Of a stretch of DNA of 64,000 nucleotides, positions 1 through 64,000 are shown in pieces; positions within the stretch are counted from its first letter, which is position 1, and each line of letters starts with the position of its first letter. The translations under genes were made by a program, and so were the position numbers. This DNA comes from Myxococcales bacterium. Its GTDB lineage: Bacteria > Myxococcota_A > Polyangia > Polyangiales > Polyangiaceae. The notes beneath the pieces are model-generated. The model saw only the letters and a list, made by a program, of their open reading frames with translations, was not told the DNA's origin and ran no database searches. Location: the NCBI GenBank assembly GCA_947473045.1, contig CANJCO010000023.1:1-64000 (forward strand), given 5' to 3'.

Positions 1-143
1 AGCAGGGTGTTGAAAAACACCCTGATAGTAATTGGCGAAGCCAATTGCGTGGGGTGGGGACCCCGAAAAACCGCGTTTTTCGGGGCGGGGAGGTGCATAC
101 CTCCCCGAGATGAAAGGCTAGCAGGCCGTTCTTCAACGGCCTG
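1..143. repeat. Array of five perfect hairpins
   Basis: Five back-to-back perfect inverted repeats fill this stretch: 3-24 (9-bp stem, GAAA loop), 30-46 (7-bp stem, GAA loop), 61-85 (11-bp stem, CGC loop), 86-107 (9-bp stem, GCAT loop) and 122-143 (9-bp stem, CTTC loop). The first hairpin and the reverse complement of the last share the scheme CAGGnnGTT / AACnnCCTG, with paired changes in the stem, so the outer two look like inverted copies of one element. The last stem abuts the stop codon of the gene at 144 and could serve as its terminator. The array may continue left of the window. A REP/BIME-like mobile element or a structured RNA are both possible. Confidence 0.6.
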
Positions 144-1403
144 TTAGTTGATGCGGGTCTGGCAGCCGACGGTGATGTCGACCTTCGCGTTGGGCGCCGA
201 TTTCACGTCGTCGCAGGCCTTGCCGATGAGCTCGACCTTGTTGTCCGGGGTGTAGTCCCAGCAGCCGTCGCCGGCGCACGCGTTAGAGGCGTCTTTGCGC
301 TTATAAAGCGGCTTTACGGCTCCGCCGCCGATCACGTAATCGACGTTCACGAGGCTCAAATCGGGAGTGCCTCCGTCGGGTTGGGGCAGCTCGAATACGC
401 ACCCGAGCACCTTGCCGCGAACGAGCCCGATCGCGTCGGCGATGGCCCCCGACGTGAAGTTTCCCTGGGTCATGTCGAAGTGACACGAGGCCTTCGGATC
501 GGTGTCGCTCTGGTTGAATGGCGACGTGGCGTTGCACCCTGCGGGCACGTTCGCGGGCGAGCCTGCCTTGGCGATCGACGAGAGCGCCGCGCGCATGTGG
601 TAGGGCGGAAACGCGGCCCCGTTCACGTCGTAGCTGTCGGAGCCCGGGACGCCCACGATGAAGGTCTCGACCGGCTTCTGCGGGTCTGCGTTTGCCTTGG
701 CGACGAGCTGCATGATGCTGTTGGGGTTCTCCCAGTCGCTGCAGCCGTTGCCGTCGGTGAAGCCCGGCCGGTTCGACAGCGAAGTGCAGCTGATGCCGCC
801 GTCGGTCACCACAAACAGAATGCGCTTGCCCGGCTTGCTCCAGCCCTGCAGCGAGCCGAGCGCCGACTGAACCGCGGAGTAGAGCGGGTTGCCCTCGCCG
901 GCGCTGTTGTCGGGTGCGTTGACGGTGAGCCAGCTCTTGATGGCCTGCCTCGGCCCCGCCTTGTCGGTTGATTTGAACGTCGTCGCGGGCGTGAGATCGA
1001 CCTGCGGAAACGCCGGGACGCCGCACGCCACCGGCAGGTTGAACACGCAGGCGGGCCCTGCGACCTGGGCGTTGGGCGCGGCGAGCAGACCGACGCTCAT
1101 GGTGTCGAACACGTCGGCGTCGAGCGCCTGCACGATGGCCTGCGCGGCGAACACCCACTTGTTGTTCTGCGACATCGAACCCGAGCGCTGCAGCACCACA
1201 AGAATCGCGGCGGGGGCCTGCTTGGCCTCGTACTGGCCGGTCGCGCACGCGGGGCCTGCCTCCGGCCCCCCGGCGCTGTCGCCCGCGAACAGCTGCCCGT
1301 CGGCGCCAGCGTCTGCAGGCGCATCGAACTTGGCGTTCGTGGCCGCGCACGCCAGCGCAGTGACCGAGCCGGCGGCAAACAATGAAACCAGTACCTTCTT
1401 CAT
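144..1403 (-). CDS. VWA-domain lipoprotein with altered MIDAS
   Basis: This is a predicted outer-surface or periplasmic lipoprotein of 419 residues. It has a lipobox ending at Cys19 (TALAC), a low-complexity Asp/Ala/Gly linker and then a von Willebrand factor A domain. In the metal-binding DxSxS motif the first acid is replaced: residues 72-76 read QRSGS. The C-terminal part contains several Cys and ends in a VGCQT segment that matches the protein at 29395-30600, so the two are paralogues. The start at 1403 is preferred because GGGAG lies about 10 bases upstream; an in-frame ATG at 1418 would add MGDRA. VWA lipoproteins of this kind bind ligands or partners, but the target here is unknown. 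GTGCA/TGCAC arms at 1424-1436 form a small inverted repeat just upstream. Confidence 0.85.
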   Translation of the reverse strand: MKKVLVSLFAAGSVTALACAATNAKFDAPADAGADGQLFAGDSAGGPEAGPACATGQYEAKQAPAAILVVLQRSGSMSQNNKWVFAAQAIVQALDADVFDTMSVGLLAAPNAQVAGPACVFNLPVACGVPAFPQVDLTPATTFKSTDKAGPRQAIKSWLTVNAPDNSAGEGNPLYSAVQSALGSLQGWSKPGKRILFVVTDGGISCTSLSNRPGFTDGNGCSDWENPNSIMQLVAKANADPQKPVETFIVGVPGSDSYDVNGAAFPPYHMRAALSSIAKAGSPANVPAGCNATSPFNQSDTDPKASCHFDMTQGNFTSGAIADAIGLVRGKVLGCVFELPQPDGGTPDLSLVNVDYVIGGGAVKPLYKRKDASNACAGDGCWDYTPDNKVELIGKACDDVKSAPNAKVDITVGCQTRIN

Positions 1404-1459
1404 CGCTCGATCTCCCATGTTACGTGCAATATGCACTTTGTTGTGATGCGGCCGCGCGC

Positions 1460-3094
1460 TCAGTTTGGGGTCGGTCCGCCGGGCAGAAAATAAATGTCGG
1501 GGAAGGCCTGCGTTGCGCCGCACGCGCCCCCGCCGACGGCGACGACAGAGCCGTCGAGCATCGTGACCGCGTTCCACTCGGTGTTGCCGTTGGTGAGCGT
1601 GTCGAACGGCGAAACGGCTGCTTTTACTGGGTCTACGACGTCGACGGTGTTCGTGACGTCGCACTTGCCGTCGTGGTTGTAGCCGCCCATGACCAGCACC
1701 GTTCCGTCGCGCACGAGCGCGCTGGCGTGCCACGTGCGCCCGGTCGACAGCTTGTAGGGCATCACAGTCCAGGTGTCGGCCTTCGGATCATACGCCTCGA
1801 TCTCGTCGAGCGGCACGTGCACGCCGCCGGCCGAGATCGAAGCGCCTCCCAGCACGAGCACGCGGCCGTCGGGCAGCACATGCGCCGTGAACTGGCTCCG
1901 TCCCTGCTTCATGGGCGCCGCGAGGGTGAACTTGCCGGTCTTCGGGTCGAACAGCTCCGCGTCGGCCTGCGCCGGGCCGCACGGATGCACGCCATCACAG
2001 CCGTCGCCTCCAAGCACCATCACGCGTCCGTCGCGGAGGCGCACGATACGCTGGCCGAGATAGTGCGGCTTAATCAGTGCGACCTGCGTGAAGGCGTCGC
2101 TCGCGGGATCGTACAGGTCGACCGTCGGCGAGCCGTCGCTCGTGACCATGACGCGTCCGTCGACCATCAGCACCGACCACGCAAACGTGCGGCTCTCGGT
2201 CATCAGCCCCTTGGCCGCCGTGAATGCGTTCGTCACCGGATCAAACAGGTCGGCCAATTTGCATGTATTGTTCACGCACGCGGCCGGATCGTCGGCGGGG
2301 CCTCCGACGACGATCGCCCGACCGTCGAGGAGCGTGGTCGCAGAGCAGCGCCACCGGGGCGTAGACATCGCGTTCGCCGGCGCCTCGACCTTGCCGCTCG
2401 CACCTTCGCGCGAAAAAAGCACGCCCGTGTTCAGCGCCTGTTCGGGATGATCCGGAACGGTGGTTCCCCCCGCGATGAGCACGCGTCCGTCCTGCAGCGG
2501 GGTGACTGCCGGATGCTCGCCACGAACGGTGTTCATGGCGACGTCCTTCCACGGCGGCGCGAGGGGCGCGGACTGATAGCTGAATCCCTGACGCGTCGTG
2601 GCTACGCCCGACGCGCTCGCGATCGTGATGTCGTAGCTGCCGACGGTCCCGGGCGGGGTCTGCGCGACCGCTGTGGTCGGGCCGAGCACGAGCAGCGGAG
2701 CGCGCCCGTCGCCGATCATCAGGCTCATGTCTGCGGTGAAGCCGGCGCCGGTGATGCGAAGCCAGTCGCCGCCGTTTTGATTTCCGTGGCTCGGCTCGAT
2801 TTTCGTTACAGCGAAGCCGCACGATGCAGATTGCACGCACTTGCTCCCGCAGCACAGGTCGCCCGAGAGGCACGCAGCGCCGCACGATCCGCAGTTTTTC
2901 GGATCGCTCGCGGTGTCGACGCACGCGTCGCCGCAGCGCAACTGCGCGACCGTGCACTGCGCCTGCGCGTCGCTCGCGCTCTCGGCGCCGGCGTCGGCAA
3001 GCGGAGGATCGACGACGGCCGAGTCGCCGCAGGCGGCGGTGAGGCTCGCGGCGATGCCAAACACAAAAGCCGAGCAAAGGAGGGGGGTCTTCAC
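1460..3094 (-). CDS. TIG/IPT plus kelch-repeat lipoprotein
   Basis: This 544-residue protein starts with a lipoprotein signal (SLTAAC) and an Asp/Ala linker. A Cys-rich module of the type CGxxCVxxxxDxxNCGxCG follows at roughly residues 47-90. Next come a TIG/IPT immunoglobulin-like fold (about 95-180) and a series of kelch/galactose-oxidase-type repeats with the recurring pattern LxDGRVLVxGG out to the C terminus. The Cys-rich module is common in myxobacterial secreted proteins. It is probably exported and surface-anchored, acting as a beta-propeller binding protein or oxidase-like domain. No Cys-Tyr copper-radical site can be assigned by eye. GTG at 3094 is chosen because it directly precedes the signal peptide. 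A much longer open frame upstream runs antisense to ruvB and is not coding. Confidence 0.85.
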   Translation of the reverse strand: MKTPLLCSAFVFGIAASLTAACGDSAVVDPPLADAGAESASDAQAQCTVAQLRCGDACVDTASDPKNCGSCGAACLSGDLCCGSKCVQSASCGFAVTKIEPSHGNQNGGDWLRITGAGFTADMSLMIGDGRAPLLVLGPTTAVAQTPPGTVGSYDITIASASGVATTRQGFSYQSAPLAPPWKDVAMNTVRGEHPAVTPLQDGRVLIAGGTTVPDHPEQALNTGVLFSREGASGKVEAPANAMSTPRWRCSATTLLDGRAIVVGGPADDPAACVNNTCKLADLFDPVTNAFTAAKGLMTESRTFAWSVLMVDGRVMVTSDGSPTVDLYDPASDAFTQVALIKPHYLGQRIVRLRDGRVMVLGGDGCDGVHPCGPAQADAELFDPKTGKFTLAAPMKQGRSQFTAHVLPDGRVLVLGGASISAGGVHVPLDEIEAYDPKADTWTVMPYKLSTGRTWHASALVRDGTVLVMGGYNHDGKCDVTNTVDVVDPVKAAVSPFDTLTNGNTEWNAVTMLDGSVVAVGGGACGATQAFPDIYFLPGGPTPN

Positions 3095-3187
3095 AGCCCG
3101 ACCGTAACAGAGTGCCGCGCTGAGCGTGCGGCCGCGCTGCTCTGAACAACGGGCGGCCCTTCGGCCTTTGGTGTAACTACCTGCGCC

Positions 3188-4270
3188 ATGGGCAGCTCGA
3201 AGAAGCGCGAGGCGGAGGTCTCCGATCCGCGACCGGTCGACGGTGCGACGCAGGGCGACGACGTGCGCTTCGACCGCGCCCTTCGACCCCAGACGTTCGA
3301 CGACTACGTCGGTCAGCAAAAACACAAAGACAACCTTCGCGTGTTCGTCGAGGCCGCGCGTCGGCGTGGCGAGCCGCTCGATCACCTGCTGCTTTGCGGT
3401 CCGCCCGGTCTCGGAAAGACAACGCTCGCCCAAATTCTCGCGCACGAGATGGGCGTCGAGCTGCACATGACCAACGGCCCGGTGGTCGAGCACAAGGGCG
3501 CCCTGGCCGGACTGCTGACCAAGCTGGGGCCCGGCGACATTCTGTTCATCGACGAGATTCACCGTCTCAATCCGGTGGTCGAAGAGAGCCTGTATCCCGC
3601 GATGGAAGACTTTCGCATCGACATCATGACAGGCGAGGGGGCCTTCGCGACCGCGCTTCAAATCGACGTGAAGCCGTTCACGCTGGTGGGGGCGACCACG
3701 CGCACCGGGCTGCTCACCGCGCCGCTCTTCTCGCGGTTCGGCCACGTGGTTCGCCTCGACTTTTACCCCGTTGGGGAGCTCGCGCGAATCGTGCGGCGCA
3801 GCGCGGACCTCCTCGGCGTCAAGACCGAGGACGACGCGTGCGAGGCGATCGCGAGGCGCGCGCGAGGCACTCCGCGCATCGCCAACCGCCTGCTGCGACG
3901 GGTGCGAGACTTCGCCGAGGTGCTGGCATCGGGCGTCATCGACAACGCCATCGTCAAGCTGGCCGCGAGCCGGCTCGAGATCGACGACGCCGGCTTCGAC
4001 GACATGGACCGCCGGCTGCTGCGCGTCATCATCGAGGATTACGACGGCGGGCCTGTCGGTGTCGAAACGCTGGCGGCTGCGCTCGGCGAGCCGCGCGACA
4101 CGATCGAAGACGTGTACGAGCCGTTCCTGCTCCAGCAGGGCTTCATCGGTCGAACGCCGCGGGGCCGCGTCGCGACGCGCAAGGCCTACGCGCACCTCGG
4201 GCTCGATGCGCCGAAGCGAAGCGCAGAGGCCGGTCAGGCCGAGCTGCCGCTCGACTCCAGCGACGATTGA
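3188..4270 (+). CDS. ruvB: Holliday junction branch-migration helicase RuvB
   Basis: RuvB is the hexameric AAA+ motor that drives branch migration of Holliday junctions together with RuvA and RuvC in the cytoplasm. The 360-residue sequence has the Walker A motif GPPGLGKTT at 71-79, Walker B DEIHR, and the sensor segment [16 protein letters not shown]. The winged-helix C-terminal domain with [10 protein letters not shown] closes the protein. Length and motifs match the family throughout. No ruvA or ruvC lies in the window, so the gene is unlinked from its partners. The next gene starts within about 60 bases on the same strand and may be co-transcribed. Confidence 0.97.
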
Positions 4271-4327
4271 ACGGCTTGATTGGGCGCGATTGTACTGCGC
4301 TCTGGATCGGTCGTAAGCTTGGCGTTC

Positions 4328-6373
4328 GTGGCGCCCTATCCGGTCTTGATCGTCGATGACGACGCCATCAGCAGGCACGTGCTGTGTCAGGCGCTGGAGC
4401 AGGTCGGCATGCCCTTCGTGGCCGTGGCTTCCGGCGCCGAGGCGCTCGCCCGACTCGAGCACCAGACGCCGTCGCTTCTGCTGCTCGATCTCGTCATGCC
4501 GCAGCCGGACGGCTACGAGGTTCTCAGCGTCGTGCGCGCGCGCCCGGAGACGCGCGACCTGCCGGTGCTCGTCCTCACCGGCCTCGATGGCGACAGCGAG
4601 ATCACCCGGGCCTTCGAAGCCGGCGCGGACGACTTCGTTCGCAAGCCCTTCCGCGCGGCCGAGCTCATCGCGCGCATTCGCGGCCAGCTCCGTCTGCGCG
4701 GCGCCACGCTCGCGATCGAGAAAAAGGAAAAGGACGCACAGCTCGTGCTCGAGCTGACGCAGGCGCTGGCGTCGAACCTCGATTTTCGCAGCATTCTGTT
4801 TACCGTCACCCAGCGCGTCGCTGAGGTCGCGCGCGTCGATCGCGTGTCGATTGTGCTCGTGCGCGAGTCGGGCGACGTCGGCTACGTCGTGGCCGCAAGC
4901 GACGACGCGCAGCTGCGTGACCTCGCCATCGACCTGTCGAAGTACCCCGAAATCAAGCAGGTCATCGCGAGCGCGCAGCCGCTCGTCATCACCGACGCAG
5001 CCACCCATCCGCTGCTTGAGATCGTGCGCCAGGGTGACAGCCACGCCCGCGCGTTCAGCGCCCTCGCCATCTTGCCGATCGTCTACGAAGGCAAGGCGAT
5101 GGGCGTGCTGTTTCTGCGCGCGAAGCAGTCGTTCAGCTTTGGGGAGCGCGAGCTCGGCGTGTGTCGCACGATCTCGAGCGCGATGGCGATCGCCCTGCGC
5201 AACGCGCGGGTGCTGCAGTCGCTTCGGGATCAAACGCAGCAGGTCACCGTCGCGCGGTTCGAGGCCGAGCGGCGCCTCGAATCGTTGCAGCGGTACGCCG
5301 ACTTCTTCGAGTCGAGCGCCGATGGAATCGCGGTCTTCGACGCGGACGCGCGACTGCTGTTTTCGAACCCGAAGGCGCGTGAGATCACGGGCTACGATGA
5401 GGCCGATCTCAACGGTCGCCGCATCAGCGAATTGCTCGGCGACCATCATGACGCCGGCCGCGCGCTCCAGGACGGCTTCGCGCGTGGCGAATTTCCGCAG
5501 GGTGTCGATCTGCGCCTCCTTCGAAAAGACGGCAAGCCCATCGTGCTGTCGCTGTCGTTCAGCTCGGTGCTGCGCGAAGAGTCGGTTGTATTGTGCAGCT
5601 TTCGCGACGTCACCGCAGAGCGCTCGGTCGCGAGCGAGCTGATCAAGACCAAAGACTTTCTGGGCCGCATCATCGACGCATCGGCCGACGCGATCATCTG
5701 CGCGGACCTGACCGGACGCGTGCTCATCTTCAACCGCGCGGCCGAGCGCCTCTACGCCCGCACGGCCACCGAGACGCTCGGCTCCGACGTCCGGGCGCTC
5801 TACCCGGTTCACGGCGCCGCGCGCATCATGCGACTCATTCGGCAGGGGCACGGACGGGTCGATGGCGTGCGCGTCGATGTGCTCGACAGTCGCGGAGAGC
5901 TCGTCCCGGTCACCGTCAGCGCGATGCTTCTCTACGATGGCGCGCGGCCGGTCGGATCGGTGGGGGTGTTCACCGACTTGCGCGAGAAGATGCGCATGGA
6001 GCAGCAGCTCGAATCGGCGCAGCGTCAGCTCATCGAGCGCGAGCGTCACGCCGTGATCGCGGAGCTCGCCGGGGCGGCTGCCCACGAGCTGAATCAGCCG
6101 CTCACCACGGTGATCATGAGCGCCGATCTTCTCAAGCGAAAGCTGGGCGCGGAGTCGCCCGCGATCGCGGTGATCGAGGTGCTGCGGAACGAGGCCGATC
6201 GCATGGCGACGATCGTCAAAAAGATCGGCAAGATCACCCGGTACGAAACGAAGAGTTACGTGGGCCGAGCGAGAATTCTCGACCTCGACAAGGCCAGCGA
6301 AGCCGACGCAGACAAGCCACGACATGACGCTGCGAGCGTCGAACACGGGAGCAGTCCGCCGAGAGGCGACTGA
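4328..6373 (+). CDS. REC-GAF-PAS-PAS protein with kinase DHp helix but no ATPase domain
   Basis: This 681-residue signalling protein has an N-terminal receiver (about 4-120; DDD pocket, phospho-Asp in LLLLDLVMP, Lys in FVRKPF). A GAF domain follows (about 150-300), then two PAS domains (about 325-430 and 445-560). A histidine-kinase dimerisation/phosphotransfer helix comes last, with phospho-acceptor His586 in AHELNQPL. The protein then ends after about 95 residues of basic and acidic tail without any N, G1, F or G2 box, so the HATPase domain is absent. The next gene, six bases downstream, encodes a complete kinase that could phosphorylate it. Start choice is uncertain: GTG at 4328 fits the receiver start, while TTG codons at 4319 and 4280 are alternatives. 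Confidence 0.85.
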   Translation: MAPYPVLIVDDDAISRHVLCQALEQVGMPFVAVASGAEALARLEHQTPSLLLLDLVMPQPDGYEVLSVVRARPETRDLPVLVLTGLDGDSEITRAFEAGADDFVRKPFRAAELIARIRGQLRLRGATLAIEKKEKDAQLVLELTQALASNLDFRSILFTVTQRVAEVARVDRVSIVLVRESGDVGYVVAASDDAQLRDLAIDLSKYPEIKQVIASAQPLVITDAATHPLLEIVRQGDSHARAFSALAILPIVYEGKAMGVLFLRAKQSFSFGERELGVCRTISSAMAIALRNARVLQSLRDQTQQVTVARFEAERRLESLQRYADFFESSADGIAVFDADARLLFSNPKAREITGYDEADLNGRRISELLGDHHDAGRALQDGFARGEFPQGVDLRLLRKDGKPIVLSLSFSSVLREESVVLCSFRDVTAERSVASELIKTKDFLGRIIDASADAIICADLTGRVLIFNRAAERLYARTATETLGSDVRALYPVHGAARIMRLIRQGHGRVDGVRVDVLDSRGELVPVTVSAMLLYDGARPVGSVGVFTDLREKMRMEQQLESAQRQLIERERHAVIAELAGAAAHELNQPLTTVIMSADLLKRKLGAESPAIAVIEVLRNEADRMATIVKKIGKITRYETKSYVGRARILDLDKASEADADKPRHDAASVEHGSSPPRGD

Positions 6374-6379
6374 AGCGCC

Positions 6380-7660
6380 ATGCACCGTGACCGCGATACC
6401 CTGCTAACGCCTGCGCAACTCGACGCCGACGTCGATGTTCCTGGCACGAGACCTTCGTCGCTGTCGATGAGCGCGGGGGCTGCCAGCCAGCCGTTTCGCT
6501 CGCGCGCCGTGCCGCCTGAGTGGCTGGGCGCGCTGCTCGACGCGCTGACCTCGCTGCCCGTTTCGCAGGGCGAGCTGGCGGCGGTAGCCTTCGTGCTCGA
6601 CGCGGTCGCCCGCGCGGTGCCCGGGTTGCGGGTTGGGGCGTCGCTGCGGGTCGCCGGCGAAGCGCGCGTGATCGGCGTCGACGCTGCCCGCGCGTCGGGG
6701 GATCGCGTCTTTTTCGATCGATCGCATGAGCGGGCCCTCGCCCTGCCCGACGCGAGCGGCGACTTCATGATGCATCTTGGCTTCGACGACGCGTGTCTTC
6801 ACGACGACGACGCTCCCGTTGTGGTGTTTGCGCGACGGACGGGATCGGTGATCGCCGCAGCCCAGGCGCGGGTTGCCGAGTTCGAGCTGGCGGCGCAGAT
6901 GTCGTGCGAGCTCGCCGATCAGCGCCAGCAGCTGATTTTTGCCGAGAAGCTGGCGTCACTCGGAGAGATCGCGGCGGGCATCGTTCACGAGCTCAACAAC
7001 CCGCTCACTGCGATCGTCGCCTATACCGATTTTCTTTTGAAGCGAGTCGCGCAGCTTCCAGAGGGGCGCGCCGACGAAGCCGAGCGGCTGCGGCGTATCG
7101 CCGAATCGGCGAGCCGTATGCAGCGCCTTACGCGCGAGCTCGTGAGTTACGCGCGTCCGTCGCCGCACGCGATGCAGCCGGTGGTGCTCTCGTCGGTCGT
7201 CGAACAGGCCCTGTCGTTTTGCGAGCACCTGCTCGAGCCGAGCCGCGTCACGATCGTCTGCGAGCTCGGAGACGGCGTACTGCCCGTTCGCGGCTTGCCC
7301 GATCAGCTGACGCAGGTGGTCGTGAATCTGGTCACGAACGCGTGTCACGCGATGCACGCGCGGGGTGGTCGCGTCCTCGTGCGCACCGAGGTCGATGCCG
7401 ACGAAGCGCACGCGCGCGTGGTCGTTGAAGACGAAGGCCACGGAGTGCCCGCAGAGGTGCTGCCAAAGCTGTTTCATGCGTTCTTTACGACCAAGCCAAG
7501 CGGCGAGGGCACCGGCCTCGGTCTGGTCATCGTCAAGCAGATCGTCGAGGCGCACGGGGGAACGATCGCCGTGCAGAGCGAGACCGGGCGAGGCACGCGG
7601 TTTACGGTCACGTTGCCGGTCGCCGAGAGCCCTGGCTCGCAGCGGGTGCCGCGCGCCTGA
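6380..7660 (+). CDS. Sensor histidine kinase (soluble)
   Basis: This 426-residue cytoplasmic sensor kinase has an N-terminal sensory region resembling a GAF fold (about 45-165) and a short helical linker. The HisKA domain carries the H box [12 protein letters not shown] with His203. The HATPase domain shows the N box ([10 protein letters not shown]), G1 (DEGHGVP), F ([15 protein letters not shown]) and G2 elements. It has no transmembrane segment. It lies six bases after a gene encoding a kinase-like protein that lacks the ATPase domain, so the two are almost certainly one operon. Trans-phosphorylation of the upstream protein's His586 is a reasonable inference. No DNA-binding response regulator is adjacent. 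Confidence 0.92.
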
Positions 7661-7673
7661 TGCAGGCCTCGGT

Positions 7674-9596
7674 TTAAAGCTGCGCCAGCTGCGCGAGGTC
7701 GCGCTCGGGGGTAGCTCCTTCGCCTGACGACGCACAAAACGCGAGGGTCACTTCGCCTGCGAAGCGGCGGATATGTGCGCCGTCGACGCGGCCGTGCACA
7801 CACCCCTCGGCGTGCAGCGCCAGCAGCGCGGTCCGCAGTGCGCCGCGTTCCGCGGGTGACAGCGCGCCGGCTTCGGACGCCCCGGGGCGTGCTTCGAGCC
7901 AGATCGACCCGCCTTCGCGATCGACCCGAAGTACGAGCTGCAGCGCGCGACAGCCGGCGCGCGCGAAGGCGCCTGCCCGCGCGAGGGTGGGCGCGTCGAG
8001 CGCGACGCGATCGACCCGCTGCCCGGTGCGGCTATCGATCGCCGCGCCCGACGCATCGAGCGTGACGCGCGCCGGGGATGCCGCCCCGGGTGCGTGCTGG
8101 CCTGCGCGCGGCGCGGGAACGACGGGACCCGGCACGTTGGGCCACGTCGCCGAGCCGAGCGCCCTGCGCGCCTCGAAGGCGTCGGCCGGACGCCCTGATG
8201 GATCGCGCGCGAGCAAGCGCATGACGAGCGCATCGTGTTGCCCGGAGAGCTCACGGTGTGCGGCGCTCGGCATCACAAGGGGCGGCTCGTCGACGCGCAC
8301 GCGCTGCGCGGTGAGCATTTCGAAGAGCATGACGCCGACGCCGTAGAGGTCGCTCTTGACCGTGGCGGGTCGGCCTTCGCGCTGCTCAGGGCTCATGTAG
8401 GAGAGGGTGCCGATCACCCCGGCGGTGGCCGTGACCGACAGATCGCCGAGGTGAGCGACGCCGAAATCGGCGACCCGCGCAACGCCAGCCTCGTCGAACA
8501 GCACGTTGGCCGGCTTCACGTCGCGGTGCAGCACGCCGAGCCGGTGCGCTTCGCCCAGCGCGCAGAGCACAGCGTCGGCGATTTCGACCGCGCGCGCCGG
8601 AGCGATCGGCGCGCTCATCATTTGCTCGAGCGTGCCGCCGGGCATCCACGCGACCGCGATCGCCGGGCCCTCGGCGATGTAGTCGCGCAGCGGCACCACG
8701 TTGGGGTGGTCGAGCGTGCCGAGCACCTTCGCTTCGCGCTCGAACCGCGCGAGGGCGTCGCGTCCCCCGCCGCGAGCCTCGAACGCGCTCAGTATTTTCA
8801 AGGCGACCCGCTCGCCCCGCACGGTGTCGATGCACTCGACGACGCGCGCGTTCGCGGTCGACGCGACCTCTCTCACGAGCTCGTAACGGCCGAAAATAAG
8901 CCGTTTTGCCTGCAACGGCGGCGCGATCGGCGAGGGCTCGGGCGCATCGTCGGGGCCGAGCTCGCGGCGCGCTTCCATCGCGGCCTCGTCCATTCCGAGC
9001 GCGCGCAGCTCGCGTACGAGCAGCCGAAGCGCCTCGCGCCGCTCCGGGGCGAGCGGGTCGATCGATTGCAGCGCCCTTACGCAAGCCTCGTGACGGCCAT
9101 GGCGCGCGAGCAGCGCTCCCAACGCGAAGGGCAGCGCTGCGCGATCGGGCTGCCGCCGCATCGCTGCCTCGAGCACTTTTGCCGCGGCCACGGGATCGCC
9201 GGCCTTCTCGAGGAGCTCCGCAGCGCGGGCCGCGTCTCCGCTGCGCTCCCACGCGATCGCCGCCGACGGAAAATCGCCGGTCGCCTCGAACGCGCGCGCG
9301 GCCCACGCGAAGTCTCCGCGCGAAAGCAGCCTCGCCGCGGCCTCGCTGCATCCCGACGCATCGGCGCGCGCGAAATCGAGCGCCCGCGCGGCCGCCTCGT
9401 CATCGCCTCCGGTCACGGCGAGTAGCAGCGCACGGGCCCCGTCGCCCGAACGTATTGCGGCGGCCGAAGCGAGCGCGAAGTCACACGCGCGCTCGTAGAG
9501 AGCGCTCGCGGTCTTCGCATCGCCCAGCTCGAGCGCCTTCGCGGCCGCCTCCTGCATGCGCTCCTGCCGAACGAGTCGCTCGACGTCGGCGTGCAT
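7674..9596 (-). CDS. Ser/Thr protein kinase with N-terminal TPR-like repeats
   Basis: The first 225 or so residues of this 640-residue protein are Ala-rich helical repeats of TPR type. A Hanks-type kinase domain follows (about 237-490) with VALKIL (ATP-binding Lys), HRDVKPANVLFD (catalytic loop), DFGVAHL and SYMSPEQ. The glycine-rich loop is degenerate, reading VASTANARVVE without the usual glycines. The C-terminal 80 residues contain LHAEGCVHGRVDGAHI, which looks like a decayed second catalytic loop with no HRD Asp. It is cytoplasmic and has no membrane segment. The ATG at 9596 overlaps the stop codon of the upstream peptidase gene (TGATG), which implies translational coupling; a GTG three bases earlier is the alternative. 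Its substrate is unknown. Confidence 0.9.
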   Translation of the reverse strand: MHADVERLVRQERMQEAAAKALELGDAKTASALYERACDFALASAAAIRSGDGARALLLAVTGGDDEAAARALDFARADASGCSEAAARLLSRGDFAWAARAFEATGDFPSAAIAWERSGDAARAAELLEKAGDPVAAAKVLEAAMRRQPDRAALPFALGALLARHGRHEACVRALQSIDPLAPERREALRLLVRELRALGMDEAAMEARRELGPDDAPEPSPIAPPLQAKRLIFGRYELVREVASTANARVVECIDTVRGERVALKILSAFEARGGGRDALARFEREAKVLGTLDHPNVVPLRDYIAEGPAIAVAWMPGGTLEQMMSAPIAPARAVEIADAVLCALGEAHRLGVLHRDVKPANVLFDEAGVARVADFGVAHLGDLSVTATAGVIGTLSYMSPEQREGRPATVKSDLYGVGVMLFEMLTAQRVRVDEPPLVMPSAAHRELSGQHDALVMRLLARDPSGRPADAFEARRALGSATWPNVPGPVVPAPRAGQHAPGAASPARVTLDASGAAIDSRTGQRVDRVALDAPTLARAGAFARAGCRALQLVLRVDREGGSIWLEARPGASEAGALSPAERGALRTALLALHAEGCVHGRVDGAHIRRFAGEVTLAFCASSGEGATPERDLAQLAQL

Positions 9597-10426
9597 CACG
9601 GCGCGTAGTCGTCTTCGTCATCTTCGATCGGCAGGCTCGGCGCGAGGGCCTGCGGCGCTGCGCGGGCAGCGTCGACGTCGCTGCCGATCATCAGCGAGGG
9701 AGTTCCCCGCTCGCCTCGCGCGGTCGCTGCGGAATCGGCGCGCCGCGCGACATCGGCCAGCACGCCGCGCTCACGATTTCGCCGGCCCGGTCCGCTTGAA
9801 TCGACCCAGAAATAGCTGCGATCGCGCACATCGACGTGCACAAATCCGCTCACGGGATAGATGCCGACACCCAAAAAGCCAACCTCACGCGCGAACTTTG
9901 CGACGTCCTCGTCGGTTGCGCCCGGCACGACGAGATCCATCGCCCGGCCCTTACCGTGATTGGAGGCGCCCCCGCCATGCGGCTCGCGGTAGCCCGAGAT
10001 CACGCGGATTTCCTGGGCTGCGAAGTGCCGCTGCAGTCCGTAGACAACGTCGAGCAGGCGCGGCTCGACAGGATACGAGGCCGCTGCGCCGGGATCGCGC
10101 AGCAGGTGCGCGGCGCGGTCGAGATCACGCGCGGTAAATCCGCCGCTCTCCCCGAGCGCCGTCAACTCGGCGCGCTCCCGCGTGTTGAGCACCGACAGCA
10201 CCAGTTTGGGGCGTCCGTTGTCGTCGACCGGCGCGGTCTTGCCCTCCGCGGGCGCGTGCCACGCGCGAACGAACGCGTTGTAGGCCGGCACGTGCGGCCT
10301 CGTCGCCACGCGCGCGGCGGCCGGTTTTGGCTTGTTTTCCGCTGCGGCGCCGGCCGCGATCGCCACGCCGACCACAATCAGGGTGAGCGCGAGCGCGCGC
10401 GCAGGAAGCAGCCGCCTGGAAAGCAT
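9596..10426 (-). CDS. YcbK/DUF882-type murein peptidase (M15-like)
   Basis: This 276-residue exported protein has an N-terminal hydrophobic signal segment (residues 3-30). The domain that follows has the M15/VanY-like metal ligands of the YcbK family: SGYREPHGG, SNHGKGRAMDL and VHVDVRD. Enzymes of this family cleave peptidoglycan cross-links or stem peptides in the periplasm. The C terminus is a long acidic extension ending in DDEDD. The start at 10426 puts a run of G residues just upstream and gives a good signal peptide; a longer frame would begin 13 codons earlier. It is translationally coupled to the downstream Ser/Thr kinase gene. Confidence 0.82.
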   Translation of the reverse strand: MLSRRLLPARALALTLIVVGVAIAAGAAAENKPKPAAARVATRPHVPAYNAFVRAWHAPAEGKTAPVDDNGRPKLVLSVLNTRERAELTALGESGGFTARDLDRAAHLLRDPGAAASYPVEPRLLDVVYGLQRHFAAQEIRVISGYREPHGGGASNHGKGRAMDLVVPGATDEDVAKFAREVGFLGVGIYPVSGFVHVDVRDRSYFWVDSSGPGRRNRERGVLADVARRADSAATARGERGTPSLMIGSDVDAARAAPQALAPSLPIEDDEDDYAP

Positions 10427-10493
10427 CAACCCCCCGAACCTAGACAACGACGGGCTCGCTCGCAACCCGGGCGTGATCGCCTATGGTGGCGCC

Positions 10494-11094
10494 ATGCCTC
10501 TCGTTGTTGCCGCCTTCGCGCCGGAGCTTGGCGACCTCGCTGCGCGCGTGCGCACCGCGACGGTGGGGATCGGTCTCGTGGCTGCCGCTCACGGTGCCAC
10601 CCGCGCCCTCGCCGAGCGCCGTCCGGACGTGGTCATTCTGGTCGGAACCTGCGGAGCGTATGCCGAGTCCGGACTCGCCATCGGCGACGTCGTCGTGGCC
10701 TCGCGGGTGGTGCTCGCTTCTGCAGCGGCTGCCCGCGGCGACGGTGCGCTGCTGCCATCGATGACCTTGGCATTCGAACCCGATGCCTCGGTGTTTGAAG
10801 CGCTCGTCGCGCTTGGCGGCAAGCCGGCGGCGGTCGCCACCACGCTCGCGCTGACGACGACCGATTCGCTCGCGGTCGACCTGCAACGCTGCCTCGGCCC
10901 CGACGTCGAGCACCTCGAAGCTTATGCTGTGGCCCACGTCTGCGCGGCCCTCGGCGTGCCTTTCGCGGCGGTGTTCGCCGTCGCCAACGATGTGGGTCCC
11001 CGTGGCCGCGACCAGTGGCGCGCGCATCACAGCGCCGCGGAGGTTGCCGCAGCCGATTTGGTCTCGCGCTGGCTCTCGGCGCGCGGGCAGTCGA

Positions 11095-11111
<17 letters not shown>
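10494..11111 (+). CDS. mqnB: Futalosine hydrolase-like nucleosidase
   Basis: This 205-residue member of the PNP/UDP phosphorylase family has the nucleoside-binding segments VGTCGAY, TTTDSLAVD and LEAYAVAHVC, followed by VPFAAVFAVANDVGPRGRDQW. The last two resemble futalosine hydrolase (MqnB), which removes hypoxanthine from futalosine in the alternative menaquinone pathway. The pathway is common in Myxococcota, although no other mqn gene is present here. Other members of the superfamily, such as MTA/SAH nucleosidase, are possible, so the specificity is inferred. Its last 17 bases overlap the 3' end of the convergent lipoprotein gene. Confidence 0.65.
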
Positions 11112-12939
<1,828 letters not shown>

Positions 12940-12945
12940 GCCCCG

Positions 12946-13881
12946 ATGGCGTGGGTTCGCACGCTGTTGTCGCGCGTGCTCGAGGCCGTCGCCGTGGTGC
13001 TCGTGATGGCCTCGGTCGTGTTCTTCGCGATGCGCCTGTTGCCCGGCGATCCGGCGCGCCTCGTGCTGGGCGACGAAGCTGAGCCTGCGCAGCTCGCGGC
13101 GATTCGATTCAAGCTCGGCCTCGACGCGTCACTTCCTGTGCAGTATGCACGTTTTCTGAAGGGGCTCGCCACGCTCAACTGGGGCGAGTCGCTGCGGCAT
13201 CCGGGCGAAGCCGCGGCGTCGCGCGTGGCCGAATCGCTCGCGCCGACCGCGTCACTCGCTACGGTCGCGGTGCTGATGGGCGCGTCGGGCGGCATCGCGC
13301 TCGCGCTACTTTCGGTGGGGCCCTGGCTGGGCAGGCGCAGCGCGTGGATCGATCGCGCCACGACCGCGGTCGCCGCGACGCCGCTTCTGTCGTTCGCGCC
13401 GCTGCTCACGTTCGCGCTGGCCGCGCGCGCCCGAGTGGTGCCGCTCCCCGGCGATCCCGACGCAGGCCTCGGGGGCCTGCTGTTTGCGAGCGCCCTGCTC
13501 GCCGTGCCGCTCGGCGCGCAGGTGGCTCGCGTCTCGCGCGCCTCGCTCGGTGAGATCGCGCAGTCGCAGTTTCTGTCGGTGGCGCGCGCAAAGGGAGCGA
13601 CCTCGCTTCGCACGTGGGTCGTGCATGCCCTTCCGGTGGCGGCGGGGCCGATCGTCACCGTGGTGGCCTCGCAGCTCGGCGCGCTTTTGGGCGGCGCGGT
13701 CGTGCTCGAGCGCCTCTTCGAGCGGCCCGGGCTAGGCTCGCTGATCCTCGAAGCGTACGCGGCGCGCGACCTGCCCGTGCTGCAGGCCGCCATCATCGCC
13801 GCGGGCGGATTCTTCGTCGGCGCTCAAGTGGTCGCAGCCCTGGCCCACGCTGCGATCGACCCTCGCGTGAGGCGCCCGTGA
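12946..13881 (+). CDS. ABC transporter permease, oligopeptide/nickel type (DppB/OppB family)
   Basis: This 311-residue inner-membrane subunit has an N-terminal helix, the conserved RLLPGDPARLVLGDEA segment of DppB-type permeases, and about six membrane spans. The cytoplasmic EAA loop reads GEIAQSQFLSVARAKGA. It pairs with the next gene as the two membrane halves of a BPD_transp_1 importer for peptides, nickel or a similar solute. No solute-binding protein or ATPase gene is adjacent, which is unusual for this class. The stop overlaps the GTG start of the next gene. Confidence 0.9.
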   Translation: MAWVRTLLSRVLEAVAVVLVMASVVFFAMRLLPGDPARLVLGDEAEPAQLAAIRFKLGLDASLPVQYARFLKGLATLNWGESLRHPGEAAASRVAESLAPTASLATVAVLMGASGGIALALLSVGPWLGRRSAWIDRATTAVAATPLLSFAPLLTFALAARARVVPLPGDPDAGLGGLLFASALLAVPLGAQVARVSRASLGEIAQSQFLSVARAKGATSLRTWVVHALPVAAGPIVTVVASQLGALLGGAVVLERLFERPGLGSLILEAYAARDLPVLQAAIIAAGGFFVGAQVVAALAHAAIDPRVRRP

Positions 13882-14666
13882 TCCGCGCGCGACTGCTGCG
13901 GATCGTGCCGCTGGCGTTGCTCCTCGCGGTCTCAGGATGGCTCATCGCGCGCTCGCACGCGCAGCCCGATCGCGTTGACCTCGCGCGCGCATTTTCAGCG
14001 CCGACCGCTTCAGCGCTGCTCGGTCACGGTGAGGCCGGCGTCGATCTCGCGTCCGTCGTGCCTCACGCGATCGCGCGCGCCGCAGCGCTGGCGGTGGTCG
14101 TCGCGCTGGCGGGCTTCGCGCTCGGGGCTCCGCTGGGCGCGGCCGCGGCGCTGGCGCGCGGCACGTTCGAACGCGTCGTCGATCGCGCCTGCGATCTGGT
14201 GCAGTCGTTCCCTTCTTTTTTGCTCGCGCTCGCGGTGCTCTCCGCGGTGCGTTCGCCCAATCGCGTGCATCTTGCATGTGTTTTTGCGCTCACAGCCTGG
14301 GCGCCTTTCGCGCGGCTTTCGCTCGCCGAGGCCCGGGTGCTTCGGGGCGCGGCCTTCGTCGAGGCGGCGCGCGCGCTCGGAGCCTCGCGCTTGCGCGTGC
14401 TGGTCGTGCACGTGCTGCCGAACCTGATGGCGCCGCTCGCTGTTCAGCTGGGAGCGACCGCGGCCGCCATCGTCGTCAGCGAAGCGGCGCTTTCGTTCGT
14501 GGGTCTCGGTCCCCGCGACGGCGTATCGCTCGGAAGCGTCCTCGATCAGGGCGTTTTTGCGATGTTGCGCGCGCCGCATGTGCTCGCGGTAGGCTCGGTC
14601 GGCGTGTTCGTCACGAGCCTGTCGCTGCTCATTGCGGGGCGCGCTGCGGAGCCCCGCGCGCGTTAG
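13878..14666 (+). CDS. ABC transporter permease, oligopeptide/nickel type (DppC/OppC family)
   Basis: This 262-residue DppC-like partner of the preceding permease has an N-terminal membrane helix and then the BPD_transp_1 domain. The EAA loop contains RVLRGAAFVEAARALGAS, and the family segment SEAALSFVGLGPRDGVSLGSVLDQG is present. The usual N-terminal extension is short. The GTG start sits inside the upstream stop (GTGA at 13878-13881), so translation is coupled. The substrate cannot be assigned from the sequence. Confidence 0.9.
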   Translation: MIRARLLRIVPLALLLAVSGWLIARSHAQPDRVDLARAFSAPTASALLGHGEAGVDLASVVPHAIARAAALAVVVALAGFALGAPLGAAAALARGTFERVVDRACDLVQSFPSFLLALAVLSAVRSPNRVHLACVFALTAWAPFARLSLAEARVLRGAAFVEAARALGASRLRVLVVHVLPNLMAPLAVQLGATAAAIVVSEAALSFVGLGPRDGVSLGSVLDQGVFAMLRAPHVLAVGSVGVFVTSLSLLIAGRAAEPRAR

Positions 14667-14708
14667 CCCAGACCCGGCGGCGGCCGTGCTACGAACTTGC
14701 CTCACGCG

Positions 14709-15701
14709 ATGTTTCAACCTCAGCCGCTGCCACGAAAATACGAAGCTTGCCTGCGCGATCTCGCGTCGACCAACGCCGCCGTTCGCGCTTCTGCAGTGAC
14801 CGACGTCGTGCGTCACGTCACGGGCGACAGCGCCCTGCGCGCCGCCGTGGTGCCCTTGCTGGAGCGGGCGCTCTCGGACGAGGCCGCCGGCGTTCGTTCG
14901 GCCGCCGCCGTCGCCCTCGCCGATCTGGGGGCCGCAAGCGCCGTACCGCTGCTGCTCGCCGCGATCGAAGATGACGACGCGCACGTCCGGCAGATGGCCA
15001 TCAGCGCGCTCGGCGAGATCGGCGAGCCCCTGGCAGCCGCGCGCCTTTCGCGAGCCCTGTCCGATTCGCGTCCCGAAGTACGCTACCAGTCGATCATCGC
15101 ATTTGTGCGCGTTTGCCGCGACAAAGACGAGGTCGCCGCGGCGCTCGCGCGGGCCGCCGGTGATGATGACTTCAACATTCGCTACATCGCGCTGCGCCTC
15201 GCCGAAGAGCACGGCATCACGGGCGGCGGCGTGCTCGAATGCGCAGCGAAGTCTTTGTCGGATGCCGCTTCCGAGGTCCGCGCCGCAGCCGCGATCCTGC
15301 TCGCGAAGTCGGGCGACGCGCGCGGCCACGCGCTCGTGCTCGCGATCGTTCGCGGAGACGTTTCGGTGCAAAAGGAAGACGAGCGCGAGGCCGTTGAGCT
15401 TGCGGGCGCCGAAAACCTCGCCGCCGCGGTGCCTGCCCTCGAGCGCCGCGCGTTCGGGCTGGCGGCCAAGCTGACTGATACATGTAGTTTCCACGCAATC
15501 GTCGCGTTGGCGCGTATGGGGCACCCGCGGGCGGTGGCCTCGATCGACGCCGACTTGCGTGCCTCGTCGGCGCGCCGTCGGCAGGCCGGCGTGGTCGCCG
15601 CGGGTCGCGCAAAGCTCGCGTCGATGCGCGCGCTCATCGCCTCCGCGACCGACGTCGATGCGCAGCTGCGCGATGAGGCGCTCGCCTCGCTCGGCGCATG
15701 A
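14709..15701 (+). CDS. HEAT-repeat protein
   Basis: This 330-residue soluble protein is built of roughly nine to ten HEAT/PBS-lyase-type helical repeats, for example EAAGVRSAAAVALADLG and DAHVRQMAISALGEIG. It has no signal or membrane segment. Such scaffolds bind proteins or modify phycobilin-like partners, but nothing here points to a specific target. The ATG at 14709 is preferred over an in-frame TTG at 14697. The stop overlaps the start of the next gene (ATGA), so this is the first gene of a three-gene coupled unit. Confidence 0.85.
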   Translation: MFQPQPLPRKYEACLRDLASTNAAVRASAVTDVVRHVTGDSALRAAVVPLLERALSDEAAGVRSAAAVALADLGAASAVPLLLAAIEDDDAHVRQMAISALGEIGEPLAAARLSRALSDSRPEVRYQSIIAFVRVCRDKDEVAAALARAAGDDDFNIRYIALRLAEEHGITGGGVLECAAKSLSDAASEVRAAAAILLAKSGDARGHALVLAIVRGDVSVQKEDEREAVELAGAENLAAAVPALERRAFGLAAKLTDTCSFHAIVALARMGHPRAVASIDADLRASSARRRQAGVVAAGRAKLASMRALIASATDVDAQLRDEALASLGA

Positions 15702-16588
15702 GCTCCGCCGATCTGCGCTGGGCCTTCGACGCGGTCGACCGGAGCGGTGAGCGCGCCCTGTCGCTTCGGTGGTCGCTTCGCGATCGCTGCGCGGTGAGCG
15801 CGGTGGCGTTTGAGCGAGGGCGGCGCCCGGTGGCTGCCTCCCTCAGCCTGCCGCGCGACGAGGCCGGCTTCGTGGGCGGCGGCGTGCATGCCGGGGTCGG
15901 GCCGTGCGTACTCGCCCGCGACGGGGCGCGTGTGGCTCTCGGCGCCGGCCCGCAGCGACTCGCGTGCGAAGTCGCGTTCTCGGGCTCGGGCGCTGGCGGC
16001 GACGTTGCCCCGTCGGGCCTCTCGCGCCTCCTCGGCGCCGGAATCGCCTCGCCGATGGTCCGCCTCGCCGTTGACGGAACGGCCACCGTTCGTGGCGAGG
16101 TGTGGCCGATCGCAGGCTGGCACGGCGCGCTCACATCGCGATCCGCCGCGCTGCGCCCGCGCGCGCTCGTCTCGGGCAGCTGCAGCGTGTGGCAAGACGG
16201 GCTGAACGCCGCGTTCGGAGGCGGCACCGAACGCCTTCGCGTCGCGGGAGCTCCTGTCGACGCGCGGGTGCTCAGCTTGACCGTTGACGGCGCGCGCCAC
16301 GCGTTCGGGCGCGTCACCGGTGACGTTTCGATGCGACGGTGGCGCTTCGAGGCGCCTGGCCAGGGCGCTTCGCTTCGCGGTGAGATATGGGCCGATACGG
16401 CTGATTTCGCGGGTCTCCGCGAGCCTTTCGGGCCAGGCGACCGGCTCTTTTCGCTTGTTTCGCTCTTCGCTCAGGCCCGCATCGAACTTACCCGGCCCGG
16501 GCACGCGCCGCTCGTGCTGCGCAGCACGTGCGCCGCGCTCGAAATCGGCACGCGCGACCCCAACCACGGAATCGAGATAATTGCATGA
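15698..16588 (+). CDS. Conserved-looking protein of unknown function
   Basis: This 296-residue soluble protein was not recognised. It is rich in beta-forming segments and has no clear catalytic motif, signal peptide or membrane span. Notable stretches are GEVWPIAGWHGAL and the C-terminal CAALEIGTRDPNHGIEI. The start (ATGA) overlaps the HEAT-repeat gene, and its own end overlaps the following membrane-protein gene the same way, so the three products are probably made in fixed proportion and may work together. Confidence 0.75.
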   Translation: MSSADLRWAFDAVDRSGERALSLRWSLRDRCAVSAVAFERGRRPVAASLSLPRDEAGFVGGGVHAGVGPCVLARDGARVALGAGPQRLACEVAFSGSGAGGDVAPSGLSRLLGAGIASPMVRLAVDGTATVRGEVWPIAGWHGALTSRSAALRPRALVSGSCSVWQDGLNAAFGGGTERLRVAGAPVDARVLSLTVDGARHAFGRVTGDVSMRRWRFEAPGQGASLRGEIWADTADFAGLREPFGPGDRLFSLVSLFAQARIELTRPGHAPLVLRSTCAALEIGTRDPNHGIEIIA

Positions 16589-17076
16589 TGCATAGAATTC
16601 GCGTCGCGGCCGCCGCGCTGTCGCTGCTCGCCGCGGCAGTGTGGCTGGGCGGCATATTGGTGCTCGGCGCGATCGTCGCGCCGCTCGTGTTCCGCGTGGT
16701 TCACGCGCCCGAAAGCGCCGACGCGATGACGCGCGTGTTTCTTACGTTCGACAAAATTGCCATGAGCGCCGCGGTGCTGATCGCAGTCTGCGAGATCGTC
16801 GGATCGCGCACGGCTCCGGTGCGACGCATCGATCTGGCCCGCTTCGCGGCCTCCGCAGTGGCCTCGGCGCTGGCGTTCACCCAAGGCCTCTGGCTCTCTC
16901 CGCAGATCGCGCACTTGCACACGGCCGGCGCCGTGCGGGGTTCGGGCGAACTCGGAAGGGCGCTCGACGCCGCGCATCACCTCTCCGAACTTTGCGGCAA
17001 ATCCGAGTCCGCCGCGCTCGTCGGCTTTGTGGTGCTCTCTGTCGCAGCCCTCGCCCAGCGGCGCCCCGAACCCTGA
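16585..17076 (+). CDS. DUF4149-like membrane protein
   Basis: This 163-residue integral membrane protein has four predicted spans. The first begins AAAVWLGGILVLGAIVAPLVF and others lie around residues 55-75, 85-105 and 140-160. The layout resembles DUF4149/TMEM205-like proteins, whose role is not established. The start ATGATG overlaps the upstream stop. It closes the coupled HEAT/unknown/membrane unit, and a 272-base gap with a promoter follows. Confidence 0.75.
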   Translation: MMHRIRVAAAALSLLAAAVWLGGILVLGAIVAPLVFRVVHAPESADAMTRVFLTFDKIAMSAAVLIAVCEIVGSRTAPVRRIDLARFAASAVASALAFTQGLWLSPQIAHLHTAGAVRGSGELGRALDAAHHLSELCGKSESAALVGFVVLSVAALAQRRPEP

Positions 17077-17141
17077 CCCCGCCGGCGCGCCTTCAAACGT
17101 CCTTTGCGTTTCAACGTCGTCGCGAAGCGCTCACGCCGCTG

Positions 17142-17169
17142 TTGACGATTTGCGCTGTGCAGGTATACT
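17142..17169 (+). promoter_or_regulatory. Sigma-70-type promoter before the lipoprotein gene at 17349
   Basis: A -35 hexamer TTGACG (17142-17147) and a -10 hexamer TATACT (17164-17169) are separated by 16 bases, a near-consensus housekeeping promoter that is unusual in this GC-rich window. Transcription from it would give a leader of about 170 bases before the ATG at 17349. The gap 17077-17348 shows nothing else that I can name. Confidence 0.65.
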
Positions 17170-17348
17170 GCGCGCGCCTTTCCCGAAGCGCGCACAGCCG
17201 GCTTGCCTGCTTGCACATTCCCGAAAGCACGTCAGGTTTAGCGTCGCGGACTTTCTTAGTGAAACCGCGAACTCATAAAAATCGCTCGAATCCTCGTGGT
17301 TTCGGCGTTTCGCTTGCGGCGCTTGCCGCGTGTTTACTGGAGGCTCTC

Positions 17349-18086
17349 ATGCAGTTGATCAAGGGAATGATGGTCGCGGCTTCGGCGGCGCTTGTGGTTG
17401 CGATGGCAGAAGGCTGCACCTCGACGGTCACCGTGACCGATCCGCCCGATTCGGGCACGTCTGGCAAAGACAGCGGCTCCCCCGTTGTCGACAGCGGCGT
17501 CAAGAAGGATTCGTCCGTGGCTCCCCCGGCCGACGGCGGCGACCCGGGCGCTTGCGCTCCTGGCGACGTGAGCAGCTACATGCCCACCTACGTCCCCGCG
17601 GCCAGGACGCCCGGCGCGTGCACCCAGCAGGCAATCACCGACTTCGACAACAAGTGCCTCGGCGCGAACGCGACGAACGCCGACTGCAGCGCGTGGGCCA
17701 AGGCCAACGCCAACTGCGGCAAGTGCCTCGAGAGCCAGGATTCGGCCGCCAAGTACGGCCCGCTCATCCTCCACACCGGCTACTACTCCCTCAACATCGG
17801 CGGCTGCTTCGAGCTCGCCGGTGACAAGACCTGCGGCGCCGCCATCGCGGCTCCCCAGGGCTGCACCGACGCCGCGTGCGCCGCGAACTGCCCGGTCTCC
17901 GACCAGGCGTCATTCGACGCGTTCACCGCTTGCGGCACGGCCGCTGAGAAGGGCAACTGCAAGAAGTACGTCGACGCGGCCCAGGCCTGCGAGCAGGCCG
18001 ACGGCGGCGTTGGCGTCGCGAAGTGCACCGGCTGGCAGGACTTCGAGTCCGGCTTCCTGCAGATCGCCGGCGCGTTCTGCCTCTGA
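17349..18086 (+). CDS. Cys-rich secreted lipoprotein
   Basis: This 245-residue lipoprotein has a signal ending MAEGC, a Ser/Asp/Gly linker (DSGTSGKDSGSP) and a domain with about fourteen Cys (for example ANANCGKCLESQD and CTDAACAANCP) that are probably disulfide-bonded outside the cytoplasm. No enzyme motif is visible. GGAGG at 17339-17343 is an ideal ribosome site five bases before the ATG, and a strong promoter lies at 17142-17169, so it is likely highly expressed. A stable terminator follows. Confidence 0.85.
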   Translation: MQLIKGMMVAASAALVVAMAEGCTSTVTVTDPPDSGTSGKDSGSPVVDSGVKKDSSVAPPADGGDPGACAPGDVSSYMPTYVPAARTPGACTQQAITDFDNKCLGANATNADCSAWAKANANCGKCLESQDSAAKYGPLILHTGYYSLNIGGCFELAGDKTCGAAIAAPQGCTDAACAANCPVSDQASFDAFTACGTAAEKGNCKKYVDAAQACEQADGGVGVAKCTGWQDFESGFLQIAGAFCL

Positions 18087-18118
18087 TCGAATCGAACCCG
18101 TAAGGGTTTGACCGCGAG

Positions 18119-18147
18119 CGGGCGGGGCCTTCGGGCTCTGCCCGTTT
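18119..18147 (+). terminator. Hairpin terminator after the Cys-rich lipoprotein gene
   Basis: An 11-bp GC-rich stem (18119-18129 with 18134-18144, two G-U pairs) closes on a TTCG tetraloop and is followed by TTT. It lies 33 bases after the stop codon. Confidence 0.75.
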
Positions 18148-18250
18148 CGCGTTTGTGCGCCCGTTTCGTCGCTGAAAAACGTGATCCGTCGCGGCCGCGC
18201 TCGCCGAGAAACACTAGACAAGCTGCGGGCGCTGGTTCACAAGATCGAGC

Positions 18251-19129
18251 ATGAATTACCGCGCGCCCTTTCTTTGTGCCCTGGCCGCCATCGGCGCCGC
18301 GGGCGGCTTCATGGCCGCTTGCAGCTCCGACCCGACCGTGACCACTCCCGATCCGGGCGTCGACAGCGGCACCGATACGGGCTCGGTAACAGTCGACGCC
18401 GGCAAGCCCGACTCGGCCAAGCCGCCCCTGCCGGTCTGCACCAAAAACGGCATCAAGGGCGAGTGTGACGTCGTCTCGCAAAACTGCCCCAACAACGGCG
18501 AGTGCGCGGTGGTGCCCGCCGACGCCGGCCCGCAAGTGACCAAGTGTCAGCCGAAGGGAACAGGCAGCATCGTCGAGGGCGATCTGTGCACGAAGGTCGG
18601 AAACGACAACCCGTGCGTGGCCGGGCTCGAGTGCCTCGGCTCCAAGGGCAATGCGCGCTGCTCGCGTCACTGCTGCAGCGACACGAGCCAGTGTGGCACG
18701 AGCCCTGACGGCCTCATCGGCGTATGCACGCTCAACATCGTCGACAGCAAGACGCAGACGCCGCTCTACGAGGTCTGCCTCTACGCAAAGCCGTGTCAGC
18801 CGTTCGGCCTTCAGGCGTGCCCGTCGGGCCAAACCTGCCTCGTTCAAGACGCGGTCGGCACTGCCATTTGCATCGACATATTCAATCCCCCGGGCAAGAA
18901 AGACGGCGAGTCGTGCACGAGCGCCAACGAGTGCCAGGACGGCATGATGTGCGTCGGCACCCCGGGCGTCTGCACGTTCACGTGCTTCGGCAAGGGCAAG
19001 TCGCCGCCGTTCGACGCAGGCGGCCTCGGCCCCTCTTCGCCAGCGGGCCTCGGCGGTTGTCCCCCAAACCAGGTGTGCGGCGTGTCGTCGATTAAGGGTC
19101 TGCCCGACTGGCTCAAGACCTGCCAATGA
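18251..19129 (+). CDS. Cys-rich secreted lipoprotein
   Basis: This 292-residue lipoprotein has a signal with lipobox MAAC, an Asp/Gly/Thr linker and about 24 Cys in a modular arrangement (CDVVSQNCPNNGECAV, CSRHCCSDTSQCG, CTSANECQDGMMCVG). This pattern is typical of myxobacterial surface proteins of unknown function. It resembles the neighbouring lipoprotein at 17349 in layout but not in sequence. It lies 47 bases before the dehydrogenase operon and has no obvious link to it. Confidence 0.85.
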   Translation: MNYRAPFLCALAAIGAAGGFMAACSSDPTVTTPDPGVDSGTDTGSVTVDAGKPDSAKPPLPVCTKNGIKGECDVVSQNCPNNGECAVVPADAGPQVTKCQPKGTGSIVEGDLCTKVGNDNPCVAGLECLGSKGNARCSRHCCSDTSQCGTSPDGLIGVCTLNIVDSKTQTPLYEVCLYAKPCQPFGLQACPSGQTCLVQDAVGTAICIDIFNPPGKKDGESCTSANECQDGMMCVGTPGVCTFTCFGKGKSPPFDAGGLGPSSPAGLGGCPPNQVCGVSSIKGLPDWLKTCQ

Positions 19130-19176
19130 CAATCGTTGAGCGCGCGGCACTCTGCGAATAGAGTGCCGCCCGCCCG

Positions 19177-20301
19177 ATGACCATTCCCGAATTCGATCTC
19201 CCCGAGTCCGCGCCCGACGTCGGTCTCCTGCGTGTTTTGCGTGACGACGGCTCGACGGATCCGGCCACCGACGCCGGACTGCCCGCCGCTACGCTCCTGC
19301 GGGCCTATCGCGAAATGCGCAAGCTGCGCCTCATCGACGCGCGCATGATCGTGCTGCAGCGTCAGGGGCGCGTTGGCTTTTATGGCGCCTGCACAGGGCA
19401 GGAGGCCGTGCCGATCGCCACGGGCCTCGTGCTCCAGGCGCAAGACTGGGTGTTCCCCGCGCTGCGCGAGCAGAGCGTGATGCTCGTGCGCGGGTTTCCG
19501 CTCGTGCAGTTCATCGGGCAGGTGTTCGGCAACAGCGCCGACGTGCTCAAGGGCCGCCAGATGCCGAGCCATCACTCCGGTCGGAGCGTCAACCAGGTCT
19601 CGTGGTCGTCGTGCATCGGCCCGCAGGTGCCGCAAGCGGTGGGCTGCGCGTGGGCCATGAAGCTGAAGAAGGTAGCCGGGGTTTCGGTAGGCTATTGCGG
19701 CGACGGCGCCACGAGCCAGCCCGATTTTCACAACGCGATGAACTTCGCGGGCGTGTTCAAGGTGCCGGCGATCATCGTCTGCCAAAACAACCACTGGTCG
19801 ATCAGCGTCCCGACGTCGCGTCAGACCGCGTCGAAGACGCTCGCGGTAAAGGGCCGCGCCTACGGCGTTCCAAGCGTGCGGGTCGACGGCAACGATTTGC
19901 TCGCCATGCACAAAGTCATGAGCGAGGCGGCCGATCGCGCGCGCAATGGCGGCGGGCCGACGTTCATCGAGGCGCTGACGTATCGAATCGGAGCGCACTC
20001 CACGAGCGACGACCCTTCGCGGTATCGCAGCGACGAAGAGGTTGCCTCGTGGCAAAAGAAAGACCCGCTCGATCGCCTGCGAAAGCACCTCGCGCTGCTT
20101 GGCCTCGTCGACGACGCGAGCGACGTCACGCTCGACAACGCGCTGTCGGCGGAAATTGCCGCGGCGGTCAACGAGGTCGAGGCCATGCCTGCGCCCGACC
20201 GCGCTTCGCTCTTCGACGACGTCTACGCCGAGCTCCCGTGGAACCTGCGCGAGCAGCGCGACGAGCTCCTCCGACTTCCTCCCGCACCGATGCACAACTA
20301 G
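19177..20301 (+). CDS. 2-oxoacid dehydrogenase E1 alpha subunit (branched-chain/pyruvate type)
   Basis: E1 alpha decarboxylates a 2-oxoacid with thiamine diphosphate and passes the acyl group to E2 lipoamide. The 374-residue protein has the ThDP/Mg motif starting GDG at 175-177 and ending NN at 204-205, plus GFYGACTGQEA. The segment YRIGAHSTSDDPSRYR is closest to the branched-chain (BCKDH) type, but pyruvate-specific enzymes of the alpha2beta2 class also share it. The dihydrolipoyl dehydrogenase gene follows after 34 bases. The E1 beta and E2 genes expected between them are absent from the window. Confidence 0.92.
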   Translation: MTIPEFDLPESAPDVGLLRVLRDDGSTDPATDAGLPAATLLRAYREMRKLRLIDARMIVLQRQGRVGFYGACTGQEAVPIATGLVLQAQDWVFPALREQSVMLVRGFPLVQFIGQVFGNSADVLKGRQMPSHHSGRSVNQVSWSSCIGPQVPQAVGCAWAMKLKKVAGVSVGYCGDGATSQPDFHNAMNFAGVFKVPAIIVCQNNHWSISVPTSRQTASKTLAVKGRAYGVPSVRVDGNDLLAMHKVMSEAADRARNGGGPTFIEALTYRIGAHSTSDDPSRYRSDEEVASWQKKDPLDRLRKHLALLGLVDDASDVTLDNALSAEIAAAVNEVEAMPAPDRASLFDDVYAELPWNLREQRDELLRLPPAPMHN

Positions 20302-20335
20302 CGCCTCGCGCGCGTCTCGACCCTACAGGAACATC

Positions 20336-21748
20336 ATGGCGACCAAGACCTACGAAGTGGTGGTGATCGGCGGCGGCCCCGGAGGCTACGCCTGCGCAAT
20401 TCGCCTCGGGCAACTCAAGCTCAAGACGCTCTGCATCGAAAAAGAAGAAGTCGGCGGCGTATGCCTCAACTGGGGATGCGTGCCCTCGAAGGCGCTCATC
20501 GCCGCGAGCCACACGTACGAGAAGGCCAAGCACGGCGACGCCATGGGCTTGACGGCCGACAACGTCCGCATGGACGTGAACAAGATGCAGGACTGGAAAG
20601 AGGGCATCGTCAAGAAGCTCACCGGAGGCATCCGCGGACTGTTTCGCGGCAACGGCGTCGAGCTCCTGTACGGCAACGCGAAGCTCACCGGCCCCAGGAC
20701 GATCGAAGTGCAGACGCGCGATGGCGGCGTAGAGACGATCGAGGCCACGAAGGCGATCGTGATCGCGACCGGCTCGTCGACCGTGGAGCTTGGCGCGTTC
20801 AAGTTCGACGGCCAGCAGATTATCGGTGCGCGCGAGGGCGTGAGCTTGCGCGCGGTGCCCAAGCGGCTCGTCGTCATCGGCGGCGGCGTCATCGGCCTCG
20901 AGCTCGGCACCGTCTACCAGAAGCTCGGCAGCGAGCTCACCGTGCTCGAAGCAACGTCGGGTCTGCTGCCGGGCATCGACCCCGAGCTGACCGCAGTGGT
21001 CGAGAAGAAGCTCATCAAGCACGGCGCGAAAATTCTCAAAAACACCAAGGCGGTCAGCGTCGACAAGCAGCCCGACGGCAGCTTGCTCGTCAAGGTCGAC
21101 CTCGGCGAGGGCAAGACCGACGCGCTCGCCTGCGACGTGCTGCTCGTCGCCGTGGGCATGCGGCCGAACAGCGCGGGCATCGGCCTCGAGGCCGCGGGCG
21201 TGACGGTCGAGCGCGGCTTCATCCCGACCGATCCGCTCGGCAAGACGAACGTGCCGGGCATCTACGCGATCGGCGACGTGAGCGGCCACCCGATGCTCGC
21301 GCACAAAGCCAGCAAAGAAGGCGAAGTCGTAGCTGAGGTGATCGCGGGCCACAAAGCGGCCAAAGACTGGGTCTCGATCCCTGCCGCGGTGTTCACCGAT
21401 CCCGAGATCGCCATCGCGGGCATGACCGAGCAGCAGGCCAAAGAGCGGGGCCACGAGGTGCGCATCGGGAAGTTTCCGTTTTCGGCGCTCGGGCGCGCGA
21501 TGGCGGTCATCGAGACCGACGGCTTCTTCAAGGTCGTCGCCGACGCGAAGACCCATGAATTGCTCGGTGTCCACATCGTTGGAGCGGAGGCCAGCAACCT
21601 CATCAGCGAAGGCGCGCTCGCGCTCGAGATGCACGCGTTCCTCGAAGACCTCGGCCTGACCATTCACCCGCACCCGACGCTCGGCGAGGGCATGATGGAG
21701 GCCGCGATGAACGGCCTCGGCCACGCGATTCACATCATGAACCGCTGA
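20336..21748 (+). CDS. lpdA: Dihydrolipoyl dehydrogenase (E3)
   Basis: This FAD enzyme reoxidises dihydrolipoamide in 2-oxoacid dehydrogenase complexes, making NADH. The 470-residue protein has the FAD-binding GGGPGGYACA, redox-active CysCys in GGVCLNWGCVPSKAL, NAD-binding VIGGGVIGLELG, and the second FAD motif GIYAIGDVSG. The C-terminal catalytic dyad is in HPHPTLGE. Length and motifs are standard. AGGAA lies about six bases before the ATG. It is co-directional with the E1 alpha gene and probably in the same operon. Confidence 0.97.
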   Translation: MATKTYEVVVIGGGPGGYACAIRLGQLKLKTLCIEKEEVGGVCLNWGCVPSKALIAASHTYEKAKHGDAMGLTADNVRMDVNKMQDWKEGIVKKLTGGIRGLFRGNGVELLYGNAKLTGPRTIEVQTRDGGVETIEATKAIVIATGSSTVELGAFKFDGQQIIGAREGVSLRAVPKRLVVIGGGVIGLELGTVYQKLGSELTVLEATSGLLPGIDPELTAVVEKKLIKHGAKILKNTKAVSVDKQPDGSLLVKVDLGEGKTDALACDVLLVAVGMRPNSAGIGLEAAGVTVERGFIPTDPLGKTNVPGIYAIGDVSGHPMLAHKASKEGEVVAEVIAGHKAAKDWVSIPAAVFTDPEIAIAGMTEQQAKERGHEVRIGKFPFSALGRAMAVIETDGFFKVVADAKTHELLGVHIVGAEASNLISEGALALEMHAFLEDLGLTIHPHPTLGEGMMEAAMNGLGHAIHIMNR

Positions 21749-21762
21749 CTGCCTGCGGGCAC

Positions 21763-21790
21763 AGGGCCCGGCGTGATCAGCGCCGGCCCT
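21763..21790. terminator. Convergent terminator hairpin
   Basis: AGGGCCCGGCG at 21763-21773 pairs with CGCCGGCCCT at 21781-21790, giving ten base pairs with one bulged C. It sits between the convergent lpdA and zinc-ribbon genes, and its right arm is inside the last codons of the zinc-ribbon gene. No T-tract is visible. Confidence 0.45.
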
Positions 21791-21953
21791 TGAAGCCCAT
21801 CATGCCCTGAACGACCGACTCGCTGGCCTCGGCGATCTCGTTCGCTTCTCGCGCGCGGTCGGCGCAGTCCTCGCACATCTTCTTGGTTTTGCCGTCCTGC
21901 TTGACGCTCATCAGCGCCTCGCATTCGTCGCCGCAAACCTTGCAGGTCGCCAT
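21777..21953 (-). CDS. Small zinc-ribbon protein
   Basis: This 58-residue protein has two CxxC-type knuckles, CKVCGDEC and CEDC, at a spacing expected for a single zinc site, followed by a short charged helix. It is probably cytoplasmic and of unknown role. The ATG at 21953 is supported by GAGGAG about seven bases upstream; a longer frame exists but has no ribosome site. It is divergent from pspA with only 59 bases between the starts, so the two may share regulation. Confidence 0.75.
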   Translation of the reverse strand: MATCKVCGDECEALMSVKQDGKTKKMCEDCADRAREANEIAEASESVVQGMMGFKGRR

Positions 21954-21994
21954 GTCGTGCTCCTCGTTGCGCGGCAGTGGCGCGCCGCGGTGTC

Positions 21995-22010
21995 GTGCTA
22001 ATCTTAGCAC
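21995..22010. promoter_or_regulatory. Perfect palindrome overlapping the pspA start region
   Basis: GTGCTAA and TTAGCAC arms with a TC spacer form a perfect 7-bp inverted repeat ending two bases before the pspA ATG. Its centre contains TAATCT, a plausible -10 element for a start site at about 22011, which would make the pspA transcript leaderless. The arms equal the CIRCE half-site bases (TTAGCAC / GTGCTAA) in the opposite arrangement. It is an operator candidate. Confidence 0.5.
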
Positions 22011-22012
22011 TT

Positions 22013-22717
22013 ATGGGCATCTTCGACCGGATGGGCAAAGTCATCTCCAGCAACCTCAACTCGCTGCTCGACAAGGCCGAAGACGACAAGAAGCTGATCG
22101 AGCTGAACGTCGAACAAATGAGCGAACAGCTCAAGGCGGCGCGTCAGGAAGTGATCGGCGCGGTCGCCGCGGAGAAGCAGCTCAAGAAGAAGCTCGATGG
22201 CTTGCAGGAAGACGGCGAGCGCTGGGACAAGCGCGCCGAGCTCGCGCTCAAGAGCGGCGACGAGGCGCTCGCGCGTGAAGCGCTCAAGCAAAAGCGTCGC
22301 GTGATGGGCGACACCGACGTGGTCGAAAAAGCACGCGTCGAGGCTCGCACCACGGCGCTCACCATGAAGGGCGAGCTCGAGCGCATGGAGCAGAAGCTCG
22401 AAGAGGTGAAGCTGCGCAAGGGCGCGATCGCGGCGCGCGCGCAGCAGGCCAAATCGGCCGACGGCGTCACCGGTCTCGGAGCGCGCGGAGGCTCGAGCGC
22501 GTTCGAGAACTTCCGGCGCATGGAAGAAAAAATCGAGGGCCGCGAGGCTCAGGGATCGGCGATGGCCGAAGTAGAAGACGCGCTGCGGGACGGGGCGATG
22601 TCGCGCGCTGAGGTGGACGCGAAGTTTCGAGAGCTCGAACACGGCGGCGGAAAATCGAGCGGGGATCCGCAGATCGACGACGATCTCGCGGCGCTGAAAA
22701 AACGCGTGCGGGTCTGA
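22013..22717 (+). CDS. pspA: PspA/IM30 family membrane-stress protein
   Basis: This 234-residue peripheral membrane protein is of the ESCRT-III-related PspA/Vipp1 family, which protects the inner membrane under stress. The N terminus MGIFDRMGKVISSNLNSLLD is the amphipathic helix typical of the family, and long coiled-coil helices follow (about 25-150). The start is fixed by homology of this helix, yet no Shine-Dalgarno sequence precedes it, so the mRNA may be leaderless. No pspF, pspB or pspC homologue is nearby, which suggests a regulation scheme different from that in enterobacteria. Confidence 0.88.
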   Translation: MGIFDRMGKVISSNLNSLLDKAEDDKKLIELNVEQMSEQLKAARQEVIGAVAAEKQLKKKLDGLQEDGERWDKRAELALKSGDEALAREALKQKRRVMGDTDVVEKARVEARTTALTMKGELERMEQKLEEVKLRKGAIAARAQQAKSADGVTGLGARGGSSAFENFRRMEEKIEGREAQGSAMAEVEDALRDGAMSRAEVDAKFRELEHGGGKSSGDPQIDDDLAALKKRVRV

Positions 22718-22748
22718 GCGTGCGGCGCGGCGGCTCGCCGGTCGCGCG

Positions 22749-24835
<2,087 letters not shown>

Positions 24836-24853
24836 CTACCGTTAGGGTTCAGT

Positions 24854-25291
24854 ATGGCGAAAAACCTCGTGCGGTTCGGCGTCGCGATGGAGTCGGAGCT
24901 CCTGGAGTCGCTCGACGCGCTCGTCTTGGAGCGCGGGGGTTCGCGCTCGGAGATTCTGCGCGACCTGGTGCGAAAAGAGGTCGCGCGGGCGCAGGTCGCG
25001 AGCCGCGCGATGGCGGTGGGATCGCTCACCCTCGTCTACGATCACCACGTGCGCGAGCTGTCCGAGAAGCTGACCGAAATGCAGCACGAGCTCGGCGAGG
25101 CGGTGCGCTCGACGATGCATGTACACCTCACGCATCACCTCTGCCTGGAGGTGATCGTGATGCGCGGGCGCGCCGATGTGCTGCAGAAGGTCGCGGGCCG
25201 CATTCTGGCCACAAAAGGCGTGGTGCAGGGCGGTCTCGAGCTGATGGCCGAGCCTGTCCTGGCGCAGGCGGCCCACGAGCACCATCCCTGA
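24854..25291 (+). CDS. nikR: Nickel-responsive regulator NikR
   Basis: This 145-residue ribbon-helix-helix repressor has an N-terminal DNA-binding strand and helix (VRFGVAMESELLESLDALV). The ACT-like C-terminal domain contains the Ni-binding His/Cys set in MHVHLTHHLCLEVIVMRG. Family members repress nickel uptake operons when Ni is abundant. A nickel transporter is not adjacent, and the permeases at 12946-14666 are too far away to link with confidence. It is divergent from obg. No strong ribosome site precedes the ATG. Confidence 0.93.
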   Translation: MAKNLVRFGVAMESELLESLDALVLERGGSRSEILRDLVRKEVARAQVASRAMAVGSLTLVYDHHVRELSEKLTEMQHELGEAVRSTMHVHLTHHLCLEVIVMRGRADVLQKVAGRILATKGVVQGGLELMAEPVLAQAAHEHHP

Positions 25292-25295
25292 GCGA

Positions 25296-25898
25296 TCACG
25301 CCGGAGTGGCCGCGTCGCCGGCGAGCTCGGTGGTGCCGACTTCGGCCAAAACTCGCTCGATTCGGGTGGCGAACAGCTCCCACAAAAAAGGTGCAATATA
25401 CACGTTGAGGCCCGGTATCCAGCCCACGATGACGGCCGTCATGCCGAGGCGCCTCGGAATCGGCGTGACCGCAGCGGGGGCGGGCCGCCCGGCGCGAAGC
25501 TGCTCCAGGCCGCGCGCGATCGCCGTCACGAGTCCCAGCTTCCACAGCCACGAAAACAGCGGGATGAAGCTCAGCGCGATCAGCATTCCCGACGAGACGT
25601 CTTTCACGGGGCCGACCACGCGCATGGCGGCGGGCAGGCTGGACCACACGCGCTCAAGCCACATGAGCTCGCACAGCGAAGCGCCCATCCGCAGCAGCAG
25701 CGCGGCGAGGAGCGCAAGCAGCGCGGTGAGCACGACCGGGATGGCGTGGTCGGATGCGATGCCCATCGCGATCGCCCGCCGAATGAAGACGCCGAACGTG
25801 AGCGCGAACGCGATTCCCCCGCACGACAAGCCGAGCGCCGAAAGCCGAAGGCCTCGCGCCGACACGCCGAGCAGGGGAGGCAGCGCAGAAGGCGGCAT
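25296..25898 (-). CDS. Membrane protein of unknown function
   Basis: This 200-residue integral membrane protein has about five hydrophobic segments (around residues 15-40, 50-70, 100-120 and 145-175), including a helix FIPLFSWLWKLGLV. A DUF4328-like architecture is possible but was not confirmed. The ATG at 25898 is chosen over a GTG three codons earlier. It ends four bases from the convergent nikR stop. Confidence 0.7.
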   Translation of the reverse strand: MPPSALPPLLGVSARGLRLSALGLSCGGIAFALTFGVFIRRAIAMGIASDHAIPVVLTALLALLAALLLRMGASLCELMWLERVWSSLPAAMRVVGPVKDVSSGMLIALSFIPLFSWLWKLGLVTAIARGLEQLRAGRPAPAAVTPIPRRLGMTAVIVGWIPGLNVYIAPFLWELFATRIERVLAEVGTTELAGDAATPA

Positions 25899-25970
25899 CA
25901 CCGTCACGATATCGCGATGCGGCCCGCGCGGAAGGGTTACCGCAACGCACCGGGCGTCCCAGCCAAGCCG

Positions 25971-26534
25971 CTATTCGTCGGGGCTCGTCTCGAGAGGGCG
26001 CGGGGCCAGGATGACGGTGCCGCTGACGAGTCGGCCTTCGAAGGCGAAAGCCGAGGTCGTCGAGTTCCCGTCGAGATCGCCGTTCGCGGTCGCCGTAAAG
26101 CCGGTCGTGGCAGCCGCTGAATACGAATACGAAAAGTACTGGGGCCCGAGAATGTCGAACTTGAGGCATGCCCAGCCGGTGGTCGTGTCGCCGGCGAGCC
26201 AGTCGCTCGGGCCGGACACGAACTTCGCCGCTTTCGGTACCGCCGACGGAACAGGAGAGGCCGCGCTCGCGCACAACGCCTGCGATCCGCTGGCCGAGTT
26301 GCCCGGGGCGAGGTAAGCGCCTGACATTTTCTCGCGGTTGTAGGCCTCGGCGGCGTTCTTGCCGATCTGGCTGACGTTGTTTCGAGCCTCGGCGGTCTTC
26401 GCGGACTTGAGGTAGCGGCTGACGCCGTAAATCGCGAGCACAGCCAAAATGCCGATGATCGCGACCACGATCATCAGCTCAATCAGGGTGAAGCCGGGCG
26501 GTGCGCCGCGGCGGCCCGTGCGCCTCGAGGTCAC
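25971..26534 (-). CDS. pilA: Type IV pilin-like protein
   Basis: This 187-residue prepilin has the class III signal RRGAPPG, processed before FTLIELMIVVAIIGILAVLAI, with Glu5 of the mature protein conserved. Globular and disulfide-prone C-terminal segments follow (two Cys). GTG at 26534 gives a typical 14-residue leader. An ATG at 26627 would give an unusually long leader and lies almost on the predicted transcription start. A strong sigma-54-type promoter at 26641-26656 fits the known PilR/sigma-54 control of pilA in Myxococcus. No other pil gene is adjacent. It could also be a minor pilin. Confidence 0.85.
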   Translation of the reverse strand: MTSRRTGRRGAPPGFTLIELMIVVAIIGILAVLAIYGVSRYLKSAKTAEARNNVSQIGKNAAEAYNREKMSGAYLAPGNSASGSQALCASAASPVPSAVPKAAKFVSGPSDWLAGDTTTGWACLKFDILGPQYFSYSYSAAATTGFTATANGDLDGNSTTSAFAFEGRLVSGTVILAPRPLETSPDE

Positions 26535-26640
26535 CGCCGGGACGGATTGCCGCGTTCGGGAAGCGCCGCGACAAGCGCGCTCCGAGCGGGTCGTTTGCGT
26601 CGCCGCGACTGCGAAGAGAGGTCCCATAGGCCACGTAAAA

Positions 26641-26656
26641 AGCATGAGTCGTGCCA
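26641..26656 (-). promoter_or_regulatory. Sigma-54-type promoter of the pilin gene
   Basis: Read on the minus strand this is TGGCACG, four bases, then ATGCT: eleven of twelve consensus positions, with the exact GG-N10-GC spacing. Transcription would begin near 26631, giving a leader of roughly 95 bases before the GTG at 26534. The rest of the gap 26535-26788 shows no other named element. Confidence 0.75.
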
Positions 26657-26788
26657 CGGATAAATGCGGCGGATAGAACGAATTCCGGCGTCGCGGACTG
26701 TCCCGTTTGTGCTCGGTGGGGCGTAACGCCACGGTCGTCGGGGCTCTGCGCACTTGAAGCTGCAGTCCGCCGGTGTGACAATGCTGGG

Positions 26789-28297
26789 ATGCGCTTTTCT
26801 CAGCTTGGTTTCGTGGCGGGCACCCTCGCCCTCGTGGCGGCTTCTTCGTGCGCGGCGAGCACCGACGACCGCGCTGGTTGCCTCTCCGTCGACGAGCCTG
26901 ACCCCGACAACAAAGACGACAACTGCGACGGCATCGACGGCGACGTCTCGCAAGCCGTGTTCGTGGCCACGATCGGCAACGATCTCGCCGCCGGCACGCG
27001 CGACGCTCCGCTGCGCACGGTTCGCGCGGGTATCGAAAAGGCTGCTCAGCTCAAGCTCTCCCAGGTGCTCATCGCGAACGGCGCCTACGCGGAGAGCAAG
27101 ACGCTCACGGTCAGCGCGGGCGTCGGCCTCTATGGCGGCTACGACGCCGCGAGCGCGTGGTCGCGGGCCGCGACCGAGGGCGTAGCGTCGTCGGGGACGA
27201 CGCTGAGCGGGCCGGATGTCGCGCTGCAAATCAGCGGCGTGGCCGATCCCGTCGCGATCGGCCGAATCAGCCTGTCTTCGGCCGATGGCGACGCAGCTGC
27301 CGGCAGCTCGATCGCGCTGCGCATTGTCGACTCGAAAGACGTGAAGCTCTTCGATGCGACGGTGATCGCAGCGGGCCGAGGCGGAAGCGGCGCCAACGGG
27401 GGCGACGGCGAACCCGGCGACGACGGCAAGCCCGGTCTGCCGGGCAGCGGAGGCGCGGTCGACAATCAGGCGTCCCCGGGTGGCGGCGGCGGCGCGGGCG
27501 ACAACCTTTCGTGTCCGGACGCCAGAGGCGGAGTGGGCGGAAAGGGGGGTCAGTCTCCCGGATTTGCAGGTCTGAAAGGAGGCGACAGCAACCTCGGAGA
27601 GCTCGGCGGCGCCGGAGCGTCGACCGGCAGTTGCTCGCCCTCCAGCGCGAAATCGGGCGGGCAAATCACAGTCGATGCCGACTCCGGTGCCACCGGAAAA
27701 GGAGCGGCCAGCGGCGTTGTCGACCTCAAGACCTATGCGTTTACGCCAGCGGATGGCGCGAGCGGCGAAGACGGCAAGACGGGCGCAGGCGGCGGCGGCG
27801 GCGGCGGCTCGTCGGGGCAGACGGGGCTGGCCTGCATCGACGGCTCGGGCAACGGCGGCGGCGGCGGCGGCGCTGGCGGCTGCGGCGGAAAGAAGGGCAA
27901 CGGCGGCCGGGGCGGCGGCGCCTCAATCGCGGTGGTGCTTGTTCGGTCGGGGCTCTCGCTCGCGGGCGTGCAGCTCATTACGGCGGCGGCCGGAAGCGGC
28001 GGAGCAGGGGGCGTTGGCGGCGCCGGAGGCACAGGCGGGCTCGGCGGAAACGGGGCTACCACCGGTGCCGGCGAGATCGGCAACGGCGGCAACGGTGGCG
28101 GCGGGCAGCACGGCGGCGTGGGCGGCGCGGGCGGTGGCGGCGCGGGCGGTCCGAGCGTGGGCGTGTGGCTCGTGGGCTCGCAGCGCCCCGCAGAAGACCA
28201 CGTCATCTACACGATTGGTCCGGCCGGCCGCGGCGGTGCAAGCTCGGCCGCGGGCGGCGCGGGCGCCGACGGGATCTCCAAGTCGTTCGCTCCCTGA
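26789..28297 (+). CDS. Glycine-rich surface lipoprotein
   Basis: This 502-residue protein starts with a lipoprotein-type signal (AASSCA). An acidic, putatively Ca-binding stretch DPDNKDDNCDGIDGD follows, like MopE/thrombospondin-type repeats. A beta-helix-like region comes next (about 60-190; DUF1565-like, GTRDAPLRTVRAGIEKA). The remaining 300 residues are extremely rich in Gly with repeated GGxGG runs (PGRS-like) interrupted by short beta segments such as ASIAVVLVRSG. It is probably a secreted or surface-exposed elongated protein. The Gly-rich part is a low-complexity repeat region prone to length change. An inverted repeat overlaps its stop codon. Confidence 0.85.
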   Translation: MRFSQLGFVAGTLALVAASSCAASTDDRAGCLSVDEPDPDNKDDNCDGIDGDVSQAVFVATIGNDLAAGTRDAPLRTVRAGIEKAAQLKLSQVLIANGAYAESKTLTVSAGVGLYGGYDAASAWSRAATEGVASSGTTLSGPDVALQISGVADPVAIGRISLSSADGDAAAGSSIALRIVDSKDVKLFDATVIAAGRGGSGANGGDGEPGDDGKPGLPGSGGAVDNQASPGGGGGAGDNLSCPDARGGVGGKGGQSPGFAGLKGGDSNLGELGGAGASTGSCSPSSAKSGGQITVDADSGATGKGAASGVVDLKTYAFTPADGASGEDGKTGAGGGGGGGSSGQTGLACIDGSGNGGGGGGAGGCGGKKGNGGRGGGASIAVVLVRSGLSLAGVQLITAAAGSGGAGGVGGAGGTGGLGGNGATTGAGEIGNGGNGGGGQHGGVGGAGGGGAGGPSVGVWLVGSQRPAEDHVIYTIGPAGRGGASSAAGGAGADGISKSFAP

Positions 28298-28313
28298 GGC
28301 CGAACTCGGCCTC
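28296..28313 (+). terminator. Hairpin at the end of the Gly-rich gene
   Basis: GAGGCCGA and TCGGCCTC arms (8 bp, perfect) with a two-base centre begin in the stop codon. It has no T-tract. The rest of 28314-28472 holds nothing I can name. Confidence 0.45.
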
Positions 28314-28472
28314 GCTCGCCCGACTCAGGGCACGCGCCCACGCGATCGGCTGTTGCGCACGCCGGACGAAGCGCGCGCTCGCGCCGCCCTCGCGATCGCC
28401 ACCCAGCTTCGCGCACGCCTCGCGCTTCGGGTTTGCGCGGGCTGCCCTTGACGCGCGCTTTGATGCCGGAGC

Positions 28473-29357
28473 ATGGTCGCCGTTATGTCGATTACCGCTG
28501 ACTACGCGGCTCGCAAAGCGAGCGAAAAACGCGCCCTTTTGTGGTCCGAAATCGCGGCTGATCTGCACGCCGATGGAGCGCTGCCGTCGCGCGCTCCCGG
28601 CGGACTTTCGCGACTGCGACTCCTCAGCGTCGACTTCAACCGGGGCTCGTTCGAGCTGCCCGGCGACGCGCTCCCGCCGGAGCGGCGCAAGCTGGTGCAC
28701 ACCTGGGGCGCCTGCGCGCGGCTGCGCTTCGAAATCACGCACAAGACCCGCTATACTGGCTTCTTCGAGACGGGAGGCGAAGCGATCGCGCGCTTCTCCG
28801 ATGCCAAAGGGGGCGGCGATTTTCTGCCCTCGATCGCGCTCAAGTTCTTCGTCGACGGTCAGGCGTCGCGGAACTTGCTCACCCTGCCGGCGGCCGCGCG
28901 CGCCAAGGGTGACGCTCGCTGTTTTTCGAGCGCGTTTTCCAACGCGGCTCCAGGGGCCACCACCTTCGACGGGAAGCTGGTGCAAGGGGCGTTCGAACGA
29001 ACGTCGCGTGCGCTCGGAGGCTCGCGCCTGCACGCCGTTTATCTGCCGCTGCATCACCTGGCGTCGATTGCCGAAAACGGCGAAGCGCCCGCAGTCGCCG
29101 TCGTCCCCGATCGCGTCGAGCTCCGCCCGACGCAAGACGCGATCCGCGCGTGTCCCGAAGGAGTCGATTTTCGCGCAGCGCTCGCGGCTGTGCCGGCAGG
29201 CACCAAGCTGTTCGATGTGCTCGCCGCGGCGGCGATCGACGAACCGACTGAGATTCTTGGGGCGATCTGGCAGGACAGCGCTTGGCTCGCGTCACGCTAT
29301 GGCGACGAGCGCCTGTTTTTTGCGCATGACGTCGGTCCGGTCGGCCCGCACGGTTGA
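28473..29357 (+). CDS. Protein of unknown function, possibly catalase-fold-like
   Basis: This 294-residue soluble protein was not assigned to a family with confidence. The segment EAIARFSDAKGGGDFLPSIALKFFVDG resembles the VRFS...GFAVKFYT region of the catalase fold. HAVYLPLHHLASI and the acidic C-terminal region (FFAHDVGP) have no clear counterpart, and the catalase proximal Tyr motif is not visible. It has no signal peptide. Two ATG codons (28473, 28485) are possible; CGGAG precedes the first. It stands alone between divergent or unrelated genes. Confidence 0.65.
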   Translation: MVAVMSITADYAARKASEKRALLWSEIAADLHADGALPSRAPGGLSRLRLLSVDFNRGSFELPGDALPPERRKLVHTWGACARLRFEITHKTRYTGFFETGGEAIARFSDAKGGGDFLPSIALKFFVDGQASRNLLTLPAAARAKGDARCFSSAFSNAAPGATTFDGKLVQGAFERTSRALGGSRLHAVYLPLHHLASIAENGEAPAVAVVPDRVELRPTQDAIRACPEGVDFRAALAAVPAGTKLFDVLAAAAIDEPTEILGAIWQDSAWLASRYGDERLFFAHDVGPVGPHG

Positions 29358-29394
29358 CGTGAGGTAGCAGGTCGCGGCGGACGCGCGCGCCGGG

Positions 29395-30600
29395 TCAGCT
29401 ACCCTGCGTCTTGCAGCCCACCACGATTTGCACCTTCGCGCTCGCGTCGTCGCGCAGCGCCTGACACGAAGCGCCGTAGACCTGCACCTGAGTCTGGTTG
29501 GGAAGGTAGTCCCAACCCGAAAGATGGGTGGTGTCGCGCGACAGGGCCTGCGTTCCGTTCTTGCTCGTCACCTGCACGTTGACCTTCGACAGATCGTTCT
29601 GCGCGCCGCCTTGTGCAGGCGGCAGATTGAAGGTGCAGTCGAACGCCTGCAGCGCGACGCTGTCGAGCGCGGTCTTGAGATCGGTCGCGAAGGTCTGCGC
29701 GTTGATCGGGTAAAAACAGTCGTTGGTCTTTTCGCAGCCGGCCGCGCGCGCGGTGCCTCCGGCCTTGGCGATCGGCGACAGGTAGTCGGCGCGGGCGCCC
29801 TTGGTGCCATCGATGACGCCGAGCACGAAGGTGCGCACGAGCTGTTTGCCCGACGCGCCGGCCGTCGCTGCGGCCACGACATTCTGAATGTCGTTCGCGC
29901 CGGGGTTCGCGACGGTGTCGCACGAGGTCGGAATGCCGTCTGTGAGGAGCACCACGCTTCGGGTACCGTCGTTCGGACTGGCTTTCTGCGCGTTGATGGC
30001 GCTCTGCAGCGCCGTGGCGAGCGGCGTGCCCCAGTAGAACGACTTGTCAGAAGTGGAGACGTAGGCCTCGATATCGCTGGTGTGCGTCGCGTCGAGGTTG
30101 CTGACGGCGATCGGCACTTTGTAGGTCTTTTCAGCGCAGCGCAGGGTCGGGTCCGGCTCCTGGCCGGGGGCGCAGTTGCACTTGACGTCGTTGAGCGCCA
30201 CGTCGATGCCGCAGCACGTAATCGGGGAGTCGCCCTGGGGGAACATCATCGCGCCCGCGCGCACACCCGTGCCGCTGAGCGCGCCGAGCAGGTCGAACAG
30301 TCCCTTTTTGGTCGAAGACCAGCGCGTCGAGTTGTCGCTGAGCTTGATTTGCATGCTGCCGGAACGGTCGATCAGAAACAGCACGTTCGACGCTTCGGGG
30401 ACGGCGTTGTAGACGCCCGCCGCGTCCTGACAGAACCCAGTGGCGGCGTCGGGCTCCGGTGTGACGGCGGCGTCGGCCGCGGGCGGAGCAGCTGCGTCCG
30501 GCACGTCGACGGGCGCGTTCTGCACGCGGTCGGCGGAGCCGCACGCGACGAAAGCGAACAGGGCGGGGACGAGACCGAGGGCGGCGGAGCGAGTGCGCAT
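29395..30600 (-). CDS. VWA-domain lipoprotein
   Basis: This 401-residue lipoprotein has lipobox Cys20 (AFVAC), an Asp/Ala/Pro linker and a von Willebrand A domain with an intact MIDAS DRSGS at 78-82, a Thr/Asp-containing second loop (WGTPLATAL) and LLTDG. Several Cys pairs follow. The C-terminal segment (SGWDYLPNQTQVQVYG to VGCKT) matches the paralogue at 144-1403, which has lost the MIDAS Asp. It probably binds metal-dependent ligands at the cell surface. ATG at 30600 gives a compact signal peptide; one at 30618 is also in frame. Confidence 0.85.
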   Translation of the reverse strand: MRTRSAALGLVPALFAFVACGSADRVQNAPVDVPDAAAPPAADAAVTPEPDAATGFCQDAAGVYNAVPEASNVLFLIDRSGSMQIKLSDNSTRWSSTKKGLFDLLGALSGTGVRAGAMMFPQGDSPITCCGIDVALNDVKCNCAPGQEPDPTLRCAEKTYKVPIAVSNLDATHTSDIEAYVSTSDKSFYWGTPLATALQSAINAQKASPNDGTRSVVLLTDGIPTSCDTVANPGANDIQNVVAAATAGASGKQLVRTFVLGVIDGTKGARADYLSPIAKAGGTARAAGCEKTNDCFYPINAQTFATDLKTALDSVALQAFDCTFNLPPAQGGAQNDLSKVNVQVTSKNGTQALSRDTTHLSGWDYLPNQTQVQVYGASCQALRDDASAKVQIVVGCKTQGS

Positions 30601-30777
30601 GGAGTCCAATACATACATATTGTGCGCCAGTGTCGCATAGAGAAATTTGTAGCGATTTCTGCTGCGCTTTGGTCGCCCGGAATGGATCGCCGGGTGTCCA
30701 TGCCGAAGCAGGGCCGACCCAGGGGCCACCGTGGCGCACGGCGCCCGCCGCGCGCGGTGCTATAGCCTCGCGCCCCG

Positions 30778-32139
30778 ATGCCGATTTGGTCGCCCGATTC
30801 TTTTCGCGGCTGCGTCGACGCGCAGCCGATCGACTACGACGATGAGGCGCTTGCGCGCGTTGTGGCGCGCCTGCGAGGCTTGCCGCCGCTGGTCACCTCG
30901 TGGGAGGTCGAGCGCTTGAAAACGCTGCTCGCCGAGGCGCAGGCCGGGCGCCGCTTCGTGCTGCAGGGCGGCGACTGCGCCGAGACGTTTGACGAGTGCA
31001 GTCCGGGCGCGATCACGAGCAAGCTCAAGATTCTTCTGCAGATGTCGCTCGTGCTCGTGCAGGGCGGCAAGCTTCCGGTGGTGCGCGTGGGCCGATTCGC
31101 TGGCCAGTACGCCAAGCCGCGCTCGCGACCGACCGAGGTGCGCGGCGGCGTCGAGCTGCCCAGTTATTTTGGCGATCTGGTCAATCGCGCAGCGTTTACG
31201 CCCGAGGCGCGGCGCGCCGATCCCGAGCTGCTCATCGCGGGCTACCACCACGCGGCGCTTACGCTTAACTTCGTGCGTAGCCTCACCGATCGGGGGTTTT
31301 CTGACCTGCACCATCCCGAAAACTGGGACCTGTCCTTTTTCGAGCGGGCCGATCTCCCGGCCGAGCTGCGTGACGAATACCAGCGGTCGAGCGCCCAGTT
31401 GGCCGAGGCGCTGCGCTTCATGGAGGCGCTGGGCGAACGCGCGATTGACGACCTCACGCGGGCGGAGTTTTTCACCAGCCACGAAGGCCTGAATCTTCAC
31501 TACGAATCGGCTCAGACGCGCACGGTGCCAAGGCGCGATGGGCACTACGATCTCACTACGCATTTGCCCTGGATCGGCGAGCGCACGCGCGCCATCTCGG
31601 GCGCCCACGTCGAGTTCTTTCGCGGGATTCGAAACCCGGTGGGCGTGAAGATTGGGCCGACGATCCCGGCCGCAGAGGCGCTCGAGCTCGCGATCGCGCT
31701 CAACCCGGGCGATGAGCCCGGCAAGCTCGTGATGATCTCGCGCATGGGAGCCGATCGGGTAGCCAGCAGCCTGCCTGCTATCGTAGAGGCGCTGCGCGGC
31801 AGGCGCGTGCTGTGGGTGTGCGATCCGATGCACGGCAACACCACAGTCACGCCGTCGGGTGTAAAAACACGCGATTTTTCGTCGATTTTGGCCGAGATCG
31901 AGCGCACGTTCGAGGTGCATCACGCGCTCGGATCGCGCCTCGGAGGCGTGCATTTCGAGCTCACCGGCGAAGACGTCACCGAGTGCACGGGCGGCGGGAT
32001 CACGCCCGACGATCTCGACAAAAATTATGCGAGCGCCTGCGATCCGAGGCTCAATTACCGGCAGGCACTCGAAATGGCATTTCGCCTCGCCGCCCGGATG
32101 AAAACGGTCCGCGCATCGTCGCGTCCGCCGCGCGGGTAG
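30778..32139 (+). CDS. Class II DAHP synthase
   Basis: This first enzyme of the shikimate pathway condenses phosphoenolpyruvate and erythrose 4-phosphate. The 453-residue length and motifs QGGDCAETF (metal-binding Cys), GRFAGQYAKPRS, ENWDL and CDPMHGNT place it in the plant/mycobacterial type II class rather than the AroFGH type. It contains TSHEGLNLHYE near the middle. Aromatic-acid feedback sites cannot be judged by eye. The gap 30601-30777 upstream shows no named element. Confidence 0.95.
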   Translation: MPIWSPDSFRGCVDAQPIDYDDEALARVVARLRGLPPLVTSWEVERLKTLLAEAQAGRRFVLQGGDCAETFDECSPGAITSKLKILLQMSLVLVQGGKLPVVRVGRFAGQYAKPRSRPTEVRGGVELPSYFGDLVNRAAFTPEARRADPELLIAGYHHAALTLNFVRSLTDRGFSDLHHPENWDLSFFERADLPAELRDEYQRSSAQLAEALRFMEALGERAIDDLTRAEFFTSHEGLNLHYESAQTRTVPRRDGHYDLTTHLPWIGERTRAISGAHVEFFRGIRNPVGVKIGPTIPAAEALELAIALNPGDEPGKLVMISRMGADRVASSLPAIVEALRGRRVLWVCDPMHGNTTVTPSGVKTRDFSSILAEIERTFEVHHALGSRLGGVHFELTGEDVTECTGGGITPDDLDKNYASACDPRLNYRQALEMAFRLAARMKTVRASSRPPRG

Positions 32140-32142
32140 CCG

Positions 32143-33417
32143 TCAATCGGGCAGCTCGTGCATGAAGCTGCGCTCGACTTCGGCGTAGTCGACGGTGACG
32201 TCGAGCCGCGCGAGGATCGAATACAGGCCGAACTCGAGCCGGTTGATGAAGAACATGTCGCTTGGCATCTCGAGAATTTCGTCGTCTCTCAATTTGAGCG
32301 CAGCCTGGCTCACGCGCTTTACTTCGTGCACCAGGCTCGCGGCGTAGTCGCGCGTAAAGCGAAAGGGCTGCTCGAAGAGCGGGTCGAAGCAGGCGCGCGC
32401 GAACGACATCACGAGGTCTTCGTGGCGACCCGGGCGCGAGCTGAACAGTCCGCGGGCGGCCTCACGGAAACGCGCCTCGTCGCGCCCGATAGCCGCACGG
32501 TGCATGCCGCGCGCGAAGGGCAACGCCGCGTCGCTGAGCGGCTGAATGCAGCCGAAATCGAGGAACGTGATCGCCCCGCCTTCGTGAAAAATGTAGTTGC
32601 CCGGGTGCGGATCGGCGTTGAAGCGGCCTCCCTTGAGATTGCCTTTGAACACAAACCGCCAGAGCGTTTGGGCCCAGGCCTCGCGCTGCTCCGCGGGCGC
32701 TTCGCAGGCCGCGTCGAAGTCGGCGCCGCGCACGAACGCGCTCGTCAGTACGCTCGCCGCCGAGTGCGAAGCGATCACTTCCGGCACCCGCACGTGAGGG
32801 TCGCCCGCGTGAAACTCGCGGAACCAGGTTTGCTGCGCGGCTTCGTGGCGGTAGTCGAGCTCCTCGCGAAATCGGGTGCGCATCACCTCGAGCACTTCTT
32901 TGGACTGAAACCTGCGCGCTCCGCCGGCGGCTGCCATCGCCTCGAACAGGCCCGCGTTTTTCAGGTCTCCTTCCATCGCTTTTGCGATTCCCGGGTGCTG
33001 AACCTTGACCGCGACTTCGCGTCCGTCGGCGAGCCGCGCGCGGTGCACTTGCCCGATTGAAGCGCTCGCGACCGGCGTGTCGCTCCACTCGGCGAACAGG
33101 CGATCGACAGGGGCTCCGAGGGCCTCTTCGAGCGCGCTTCGAATCTCCGCCGGCGACGAGGTGGGCGCTGCGGCGCGGAGGCCTTTCATGGCTGTTTCAT
33201 AGGCCAGCCTGTGCTCGGCGGGCACGACGCCGTCGACGTAGCTCGCCATCTGTCCGACCTTCGCGGCGAGACCGCGCAGGTTGCCGAGGATCGCGGCGGT
33301 CTGATCGGCGCCGCTGCCCGAAGCCTTCGACAGGAGCATGCCTGCGCCGCTGCGGGCGCCGGCCGCCGCCAGCTTTGCAAGCCTCGACAGGCGACCTTGA
33401 GGAACGGAGCGGCTCAT
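32143..33417 (-). CDS. ABC1/AarF/UbiB-family atypical kinase
   Basis: This 424-residue member of the ABC1 (UbiB/ADCK) family has the characteristic KxGQ motif in AAKVGQMAS, VAVKVQHPG (Lys), FNADPHPGNY (catalytic Asp/Asn) and LDFG. Family members support ubiquinone or isoprenoid lipid metabolism through ATPase or kinase-like activity. No C-terminal membrane helix is evident. The start at 33417 fits the family N terminus, and a frame nine codons longer exists. It is convergent with the DAHP synthase gene, three bases apart. Confidence 0.92.
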   Translation of the reverse strand: MSRSVPQGRLSRLAKLAAAGARSGAGMLLSKASGSGADQTAAILGNLRGLAAKVGQMASYVDGVVPAEHRLAYETAMKGLRAAAPTSSPAEIRSALEEALGAPVDRLFAEWSDTPVASASIGQVHRARLADGREVAVKVQHPGIAKAMEGDLKNAGLFEAMAAAGGARRFQSKEVLEVMRTRFREELDYRHEAAQQTWFREFHAGDPHVRVPEVIASHSAASVLTSAFVRGADFDAACEAPAEQREAWAQTLWRFVFKGNLKGGRFNADPHPGNYIFHEGGAITFLDFGCIQPLSDAALPFARGMHRAAIGRDEARFREAARGLFSSRPGRHEDLVMSFARACFDPLFEQPFRFTRDYAASLVHEVKRVSQAALKLRDDEILEMPSDMFFINRLEFGLYSILARLDVTVDYAEVERSFMHELPD

Positions 33418-33543
33418 GATGCCGCCGGAGGTTAGGGGCCGCACCGAGCAGCGTCCATGCCCGGATCGCGCGTCGTCGTTCGATTCGCTTGCGGGGGCGC
33501 TATTTTTTCGTTTTCGCGCGCGGTCGACGTACGCTGTACGGTC

Positions 33544-34017
33544 ATGGCGGCGTTCGAGATCACCCAGCGTCTGATGGCGCTCGCAAGCGCTTACGAAGTG
33601 AAAGTGGGCGATGAGTCCGAGGCCAGCCTGCTCGTGCAGGGCACGTTCGCGACGTCGACGCCCAAGCTCGCGCTGCTGTCAGGCACCGCGATCGTCGCGA
33701 CACTGCGGGGCAACCTGCTCAAGACGAAGTTCATCATCGCCGACGCCGCCGGCGCCGAGCTCGGGGTCGTGAATTTTCCGGCCGTCTCGATTCGCAAGAC
33801 GATGACGCTGAGCTTTGGCGGGCGCGGCTATCACGCCACGAGCGGCGGCGTGTCGACCGAAATTTATCAATGCGCCGACAACGACGGCGTCGTCGCGCTC
33901 GAGCTTCGCAAGGGCGTGGGCCTCCGCGATCGCTTTCAAGTCGAGGCAAAGCCCGGCATTCCGCGTGAGATCGCGATTCTCACGGCCGTGGCGATTCACT
34001 CCCGATATTACGAGTGA
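33544..34017 (+). CDS. LOR/tubby-like beta-barrel protein
   Basis: This 157-residue protein resembles LURP-one-related/scramblase-fold proteins. It is a chain of beta strands (ASAYEVKVGDE, LLKTKFIIADAAGAELGVV, RGYHATSGG) ending in IAILTAVAIHSRYYE, the family-like C-terminal helix. The molecular role is unknown. It stands alone, with 126 bases upstream free of named elements. Confidence 0.6.
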   Translation: MAAFEITQRLMALASAYEVKVGDESEASLLVQGTFATSTPKLALLSGTAIVATLRGNLLKTKFIIADAAGAELGVVNFPAVSIRKTMTLSFGGRGYHATSGGVSTEIYQCADNDGVVALELRKGVGLRDRFQVEAKPGIPREIAILTAVAIHSRYYE

Positions 34018-34111
34018 TGCACGCGTGCGCGCACCGGATGCGTGCCGGTGATGGCGCGCGCCTCGAACGCCGCCGAATCGGGCTGGCGTGCCCGATGCAT
34101 CGACCGCGGGC

Positions 34112-34357
34112 ATGAGTGAAAATCTACAACCGGTTCGCACTACCCTCAAGCTCCGCGTCGCTCAGCTCGCGGCCCTTCGCGATGAGCTTCGGGTCAAGAT
34201 TCACCTCGCGGGGATGGACGCGAAGGACGAGTGGCGCAAGCTCGAACCCGCCGTCGAAGACGCAGTAAAGGCGCTCGATGATGCGGCCCACGACGCCGAC
34301 GTGCGCGTGCGCGAGCTCGTCGCCAAACTCGAGCGCATTCGATCTTCGATCCACTGA
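34112..34357 (+). CDS. Small helical protein
   Basis: This 81-residue protein is almost entirely amphipathic helix, with heptad spacing of Leu/Val/Ile (TLKLRVAQLAALRDELRVKI, VEDAVKALDDA, VRELVAKLERI). It may form a coiled coil with itself or a partner. No signal peptide or known family was recognised. ATG at 34112 is preferred; a GTG at 34088 lies in frame upstream. Confidence 0.65.
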   Translation: MSENLQPVRTTLKLRVAQLAALRDELRVKIHLAGMDAKDEWRKLEPAVEDAVKALDDAAHDADVRVRELVAKLERIRSSIH

Positions 34358-34362
34358 GGCGA

Positions 34363-34890
34363 CTACCCCTCTGGAGCATCACGGTCGGGGCCGGACCGCA
34401 GCGGGAATTCGGTGCGGTGTCCCGCCGCGATCGTGAACATCGTCGCGTGGTCGACGCCGTAGTTCCACGGCGGCTCGAGGGTCGCCGCCCACAGCCGTTG
34501 CCCGCTCAAGTCGTACCCCGCGACCTCGAGCTCGCCGCACATGATCACGACGTCGTCGTGGCGCGCCCATGCGCGAAACGAGTACGGCGTGACGTCGAGA
34601 TGGGTGCGCACGGCGGCCGTGAGATCGTAGGCTGCGAGGCTCTCCCCGCATCCGACGAGGAGGGTGTTCGTCTCGGCGACGATGTGCAGTCCGGGCGGGT
34701 AGTCGGGCCGCGAACGCCCAACGACGAGCAGGCTTGGGGCCGAAGCAGCGCGCGCCACGAGCGCGAAGAAGGCGGGCCGGGACGCATCGTCGCCGATGGT
34801 GTCGATGACCACGCGTCGCGCGTCGAGACCTCGCGGCATGGCGGCGCTCACCCGGACGATCCACGCTCCTGCGCCGAGCGAAAAATCCAT
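34363..34890 (-). CDS. Protein of unknown function, beta-rich
   Basis: This 175-residue soluble protein has alternating short strands (GAWIVRVSAAMPRG, LHIVAETNTLLVGCGESLAAYDL, DDVVIMCGELEVAGYDL) that suggest a small beta-propeller or PQQ-like fold. A Trp-rich C-terminal segment follows (AATLEPPWNYGVDHATM). No catalytic motif is visible. It is divergent from the SRPBCC gene, with 52 bases between starts. Confidence 0.65.
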   Translation of the reverse strand: MDFSLGAGAWIVRVSAAMPRGLDARRVVIDTIGDDASRPAFFALVARAASAPSLLVVGRSRPDYPPGLHIVAETNTLLVGCGESLAAYDLTAAVRTHLDVTPYSFRAWARHDDVVIMCGELEVAGYDLSGQRLWAATLEPPWNYGVDHATMFTIAAGHRTEFPLRSGPDRDAPEG

Positions 34891-34942
34891 GCCCGAACCG
34901 TATCGGTTTTCTCCCGGCCCCGCGCGCGATATACGCGGAGCC

Positions 34943-35479
34943 ATGGAGCTTCGCGCCGACGCCAAATTCGCCTTTCCCCGAGCCGTTGTGTTCGCCGCGT
35001 ATCGCGATCACCTGGCCGACCTGCTGCCTTATCTGCCGAACGTTCGGAAGATTGAGCAGGCGTCGCGCGAGGAGCCCGCCCCCGGCGTCGTCAAGCTGCT
35101 CAACGTGTGGCACGGCGGCGGCGATATTCCCGGCGTCGCGCGCGCGTTCGTCAGCGAGAAAATGCTCACTTGGGACGACAGCGCCACTTGGAACGAAGCC
35201 GAATTCACCTGCGAGTGGGTCATCAAGACGCACGCGTTCAGCGAGGCCGTGAGCTGCCGCGGCGGCAACCGCTTCATCGAGCGTGATGGCAGCACAATCC
35301 TCGAGATTCGCGGCAATATCGCGATCGATGCCAAGAAGATCCCAGGCGTGCCCGGGCTGCTCGCAGGCAAGGTGGGCAAGGCGGTCGAAGACCTGCTCGT
35401 GTCGAAGATTCAGCCCAACCTCGTGAGCACCGCCGAAGGACTCGGCAGGTTTCTCGAGTCGCGCGGCGGCAAGCTCTAG
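34943..35479 (+). CDS. SRPBCC/START-like lipid-binding fold protein (DUF2505-like)
   Basis: This 178-residue protein has the N-terminal signature of the SRPBCC helix-grip fold ([26 protein letters not shown]). A long C-terminal helix ([24 protein letters not shown]) would close the ligand pocket. It likely binds a hydrophobic molecule, but no partner is known. The last codons, GGKL and stop, lie inside the first unit of a 21-bp tandem repeat; the TAG differs from the repeat's CAG by one base. Confidence 0.75.
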
Positions 35480-35600
35480 CGCTCGGGCGGCAAGCTCCAG
35501 CGCTCGGGCGGCAAGCTCCAGCGCTCGGGCGGCAAGCTCCAGCGCTCGGGCGGCAAGCTCCAGCGCTCGGGCGGCAAGCTCCAGCGCTCGGGCGGCGAGC
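35466..35600. repeat. 21-bp tandem repeat, about six and a half copies
   Basis: Five perfect 21-bp units (35479-35583) beginning GCGCTCGGGCGG are flanked by a partial first unit (35466-35478) and a partial last unit (35584-35600). Unit length is a multiple of three, so the array keeps reading frame. In the frame of the upstream gene it would encode repeats of Gly-Gly-Lys-Leu-Gln-Arg-Ser. A single C-to-T change in the first copy makes the TAG stop of that gene. Confidence 0.95.
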
Positions 35601-35642
35601 GGTTTTCGCACCGGCGGCGCGCCTGCGCCCATCGAACGGGAC

Positions 35643-36044
35643 ATGACCCAGCTGGCGATCGGCAAGACGGTAGAAGTGTTCTTCGACGGGGAGTGCCCGC
35701 TGTGCACCCGCGAAATCGACATGCTGCGAAGGCTCGATAAAAACAGCCGCATTGCGTTCACCGACATTGCGGCGCCCGCGTTCGACCCCGCGCCGCTCGG
35801 CAAGACCATGGACGAGCTCATGGGGCATATTCACGGTCGAACGGGCGATGGCGAGCTCATCGAGGGCGTCGAGGTCTTTCGCCAGCTCTACGCGGCGGTG
35901 GGCTTCGCGCCGGTGGTGGCCCTCACGCGGGTGCCAGGCGTGTCGCACGCGCTCGACTTCGGCTACCGCGTGTTCGCCAGGAACCGGCTCAAGTGGACGG
36001 GCCGCTGCGAGCCCAATGGCGCGTGCCGCGTCCCTCAGGCGTGA
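35643..36044 (+). CDS. DCC family (DUF393) thioredoxin-like protein
   Basis: This 133-residue protein has the family signature [13 protein letters not shown], a CxxC redox pair in a thioredoxin-like fold, near the N terminus, and [15 protein letters not shown] behind it. The family is described as thiol-disulfide oxidoreductase-like, but substrates are not established. It is followed 42 bases downstream by selO, which acts on redox-related targets, so a functional link is possible but not shown. Confidence 0.85.
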
Positions 36045-36086
36045 GCGCTGCGCGGCGCAGCCTGGCGCGGTGGTAGGGTCGGCGCC

Positions 36087-37508
36087 ATGGGTTCTCTGAG
36101 TTACAGGCCGCGCACCGATGTGCTGAGCCTTGGCGACGGCTTCTTCGATGAAGTGAAGCCCGCTGACTTTCCTCGCGCTGTGCTTCGCCACCGCGACCAG
36201 GACGCCGCGCGCGAAGTCGGCCTCGACGACTTGGGCGAAGTCGCGTGGGAGGCCGCGTTTGCCAGATTTTCGCCGCTGGAGCGCAACCTCCCAAAGCCCC
36301 TCGCGCTCCGCTATCACGGCCACCAGTTCGGCTCGTACAACCCGCAGCTTGGCGACGGCCGCGGCTTTCTGTTCGCGCAGCTGCAGGACGGGCAGGGGCG
36401 GCTGCTCGATCTCGGCACAAAAGGCACCGGCACGACTCCGTGGTCGCGCGGGGGCGACGGCCGCCTGACGCTCAAGGGCGGCGTGCGCGAAGTGCTCGCG
36501 ACCTCGATGCTCGAAGCGCTCGACGTGACGACCTCGCGGTCGCTGTCGCTCTTCGAGACCGGCGAGGCCCTGTATCGCAACGACGAGCCGTCGCCGACCC
36601 GCTCTTCGGTTCTCGTGCGCCTTTCGCATTCGCATGTGCGCTTCGGCAGCTTCCAGCGCCTCGCCCACGCGCGAGACGCGGCGCGCATGCGGCGACTGGT
36701 CGACTATGTGATCGAGCGCTTTTACCCCGAGCTTCAGAGCGATCCACAGCCCGTGTTTTCGCTGCTCCGCGCGGTCGCCGAGCGGCACGCGCGCACCACC
36801 GCCGAGTGGATGGTCGCAGGCTTTGTTCATGGGGTGCTCAACACCGACAACATGAACATCACGGGCGAGAGCTTCGACTACGGCCCCTGGCGATTTTTGC
36901 CGACCTATGACGCGGAGTTTACGGCCGCGTATTTCGACCATACCGGGCTTTATGCCTATGGGAGGCAGCCCGGCACCATTCTGTGGAACCTCACACGTCT
37001 CGGGGAGGCGCTTCGCACCCTCGAGCCCTCGCTGGCTGTGGGGAAGGCGCTCGCCGAGTTCGAGACGTCGTTCGTGCGCGAGACGCGGCGTGCGCTGCTC
37101 GGCCGCCTCGGGCTTCGCTCCGCGGGAGTCGCCATCGACGACGCGCTCATCGGCGAAGTGTTTGCGTTTCTCGAGGTCACGCAGCTGCCGTTCGATCGAC
37201 TGTTTTTCGACTGGTTCGGAGGCGAAGCGAGCGCGGCGCGCGCGGCGTCCGGCGTTTGGCACGAGGCCTACGAGCGGCCTGAATTTACGGCCCTTCGTGG
37301 TCACCTTGCGCTCTTTGAGCCCACCTGCGCCGCGCTGCTCGAGGGCCCGGCTTTTTCGCGCGAGGCACCGGTCACGATGCACAAAGACGAAGTCGAGCGC
37401 GTGTGGGAGGCCATCGACGCCCGCGACGACTGGGAGCCGCTGTCGCGAAAGCTGGCCGATGTGGCCGAGCTGAAAAAGGCGCTGTCGGCGTCGCGGCAAC
37501 GCGCCTGA
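36087..37508 (+). CDS. selO: Protein adenylyltransferase SelO (YdiU family)
   Basis: SelO is a kinase-fold enzyme that AMPylates proteins involved in redox homeostasis, binding ATP in an inverted orientation. The 473-residue protein has the family hallmarks YHGHQFGSYNPQLGDGR, GTKGTGTTPWSRGGDGRLTLKGG, HGVLNTDNMNITG (metal-binding Asn/Asp) and DYGPW. The C-terminal end is short and lacks the Cys/Sec found in eukaryotic homologues. It is co-directional with the DCC protein gene. Confidence 0.95.
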   Translation: MGSLSYRPRTDVLSLGDGFFDEVKPADFPRAVLRHRDQDAAREVGLDDLGEVAWEAAFARFSPLERNLPKPLALRYHGHQFGSYNPQLGDGRGFLFAQLQDGQGRLLDLGTKGTGTTPWSRGGDGRLTLKGGVREVLATSMLEALDVTTSRSLSLFETGEALYRNDEPSPTRSSVLVRLSHSHVRFGSFQRLAHARDAARMRRLVDYVIERFYPELQSDPQPVFSLLRAVAERHARTTAEWMVAGFVHGVLNTDNMNITGESFDYGPWRFLPTYDAEFTAAYFDHTGLYAYGRQPGTILWNLTRLGEALRTLEPSLAVGKALAEFETSFVRETRRALLGRLGLRSAGVAIDDALIGEVFAFLEVTQLPFDRLFFDWFGGEASAARAASGVWHEAYERPEFTALRGHLALFEPTCAALLEGPAFSREAPVTMHKDEVERVWEAIDARDDWEPLSRKLADVAELKKALSASRQRA

Positions 37509-37511
37509 ACA

Positions 37512-38576
37512 TCAGGGAGGTGGGTCGGGTATTCCGGCAGGTGCCTGCGCGTCCGTCATTACGCGCCCGGCGAGCCCCCCCACACCCTGTCCGCTCGAAA
37601 TGGCCCCAAGGAGAACCTCGTCGGCGCTGAGTGCGCCCGCGACCCGAAGCACGCCGCTGGCATCTTTTTGAAACTGGGAGGTGAGGCGGGTGTTTCGGAG
37701 CGTCACTGTGGGGAGTTGCGTGAACACGTCGACCGGCGCGTTGACGAACTGCGCCGTGCCGTCGGGCTGATCGACCACGCACCCGGTGGTGGTGAACTGG
37801 TAAGAAGCCGGGGACGTGGTGTCGGGCAGAAAATCGACAAACTCGTCGGTGCTGTTCGCGCGCTCGCTCGGCACGACGCAGGCGGGCGAGGGGAGGGTTC
37901 GGCACGCCTCCGTGCTCTTGCAGCCAAGCGCGGCGCAGCGGCTCGCGTCGGTGTTTCTGCTGGCGCGAACGAACTGCGCGCGAAACTTTCCAGTCGCGGG
38001 ATCGACGATGATGGTCGAAAAAAGCCGCACCTGCGTGCCCACCGGTTGCTTCACGTCGATGACGAAAAAGTAGCGGCCGCTCGCGGGGAGCACCGAGCTC
38101 GGCTTGTTGCACGTGAGGTCGAACTGGTAGCCGAAGATGAGCTTGCGGCGCGCGACGGTGACGACGCCGGTGTCGCTCCGGAGACCCGGCTCCACCAGCA
38201 GCACGAGCCTGGGGGTGATCGGAAGCGGCGTTTTGGGTGTGACGGTGGCGCTCAGTCGATCGGCCGCAATCGACAGCGCGCCCCCTACGTCGGGCTCGCC
38301 GTCCGCGTGCGAAAACAGCGTCGACAGCTTGCCGTCGGGATCGCCGGACTCGTCGGCGAGGCGCCCGTGGTCGTCGGTCTGGTAGCGGGCGATTTCGAGC
38401 CTGAGCGTCGCCGGATCGATCGGCTTGCTGAAGGCGACGAGCACCGGTGCGGCGGGATCGCCGAGGAGCCCCGAGCTGGCCTGAGCGAGGCTCGGCTCGG
38501 CAGGGCCGTCGTAGAGCTCGCACGATGCGGCCAGCACGACGGCCGAGGACAGGAGCCTGATGGAGAGATGCTTCAC
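37512..38576 (-). CDS. Lipoprotein with Ig-like (Big_5-like) domain
   Basis: This 354-residue lipoprotein has the signal MKHLSIRLLSSAVVLAASC. A bacterial Ig-like region (PVLVAFSKPIDPATLRLEI) and further beta-rich segments follow, with Cys pairs in the C-terminal half. The GTG at 38576 is the start. It lies ten bases after the beta-barrel gene, so the two form an operon and may form an outer-membrane complex. No function can be read from the sequence. Confidence 0.75.
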   Translation of the reverse strand: MKHLSIRLLSSAVVLAASCELYDGPAEPSLAQASSGLLGDPAAPVLVAFSKPIDPATLRLEIARYQTDDHGRLADESGDPDGKLSTLFSHADGEPDVGGALSIAADRLSATVTPKTPLPITPRLVLLVEPGLRSDTGVVTVARRKLIFGYQFDLTCNKPSSVLPASGRYFFVIDVKQPVGTQVRLFSTIIVDPATGKFRAQFVRASRNTDASRCAALGCKSTEACRTLPSPACVVPSERANSTDEFVDFLPDTTSPASYQFTTTGCVVDQPDGTAQFVNAPVDVFTQLPTVTLRNTRLTSQFQKDASGVLRVAGALSADEVLLGAISSGQGVGGLAGRVMTDAQAPAGIPDPPP

Positions 38577-38585
38577 GATGGCGCC

Positions 38586-40343
38586 TCAGAAGAAGAAGGT
38601 CGTGCGGGCCTGGGTCATGTAACTGCGCACGGCGTAGCCGTCTTTGTTTTGCAGCGCGCTTCCGGGGAAGAGCACCGCACCTTCGAGATCGAAGATGAAG
38701 TGATCGAGGAAGCGCCACTGAAAGCGCGCGTCGAGCTCGGTTCCGTAATAGGTGCCTGGCTTGCCGCCGGCGAAGTTCACGAGGTCGTCGCGATAGTCGA
38801 CGCTGCCTCGGGCCTGCAGCGAGGCGATGGGATTGATGAGCGGGGTGGCCGTCCACGCGAAGAGCACCCCAGCGCGAATGAGCACGTCGCGATGAGGCCT
38901 GAAATCAGCCTGCGGAAAGATGGTGACGGCGTTGGTAAGCCCGCCGCGGGTGTCGATCGCGGTCGTCGGAAACTGGGTGGCTCCCAGCCGGTGGAGCAGC
39001 TCGGTTCCGGCCGCAGCGGCGCGCGCCGTCTGAAAAGCCAGCACGTGCTTGAAGAGCAAAAGACCGACGTTGGTGTCTTCGGCCCACAGAAACTGGGAGA
39101 GGGTCGCGCGGGCCCTCGGATCGTCGCTGCCCGAGGCGTAGTCGCTCTCGAGATAGAGCGAAAACAGCTTGTGATCATAGCGCATCACGCCGCGAAAGCC
39201 GCCTTGCAGGATCGACTGGTCCGACGGCGGATCGTTGCTGATTTTTTGGTAGGCCTCGGAAATCTCCCGGGTCGAACCGGTGTTGAGCGCTCCGTCGACG
39301 CCCGCGCGAAAGTGGCCAAATGTAGAGTAGGCTCGAACGCCGACGCCGTTGATCGTCGATCCGGTCGCCCAACGGTGGACCAAAAACAGGCTCGCGTGAA
39401 GGTCGGAGCCGAGCGCGTGCTTTGGGGCGAGCAGCCGCACCGACGCCGCGACCTGCTGCACGTCGTCGCCAAACGCCTGGGGGCTGTCGGTGACGAGTCG
39501 GTCGTAGAGCAGTCCCAAAAATACGCCCCGCTCCGCGCTCGTGTCGCGGAGCGCCGGCGGCTTGAAGGCCTCGAGCGGCTTGGTCGCGAACAGGGCGCGG
39601 TCGACGATCGAGCCGGTGCGCGAAATGCCGAACCGGTTGGGCCGTCCGTCGCCGTCGGCAGCCTGCACGCCGACGCCCTCGTTGACGCCCATGCGTCCGA
39701 CGCGCAGCACGCCGACCGGGAGCGCCACTTCGCCATACGCGCGGCGCACCATCAGCTGGTTGCCCGCGCAAAGGCCATAACCGTAGGAGTTTGAGTCGAG
39801 CGGATCGCCCGCGCGGTAGGTGACGCACGGCGCGGTCGTGTTGGGACTGCGCGCGTTGATGTTCGCGCCCGAGTTGGGAGGCGGGCCGCCGAACAGCGAG
39901 CCGTTGTCGCCCCACACTGCGCCGTCGAGCATATCGGCCGAAAATACGACCTTCACCTTGTCGCGGTAGTCGACGGTCGCGTCGGCGCGCAGCCGGTGCT
40001 CGAGCCACTCGAGATTTCGCGCGGTCTCGGTCGTCGGTGACAGGTTGTTGATATGAAGCAGCTGCGCGCGGTATTCGAGGCCGGCCCGCACACCCATTTC
40101 GCCGATGGCGTGACGCTGCATCGGGGCAGGAGGGTCCGCGTCCGACCACGGCTCGACCAGCCGCGCCGGATACTGGGGCGATACCGATGGCGGCGGATCG
40201 AACTCGGGCGGCGGCGGATCGGCCGACACTTGAATTTCGGTTGGCGCGGGCGCTGGTGCCGGGGAGGCCGCGTCTTCGGCCAGCGCGATGCGTGAAAAAA
40301 GCACCGTGACCGCAAGGGCCGTGGCGTCTCGGAGTGGGCGCAT
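38586..40343 (-). CDS. Outer-membrane beta-barrel protein (TIGR04551-like)
   Basis: This 585-residue exported protein has a signal peptide ending around residue 22 (RIALAEDAA), then a Pro-rich linker. A long series of alternating beta strands follows, ending in ARTTFFF, the aromatic C-terminal signature of outer-membrane proteins. It resembles the Myxococcales TIGR04551 family. It is probably a porin-like or secretion-associated barrel. It is the first gene of the pair with the lipoprotein at 37512 and divergent from the DUF362 gene. Confidence 0.85.
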   Translation of the reverse strand: MRPLRDATALAVTVLFSRIALAEDAASPAPAPAPTEIQVSADPPPPEFDPPPSVSPQYPARLVEPWSDADPPAPMQRHAIGEMGVRAGLEYRAQLLHINNLSPTTETARNLEWLEHRLRADATVDYRDKVKVVFSADMLDGAVWGDNGSLFGGPPPNSGANINARSPNTTAPCVTYRAGDPLDSNSYGYGLCAGNQLMVRRAYGEVALPVGVLRVGRMGVNEGVGVQAADGDGRPNRFGISRTGSIVDRALFATKPLEAFKPPALRDTSAERGVFLGLLYDRLVTDSPQAFGDDVQQVAASVRLLAPKHALGSDLHASLFLVHRWATGSTINGVGVRAYSTFGHFRAGVDGALNTGSTREISEAYQKISNDPPSDQSILQGGFRGVMRYDHKLFSLYLESDYASGSDDPRARATLSQFLWAEDTNVGLLLFKHVLAFQTARAAAAGTELLHRLGATQFPTTAIDTRGGLTNAVTIFPQADFRPHRDVLIRAGVLFAWTATPLINPIASLQARGSVDYRDDLVNFAGGKPGTYYGTELDARFQWRFLDHFIFDLEGAVLFPGSALQNKDGYAVRSYMTQARTTFFF

Positions 40344-40433
40344 GAACAACTCAGAATAGAGGAAACCTGCGGGGCGGTAAACGCTGCCGGCGAGCCCACT
40401 CGCGCAGCGGCGATTGTGGCCTAAGCTGCGCGC

Positions 40434-42410
40434 GTGTCCAAAATTGCCAAGCTCGCGGCCGCAGCCGTGGTCGTCGTCTGCGCGTGCCGCGCCAAGCCGC
40501 CTCCAGGGCCCACCGACGCGGCGCCCGCTCCGGTCGCCCTGAGGGCGCCAAGCGCCGCCGACGCCGACGTGGTGACCGGCGCCTCGGGGACGTACGACGC
40601 GGGCCCGGCCGTACTCGCGACCGGCTCAGTCGATGGCGCCGCGCTGCGCGAGCGGCATCGTGCGCGCCTCGCATGGGACCACTCGGCGGTGACGCTTGTG
40701 CAAGGAGGCACGGCGCTCGCTCTGGGGCGACGCCTCTGCGAAGCGAGCGTCCCTGTGCGCGCGGCCGATGTGCCGATTCTACTGAAGCCGAACATCGGCG
40801 GCTTCGAGTGGTTCAAGTCGGGCGCAGATGACGGCCTCAAGGGGCGGCTCACCGACCCCGAGTTCGTTCGCGGCGTGATTCGCTGTCTCAAAGCCCGCGG
40901 GCATACGCGCATTACGGTGGCGGACGGGTGGGGAGCCACCCACGCAGACTGGGTCCGCCTCGCGAAGGCCAGCGGCTACGAGGCGATGACGCGCGACGAG
41001 GGCGTGCAGCTGGTGGCGATGGACGACGACGGCGTGTTTGACGTGGAGGGCGACACGCCAGGCAAGCCGCTCCGGGTCACCGGTATGGAGCACACCCGGG
41101 CGCCGACGCTGCTCATCCCGAAAATTCTCGCAGAGCACCTCGATCACGGAATGTTCATATCGCTGCCAAAAATCAAGGCGCATCGATTTGGGGTGTTCTC
41201 GATGGCCATCAAGGGAACGCAGGGCACCGTCATGCTCTCCGACGCCTCGCCAGCGTTTCATCAAAAGTGGCGCATGCATCGCGAGCTTGGCGCGTGGATC
41301 GAGGCCAAAAAGAAGGGCGCAGCCGACGATCGCGCGGGCTATGTGCGCTCGCTCGAGGCGTTCGCCGAGCGCATTGTCGATGTGTTCGAGGTCAATACGC
41401 CCGACGTGGTGCTCGCAGAGGGCGCCCCGGCCATGGGCGGCGACGGATTTGCCAAACAGGTGCCGTCCGCGGAGAGCTTTGCGGTGGGAGGTACCAACGC
41501 GGTGCTTGTCGACCGGGTTGGCGCTGCCTTGCTCGGGTTGTGGGACAATCGTGACCTTGCACGGGAGCTGGGAGGTCACGCAACCTCTCCTCTGCTCGAG
41601 GTCGCCGGCCGCCGCTTCGCGATCGACCTCACGAGCCCCCTGATCGAAGGCGACGGCAAGGCGTTGCTCGACCGGCCCAGGCGCGCCGATCTCGACGCGA
41701 TGGCTGGGTTTTCCATTCACTCCGCGCCGGGCGCATCGACAGACCCTTCGCCGGTCGCGCACGCGGCGGCGCTCGCTGGCGATGCGATCGCGGTCGACGG
41801 CAAGGGCGACGACGCCGCCTGGGCCCGCGCGGCTGCCGTCACGTGGGACACCGACTTCGCCGGTCGAGACACGGCCATCGTGACGCACGCGCGCTTCGTC
41901 TGGGACAAAGATGCACTCTACATGCGAATCGACAACGAGGGAGCTGGCCTCCACGTCGACGCGCGCCGACCCATCGGCGTGGAGCGCGCGAAGCTCTACG
42001 AGGAAGACTGCGACGAGCTGTTTATCGCGCCCGATCCGAAGCAGCCGCGGCGCTATTTTGAGATCGAGCTGGGGCCGATGGGGCATTTCCTCGATGTGGC
42101 CCTGGACCGAACCGGGCCGCGCGCCCGCAGCGACGTCGCGTGGTCGAGCGACCTTCGCGTAGCGACCAGCAGCGACCCCGGCGCGGGCACGTCGACGATC
42201 GAGGCCCGCATCGCGGCGCGCGAGATCACCGCGGCGCTCAAGGTGGGCGCAGCCTTGCCGATGGGGCTCTTTCGCATGGAGGGAAAAATGCCCCGCAGCT
42301 ACCTCGCGTGGAGCCCGCCGCGAACGACTAAGCCCGATTTTCACAGGCCCGAAGCGTTCGGAATTCTGATGCTGGATGAGCCAGCCGCTTCCACGGGTGC
42401 CGAACGCTGA
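40434..42410 (+). CDS. DUF362 lipoprotein with CBM9-like domain
   Basis: This 658-residue protein has a lipoprotein signal (VVVCACRAK) and a Pro/Ala linker. A DUF362 domain follows (about 105-380; VPILLKPNIGGFE, LPKIKAHRFGVFSMAIKGTQGTV). The C-terminal domain (about 440-640) looks like a CBM9/sugar-binding sandwich, with AIAVDGKGDDAAWARA, VRFVWDKDALYMRI-like strands and YLAWSPP. DUF362 proteins are usually cytoplasmic and iron-sulfur linked, so an exported version joined to a carbohydrate-binding domain is unusual. It starts at GTG 40434, 90 bases from the divergent barrel gene. Confidence 0.8.
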   Translation: MSKIAKLAAAAVVVVCACRAKPPPGPTDAAPAPVALRAPSAADADVVTGASGTYDAGPAVLATGSVDGAALRERHRARLAWDHSAVTLVQGGTALALGRRLCEASVPVRAADVPILLKPNIGGFEWFKSGADDGLKGRLTDPEFVRGVIRCLKARGHTRITVADGWGATHADWVRLAKASGYEAMTRDEGVQLVAMDDDGVFDVEGDTPGKPLRVTGMEHTRAPTLLIPKILAEHLDHGMFISLPKIKAHRFGVFSMAIKGTQGTVMLSDASPAFHQKWRMHRELGAWIEAKKKGAADDRAGYVRSLEAFAERIVDVFEVNTPDVVLAEGAPAMGGDGFAKQVPSAESFAVGGTNAVLVDRVGAALLGLWDNRDLARELGGHATSPLLEVAGRRFAIDLTSPLIEGDGKALLDRPRRADLDAMAGFSIHSAPGASTDPSPVAHAAALAGDAIAVDGKGDDAAWARAAAVTWDTDFAGRDTAIVTHARFVWDKDALYMRIDNEGAGLHVDARRPIGVERAKLYEEDCDELFIAPDPKQPRRYFEIELGPMGHFLDVALDRTGPRARSDVAWSSDLRVATSSDPGAGTSTIEARIAAREITAALKVGAALPMGLFRMEGKMPRSYLAWSPPRTTKPDFHRPEAFGILMLDEPAASTGAER

Positions 42411-42429
42411 TATTGTAAAGGTTCTTCCG

Positions 42430-42987
42430 ATGGTCGAGATTCGCGTCAAAGGCTCGGTGTTTCTCGGGGTGTTCCAGGCCATCGAGATTGTCGGCGGCTG
42501 GAGCGCGCGCGAGGCCGCGGTCCTTGCGCTCTCGGGTGATTTCGGAGACGCCGTACGCACCAACACCGTGTTGGCCAGCGGCTGGTATCCGGTCGCGTGG
42601 CACCGCGCGCTGCTCGGCGGCGTCATCGACCGCGGCGGTGCGCTCGGGCTCCGCGAGGTCATTCACTGCGCGACGCGACAAAACGTGGGCGCGGTGCATC
42701 GCCTTCTGGTGCGCGCCTTCACCCCGGCGCTGCTCATCAAACAAGCTTCACGCGTGTTTTCGAGCCTCTTCGAGGGCGAATTTCTCGTCGATATCCCCGA
42801 GTCGCATCTCGCGCGCGTGCAGTGGCGCGGGTGCAAAGGCTTCGACAAGACTTGCTGGCTCGCGCAGATGCACTCCATGGAAGCGCTGGTCGCCATGAGC
42901 GGCGCGCGCATCAAGCGCCGCACGCAGCTGGCGGGCGGAGGCGCCAGCGACGACTCGATGACGGTCGAGTTTTCGTGGCACGGCTGA
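42430..42987 (+). CDS. TIGR02265/DUF2378-like protein
   Basis: This 185-residue soluble protein resembles the myxobacteria-restricted TIGR02265 family, with LREVIHCATRQNVGAVHRLL and the C-terminal RRTQLAGGGASDDSMTVEFSW. The function of the family is unknown. ATG at 42430 with AAAGG eight bases upstream is preferred. An earlier in-frame ATG at 42376 would overlap the preceding gene. It is convergent with the FAD oxidase gene. Confidence 0.65.
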   Translation: MVEIRVKGSVFLGVFQAIEIVGGWSAREAAVLALSGDFGDAVRTNTVLASGWYPVAWHRALLGGVIDRGGALGLREVIHCATRQNVGAVHRLLVRAFTPALLIKQASRVFSSLFEGEFLVDIPESHLARVQWRGCKGFDKTCWLAQMHSMEALVAMSGARIKRRTQLAGGGASDDSMTVEFSWHG

Positions 42988-42998
42988 GACGCAGGCGC

Positions 42999-44495
42999 TC
43001 AGCGATCGAAGAGCGCCGGAGCGACGCGCTCAAGAAACGCGCTCGACAAGGTGCCCGTCGGATCGTGCTTTGCGCGCAGGGCCCTTAGCTCGGCGATGCC
43101 GCCAGCGTACATCGTCGCGATCGCAGGCGCGTCGGCGAATACGTTCTTGACGAGGTGCACCCGGCCGCCCACGCTCGCGCAAAGTTGGGAGATCGCGACG
43201 CAAGCCTGCTCTTCGTCGGGAAAGTCGGTGCGAAACGGCGCTTCGAAGGTGAGGGTCACCGCAAAGCCGGGCCCCGCCCGGTTCGACGACAGCGCGAAGC
43301 CTTCGCCCGAATCGTCGGGGAGAAACAGCACGTCGATCAGCGGCGGAAGCAAGTCGTGACGCTCGAGAACCGCCTGCGCGTCGGCGAGAAATTGCGCAAG
43401 CCGCGCGCTGGTTTCGACTGCATTTCCGGGCGTCATCGGAACGATCCACGTCTGCTGGCGGATGCCCATGGCGAAGCCGAGCGCGCGCCCGTGGCGAATG
43501 ACGGCGTCGTTGCCTCCCTGAAAGAACGTGAAGTCTGCGAGTGGGTCGACCGCGTCTGCGTGCTCGGGGAGGTAGACGTCGAGGAGGTACCGGTAGCCGA
43601 GAACGCGCGCCGGCTCGAAGAACGCAAGCGCCTGCAGCGCCTGCTCCACGATCGATCGGGGTTGGTGCAGCGGCGACGGCTTGAGCGGGTGCGAAGCGCC
43701 GTCGACATAGGTCGAGTGCATGACGAATCCACGCGCCGCGCCTTGCAGGTAGGCCACCGCAGAAATGGCCTGCATTTCGCTCGCTGCGACCTTCCGTCGG
43801 AGTCGAAGATCGCCACTGGGTGACCCCGCCGCGCCCGTCGCGGTCGCCGCGCCCTCGACCTTCGTGACCAGCGCTTGCGCGAGCCCGCCGAGCCCCGAAA
43901 ACTCGGTGAACGTCGTCGCGACCACCACGTCGCTAAAGCCAACGTGCAGCAGCTCGTAGGTGACCTCGAGCACGATGCCGACGCAGCCGAAGCCCGAGAT
44001 CACGCCGCGAAACAGCGCCGCGTTCTGATCGCGCGAGCACTCCAGCACTTCGCCGCGTGCGGTGAGTACGCGCAGGCGAGCCACGTGATTGCCCTCTTTT
44101 CCGCAAGTCGGTGAAAACCGCGAGAGGCAGTCGGCCGACAGCGTTCCTCCGGCGGTGGCCCGCTCGGTGCTCGCCATCGCGTACGGAACGTAGCCGGCGC
44201 GCCGCGTCGCCTCGAGGATGGCGCCCCACGTGGCGTGCGCTCCGACGGTGATCGTGCCGCTCGGACACACTTCGCCGATGGCGTCGAACCCGACGAGCTG
44301 AATCACCATCCCGGTGCTGAGCGCGTGCGTGTCGAAGGCCATCTGGCCACTTCGAACCGAAGCGGTGACGCCGCGGCTCCGGGCCTCGTCGAGGTGCGCC
44401 CGCAGCTCCTCGACCGAGCCCGCAGTGCGAACGTGACCGACCACGACCTGACCGGAATAGGACTGCAGCGGCTCGGCGACAAAAGGCGCATTCAT
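42999..44495 (-). CDS. FAD-linked oxidase (DprE1-like PCMH-type)
   Basis: This 498-residue flavoenzyme is of the PCMH/vanillyl-alcohol oxidase fold. The FAD-binding half (about 20-220) contains VTASVRSGQMAFDTHAL, TITVGAHATWGAILEATRRAG, ATAGGTLSAD and GSISGFGCVGI-type segments (here GVISGFGCVG). A C-terminal cap domain follows and ends KHDPTGTLSSAFLERV, like decaprenylphosphoryl-ribose oxidase and related sugar oxidases. No covalent His or Cys site could be assigned. Substrate is unknown. ATG at 44495 is chosen to begin just before the fold. Confidence 0.85.
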   Translation of the reverse strand: MNAPFVAEPLQSYSGQVVVGHVRTAGSVEELRAHLDEARSRGVTASVRSGQMAFDTHALSTGMVIQLVGFDAIGEVCPSGTITVGAHATWGAILEATRRAGYVPYAMASTERATAGGTLSADCLSRFSPTCGKEGNHVARLRVLTARGEVLECSRDQNAALFRGVISGFGCVGIVLEVTYELLHVGFSDVVVATTFTEFSGLGGLAQALVTKVEGAATATGAAGSPSGDLRLRRKVAASEMQAISAVAYLQGAARGFVMHSTYVDGASHPLKPSPLHQPRSIVEQALQALAFFEPARVLGYRYLLDVYLPEHADAVDPLADFTFFQGGNDAVIRHGRALGFAMGIRQQTWIVPMTPGNAVETSARLAQFLADAQAVLERHDLLPPLIDVLFLPDDSGEGFALSSNRAGPGFAVTLTFEAPFRTDFPDEEQACVAISQLCASVGGRVHLVKNVFADAPAIATMYAGGIAELRALRAKHDPTGTLSSAFLERVAPALFDR

Positions 44496-44647
44496 CGAGC
44501 GCGCATTGGACGAAAAAAGCGCCCTTCGCGCAAGGGTTCGGGGCTCGGTGCAGCCCTTGCGTCCGGGCGAACCAGCCGCGCAGCACGCGGGCTCGGGTGC
44601 CGCCAGCGACGCCTCCCGGGCGCGCAAATCTTCGCCGAATCGCCCGA

Positions 44648-44663
44648 TGGCATCTGCCGTGCA
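44648..44663 (+). promoter_or_regulatory. Sigma-54-type promoter of hsp20
   Basis: TGGCATC, four bases, then GTGCA: ten of twelve consensus positions with exact GG-N10-GC spacing. The -12 end lies 54 bases before the hsp20 ATG, the same distance as for the CBS gene at 57803. The rest of 44496-44716 has GC-rich inverted repeats (CCCTT/AAGGG near 44525) but no other named element. Confidence 0.65.
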
Positions 44664-44716
44664 AAGCCAGCGAGTCCGGGCGCTGGAACGCGAGCCGGGA
44701 AACAGGAGTCTGAATT

Positions 44717-45388
44717 ATGGCCAATCTGATTCAATGGGGGCGTCCGTCGATGCTCAGCCTTCAGCGCGACGTCGAGGATATGCTCGGAGACTTTCCGGCG
44801 CCGCGCGGCTTTCGTCGCGAGATGTCGCGACTGTTCGACGAGTTCACGTCGCCGCGTCCCCTTTGGCGCGAGATGGACCGGCTCTTCGACGAGTTCGACT
44901 CGCCGACGACCATGCGCCAGCGGGTGGCCCGCCTGTTCGAGGATGTCGTGGGTCCGACGACGCGCGCCCTTACGCAGAGCCGCGAGACCTTCATGCCGGC
45001 GCTGGAGCTCACGGAGCATGAAAACGAGTTCGTCATGAAGGCCGACCTGCCCGGCATTCGCGAGCAGGACATCGACTTGCGCATCGACGACAGCAATTTG
45101 CTCACGGTCTCCGGTGAGCGTCGCGACGACGTCTCGAAGCGCGCGCCGGGCTACGAGTACAGCGAGCGCAGCTACGGGGCGTTCTCGCGCTCGGTGTCGC
45201 TTCCTGCGGGAACCGATACGTCCCGAATCAACGCCGACTTCAGGAATGGCGTTCTCGAGATCCATATTCCGAAGTCGCCGGAAGCGCGCACGCGAAAGAT
45301 TGCGGTCACACGCGAAGAACCTCGAATCCTGGCGCCGACCAACGGCCCGGTCATTCAGGCGCAGAAGTCTCAGGCTCGAAGCTCATAG
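44717..45388 (+). CDS. Hsp20/alpha-crystallin small heat-shock protein
   Basis: This 223-residue ATP-independent holdase has its alpha-crystallin domain at about residues 93-190 (PALELTEHENEFVMKADLPG, RINADFRNGVLEIHIPK). The N-terminal arm carries a duplicated motif, REMSRLFDEF and REMDRLFDEF, about 20 residues apart, and further RLFED. The C-terminal tail lacks a clear I-x-I motif beyond RILAPT. AGGAG lies about ten bases upstream of the ATG. A sigma-54-type promoter precedes it and a strong hairpin follows. It is the first gene of the stress cluster. Confidence 0.95.
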   Translation: MANLIQWGRPSMLSLQRDVEDMLGDFPAPRGFRREMSRLFDEFTSPRPLWREMDRLFDEFDSPTTMRQRVARLFEDVVGPTTRALTQSRETFMPALELTEHENEFVMKADLPGIREQDIDLRIDDSNLLTVSGERRDDVSKRAPGYEYSERSYGAFSRSVSLPAGTDTSRINADFRNGVLEIHIPKSPEARTRKIAVTREEPRILAPTNGPVIQAQKSQARSS

Positions 45389-45420
45389 CCTGACTTCTGG
45401 GGGGAGTGGGGGGAGCGGGT

Positions 45421-45455
45421 CGGGGAGCCGGCGAGTGATATTCGCCGGCTCCCCG
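45421..45455 (+). terminator. 14-bp perfect hairpin after hsp20
   Basis: CGGGGAGCCGGCGA at 45421-45434 pairs exactly with 45442-45455, with a 7-base loop. It has no T-tract, so it may be a terminator, an attenuator for the downstream genes, or an mRNA-stabilising end for hsp20. Confidence 0.65.
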
Positions 45456-45506
45456 GCAAACTATTGAGCGATAGCAAACGCAGCGTAACCGCCGGGGAGC
45501 CATGGC

Positions 45507-47135
45507 GTGAGTCTGAAAACCGATTTGATGCAGCCACAAGCCTGTGGGGCCGCTCCGGACGAGACCGTAGAGCTGATCGAAACCCATATTTCGTGGGTCT
45601 TTGTCGTGGGCGCTCACGTATACAAAGTAAAAAAGCCGGTCGACCTCGGATTTCTCGACTTTACGACATCAACCCTGCGCCACGCCGCGTGCGAAGCCGA
45701 GGTCCGACTCAATTCGAGGCTGGCTCCGGAGGTTTATCTGGGAGTCGTCCCGGTGACCAGGAACGACGCCGGACGATTCAGTCTTTGCAGCAGCGGCGAA
45801 ATTGATGACTGGGCTGTGCATATGCGGCGTCTGCCTGAGGGCAGACGTGCCGACAGCCTCGCGCGCCGCGGAGATCTAACGTCACAGCACATGTTGATGA
45901 TGGCGCATGAAATATCGGATTTTCATGCCCGCTGCGCGAGTGGTGTCGAGGTTCAGTATTACGGAATGCCCGACGCGGTATTGCGAAACGTGAAAGAGAA
46001 CTTCGCCCAGACGCGCGCCACGATTGAGCACTACTTGAGCGCGTCAGAAGTGACCACTCTTCAGCAGTATCAAGTCGATTTCATTCGTCGTCACGCGCCG
46101 CTGATCGAACGCCGCGCGCGCCTCGGCCGTGTGCGGGACGGTCACGGCGACCTGCGCCTCGAGCACGTGTACCTGCCTCCGCTGCGCGCGTCGCTCGGCC
46201 TGTCGCCGGCGGACGATTCGCGGGTCGAACGGCCGGTGATCATCGACTGCATCGAGTTCAACGACCGCTTTCGCTATGCCGACGTGTGCGCGGATATCGC
46301 GTTTCTGTCGATGGATTGCGCGGCGCACGGCCTGCGCGATTTCGGCGAGCAGCTCCTCGCGCGGTATGCGCGCGAGGCGAGTGACTATGACCTGTACGCT
46401 CTGGTCGATTTCTACGAAAGCTACCGGGCGCTGGTGCGCGGAAAGGTGGCAGCGATCGTGGCGGACGACGCCGGCGTCGCGGGCGAGCTGCGCGAAGCTG
46501 CCCGAAAGACTGCGCTCACCTGTTTTCGGCTCTCGCTGGCCGCCAGTTGCCCGCCGGTTATCGGACCGGAGGTCGTCGCCGTAGGAGGCGTCATCGCCTC
46601 TGGCAAAAGCACCATTGCCGAGCTCGTCGCGGGCGCCTTGTGCGCGCCCGTGATCGACTCTGACCGCACGCGCAAGGCGATGCTTGGCGCGGAGGCGCAG
46701 CAGCCAATGCGCGACGCTGCATGGCATGGCGCGTACGATCCGGAGCTGACGGCGCGCGTCTATGCCGAAGTGCTTCGCCGCGCGGCGGTCGTTGTCGCGT
46801 CGGGGCGTCCGGTCGTGCTCGACGCGTCGTTCCGGTCCGCTGAGTCGCGCGCGTCGGCACGCGAGCTCGCGCGAGCCCATGGGGCGCCTTTTCGCTTTCT
46901 GGAGTGCCGCGCTCAGTCCGACGTATGCCGCGCTCGACTGGCTACGCGCGCGCTCTCCCCGAGCGTATCGGACGGCCGACTCGACGTGTTCGACGCGTTC
47001 GCCGCGGCGTTCGAGCCCGTCACCGAGCTGCCGACGAATGAGCATGTCGTCATCACGACCGATCGGCCCCTCGAGCAGACCCGCGCGCGCATCGGCGCCC
47101 TGCTCGCGCGAGGCCGCCCCGCCCAGCATCCCTGA
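45507..47135 (+). CDS. COG2187-COG0645 fusion: APH-like plus P-loop kinase protein
   Basis: In this 542-residue protein, the first 340 residues are an aminoglycoside-phosphotransferase-like fold. They contain WVFVVGAHVYKVKKPVDLGFLD (Lys), HGDLRLEHV (His213 onward) and the metal-binding IDCIEFNDRFRYADVCADIAFLSMD-type region. The last 180 residues are a small P-loop kinase with Walker A GVIASGKS at 361-368. The same fusion occurs in mycobacterial Rv2004c, a DosR-regulon member of unknown function. It starts at GTG 45507 after GGGGAG. AT-rich codons around 45610-45640 differ from the neighbours. Together with hsp20 it suggests a dormancy or hypoxia role. Confidence 0.85.
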   Translation: MSLKTDLMQPQACGAAPDETVELIETHISWVFVVGAHVYKVKKPVDLGFLDFTTSTLRHAACEAEVRLNSRLAPEVYLGVVPVTRNDAGRFSLCSSGEIDDWAVHMRRLPEGRRADSLARRGDLTSQHMLMMAHEISDFHARCASGVEVQYYGMPDAVLRNVKENFAQTRATIEHYLSASEVTTLQQYQVDFIRRHAPLIERRARLGRVRDGHGDLRLEHVYLPPLRASLGLSPADDSRVERPVIIDCIEFNDRFRYADVCADIAFLSMDCAAHGLRDFGEQLLARYAREASDYDLYALVDFYESYRALVRGKVAAIVADDAGVAGELREAARKTALTCFRLSLAASCPPVIGPEVVAVGGVIASGKSTIAELVAGALCAPVIDSDRTRKAMLGAEAQQPMRDAAWHGAYDPELTARVYAEVLRRAAVVVASGRPVVLDASFRSAESRASARELARAHGAPFRFLECRAQSDVCRARLATRALSPSVSDGRLDVFDAFAAAFEPVTELPTNEHVVITTDRPLEQTRARIGALLARGRPAQHP

Positions 47136-47150
47136 CTGGCTACGAGCCAG
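47136..47150 (+). terminator. Short hairpin after the kinase-fusion gene
   Basis: CTGGCT and AGCCAG arms (6 bp) with a three-base loop lie directly after the stop codon, with no T-tract. It is weak evidence for termination. Confidence 0.3.
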
Positions 47151-47200
47151 GCCGCCCGCCGATTGAGCGTTCGATCCCGCATTCACACCGAGGTAATCCC

Positions 47201-47509
47201 GTGTCCAAATTACGTCCCTCCAATCCGAGTCGAGCGCTCCTGCGCCTTGTTCGGGTAGACTCCGCTTCGCCGCCGCTCGATGCCTCGCGCATCTGGGCTC
47301 AAGTCGATGTCGTGCTCGCGCTCATCGGCGAGCTTGAAGGCGTGTGCGACGCGTCCGATGAAGGGCGCCTCGACCGACAATCGCTCGTCGAGGAGCTGAC
47401 GCGGCTGGGATGCCGGGTTCTCGAAACGGCGGCCGCGGTCGCGCGCCCGGATGCCCTGGCGACGGCGCGCAGGGCCGCTGCTTCAATGAGCGACTCTGGC
47501 GCGCGCTAG
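47201..47509 (+). CDS. Small protein of unknown function
   Basis: This 102-residue, mostly helical, slightly acidic protein has no signal, motif or family that I recognise. The GTG start is preceded by AGG at a reasonable distance. It ends five bases before the SAM synthetase gene and so is probably in the same transcript. Confidence 0.6.
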   Translation: MSKLRPSNPSRALLRLVRVDSASPPLDASRIWAQVDVVLALIGELEGVCDASDEGRLDRQSLVEELTRLGCRVLETAAAVARPDALATARRAAASMSDSGAR

Positions 47510-47514
47510 CTGGG

Positions 47515-48711
47515 ATGGAACTCATCGTAAGCCCGCTTGCCATGCGCCACGACGACCCGGTCGCCGAGGTCGTTGAACACAAAGGCATCGGTCATCCCGA
47601 CACCATTTGTGACGCGCTCGCTGAGGCGTTTGGCGTGGCGCTCGGGCAATACTACGTTGAGCACTTCGGCCGACCCCTTCACTTCAATGTCGACAAGGCT
47701 CTTCTGGTGGCCGGGGCGTCTTCGCCGGCCTATGGCGGGGGCCGGGTTATCGAGCCTATGCAAATGATTTTGGGAGGGCGCGCGACAAGGCGCGTACGCG
47801 GCGAAATGGTTCCGGTCGAAGCGATCGCGGTAAAGACGTCGAAGGCCTGGATGCGCTCGCATCTGCATGCAGTCGATCCGGAGAGCCACGTGAACTGGCA
47901 ATGCCTCGTTCGCGCGGGCTCCGACGAGCTCGTCGACCTCTTCGCGTCCGGGCAGACCCACGGCGCGCAGTGGCTCGCGAACGACACGTCGGTGGGCGCC
48001 GGATATGCTCCGCATTCTCCGCTCGAACGCGCCGTTTTGGCGGCGGCCGCGAGACTGCGCTCGCTTGCGCGCGAGTGCCCGGAAGTCGGCGAGGACACCA
48101 AAGTGATGGGGCTAAGGCTGCACGGCCGATTCAGCCTGACGGTCGCGTGCGCGTTCATCGGCGGGAGCCTGACCGGCCTCGATCACTACGAGGCCCGGCG
48201 CGAGCACGTTCGCAGGGAGGTCGCCCTCGCGGCGACCGACGCGATTGGCCGCGACGTCGTGGTTGAACTCAACACGGCCGACGACCGCGCAGCGGGCAGG
48301 GCGTACGTGACCGTGACCGGCACGTCAGCCGAGGCGGGTGATGACGGACAGGTCGGTCGTGGAAATCGCGTAAGCGGCCTGATTACGCCGTGCCGGCCCA
48401 TGTCGATGGAAGCGGCCGCCGGCAAAAACCCGATGTCCCACGTGGGCAAGCTCTACAACGTGGCGGCCCATCGAATCGCTGCTTCCGTGGTGGCTCACGT
48501 GCCCGTCGTGCGCGAGGCGCACTGCTTCATGCTCAGTCGCATCGGTCGCCGCGTCGATGAGCCTGTGCTGGTCGACGTCCGCATTCGCACGCGCGATGAA
48601 AATCCCCCCGCGGAAGTCACAGGCGCCGTGCGCGCCGTGGCCTTGCAGCAAGTCGCGGCGCTGGGCGCCCTCGCCCGCCGACTCGCCGCCGGCGCCATTC
48701 ACGTTTACTGA
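47515..48711 (+). CDS. Archaeal-type S-adenosylmethionine synthetase
   Basis: This enzyme makes SAM from methionine and ATP. The 398-residue protein matches the archaeal AdoMet synthetase family rather than bacterial MetK: EVVEHKGIGHPDTICDALAE, FNVDKALLVAG, ANDTSVGAGYAP, VGEDTKVMGLR, VTGTSAEAGDDGQVGRGNR, and RPMSMEAAAGKNPMSHVGKLYN. This class is rare in bacteria and suggests acquisition by transfer; whether a standard metK exists elsewhere cannot be seen here. Its neighbours are a SAM-dependent protein-repair methyltransferase and a methionine-synthesis-type enzyme, consistent with a dedicated SAM supply. Confidence 0.93.
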   Translation: MELIVSPLAMRHDDPVAEVVEHKGIGHPDTICDALAEAFGVALGQYYVEHFGRPLHFNVDKALLVAGASSPAYGGGRVIEPMQMILGGRATRRVRGEMVPVEAIAVKTSKAWMRSHLHAVDPESHVNWQCLVRAGSDELVDLFASGQTHGAQWLANDTSVGAGYAPHSPLERAVLAAAARLRSLARECPEVGEDTKVMGLRLHGRFSLTVACAFIGGSLTGLDHYEARREHVRREVALAATDAIGRDVVVELNTADDRAAGRAYVTVTGTSAEAGDDGQVGRGNRVSGLITPCRPMSMEAAAGKNPMSHVGKLYNVAAHRIAASVVAHVPVVREAHCFMLSRIGRRVDEPVLVDVRIRTRDENPPAEVTGAVRAVALQQVAALGALARRLAAGAIHVY

Positions 48712-48730
48712 AATGGCCCGCGCCTCGTGA

Positions 48731-49318
48731 TCATGGATCACTGGCCCTTTCATAAGTGCCAATCAGCGTTGCCTGCGCAAGAACATGCCCGCTCATCGCC
48801 CGCTCAAGCGCCGCTTTGTCGGGCTGCGCCAGGTCGGGGAGCACGATATCGAGCGCATAGAGCTTATGAAAGTAACGATGGCGCCCGTCGGGCGGACAAG
48901 GTCCGCGATATCCCACCATTTTCCAGCTGTTTGTGCCCTGTCGCGTGCCCGCGGGGAGGCGGTCGGGCGCGGCGCCCTCGGGGAGCGCGGCGACGACTGA
49001 GGCAATGTCGTAGGCCAGCCAGTGGACCCAGGCTGCTGCCGGCGCTCGCGGGCCCGGCGCGTCGGGATCGTCGACGATGAGCGCGAAACTCTGCGTGCCC
49101 GCGGGAGCGTCGGACCACGACAGCGGCGGGGAGCTCCCCGCGCCCTCGCACGTATGTCGCGCAGGAATCGGGGCTCCGTGGGCAAAGCTGGGCGAGGTCA
49201 GTCGAAGCGGCATCGTCGCGCCCAGCAAATGGTCGCGGCACGCGTGAGACATGATCGCAGTGCCGATCAGCAACGCAGACGCAGCCGCTGCGTGCGCCCG
49301 GCGGAGTGACGAGCCCAT
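48731..49318 (-). CDS. PEBP family protein (YbhB/YbcL-like), probably exported
   Basis: This 195-residue phosphatidylethanolamine-binding protein homologue has the ligand-site motifs DDPDAPGPR, HWLAYDI and GPCPPDGRHRYFHKLYALD. The N-terminal 35 residues form a hydrophobic signal-like segment (SALLIGTAIMSHAC), so it may be periplasmic or a lipoprotein. The family includes small-molecule and kinase-inhibitor binding proteins, but the bacterial role is unclear. ATG at 49318 is chosen for the signal peptide; ATG at 49393 is an alternative. It is divergent from the isoaspartate methyltransferase gene. Confidence 0.85.
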   Translation of the reverse strand: MGSSLRRAHAAAASALLIGTAIMSHACRDHLLGATMPLRLTSPSFAHGAPIPARHTCEGAGSSPPLSWSDAPAGTQSFALIVDDPDAPGPRAPAAAWVHWLAYDIASVVAALPEGAAPDRLPAGTRQGTNSWKMVGYRGPCPPDGRHRYFHKLYALDIVLPDLAQPDKAALERAMSGHVLAQATLIGTYERASDP

Positions 49319-49356
49319 ACTTCCCGTTCGCAAAAACCGTACTCGGAGAGGCCGCT

Positions 49357-49372
49357 CGGCGCGGCGCTTGCT
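49357..49372 (+). promoter_or_regulatory. Weak sigma-54-like element before pcm
   Basis: CGGCGCG, four bases, TTGCT gives ten of twelve consensus positions, but GC-rich matches are common here, and the site lies only 13 bases before the ATG at 49385. Low weight. Confidence 0.25.
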
Positions 49373-49384
49373 CGCGCCTTGGGT

Positions 49385-50044
49385 ATGAACCACTCGAACG
49401 ACACCGACGAGGATGACAAATCAGCAAGATACCGGGCGAACCTGGTTGAGGGACTACGCGGGGCGATTCGCGACGCGCGCGTACTGGGGGCCATGCAGAC
49501 GGTGCCACGCCACCGGTTTGTTGATGGCGTTTCGGCGCGGCGCGCCTATCGGGACGATACGGCTCCGATCGGCTTCGGACAGACGATCTCCCAACCGACG
49601 GTTGTCGCGTTGATGACGGCGGCGCTTGAGCTAACCGGGTGCGAGCGGGTGCTCGAAATCGGAACGGGGTCGGGCTACCAGGCCGCGATCCTGTCGCTGC
49701 TCGCAGCGCGCGTGTATTCCATCGAGCGCTTCCCCGAGCTGGCCGACAAGGCGCGGCGCCGACTCGCCCGCCTGGGCTACGACAACGTCGAAGTTCGCGC
49801 TGGCGACGGCTTCGGCGGATGGCCGGAGGCCGCTCCGTTCGACCGCATCATCCTGACCGCTGCGCCAGCGGAGGTGCCGGCCGCGCTCTTAGGACAGCTC
49901 GCTGAGGGGGGCGTCCTGGTCGCACCTGTTGGGCCGGAGGGAGGCGCGCAAACGCTGCTTCAATTACGAAAAACCGGCGCCAATATTAGCCAGCGCGAGC
50001 TCGGCTCGGTGTGGTTCGTTCCGATGGTGCCCGCCGCACAGTAA
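49385..50044 (+). CDS. pcm: Protein-L-isoaspartate O-methyltransferase
   Basis: Pcm uses SAM to methylate isoaspartyl residues, starting repair of aged proteins. The 219-residue sequence has the family motifs PRHRFV, AYRDDTAPIGFGQTISQP, VLEIGTGSGYQAAIL (SAM-binding motif I), and VRAGDGFGGWP. Length is standard. ATG at 49385 is preferred to the in-frame TTG at 49379. It sits between the PEBP and MetE-like genes and fits with the nearby SAM synthetase and chaperone genes as a repair module. Confidence 0.93.
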   Translation: MNHSNDTDEDDKSARYRANLVEGLRGAIRDARVLGAMQTVPRHRFVDGVSARRAYRDDTAPIGFGQTISQPTVVALMTAALELTGCERVLEIGTGSGYQAAILSLLAARVYSIERFPELADKARRRLARLGYDNVEVRAGDGFGGWPEAAPFDRIILTAAPAEVPAALLGQLAEGGVLVAPVGPEGGAQTLLQLRKTGANISQRELGSVWFVPMVPAAQ

Positions 50045-50061
50045 CCGCATGAAGTCGACGG

Positions 50062-50077
50062 CGGCGCGGGCTTTGCT
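50062..50077 (+). promoter_or_regulatory. Weak sigma-54-like element before the MetE-like gene
   Basis: CGGCGCG, four bases, TTGCT matches ten of twelve positions with the correct spacing, 42 bases before the ATG at 50119 and inside the gap after pcm. Moderate to low weight because the base composition is GC-rich. Confidence 0.3.
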
Positions 50078-50118
50078 CTGGGAGAAGATCACACACACGC
50101 TGCTCGGAGGTATCACCC

Positions 50119-51285
50119 ATGGCGAACGACAGGATCTTGACGACGCATACTGGCAGCCTTCCCCGGCCCGAGGCCGTCGTGCGCATGCTCTCCGAGCGCG
50201 ACGAGGGTAGCGAGCAGGACGTCGCTGCGAATGAGGCGCTCCTCGTGCGGGCCGTAGGCGAGTGCGTCGACCGCCAAATCGCGGCGGGCATCGATATTGT
50301 GAGCGACGGCGAGCTGGGCAAGCCGAGCTACGCGACCTACGTCAAAGACCGCCTGACGGGCTTCTCGGGAGAGAGCGACTTCCCGCGGCCGGCCGACCTG
50401 GCGCGCTATCCTGATTATGCGCGTGTTGTGCTCGGTCATTCGGCCATCACTTCGCTAAAAACGCCGGCCTGCAACGGCCCCATCGCGTATCGCGACCGGT
50501 ACGCTATTACGCAGGAGCTGTCGCGATTTCGCGATGCGCTTCGAGGCCGCGCGCGCGGCTTCGTCACCGCGGCGTCGCCGGGCGTGATTGCGCTGTACTT
50601 GAAGAACCGGCACTACCGAAGTCATGAGTCGTATCTGGACATTCTGTCGCACGCGATGAAGGCCGAATACCGGGCCGTTCATGACGCGGGCTTCGTTCTG
50701 CAGCTCGACTGCCCCGACCTGGCGATGTCGGGTCACATGCAGTATGCAGGCTTGTCGCTGAAAGAGTTTCGCAAGACGCTCGCGCAGGGAGTCGAGGCGC
50801 TCAATCACGCGGTCGCCGACATTCCGCCTGAGCGCATGCGAATTCATGTGTGCTGGGGTAATTACTCCGGACCGCACGACCGCGACGTTGAGCTCAAAGA
50901 TATTGTCGATATTTTGTTGTCTGCTCGTCCAAGAGGCATTTCGTTTGCCGCTGCCAATCCGCGGCACGCGCACGAATGGGCTGTGTGGCAGCAGATTCAT
51001 ATTCCCGAAGACAAGGTGCTGATCCCCGGCGTCATCGATTCAACGACCAACTTCGTCGAGCATCCGGCGTTGATTTCGGAGCGTATCTTGCGGTTCGTAA
51101 ACATCGTGGGCGCCGACCGCGTCATCGCCGGAACCGACTGCGGCTTCTCGACGTTCGCCGGAATGAACGTCGTTCACCCTTCGATCGCGTGGGCGAAGCT
51201 CGAGGCGCTCGCACAAGGCGCTGAGGTCGCGCGGCGCGCGCTGCGCACGGCGCCCCGCCCTCAAATCGTCGTCGCGCACAGCTAA
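50119..51285 (+). CDS. Core MetE-like methyltransferase (COG0620)
   Basis: This 388-residue protein corresponds to the C-terminal catalytic barrel of cobalamin-independent methionine synthase, without the N-terminal half. Zinc-ligand positions are visible: His and Cys in HVCWGNY, Glu near AHEW, and Cys in GTDCGF. The N terminus TTHTGSLPRP is common to the short family. Short MetE proteins may transfer methyl groups from donors other than the usual folate. It is preceded by GGAGG eight bases before the ATG. Its link with a SAM synthetase and Pcm suggests methyl-group metabolism. Confidence 0.9.
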   Translation: MANDRILTTHTGSLPRPEAVVRMLSERDEGSEQDVAANEALLVRAVGECVDRQIAAGIDIVSDGELGKPSYATYVKDRLTGFSGESDFPRPADLARYPDYARVVLGHSAITSLKTPACNGPIAYRDRYAITQELSRFRDALRGRARGFVTAASPGVIALYLKNRHYRSHESYLDILSHAMKAEYRAVHDAGFVLQLDCPDLAMSGHMQYAGLSLKEFRKTLAQGVEALNHAVADIPPERMRIHVCWGNYSGPHDRDVELKDIVDILLSARPRGISFAAANPRHAHEWAVWQQIHIPEDKVLIPGVIDSTTNFVEHPALISERILRFVNIVGADRVIAGTDCGFSTFAGMNVVHPSIAWAKLEALAQGAEVARRALRTAPRPQIVVAHS

Positions 51286-51312
51286 CAGCGGGCCGCTCCC
51301 GCTCCGCGCGGC

Positions 51313-51846
51313 TCAAGCCGAGGGCAACGGAGCGTGGGCGGCGGGCGCTGCGTTTTTCGGGGCGGGTTCGGCGTGCTCCAGCACACGCGTGACGAACTTG
51401 GCCGTCGTGACCGCGCGCGCGCCGCCCCAGACGTCGGACTCGCGCAGGGCGAGAGCGGCGACGGGCTCCTTCGCGCAGGCGCGCTTCATCTGTGCGAGGG
51501 CGCGCTCGGCGCCCCGACCGCCATACGTGCAGAAGAGCGCGACGGCTTTCATGTCTGCGCGGTGATTGCGAATGAACGAGCGCACAGGGCTCGACATGGA
51601 TCCGTTCCAGACAGGGGTGCCGATGACCACGACGTCGTAGGCGCTTACGTCGTGGCCAGTTGGATTCAAATCGATAATCGACTTGAGTGTCGCCTCGACT
51701 GCGGAGCGGGCATATCCGATGATTCCCCGGCGGCGAACGCGCTCGGTGATTTCTTCGCGATCGGCATCGAGCGCGCTGACGAGGTCGAGCGCGACCCGAT
51801 GGGTCGTCCCGGAGCGTGAGAAATATGCAACTAGAATGCGCGCCAT
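51313..51846 (-). CDS. Flavodoxin-like protein
   Basis: This 177-residue FMN-binding electron carrier or quinone reductase-like protein has the phosphate-binding loop YFSRSGTTHRVA and the flavin loop GTPVWNGSMSSPVRSF. It lacks the long loop of classical flavodoxins and resembles the NAD(P)H-flavodoxin/WrbA-like group. GGAGG lies seven bases from the ATG, and a sigma-54-type promoter lies immediately upstream. It may supply electrons in the stress cluster. Confidence 0.9.
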   Translation of the reverse strand: MARILVAYFSRSGTTHRVALDLVSALDADREEITERVRRRGIIGYARSAVEATLKSIIDLNPTGHDVSAYDVVVIGTPVWNGSMSSPVRSFIRNHRADMKAVALFCTYGGRGAERALAQMKRACAKEPVAALALRESDVWGGARAVTTAKFVTRVLEHAEPAPKNAAPAAHAPLPSA

Positions 51847-51869
51847 GGTGAGCCTCCGCGCACCTCGTA

Positions 51870-51885
51870 AGCACCCGCTGTGCCG
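51870..51885 (-). promoter_or_regulatory. Sigma-54-type promoter of the flavodoxin gene
   Basis: On the minus strand this reads CGGCACA, four bases, GTGCT: ten of twelve positions with exact GG-N10-GC spacing. It lies 24 bases upstream of the ATG at 51846, so the mRNA leader would be very short but would include the ribosome site. Confidence 0.6.
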
Positions 51886-51895
51886 CTCGTCTTGA

Positions 51896-51910
51896 TGCCT
51901 GTTTCAGGCA
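51896..51910. promoter_or_regulatory. Palindrome upstream of the flavodoxin promoter
   Basis: TGCCTG, three bases, CAGGCA: a perfect inverted repeat 11 bases upstream of the -24 element. It is a candidate regulator site. Confidence 0.4.
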
Positions 51911-51966
51911 CTCGAGCTGAATTCTGGCTGCGTGCGCTGCGCAGTCGTCGCGCGAGACCGGCCAAA

Positions 51967-52644
51967 TCAGCGTGAGGCGGTCACCGGGTACGACTGGGCA
52001 GTAACGCTGGCGGGCACCAGACAGCATCCGACTCCCACGGCCGCGTCGCACGATTCGGGTTGTCCCCAGATTCGACACACCCCGTGGACAATCGGCAGGC
52101 AGGCGCCGCCGAGGGCTTCGCAGGGATTCGCTGGGCGCCCGTCGATCATGCAGACATATTCGGCCAGGCAGCCGAAGCTGTCGATGCGCTCGGCGATCAC
52201 GCCCGCCTGACAGAAGCTCGCGCCGACCGGTGGAATATCCCTGCAGCCGCGGAAGTCGATGGTCGGCAAGTAGGTAGTCTCCTGCCGGGCGATCCAGAAG
52301 GGCTCGGCCTTTGCCGTCTGCGTGACGGATCGGCCGACGCTGTCGACCATGACGAGATCGGCGTTGTACCAACCGCTCTCCAGCGCGATCGTGGTCGCGA
52401 ACGCAGCACAGGGCGCCCCCACGACCGAGCGAACGGCGCCCCATGCGTCGTAGGTGCGAACTTCGACCCGCGCGGCCCGGCGACGGTCGCACGCCGCAGG
52501 ATCGGTCCCGTGGTCGATTGTCCAGCTCAGGCTCGCCTGGCCGTCGTGGCGCCATTGACCGACGTCGATGACGCAGCCTCCGGCCAGCACAAGACCCGCG
52601 AGTGAAGCCGCGGCAATGTTGAGCAGCGTTCGATGAAGGCGCAT
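51967..52644 (-). CDS. Lipoprotein of unknown function
   Basis: This 225-residue protein has a clear lipoprotein signal (SLAGLVLAGGC) and about twelve Cys, many in pairs likely to form disulfides (CLAEYVCMIDG, CEALGGACLP, VGCCLVP). No family was recognised. GGGGGAA precedes the ATG. It lies between the stress cluster and the following unknown gene and shows no sign of belonging to either. Confidence 0.75.
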   Translation of the reverse strand: MRLHRTLLNIAAASLAGLVLAGGCVIDVGQWRHDGQASLSWTIDHGTDPAACDRRRAARVEVRTYDAWGAVRSVVGAPCAAFATTIALESGWYNADLVMVDSVGRSVTQTAKAEPFWIARQETTYLPTIDFRGCRDIPPVGASFCQAGVIAERIDSFGCLAEYVCMIDGRPANPCEALGGACLPIVHGVCRIWGQPESCDAAVGVGCCLVPASVTAQSYPVTASR

Positions 52645-52708
52645 GATTCCCCCTGTGGGTGCATCACACGTGCCTCGCCGCGCGCGCGCGTGCGATCGGC
52701 GCCGAAGG

Positions 52709-53467
52709 CTACCGGTACGGGCCGGCGCCGAGCCGCGAGATCGTCAGCGCGAGGGCGTGTACCTGCTCGGCGAGGCGCTCTTCGTGGCCGACGCCGTCGT
52801 TGCCGGCCCGGAAGCGCATGAGGCTGTCGTTGTACGTCGCAGCCTGCGCTCTGCTGCGCAGCGCGGACAGGAAGCGCACGAGGTTTTCGGTGACGCTGGG
52901 CGCCATTTCCGCGCCGAGGCCTTCGAAACAGGCCCGCTGCTCCGCGATGAGCCACGGCGTCATCCCCGATTTTCGAATGATGAAGATGATCTGTTCGCGC
53001 GTCTCACTGCGCGTCGTGACCTCGCGCTCCGACTTCTTGGTGAGGATGAGTCCGCCGCTCGCGATCGCCGCTCCGACTGCGAATTTCCGCTCCTTTACGA
53101 CCTTGCTCGACGACTGGTGGTGCGAGCGCACGCCTCGCAGAATGGCCAGTACATCGCTGTAGGCGAGCGCCTCGCCGCGATCGGTGCACATCGACTCGGG
53201 CTCGAACCGGAAGTCGCCGACGTTGACCATCGCGGCGGCGGGCACGATCGCTCGGGCGTCGAACGCCACGGCTCCGTGGCGCCGTTCGCGCAGGGCACCC
53301 AGCAGGGCGCGGGCGCGCTGCTGATCGGGCGTGCGCAAGATGACCTTCGGCCGCTCCCCCGACAGCAGGCCCCGCGCATCGTAGGCGCTCACCCCGAGGT
53401 CGCGCGCGAGCAGCGGGGCCTCTTCATCGGGGCTCGTCGCGAGATCGGCCAGAGCCACGAGGTACAT
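52709..53467 (-). CDS. Protein of unknown function
   Basis: This 252-residue soluble protein was not recognised. The N-terminal 75 residues (MYLVALADLATSPDEEAPLLARDLGVSA..) are a distinct mixed domain, and the middle contains a basic segment with KFAVGAAIASGGLILTKKSER. The C-terminal half is helical and rich in Arg. No signal or catalytic motif is visible. It is divergent from the thioesterase gene. Confidence 0.65.
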   Translation of the reverse strand: MYLVALADLATSPDEEAPLLARDLGVSAYDARGLLSGERPKVILRTPDQQRARALLGALRERRHGAVAFDARAIVPAAAMVNVGDFRFEPESMCTDRGEALAYSDVLAILRGVRSHHQSSSKVVKERKFAVGAAIASGGLILTKKSEREVTTRSETREQIIFIIRKSGMTPWLIAEQRACFEGLGAEMAPSVTENLVRFLSALRSRAQAATYNDSLMRFRAGNDGVGHEERLAEQVHALALTISRLGAGPYR

Positions 53468-53527
53468 TGGGGCAGCATACAACGTCTCTTCCCCGCAGCG
53501 GCTCGCGGCCGTATTAGCGACGCCACC

Positions 53528-53956
53528 ATGCGCTCCCCGTTTCGCTCCGTGCAGCACGTCTACTTCGACGATCTCGACGCCCTGAACATCCTGCACAACG
53601 TGCGCTTTCTGCTGTTTACCGAGCGCGCGCGCGGCGAGCTGTTCGACGCGCTCGGCTTTCACTGGGAAGACGATCTCGCGGCGAATCCCGACAAATTTCA
53701 CGTGGTCGCCGCGCACGCCATCAAGTACCTCGTGCCCGTGCGGGGCCTGGGCGATCTCGTCGTGCTGCTCACCCCGACGCACCTTGGGCGCTCGAGCTTC
53801 GTGCTCAGCGCGCGGCTCGAGTCGTTTCATGGCTCGACGCTGCACGCCGAATGCACCACCCGTCTCGTGCGGCTCGATCCCGAGACGAACAAGCCGTGCC
53901 CGTGGAGCGACCGCTTCCGCGACGCGCTTACGCCGATGCTCGCGGGGCAGGCGTGA
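53528..53956 (+). CDS. Acyl-CoA thioesterase, hotdog fold (YbgC/4HBT-like)
   Basis: This 142-residue hotdog-fold protein has the 4HBT-family signature QHVYFDDLDALNILHNVRFLLF, containing the Asp that attacks the thioester, and GLGDLVVLLTP further on. It probably hydrolyses a short or aromatic acyl-CoA. The stop codon overlaps the GTG start of the peptidase gene (GTGA), so the two are coupled. Confidence 0.85.
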   Translation: MRSPFRSVQHVYFDDLDALNILHNVRFLLFTERARGELFDALGFHWEDDLAANPDKFHVVAAHAIKYLVPVRGLGDLVVLLTPTHLGRSSFVLSARLESFHGSTLHAECTTRLVRLDPETNKPCPWSDRFRDALTPMLAGQA

Positions 53957-55350
53957 GGCGCCTCGCGCTGTGGACGGGGCTGCTGGCTGCAGCCTGTGGC
54001 GGTGCGCGTGCTCCGGCGCCCGCAAACGTCGCGTCGATCGAGGTCACGCCTCCGGCTGCCGCGGCGCCATCGTGCGGCGCGGGCGCCTTCGCGTTCGAGA
54101 CGATGCGCAGCCTCGCCGACGAAGTGGGGCCGCGGCTTGCGGGGTCGCCCGGCGACGCCCGAGCCGTGGCCTGGGCCCTCAAGACCTTCGCCGCGGCCGG
54201 CTTTTCGAGTGTTCGCGCAGAGGCTGTGCAGGCGCCGGTTTGGCAGCGCGTGGCGGAGTCGGCCAGCCTCGTCGAACCTCCCATGTCGCTCGCTGTGGCA
54301 GCACTGGGAGGTAGCGTGTCGACGCCTCCGGGCGGCGTCACGGGGGAAGTAGTGCGGTTCGAGTCGCTCGATGCGCTTCGCCGGACCGAGGCTGATTTGA
54401 CGGGAAAAATAGCGTTTATCGACGTTGTTACAGCGCGGACGCGCGATGGTTCGGGTTACGGGCAGGCCGTCGGGGCGCGCATCGCGGGAGCGAGCGCCGC
54501 GGCGAAGCGCGGGGCGATGGCCATGGTCGTTCGGTCGATCGGCACCGAGGCCTCACGGCTGCCCCACACGGGTGCGATGGGATATGACAAAGACCTCCCA
54601 CGTATCGCGGCGGCGGCGCTGTCGACGAACGACGCCGATCTGCTCACGCGAACCCTCAAGCGCGATCCGCACGCGAAGCTGCGCCTGTCGATCGAGACGC
54701 GCACCCTTCCGGACGCTGCGACGGCCAACGTGATGGCGGAGGTGCCGGGCGTGAGCGAAGAGCTCGTGGTGCTCGGCGCGCACCTCGACTCGTGGGATCT
54801 CGGCCGCGGCGCGATAGACGACGGCGCGGGTGTGGGCCTCGTGGTGGCCGCCGCCCACGAGCTTCTGGCCGGGCCGAAGCCCGCGCGAACGGTGCGCGTC
54901 GTGCTCTTCGCCGCAGAGGAAAACAGCGGCGCGGGTGGCAAGGCCTACGCAGCCGCGCATGCTGCGGAGGCCGCGCGCCACTTCGCAGCGCTCGAGGCCG
55001 ATCTGGGCGCAGGCGCGGCGTGGGGCGTGCGCGTACTCACAGCCTCGGCGCAGTCAAACGCCGCACGTGGCCTCTTCTCAGGCATTCCGGACGTCGAAGT
55101 GCTTGGCGCCGACGCCTCGGGCGGCGCCGATGTGGGGGGGCTCCGTGCGCTCGGCGTTCCCATCGTCGATGTCATGCAGAACGCGGAGCACTACTTTGAC
55201 GTGCACCACACCGCGGCCGATGTGCCCGAGGTGGTCGACCGCGCCGCCATGGAGCGCGCCGCATGCGTGTTCGCGCGGGTGACCCGAACGCTCGCGAACA
55301 CCGATGTGCAGCTTGGGCGCGTAGAAGAGGCGCGGCGGAGCAAGCACTGA
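53953..55350 (+). CDS. M28 family metallopeptidase lipoprotein
   Basis: This 465-residue exported peptidase has a lipoprotein signal (LLAAACGGA). A PA-like insert follows (about 130-250), then the M28 catalytic domain with the zinc ligands in VLGAHLDSWD, GAIDDGAGVG, AAEENSGAGG and DVHHTAADV. Enzymes of this family are aminopeptidases or carboxypeptidases acting in the envelope. The GTG start overlaps the thioesterase stop. It is probably a periplasmic protein-processing enzyme. Confidence 0.9.
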   Translation: MRRLALWTGLLAAACGGARAPAPANVASIEVTPPAAAAPSCGAGAFAFETMRSLADEVGPRLAGSPGDARAVAWALKTFAAAGFSSVRAEAVQAPVWQRVAESASLVEPPMSLAVAALGGSVSTPPGGVTGEVVRFESLDALRRTEADLTGKIAFIDVVTARTRDGSGYGQAVGARIAGASAAAKRGAMAMVVRSIGTEASRLPHTGAMGYDKDLPRIAAAALSTNDADLLTRTLKRDPHAKLRLSIETRTLPDAATANVMAEVPGVSEELVVLGAHLDSWDLGRGAIDDGAGVGLVVAAAHELLAGPKPARTVRVVLFAAEENSGAGGKAYAAAHAAEAARHFAALEADLGAGAAWGVRVLTASAQSNAARGLFSGIPDVEVLGADASGGADVGGLRALGVPIVDVMQNAEHYFDVHHTAADVPEVVDRAAMERAACVFARVTRTLANTDVQLGRVEEARRSKH

Positions 55351-55398
55351 CCGCGCAGCCCTCGCCAGCGCGCTCGCGATGACGTAGCTAAAGGGGAG

Positions 55399-56469
55399 AT
55401 GAGCAGACTCTTCGAACCGGTCACGTTTCGCTCGGGCGCGACTTCGAAAAACCGCATCGCCCTCGCCGCGCTCACCAACGCGCAGAGCCACGAGGACGGC
55501 ACGCTCGGAGACGATGAGCTTCATTGGCTGGAGCGTCGCGCCCGCGGCGGGTTCGGTCTTGTGGCGACGTGCGCGTGCCACGTGGCGCGCGAGGGGCAGG
55601 GGTTTGCGGGGGAGCTCGGCATCTGGGGTGATCAGCACCTCGAGGGTCTCACGCGGCTGGCCTCGGCGCTCAACGCGCACGGAGCCATGGGCGTCGTGCA
55701 GATCTTTCACGGCGGAGCGCGGGCGATCGGGTCTCCGGCCGGCGAGCAGCCGTTCAGCGCGTCGCCGTCGGAGGGAGTGCGCGCAGCGACCGAAGCAGAC
55801 CTCGCGCGAGTGATCGCGCAGTTCGCAGACGCGGCCGCGCGGGCCCAGCGCGCGGGCTTCGGCGGCGTGGAGCTTCACGGCGCGCACGGCTACTTGCTCA
55901 CGCAGTTTCTCAGCGCGACCGGCAACGTGCGGAACGACGCGTGGGGCGGCTCGCTCGCGGGTCGCGCCCGGCTCATTCGTGACGTCACGCGGGCGGTGCG
56001 CGAGCGTGTACCGGCACCTTTCGTTGTGGGCGTTCGCCTGTCGCCCGAAGACTTCGGCAACGCGCGCGGGCTCGACCTCGACGAGAGCGTGCAAGTGGCG
56101 CGCTGGCTCGCCGAAGATGGCGTCGACTTCGTGCACCTGTCGCTTTGGGATGCGCACCAGAACACCAAAAAGCGGCCGGACCAGCACGCGCTCACGGTAT
56201 TCCGCGCAGCGCTGCCCCCGGAGGTGCGCTTGATCGTCGCGGGCGCCCTGTGGTCACTGCAGGATGCCGAGGCCATGTTGGACATGGGCGCCGACGTTAT
56301 CGCGCTCGGGCGCGCGGCCATCGCGAACCCCGACTGGGGGCTGCAAGTGGCCGATCCGGCGTGGCAGCCGACGCGTCCGCCGCTGAGCCCGGGCGCCCTC
56401 CGCGAGCGTGCCGTGAGCGACGTGTTCGTGCAGTATCTCCGCAAATTCAAAGGCTTCGTCGAAGGCTGA
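55399..56469 (+). CDS. Old yellow enzyme family NADH:flavin oxidoreductase
   Basis: This 356-residue FMN-dependent ene-reductase-type TIM barrel has NRIALAALTNA (FMN loop), HGAHGYLLTQFLS (substrate-binding His pair), LSLWDAHQNTKK and ALGRAAIANPDW. The usual substrates are enones or other unsaturated compounds, and the natural one here is unknown. GGGGAG sits very close to the ATG. It ends two bases from the convergent alcohol dehydrogenase-type gene. Confidence 0.9.
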   Translation: MSRLFEPVTFRSGATSKNRIALAALTNAQSHEDGTLGDDELHWLERRARGGFGLVATCACHVAREGQGFAGELGIWGDQHLEGLTRLASALNAHGAMGVVQIFHGGARAIGSPAGEQPFSASPSEGVRAATEADLARVIAQFADAAARAQRAGFGGVELHGAHGYLLTQFLSATGNVRNDAWGGSLAGRARLIRDVTRAVRERVPAPFVVGVRLSPEDFGNARGLDLDESVQVARWLAEDGVDFVHLSLWDAHQNTKKRPDQHALTVFRAALPPEVRLIVAGALWSLQDAEAMLDMGADVIALGRAAIANPDWGLQVADPAWQPTRPPLSPGALRERAVSDVFVQYLRKFKGFVEG

Positions 56470-56471
56470 TT

Positions 56472-57590
56472 TTATCGCGGCGGATGCAGCACCACGCCCC
56501 CGACGTGGTGGCCGTGCCATTTGGCGCGCATGGCTTCGCGAAACGACGAGAGCGGGTACGCCTGCGAGACGAGCGGCGCAATTTCGCCTCGCGAAGCCCA
56601 GCCGAGCACGGCTTCGCGCCGCGGCGCGCGGAGCGACGGATCGTGCAGCGTGGAGAGCACAGTGGGACATCCCAGAACGTCGAGTCCCTTCATCATGATA
56701 ATATTGGTAGGTAGCTGGTTCGCGTTGGGTGCGCCGCGGAGCCCCTTGCCCTTCGCCACGAACGGCGTCGACGCCCATCCCACGACGAGAAAACGCCCGC
56801 CAAACCGGATCGCGCGCAGGCTCTCCTGGGACACCTCGCCGCCCACGCCGTCGTACACGAGATCGACGCCGTTGCCGCCGGTCAGTGCTTTTACGTCGTC
56901 GCGAAAGCGGCGCATGCCTGCGCCCCCCGTCGGATCGCCGCAGTCGATCACATGGTGTGCGCCCTGTGCCTTGACGATGGCGAGCTTGGTCGCCGACCGA
57001 CCGCTCGCGATCACGGTTGCGCCGACGAGCCGGGCGACGTGCACAGCCGCCAGGCCGGTCGCCCCCGAAGCCCCGTTGATGAGCACCGTTTCCCCGGCCT
57101 GCAGGCGACCGCGCGTAATCAGGCAGTGGTAGGCGGTCTCGTAGTTACCCAGTAGATTGCAGGCCTGATCAAAGGTGAGCGCGCCGGGAATGGGAAGGAC
57201 CGCCTGCTCCGGAGCCACGGCCCACGAGGCGAAGCCGCCCCACTGTTGATAGTCACCCACCGACCGCGGGCCCGAGACCAGGCCGTCGACCAGCACCCGA
57301 TCCCCCGGCCGTACCGATGAGACGCGCGCCCCCGTCTGCGCCACCACCCCGGCGTATTCGAGCCCGGGCGTGTACGGCAAAGGCGGCGCGTGCTGGTACT
57401 GGCCGCTCGTCATCAGCAGATCGACCCATCCGACCTGCGCGCTCTCTACGGCGATGAGCACGTCGCGATCGCCCAGCGCATCCGGCGCAGCCTGCGGCGC
57501 GAGCGTCAGGCGCGATTCAATGGCCTCCAGCGGGGTCTCGCTCAGCTCAGAAACGGTGACACGCAGGCCCGGCTGGAGGGTGAGCTTCAT
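56472..57590 (-). CDS. Medium-chain dehydrogenase/reductase (quinone oxidoreductase-like)
   Basis: This 372-residue NADPH-dependent MDR enzyme has a GroES-like N-terminal domain and a Rossmann fold with GASGATGLAAVHVARLVGA as the cofactor motif. No catalytic zinc Cys set is obvious, so the zinc-free quinone-oxidoreductase class is likely. It is divergent from the CBS gene, with 212 bases between the starts, which contain a sigma-54-type promoter for the CBS gene. Confidence 0.88.
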   Translation of the reverse strand: MKLTLQPGLRVTVSELSETPLEAIESRLTLAPQAAPDALGDRDVLIAVESAQVGWVDLLMTSGQYQHAPPLPYTPGLEYAGVVAQTGARVSSVRPGDRVLVDGLVSGPRSVGDYQQWGGFASWAVAPEQAVLPIPGALTFDQACNLLGNYETAYHCLITRGRLQAGETVLINGASGATGLAAVHVARLVGATVIASGRSATKLAIVKAQGAHHVIDCGDPTGGAGMRRFRDDVKALTGGNGVDLVYDGVGGEVSQESLRAIRFGGRFLVVGWASTPFVAKGKGLRGAPNANQLPTNIIMMKGLDVLGCPTVLSTLHDPSLRAPRREAVLGWASRGEIAPLVSQAYPLSSFREAMRAKWHGHHVGGVVLHPPR

Positions 57591-57733
57591 GGTCCGCCAG
57601 ACCTATCGCCCTTGGGCTGCCCGCTGCAAGGTCGCGGCGAACGCATTGCCGGTTTTCGTGCGCGCGCTGCACCTTCCGGCGTAACAGCGGCGTTCCCCTC
57701 GCGAAAGAAGCGCCGGTGCGCCCGGACGGCGCG

Positions 57734-57749
57734 TGGCATGTCCGCTGCA
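57734..57749 (+). promoter_or_regulatory. Sigma-54-type promoter of the CBS-protein gene
   Basis: TGGCATG, four bases, CTGCA: eleven of twelve consensus positions with exact GG-N10-GC spacing, the best match among the cluster genes. It lies 54 bases upstream of the ATG at 57803, matching the geometry before hsp20. The downstream NtrC-type activator is the natural candidate regulator. The rest of 57591-57802 shows no other named element. Confidence 0.75.
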
Positions 57750-57802
57750 CTGACCGTTGCGGGCGCCAAATCGGCGCTCCAAACAACAGGGAGACGGTTG
57801 TC

Positions 57803-58231
57803 ATGTGTATGCTCCGAGACGTCATTGAAACGGGTCCATCGGTGCGGACGGTCCGTCCTGACGCCACCGTGAGCGAGGTGGTGCGGGAGATGTGCAAGTG
57901 GAACGTACGCGCGGTGCTCGTAGGTGACGCTGTCGACCCGCTCGGCATCATTTGTGAACGTGACGTGCTCGAGCGGGTTGTAATACCCCACCTCGATCCG
58001 CAGACCACAAGTGTGGCAAGCGTGATGACCACACCCGTGGTCTGGCTGCCTGCCACGAGCAGCGCCGAAGACGCCCTCTCCTACATGCACGCCAACGGCG
58101 TTCACCAGGTTCCGGTATCGGGCGAGGAGTCGTTTATCGGCTTGGTCTCCTGCTCTGATCTCGAGACGTGGGCGCTTCGGTCAAAAGATTCCGAAATTAC
58201 TGCCCTGATGTCTTACGTCATGGGGCACTAA
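57803..58231 (+). CDS. CBS-pair domain protein
   Basis: This 142-residue protein is made of two CBS repeats (VRTVRPDATVSEVVREM, ASVMTTPVVWLPATSSAEDA) and nothing else. Such proteins sense adenine nucleotides or similar ligands and often act in stress or dormancy, as mycobacterial Hrp1 does. AGGGAG lies about nine bases before the ATG. A sigma-54-type promoter lies upstream and a hairpin downstream. Next comes the NtrC-type activator gene. Confidence 0.92.
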   Translation: MCMLRDVIETGPSVRTVRPDATVSEVVREMCKWNVRAVLVGDAVDPLGIICERDVLERVVIPHLDPQTTSVASVMTTPVVWLPATSSAEDALSYMHANGVHQVPVSGEESFIGLVSCSDLETWALRSKDSEITALMSYVMGH

Positions 58232-58261
58232 CGAATCGCCGGTGCACGACAGCGAGCGGAT

Positions 58262-58280
58262 GAGCGCAGATTTTGCGCTC
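58262..58280 (+). terminator. Hairpin after the CBS gene
   Basis: GAGCGCA and TGCGCTC arms (7 bp, perfect) with a five-base loop lie 30 bases after the stop codon. Confidence 0.5.
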
Positions 58281-58294
58281 TCTGCCCGCTGAAA

Positions 58295-58316
58295 GAAATC
58301 GTTCAGAAATCGTTCA
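58295..58316. repeat. 11-bp tandem direct repeat before the activator gene
   Basis: Two adjacent copies of GAAATCGTTCA lie 78 bases upstream of the activator ATG. Such spacing can mark a regulator-binding site. A small 6-bp hairpin (AGCCGC/GCGGCT) follows before the gene. Confidence 0.5.
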
Positions 58317-58393
58317 TCGACTGGTCTTTCAAGCTTAAGCCGCCTCTGCGGCTAGTCGTAAGGCACTAAGTCACACTGTTACTGGGGGGGATT

Positions 58394-59830
<1,437 letters not shown>

Positions 59831-59853
59831 CCCGATCGATCAGCGCCTGCCGG

Positions 59854-59885
59854 CCGCCCTCGTCCCCCCCATCACGGGAGGGCGG
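59854..59885. terminator. Bidirectional terminator between convergent genes
   Basis: CCGCCCTC at 59854-59861 pairs with GAGGGCGG at 59878-59885, a perfect 8-bp stem. A C-rich stretch lies in the loop. The site serves the activator gene and the convergent small membrane-protein gene. Confidence 0.45.
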
Positions 59886-59934
59886 GGGCGGTCTTGTGTG
59901 TGGGCTACCCAGTTCTTGTGGGTCGCTGCGCACC

Positions 59935-60228
59935 TTACGCGTGCCGGAGCGACCCGCGCGGCGACCTGTCCGACCCGCCCGTCACGTGTGCCTGCTCGGC
60001 GCCAAGCGAGACGAGCATCGGAAGCGCGACGAGCGCAGGCAGCCCCGCGATCGCGGCCGTGAAGAGCGCCACCACTGCGATGACCGGCCCGAGCGCGAGC
60101 GCCACGACTGCGGCCACCAAGGCCTTGCGCCACCTGGGCACATGCGCGTCGCTGCGCGCCAGCAAGAGCGTTGCGACGCCGCCGACCAGCCCTGCGAGCC
60201 ATACCGCGATCATTGAACTGACAAGCAT
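59935..60228 (-). CDS. Small membrane protein
   Basis: This 97-residue protein has about three hydrophobic segments (MIAVWLAGLVGGVATLLLA, VVALALGPVIAVVALFTA, LPALVALPMLVSLG) and a short polar tail. It was not recognised. A strong GAGGAGG ribosome site and a sigma-54-type promoter upstream support it as a real gene of the stress regulon. It is convergent with the activator gene and divergent from nothing adjacent. Confidence 0.7.
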   Translation of the reverse strand: MLVSSMIAVWLAGLVGGVATLLLARSDAHVPRWRKALVAAVVALALGPVIAVVALFTAAIAGLPALVALPMLVSLGAEQAHVTGGSDRSPRGSLRHA

Positions 60229-60260
60229 GATGCCTCCTCGGAGTTCGACGATCCGGCAGG

Positions 60261-60276
60261 TGCATCGCGCATGCCG
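60261..60276 (-). promoter_or_regulatory. Sigma-54-type promoter of the small membrane-protein gene
   Basis: On the minus strand this reads CGGCATG, four bases, ATGCA: ten of twelve positions with exact GG-N10-GC spacing, 33 bases before the ATG at 60228. Confidence 0.55.
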
Positions 60277-60297
60277 CGAGCGCGCGTGTGCCGCAAA

Positions 60298-61446
60298 TCA
60301 GCTGGGCTTGTCGCCCGACGGCAGGCTCACGCAGAACACCGACCCGGGCTCCGCACCTTCGACCCAGATCGAGCCGCCGTGCGCCTCGGCCGCGAGCTTA
60401 CAAAACGCGAGGCCGAGCCCGCGATTGGTCGCTCCCGAGTGCGTGGCGTCTTCGAGCTGCGCGTAGCGTTCGAAGATCTTTTCCTTCATGGCCTGGGGAA
60501 CGCCCTCGCCGGCGTCGCTCACGCGCAGCTCGATGTTGCCGCCGCTTCGGGCGCTCGAAACAGAGATGCGCGACCCTTTCGGCGCGTAGCGCAGCGCGTT
60601 GCCGACCAGATTGTCGATGATGCGCCGCAGCAGGTGCGGATCGGCGTCAATGCGGGCGGTCTCGAGCCGTACTTCAAACGTCACGCCGAGGGTCCGTGCC
60701 TTCATCGACAGGCTCTCGAGCACCTCATCGATCAGCGGCCGCAGTTCGACGTCGACGCGAGCCGGACGAACGCCGGACTCGGCGCCCAGGCTCACATCGA
60801 GGAGGTTCATGATCATGCGCGAAAGTGCCCGCGCTTCGCTCCGGATGTGCTCGGCCGACTCGATGATCGCGGGCGCGAGCGCATGCGTGCGCAAGATGAC
60901 CTGCGCGTACAGGTCGATGGCGTGCACCGGCGTTTTCAAGTCGTGCACAATGAACGCCGCGAGCTCGTCTCTTTCAAGCTGCGCCCTCGTGAGTGCGTCG
61001 CGCTGATTCTTGGCGAACTCGAGGTGCGCGCTGAGCTGCACGCGCAGCCGCTGGGCCGCGATCGCCCAGCCGATGCGCGACGTAAGCTCGCCCTTCGCCA
61101 CCGGTTTGGCGATGAAGTCGTCGGCGCCGGCCCGCATCGCGCGATCGAACGACGCGACGTCACGCGCGTCGCTCAGCACGATGATCGGCGTAGACGCGTT
61201 CGCGGGATTTCCGCGAATGGCCCGGCAGAAGTTCGCGCTGTCGGCGCCTGCGTGGTGAAAATCGACGAGCGCGCAGTCGGGCGCGCGCGCGCCAATGGCA
61301 GCGAGAGCGGGCGCGCCGGGGCCCACGGTAACGACCTCGTGGCCGTCTTGCTCGAGACCCTCGCGAAGGGGGCCGCGCTTGTCGTTGCTCGCGTCTGTCA
61401 CGAGCAGGATCCGTCCCCGCCGCGCCGCTTCCATTTCGGTGTGCAT
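60298..61446 (-). CDS. REC-histidine kinase hybrid protein
   Basis: This 382-residue cytoplasmic protein has an intact receiver (about 10-130; phospho-Asp in CALVDFHHAG, Lys in DFIAKPV). A HisKA region follows with His in AFIVHDLKTPVHAI, then a full HATPase domain (NLVGNALRYAP, DAGEGVP, GLGLAFCKLAAEAHGG). It has no sensory input domain, so the signal probably comes through the receiver. It lies just upstream of the small membrane-protein gene on the same strand and next to the activator gene, so it may control the sigma-54 regulon. GGGGGG precedes the ATG. Confidence 0.92.
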   Translation of the reverse strand: MHTEMEAARRGRILLVTDASNDKRGPLREGLEQDGHEVVTVGPGAPALAAIGARAPDCALVDFHHAGADSANFCRAIRGNPANASTPIIVLSDARDVASFDRAMRAGADDFIAKPVAKGELTSRIGWAIAAQRLRVQLSAHLEFAKNQRDALTRAQLERDELAAFIVHDLKTPVHAIDLYAQVILRTHALAPAIIESAEHIRSEARALSRMIMNLLDVSLGAESGVRPARVDVELRPLIDEVLESLSMKARTLGVTFEVRLETARIDADPHLLRRIIDNLVGNALRYAPKGSRISVSSARSGGNIELRVSDAGEGVPQAMKEKIFERYAQLEDATHSGATNRGLGLAFCKLAAEAHGGSIWVEGAEPGSVFCVSLPSGDKPS

Positions 61447-61619
61447 CGTCCCCCCAACGCGACCGCATCGCGCACAACAAACGTAACGCCCGGCCCGCAG
61501 AGAGGGAAGGGAAGTTCGGACCCGAAGTTTACGAAAATGCCATTATTTAAGGCACTTGATGCGCATATTCGGCGCGCGCGCGCAGCGCCGGCGCAACCAC
61601 GCCGTTCTCACCGCGGCCC

Positions 61620-61641
61620 GGCCGGAGTAACGTCTCCGGCC
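61620..61641 (+). promoter_or_regulatory. Hairpin at the glnS start
   Basis: GGCCGGAG and CTCCGGCC (8 bp, perfect; six-base loop) end two bases before the glnS ATG, and no Shine-Dalgarno sequence is present. The structure could limit initiation. The rest of 61447-61643 shows no named element. Confidence 0.45.
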
Positions 61642-61643
61642 CG

Positions 61644-63908
61644 ATGTCCACCGAGCCCGCATCTGATTTCATTCGCGACATGATCTCCGCCGACGTCGCC
61701 GCCGGTAAACACGGCGGCCGCGTGCGCACGCGCTTCCCGCCGGAGCCCAATGGCTATCTCCACATTGGTCACGCCAAGTCGATCTGCCTGAACTTCGGCG
61801 CGGCGCGCGAGCTGGGCGGCGTCTGCCACCTTCGTATGGACGACACCAACCCCACCACCGAAGACCCCGAGTACGTCGCGGCGATTCAGCGCGACGTGCG
61901 CTGGCTCGGCTTCGAGTGGGGCGACAACATGTTCTACGCCTCTGACTACTACGCGCGGCTCTACGACCTCGCCGAGCACCTCATCACCCTCGGTCGCGCC
62001 TACGTGTGCGATCTAAGCGAAACCGAGATGGGCGAGCATCGGGGCACGCTCTCTTCGCCCGGCAAAAACAGCCCGTTTCGCGATCGCAGCGTGGGCGAAA
62101 ACCTCACGCTGCTGCGCCGCATGCGCGCGGGCGATTTCAAAGAGGGGCATTGCACCCTGCGCGCGAAGATCGACATGAGCTCGCCGAACATGAAGCTGCG
62201 CGACCCGCCGCTTTATCGCATCAAGCACGCACGCCACTACCGCACCGGCGACGCGTGGTGCATCTATCCGCTCTACGATTACGCCCACTGCCTGAGTGAC
62301 TCGTTCGAGGGGATCACGCACTCGCTGTGCACGATGGAATTCGAGAGCGCGCGCGAGCTGTACGACTGGGTCATCGCCGCGACCGAAGTGCCGCACGTGC
62401 CGCGTCAGACCGAGTTCGCGCGCCTGAACCTCACCTACACCGTGATGAGCAAGCGCAAGCTGCTTCAGCTCGTTGTGGGAGGTCACGTGCAGGGTTGGGA
62501 TGATCCGCGCATGCCCACGCTCGCCGGCCTTCGCAGGCGGGGCGTGACTCCCGAGGCCATCCGCGACTTTTGCGCGCGCATCGGCGTCGCCAAGAATCTG
62601 TCGACCATCGACATGGCGCTGCTCGAGCACTCGATTCGCGAAGATTTGAGCCCGCGGACTCCGCGCGTCATGGCCGTGCTTCGGCCGCTCAAAGTGACGA
62701 TCACCAACTGGCCCGAGGGGCAGGTCGAGTGGCTCGACGCCCCGTACTGGCCTCACGACATCCCAAAGACCGGCTCGCGCGTCCTGCCGTTTTCGCGTGA
62801 GATCTACATCGATCAGGACGACTTCCTGGAGGCCCCGCCGAAGGACTTTTACCGGCTCGCGCCCGGTCGCAAGGTGCGCCTGCGTCACGGCTACGTCATC
62901 ACATGCACCGGGGTTGTTCACGATGACGCCGGCGAGGTCGTCGCGCTCGAGTGCACCTGCGATCCGGCGACGCGCGGAGGCGCCGCGCCCGAAGGGGAGC
63001 GCATCGCAGGCACCATTCAGTGGGTCAGCGTCGCGCACGCGCTCGGCGTCGAAGTGCGCTTGTACGACAGGCTCTGCTCGGTGGAGAGCCCTGGCGAAGA
63101 CGGGCGCGATTTCATGCTCGATTTGAACCCGCGATCGCTCACCGTGGTGGCCGCGAAGGTGGAGCCCAGTCTCGCGGCGGCCGTCGCAGGCGAGCGCTAC
63201 CAGTTCGAGCGCGTCGGCTTTTTCTACGTCGATGACGACAGCACGCCGGGCGCCCCCGTGTTCAATCGAACTGTCGCGCTGAAAGACGGTTGGACCCGGA
63301 TCGCTGCCAAGCCCGAGCTTGCCCCGAAGGCCGTCAAAGCGCCGCAGTCAGCGAGAGCCGCGGGCGATGAAGCGCCGCTTTCAGACGCCGCCCGCGGGCT
63401 GTGCGACGCGCACGCCCTCACTGCCGACCTTGCGCGCGCGCTGGCGGGCGAGGCTTCGCTGCTGGCGCTGTTCGAGGAGGCGATCGCTGCGGGCGCGCAG
63501 CCCAGGGCCGCCGCGAGCCTGCTCGCCAACGATGTGCTTGGCGACCTTCGCACCCGCAAGCTCGAGGTCGCGCCGTTCGGCGGAAAAGAGGTCGCCGAGC
63601 TGCTCGCGCTCGCCGCCGACGGAACGCTCTCCACGAAGCTCACGAAAGACGTCCTCGCGGCCATGTTCGCAGGGGAGGGCACGCCGCGAGGGATTGTGGC
63701 TGCGCGCGGTCTTCGGCAGATCACCGATTCGGGAGCAGTCGACGCCGCCGTCGACGCGGTGCTCGCCGCGAACGCCGACGCGGTCGCCCGCTACAAAGCC
63801 GGAAACGTGAACGTGCTCGGTGCGCTCGTGGGCATGGTCATGAAGGCGAGCGGCGGTCGCGCCAACCCCGGGCTCGTCTCCGCCGCGCTCAAGCAGAGGC
63901 TCGCGTAG
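61644..63908 (+). CDS. glnS: Glutaminyl-tRNA synthetase with C-terminal YqeY-type domain
   Basis: GlnRS charges tRNA-Gln with glutamine. The 754-residue protein has the class I motifs [13 protein letters not shown] and [11 protein letters not shown], the catalytic core (1-330) and the beta-barrel anticodon-binding part (about 340-555). About 195 extra residues follow, rich in Ala and Leu helices ([33 protein letters not shown]). They resemble the YqeY/GatB tail domain that Deinococcus GlnRS carries to improve tRNA binding. A short hairpin covers the start region. Confidence 0.95.
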
Positions 63909-63935
63909 CGCGAGGGCATTGACGTCGCGCCGCGC

Positions 63936-64000
63936 GTGGTCAACTTGGCAGACACCTTGTGCCCGCGCTGCCGACAAGACGCACCGATCGTCTACCGCGG
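63936..64000 (+). CDS. Start of a probable zinc-ribbon protein (partial)
   Basis: An open frame from GTG 63936 (or TTG 63945) reads MADTLCPRCRQDAPIVYRG and runs off the window. The early CPRC knuckle is typical of small zinc-ribbon proteins, but only 21 codons are visible, so the call is provisional. Confidence 0.4.
   Translation, partial: MVNLADTLCPRCRQDAPIVYR

Follow-up and report, generated by a model that had tools for sequence, protein, structure and literature searches.

An archaeal-type SAM synthetase gene and a gene for the repair enzyme Pcm (protein-L-isoaspartate O-methyltransferase) lie side by side in other bacteria as well as near each other in the stretch of DNA analyzed here, and the two enzymes are fused in two bacterial genomes, which suggests that protein repair has a SAM source of its own in some bacteria. 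SAM is normally viewed as a shared cofactor that a single housekeeping enzyme supplies. Where a synthetase is physically linked to a repair methyltransferase, protein repair would have a cofactor supply of its own; if this is true, it would provide a function for the archaeal-type synthetases that occur sporadically in bacteria already possessing MetK. The fusion makes the idea directly testable with one recombinant protein. The analyzed DNA, referred to as the window, is a 64,000-nucleotide stretch of a Myxococcales genome (contig CANJCO010000023.1, positions 1 to 64,000) from an assembly of 5.15 Mb in 138 contigs with 99.98% completeness.

Gene content of the window

Genes were called from open reading frame (ORF) length and codon usage, and the calls agreed with Pfam. 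Between 44717 and 51846, the genes run in the order Hsp20, APH-like/P-loop kinase, SAM synthetase, PEBP, Pcm, MetE-like, and flavodoxin (Table 1). A preliminary description of this region had named the Hsp20, kinase/P-loop, SAM synthetase, Pcm, and MetE-like genes, and the presence of all five was borne out by the gene calls and Pfam; however, the PEBP gene had been left out and the flavodoxin gene had gone unnamed. The synthetase ORF opens at 47410, although the methionine used as the start in Table 1 better suits the usual family length of about 400 aa. The Pcm gene starts 668 bp downstream of the synthetase gene, with the PEBP gene on the opposite strand in between. A CBS-pair protein is encoded at 57716-58231, 7.7 kb beyond Pcm with unrelated genes intervening, and an NtrC-type regulator at 58394.

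Table 1. Predicted genes between positions 44717 and 51846 of the window.
Feature	Position	Strand	Evidence
Hsp20 / alpha-crystallin small heat-shock protein, 223 aa	44717..45388	+	PF00011 E=7.2e-21
APH-like/P-loop kinase (Rv2004c-type architecture), 542 aa	45507..47135	+	PF13671 AAA_33 E=6.6e-26, residues 356-504
Possible small ORF, 102 aa, in the kinase-synthetase interval	47201..47509	+	ORF list; no Pfam match
Archaeal-type methionine adenosyltransferase (SAM synthetase)	47515..48711	+	PF01941 E=8.7e-138
PEBP / YbhB-family (Raf kinase inhibitor-like) protein	48731..49393	-	PF01161 E=8.5e-44; TIGR00481 over cut-off
Pcm, protein-L-isoaspartate O-methyltransferase	49379..50044	+	PF01135 E=9.6e-59; NF001453 and TIGR00080 over cut-offs
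MetE-like (cobalamin-independent methionine synthase II family) protein	50119..51285	+	PF01717 E=6.9e-9
Flavodoxin-family protein	51313..51846	-	PF12682 E=4.6e-13

The APH-like N-terminal half of the kinase had no Pfam match at 1e-3. Homologues of this protein, with approximately 30-36% identity, were either annotated as "bifunctional aminoglycoside phosphotransferase/ATP-binding protein" or unannotated, and were located on plasmids of both proteobacteria and actinobacteria.

The archaeal-type SAM synthetase

The window synthetase matched PF01941 over its full length with 459.9 bits (cut-off 27) and NCBIfam NF003366 with 459.6 bits (cut-off 435). Of the 77 positions with a conservation of at least 95% across 123 relatives, it retains 75. 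Judged by its sequence, the protein is a member of the archaeal family with the conserved active-site and structural positions intact, and we infer that it is enzymatically active. It belongs to the same full-length family as archaeal MAT, such as that of Thermococcus kodakarensis (PMC3853416), and keeps the conserved motifs; unlike that enzyme, it is an extra SAM synthetase, in a bacterium that also encodes canonical MetK on another contig (C4). Canonical MetK was likewise present in 37 of 40 other bacterial genomes carrying the archaeal-type synthetase. Three genomes (G413, G414, and G419) had the archaeal-type synthetase and no canonical MetK match; these may be incomplete or may rely on the archaeal-type enzyme alone.

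The frequencies of PF01941 are those of genome samples: 15/377 genomes in the phylum sample, 12/317 in the class sample, 14/369 in the gammaproteobacterial class sample, and 22/297 in the Desulfobacterota sample. A congener of the source genome (G001, about 89% complete) had neither an archaeal-type synthetase nor any Pcm at E<=1e-25. In a tree of the synthetases that included 27 sequences from archaea, these formed a single group and the bacterial sequences were diverse. One gammaproteobacterial genome had two copies of the archaeal-type synthetase gene at a distance of 48 kb (G673:C1, near 1416880 and 1465530; L127 and L129).

Pcm and its adjacency to the synthetase

The window Pcm is the sole Pcm match in its genome at E<=1e-25. 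It scored above the curated cut-offs of TIGR00080 and NF001453 (216.6 bits, cut-off 159, and 250.9 bits, cut-off 188, respectively) and is, like E. coli Pcm (PDB 3lbf; TIGR00080), a full-length member of the family. It differs from E. coli Pcm in lying outside a SurE-Pcm context, near an archaeal-type synthetase and Hsp20. The protein stayed below the cut-offs of TIGR04364 and TIGR04188, the profiles of RiPP-associated PIMT sub-families, and no RiPP synthetase family was found among the scanned window neighbors; both results speak against a RiPP-associated PIMT.

For adjacency, a blastp match of 35% identity or more over 110 residues had to lie no further than 3 kb from the synthetase and share its strand; this strict count was used because a loose Pcm profile search pulled in other methyltransferases. 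Fusions are left out of this count by construction. The near-identical loci L005 and L097 were counted once, as were L072 and L244, which share a contig, and a Pcm remnant at L029 was left out of the linkage count. By these rules, Pcm accompanied the archaeal-type synthetase at six loci (L005, L031, L036, L037, L248, and L251) plus the window. No Pcm was found near canonical MetK (0/38 loci, mostly from the same genomes) or near archaeal synthetases (0/54 archaeal loci). The chance expectation, calculated from Pcm copy number and genome size, was 0.27 adjacencies in 45 genomes, compared to the 6 seen without the window (P=4e-7). A stricter count of 4 gave P=1.8e-4; it leaves out L248 and L251, since their order was searched after L031 had shown linkage. 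These statistics give an order of magnitude because the sample is limited and partly similarity-driven. Linkage, whether by adjacency or fusion, required 6 changes on the synthetase tree with the window left out. The adjacency of synthetase and Pcm thus recurs on independent branches, above expectation.

The tightest arrangement was that of L031, from a gammaproteobacterium, in which Hsp20, a 103-bp gap, the synthetase, a 16-bp gap, and Pcm follow one another on a single strand. The spacing between synthetase and Pcm was 16-19 bp in L031 and L005. Roughly 85-90% of the sampled bacterial archaeal-type synthetases had no adjacent Pcm, and the copies in Desulfobacterota were mostly near RuvB, QueH, and DksA-type genes; the family is therefore not solely a partner of Pcm. 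A Rosetta-type inference from the RuvB and QueH neighbors in Desulfobacterota was set aside, as that context is a different one. At L029 (9175-9510), a 3'-terminal Pcm remnant, which looks like a decayed Pcm, was observed where relatives carry an intact Pcm upstream of the synthetase.

Synthetase-Pcm fusion proteins

In two loci, the synthetase and Pcm were encoded by one ORF: a 637-aa protein in a genome of the gammaproteobacterial sample (L135:7978-9891, G510) and a 640-aa protein in a genome of the Desulfobacterota sample (L219:8625-10547, G955). In both, PF01941 lies within approximately the first 400 residues and PF01135 within the last 190 or so. Identity between the two proteins is 53% over the full length, and it is also 53% between either Pcm half and the window Pcm. 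An assembly artefact is unlikely because the same junction is present in two assemblies from different phyla. Within the synthetase set, the fusion was confined to these two loci, with no C-terminal extension of more than 60 residues in any other synthetase, and the window synthetase and Pcm are separate genes. None of the plasmid records covered both fusion halves, and a scan of viral contigs found no synthetase-Pcm fusion. We found no paper on bacterial archaeal-type SAM synthetases with Pcm, or on the fusion, in a search limited to open-access literature.

Stress and protein-homeostasis setting

Genes for RtcB-archease, a LonB-like protease, the hibernation factor HPF, and PEBP were also found near bacterial archaeal-type synthetases. 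Any of seven stress-type families lay within 3 kb of 16/55 Myxococcota and gammaproteobacterial synthetase loci versus 0/38 MetK loci, an enrichment that is descriptive because some of the families were picked after the clusters had been seen. Pcm relatives that are not beside a synthetase were also found near Hsp20, LonB-like, HPF, or archease genes, and none of these four was near the sampled SurE-type Pcm loci.

Particular arrangements were observed in some groups. RtcB RNA ligase and archease genes adjoin the synthetase at four gammaproteobacterial loci (L027, L029, L033, and L036), once also with Pcm. At three loci (L100, L102, and L105) from one genus (g14) of the window's own family, the synthetase gene and a gene for a LonB-like protease overlap or are contiguous. 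A family of small hydrophobic proteins of about 120-170 aa is encoded just upstream of the synthetase at nine gammaproteobacterial loci (L037, at 886-1245, and L018, L019, L020, L022, L023, L024, L029, and L040); the members from L037 and L029 had no Pfam match, and that from L037 also had no NCBIfam match.

Plasmid copies of the synthetase (Bosea, Phenylobacterium, Methylocystis, Cupriavidus, and Burkholderia) were located among genes for metal transport or metal ATPases, PPK2, PpsA, and universal stress proteins, without Pcm. Among the genes of the Phenylobacterium plasmid are nine coding for Hsp20, two copies of rpoH, and FixLJ (PMC2529317). The window set also resembles tLST (PMC8290217), in that a small heat-shock protein is clustered with protein-quality genes and a mobile gene pool is involved. 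However, the tLST core is dna-hsp20-clpG, and the tLST review (PMC8290217) contains no terms for SAM synthetase or Pcm. A scan of the window ORFs between 28.5 and 64 kb found Hsp20 and no Clp family gene, which speaks against a tLST with its dna-hsp20-clpG core.

Methionine supply and comparison with the DosR regulon

Alignment, together with structure-based alignments, indicated that the MetE-like protein keeps the zinc ligands His243, Cys245, and Cys341 and has Ala277 in place of a Glu that is present in five aligned homologues. With a zinc ligand lost, the protein probably does not make methionine. Some of its homologues adjoin one-carbon or putative catabolic genes. MetH is present in the genome; a six-frame genome search with PF01717 recovered no MetE, although hmmscan of the MetE-like ORF does match this profile. 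Since canonical MetK and MetH are both present, the cluster is not the sole source of SAM or methionine. The ligand loss, the presence of MetH, and the lack of recurrence together reduce the methyl-supply chain to the synthetase and Pcm.

The preliminary description had proposed a DosR-like gene set. Hsp20, the Rv2004c-like protein, and the CBS-pair protein have counterparts in the mycobacterial DosR regulon (HspX, Rv2004c, and Hrp1), three protein families shared by architecture. In contrast to the DosR regulon, the window set has no DosR box, different regulators are nearby, and there is no recurrent co-occurrence. The core palindrome of the DosR box had 2 one-mismatch matches in the 64 kb compared to 4.4 expected, none of them near the gene set, and the regulators near the set in the window are an NtrC-type response regulator and a hybrid-type kinase. 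A search for sigma-54 motifs gave nothing above chance, a sigma-70 scan of 44.5-52 kb gave no promoter-like site, and no promoter or regulator motif shared by the synthetase and Pcm was found in the window. The full gene set occurred at 0/74 other bacterial loci, close to the case that the preliminary description had itself named as refuting its proposal, adjacency only here. The kinase/P-loop, MetE-like, and flavodoxin genes were near a synthetase only in the window, and the CBS protein was at most loosely so elsewhere; these four genes are probably neighbors and not parts of a module.

Interpretation of the gene set

We lean slightly toward a functional core in which an accessory archaeal-type synthetase feeds Pcm, that is, a protein-repair cluster of the stress type that has its own supply of SAM. 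In stressed cells, the additional synthetase would form SAM from ATP and methionine, alongside the housekeeping MetK. With that SAM, Pcm would methylate the isoaspartate of damaged proteins, leading to reversion to aspartate, while Hsp20 would hold unfolded clients. The window synthetase may hand SAM to Pcm in particular, and the genes may respond to stress; co-regulation is only putative, since the window genes are separate and PEBP is on the other strand. Counted in favor of a dedicated supply are the conserved synthetase, the presence of canonical MetK besides it, the recurrent adjacency to Pcm, the row of genes at L031, the fusions, the similar neighborhoods of Pcm relatives away from a synthetase, and the metal and stress settings on plasmids. 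Counted against it are the majority of synthetases without Pcm, the interruption by PEBP, the lack of a shared motif, and the unfused window copy. The broader reading is more tentative, and we place it a little short of an even chance: some bacteria would keep a second, archaeal-type SAM synthetase that supplies the repair of isoaspartate, possibly along with further repair methylations, during stress, with the genes adjacent or fused, and the window would be a looser, unfused instance with Hsp20. The claim in the preliminary description of a local SAM supply for protein repair therefore gains support, as the pair recurs and is fused elsewhere; a methionine supply from the MetE-like protein does not, given MetH elsewhere in the genome and the lost zinc ligand.

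The main rival, which we consider rather unlikely, is that the synthetase is a generally useful accessory enzyme traveling in shuffled pools of stress and metal-resistance genes, with Pcm, Hsp20, PEBP, LonB, HPF, and RtcB-archease as fellow members and no specific hand-off of SAM. The stress-type families near synthetases, partly post hoc as they are, would be expected on this account, as would the plasmid copies lacking Pcm and the Pcm genes in similar neighborhoods without a synthetase, but the two fusions and the 16-19 bp spacings at L031 and L005 are more specific than a shared island. An accidental gathering of an ordinary Hsp20, an ordinary Pcm, and a sporadic, horizontally acquired synthetase appears improbable: the set is unique to this genome, its genes are on both strands, and the congener has neither synthetase nor Pcm, yet adjacency is found on independent branches more often than expected, and there are fusions. 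Least probable of all is a dormancy module of the DosR type that has a methionine and SAM cycle of its own, for which the overlap with DosR regulon families speaks, whereas the box matches at chance level, the NtrC-type and hybrid regulators, the lack of recurrence, the canonical MetK and MetH, and the lost zinc ligand all speak against it.

Other features of the window

Three further genes were observed outside the set. A SelO protein adenylyltransferase gene is located at 36087-37508, approximately 8 kb upstream of the Hsp20 gene. One 658-aa ORF at 40434-42410 combines a DUF362 domain with a CBM9-like carbohydrate-binding domain, and a class I Glu/Gln-type tRNA synthetase with a GatB/YqeY domain at its C-terminus is encoded at 61644-63908.
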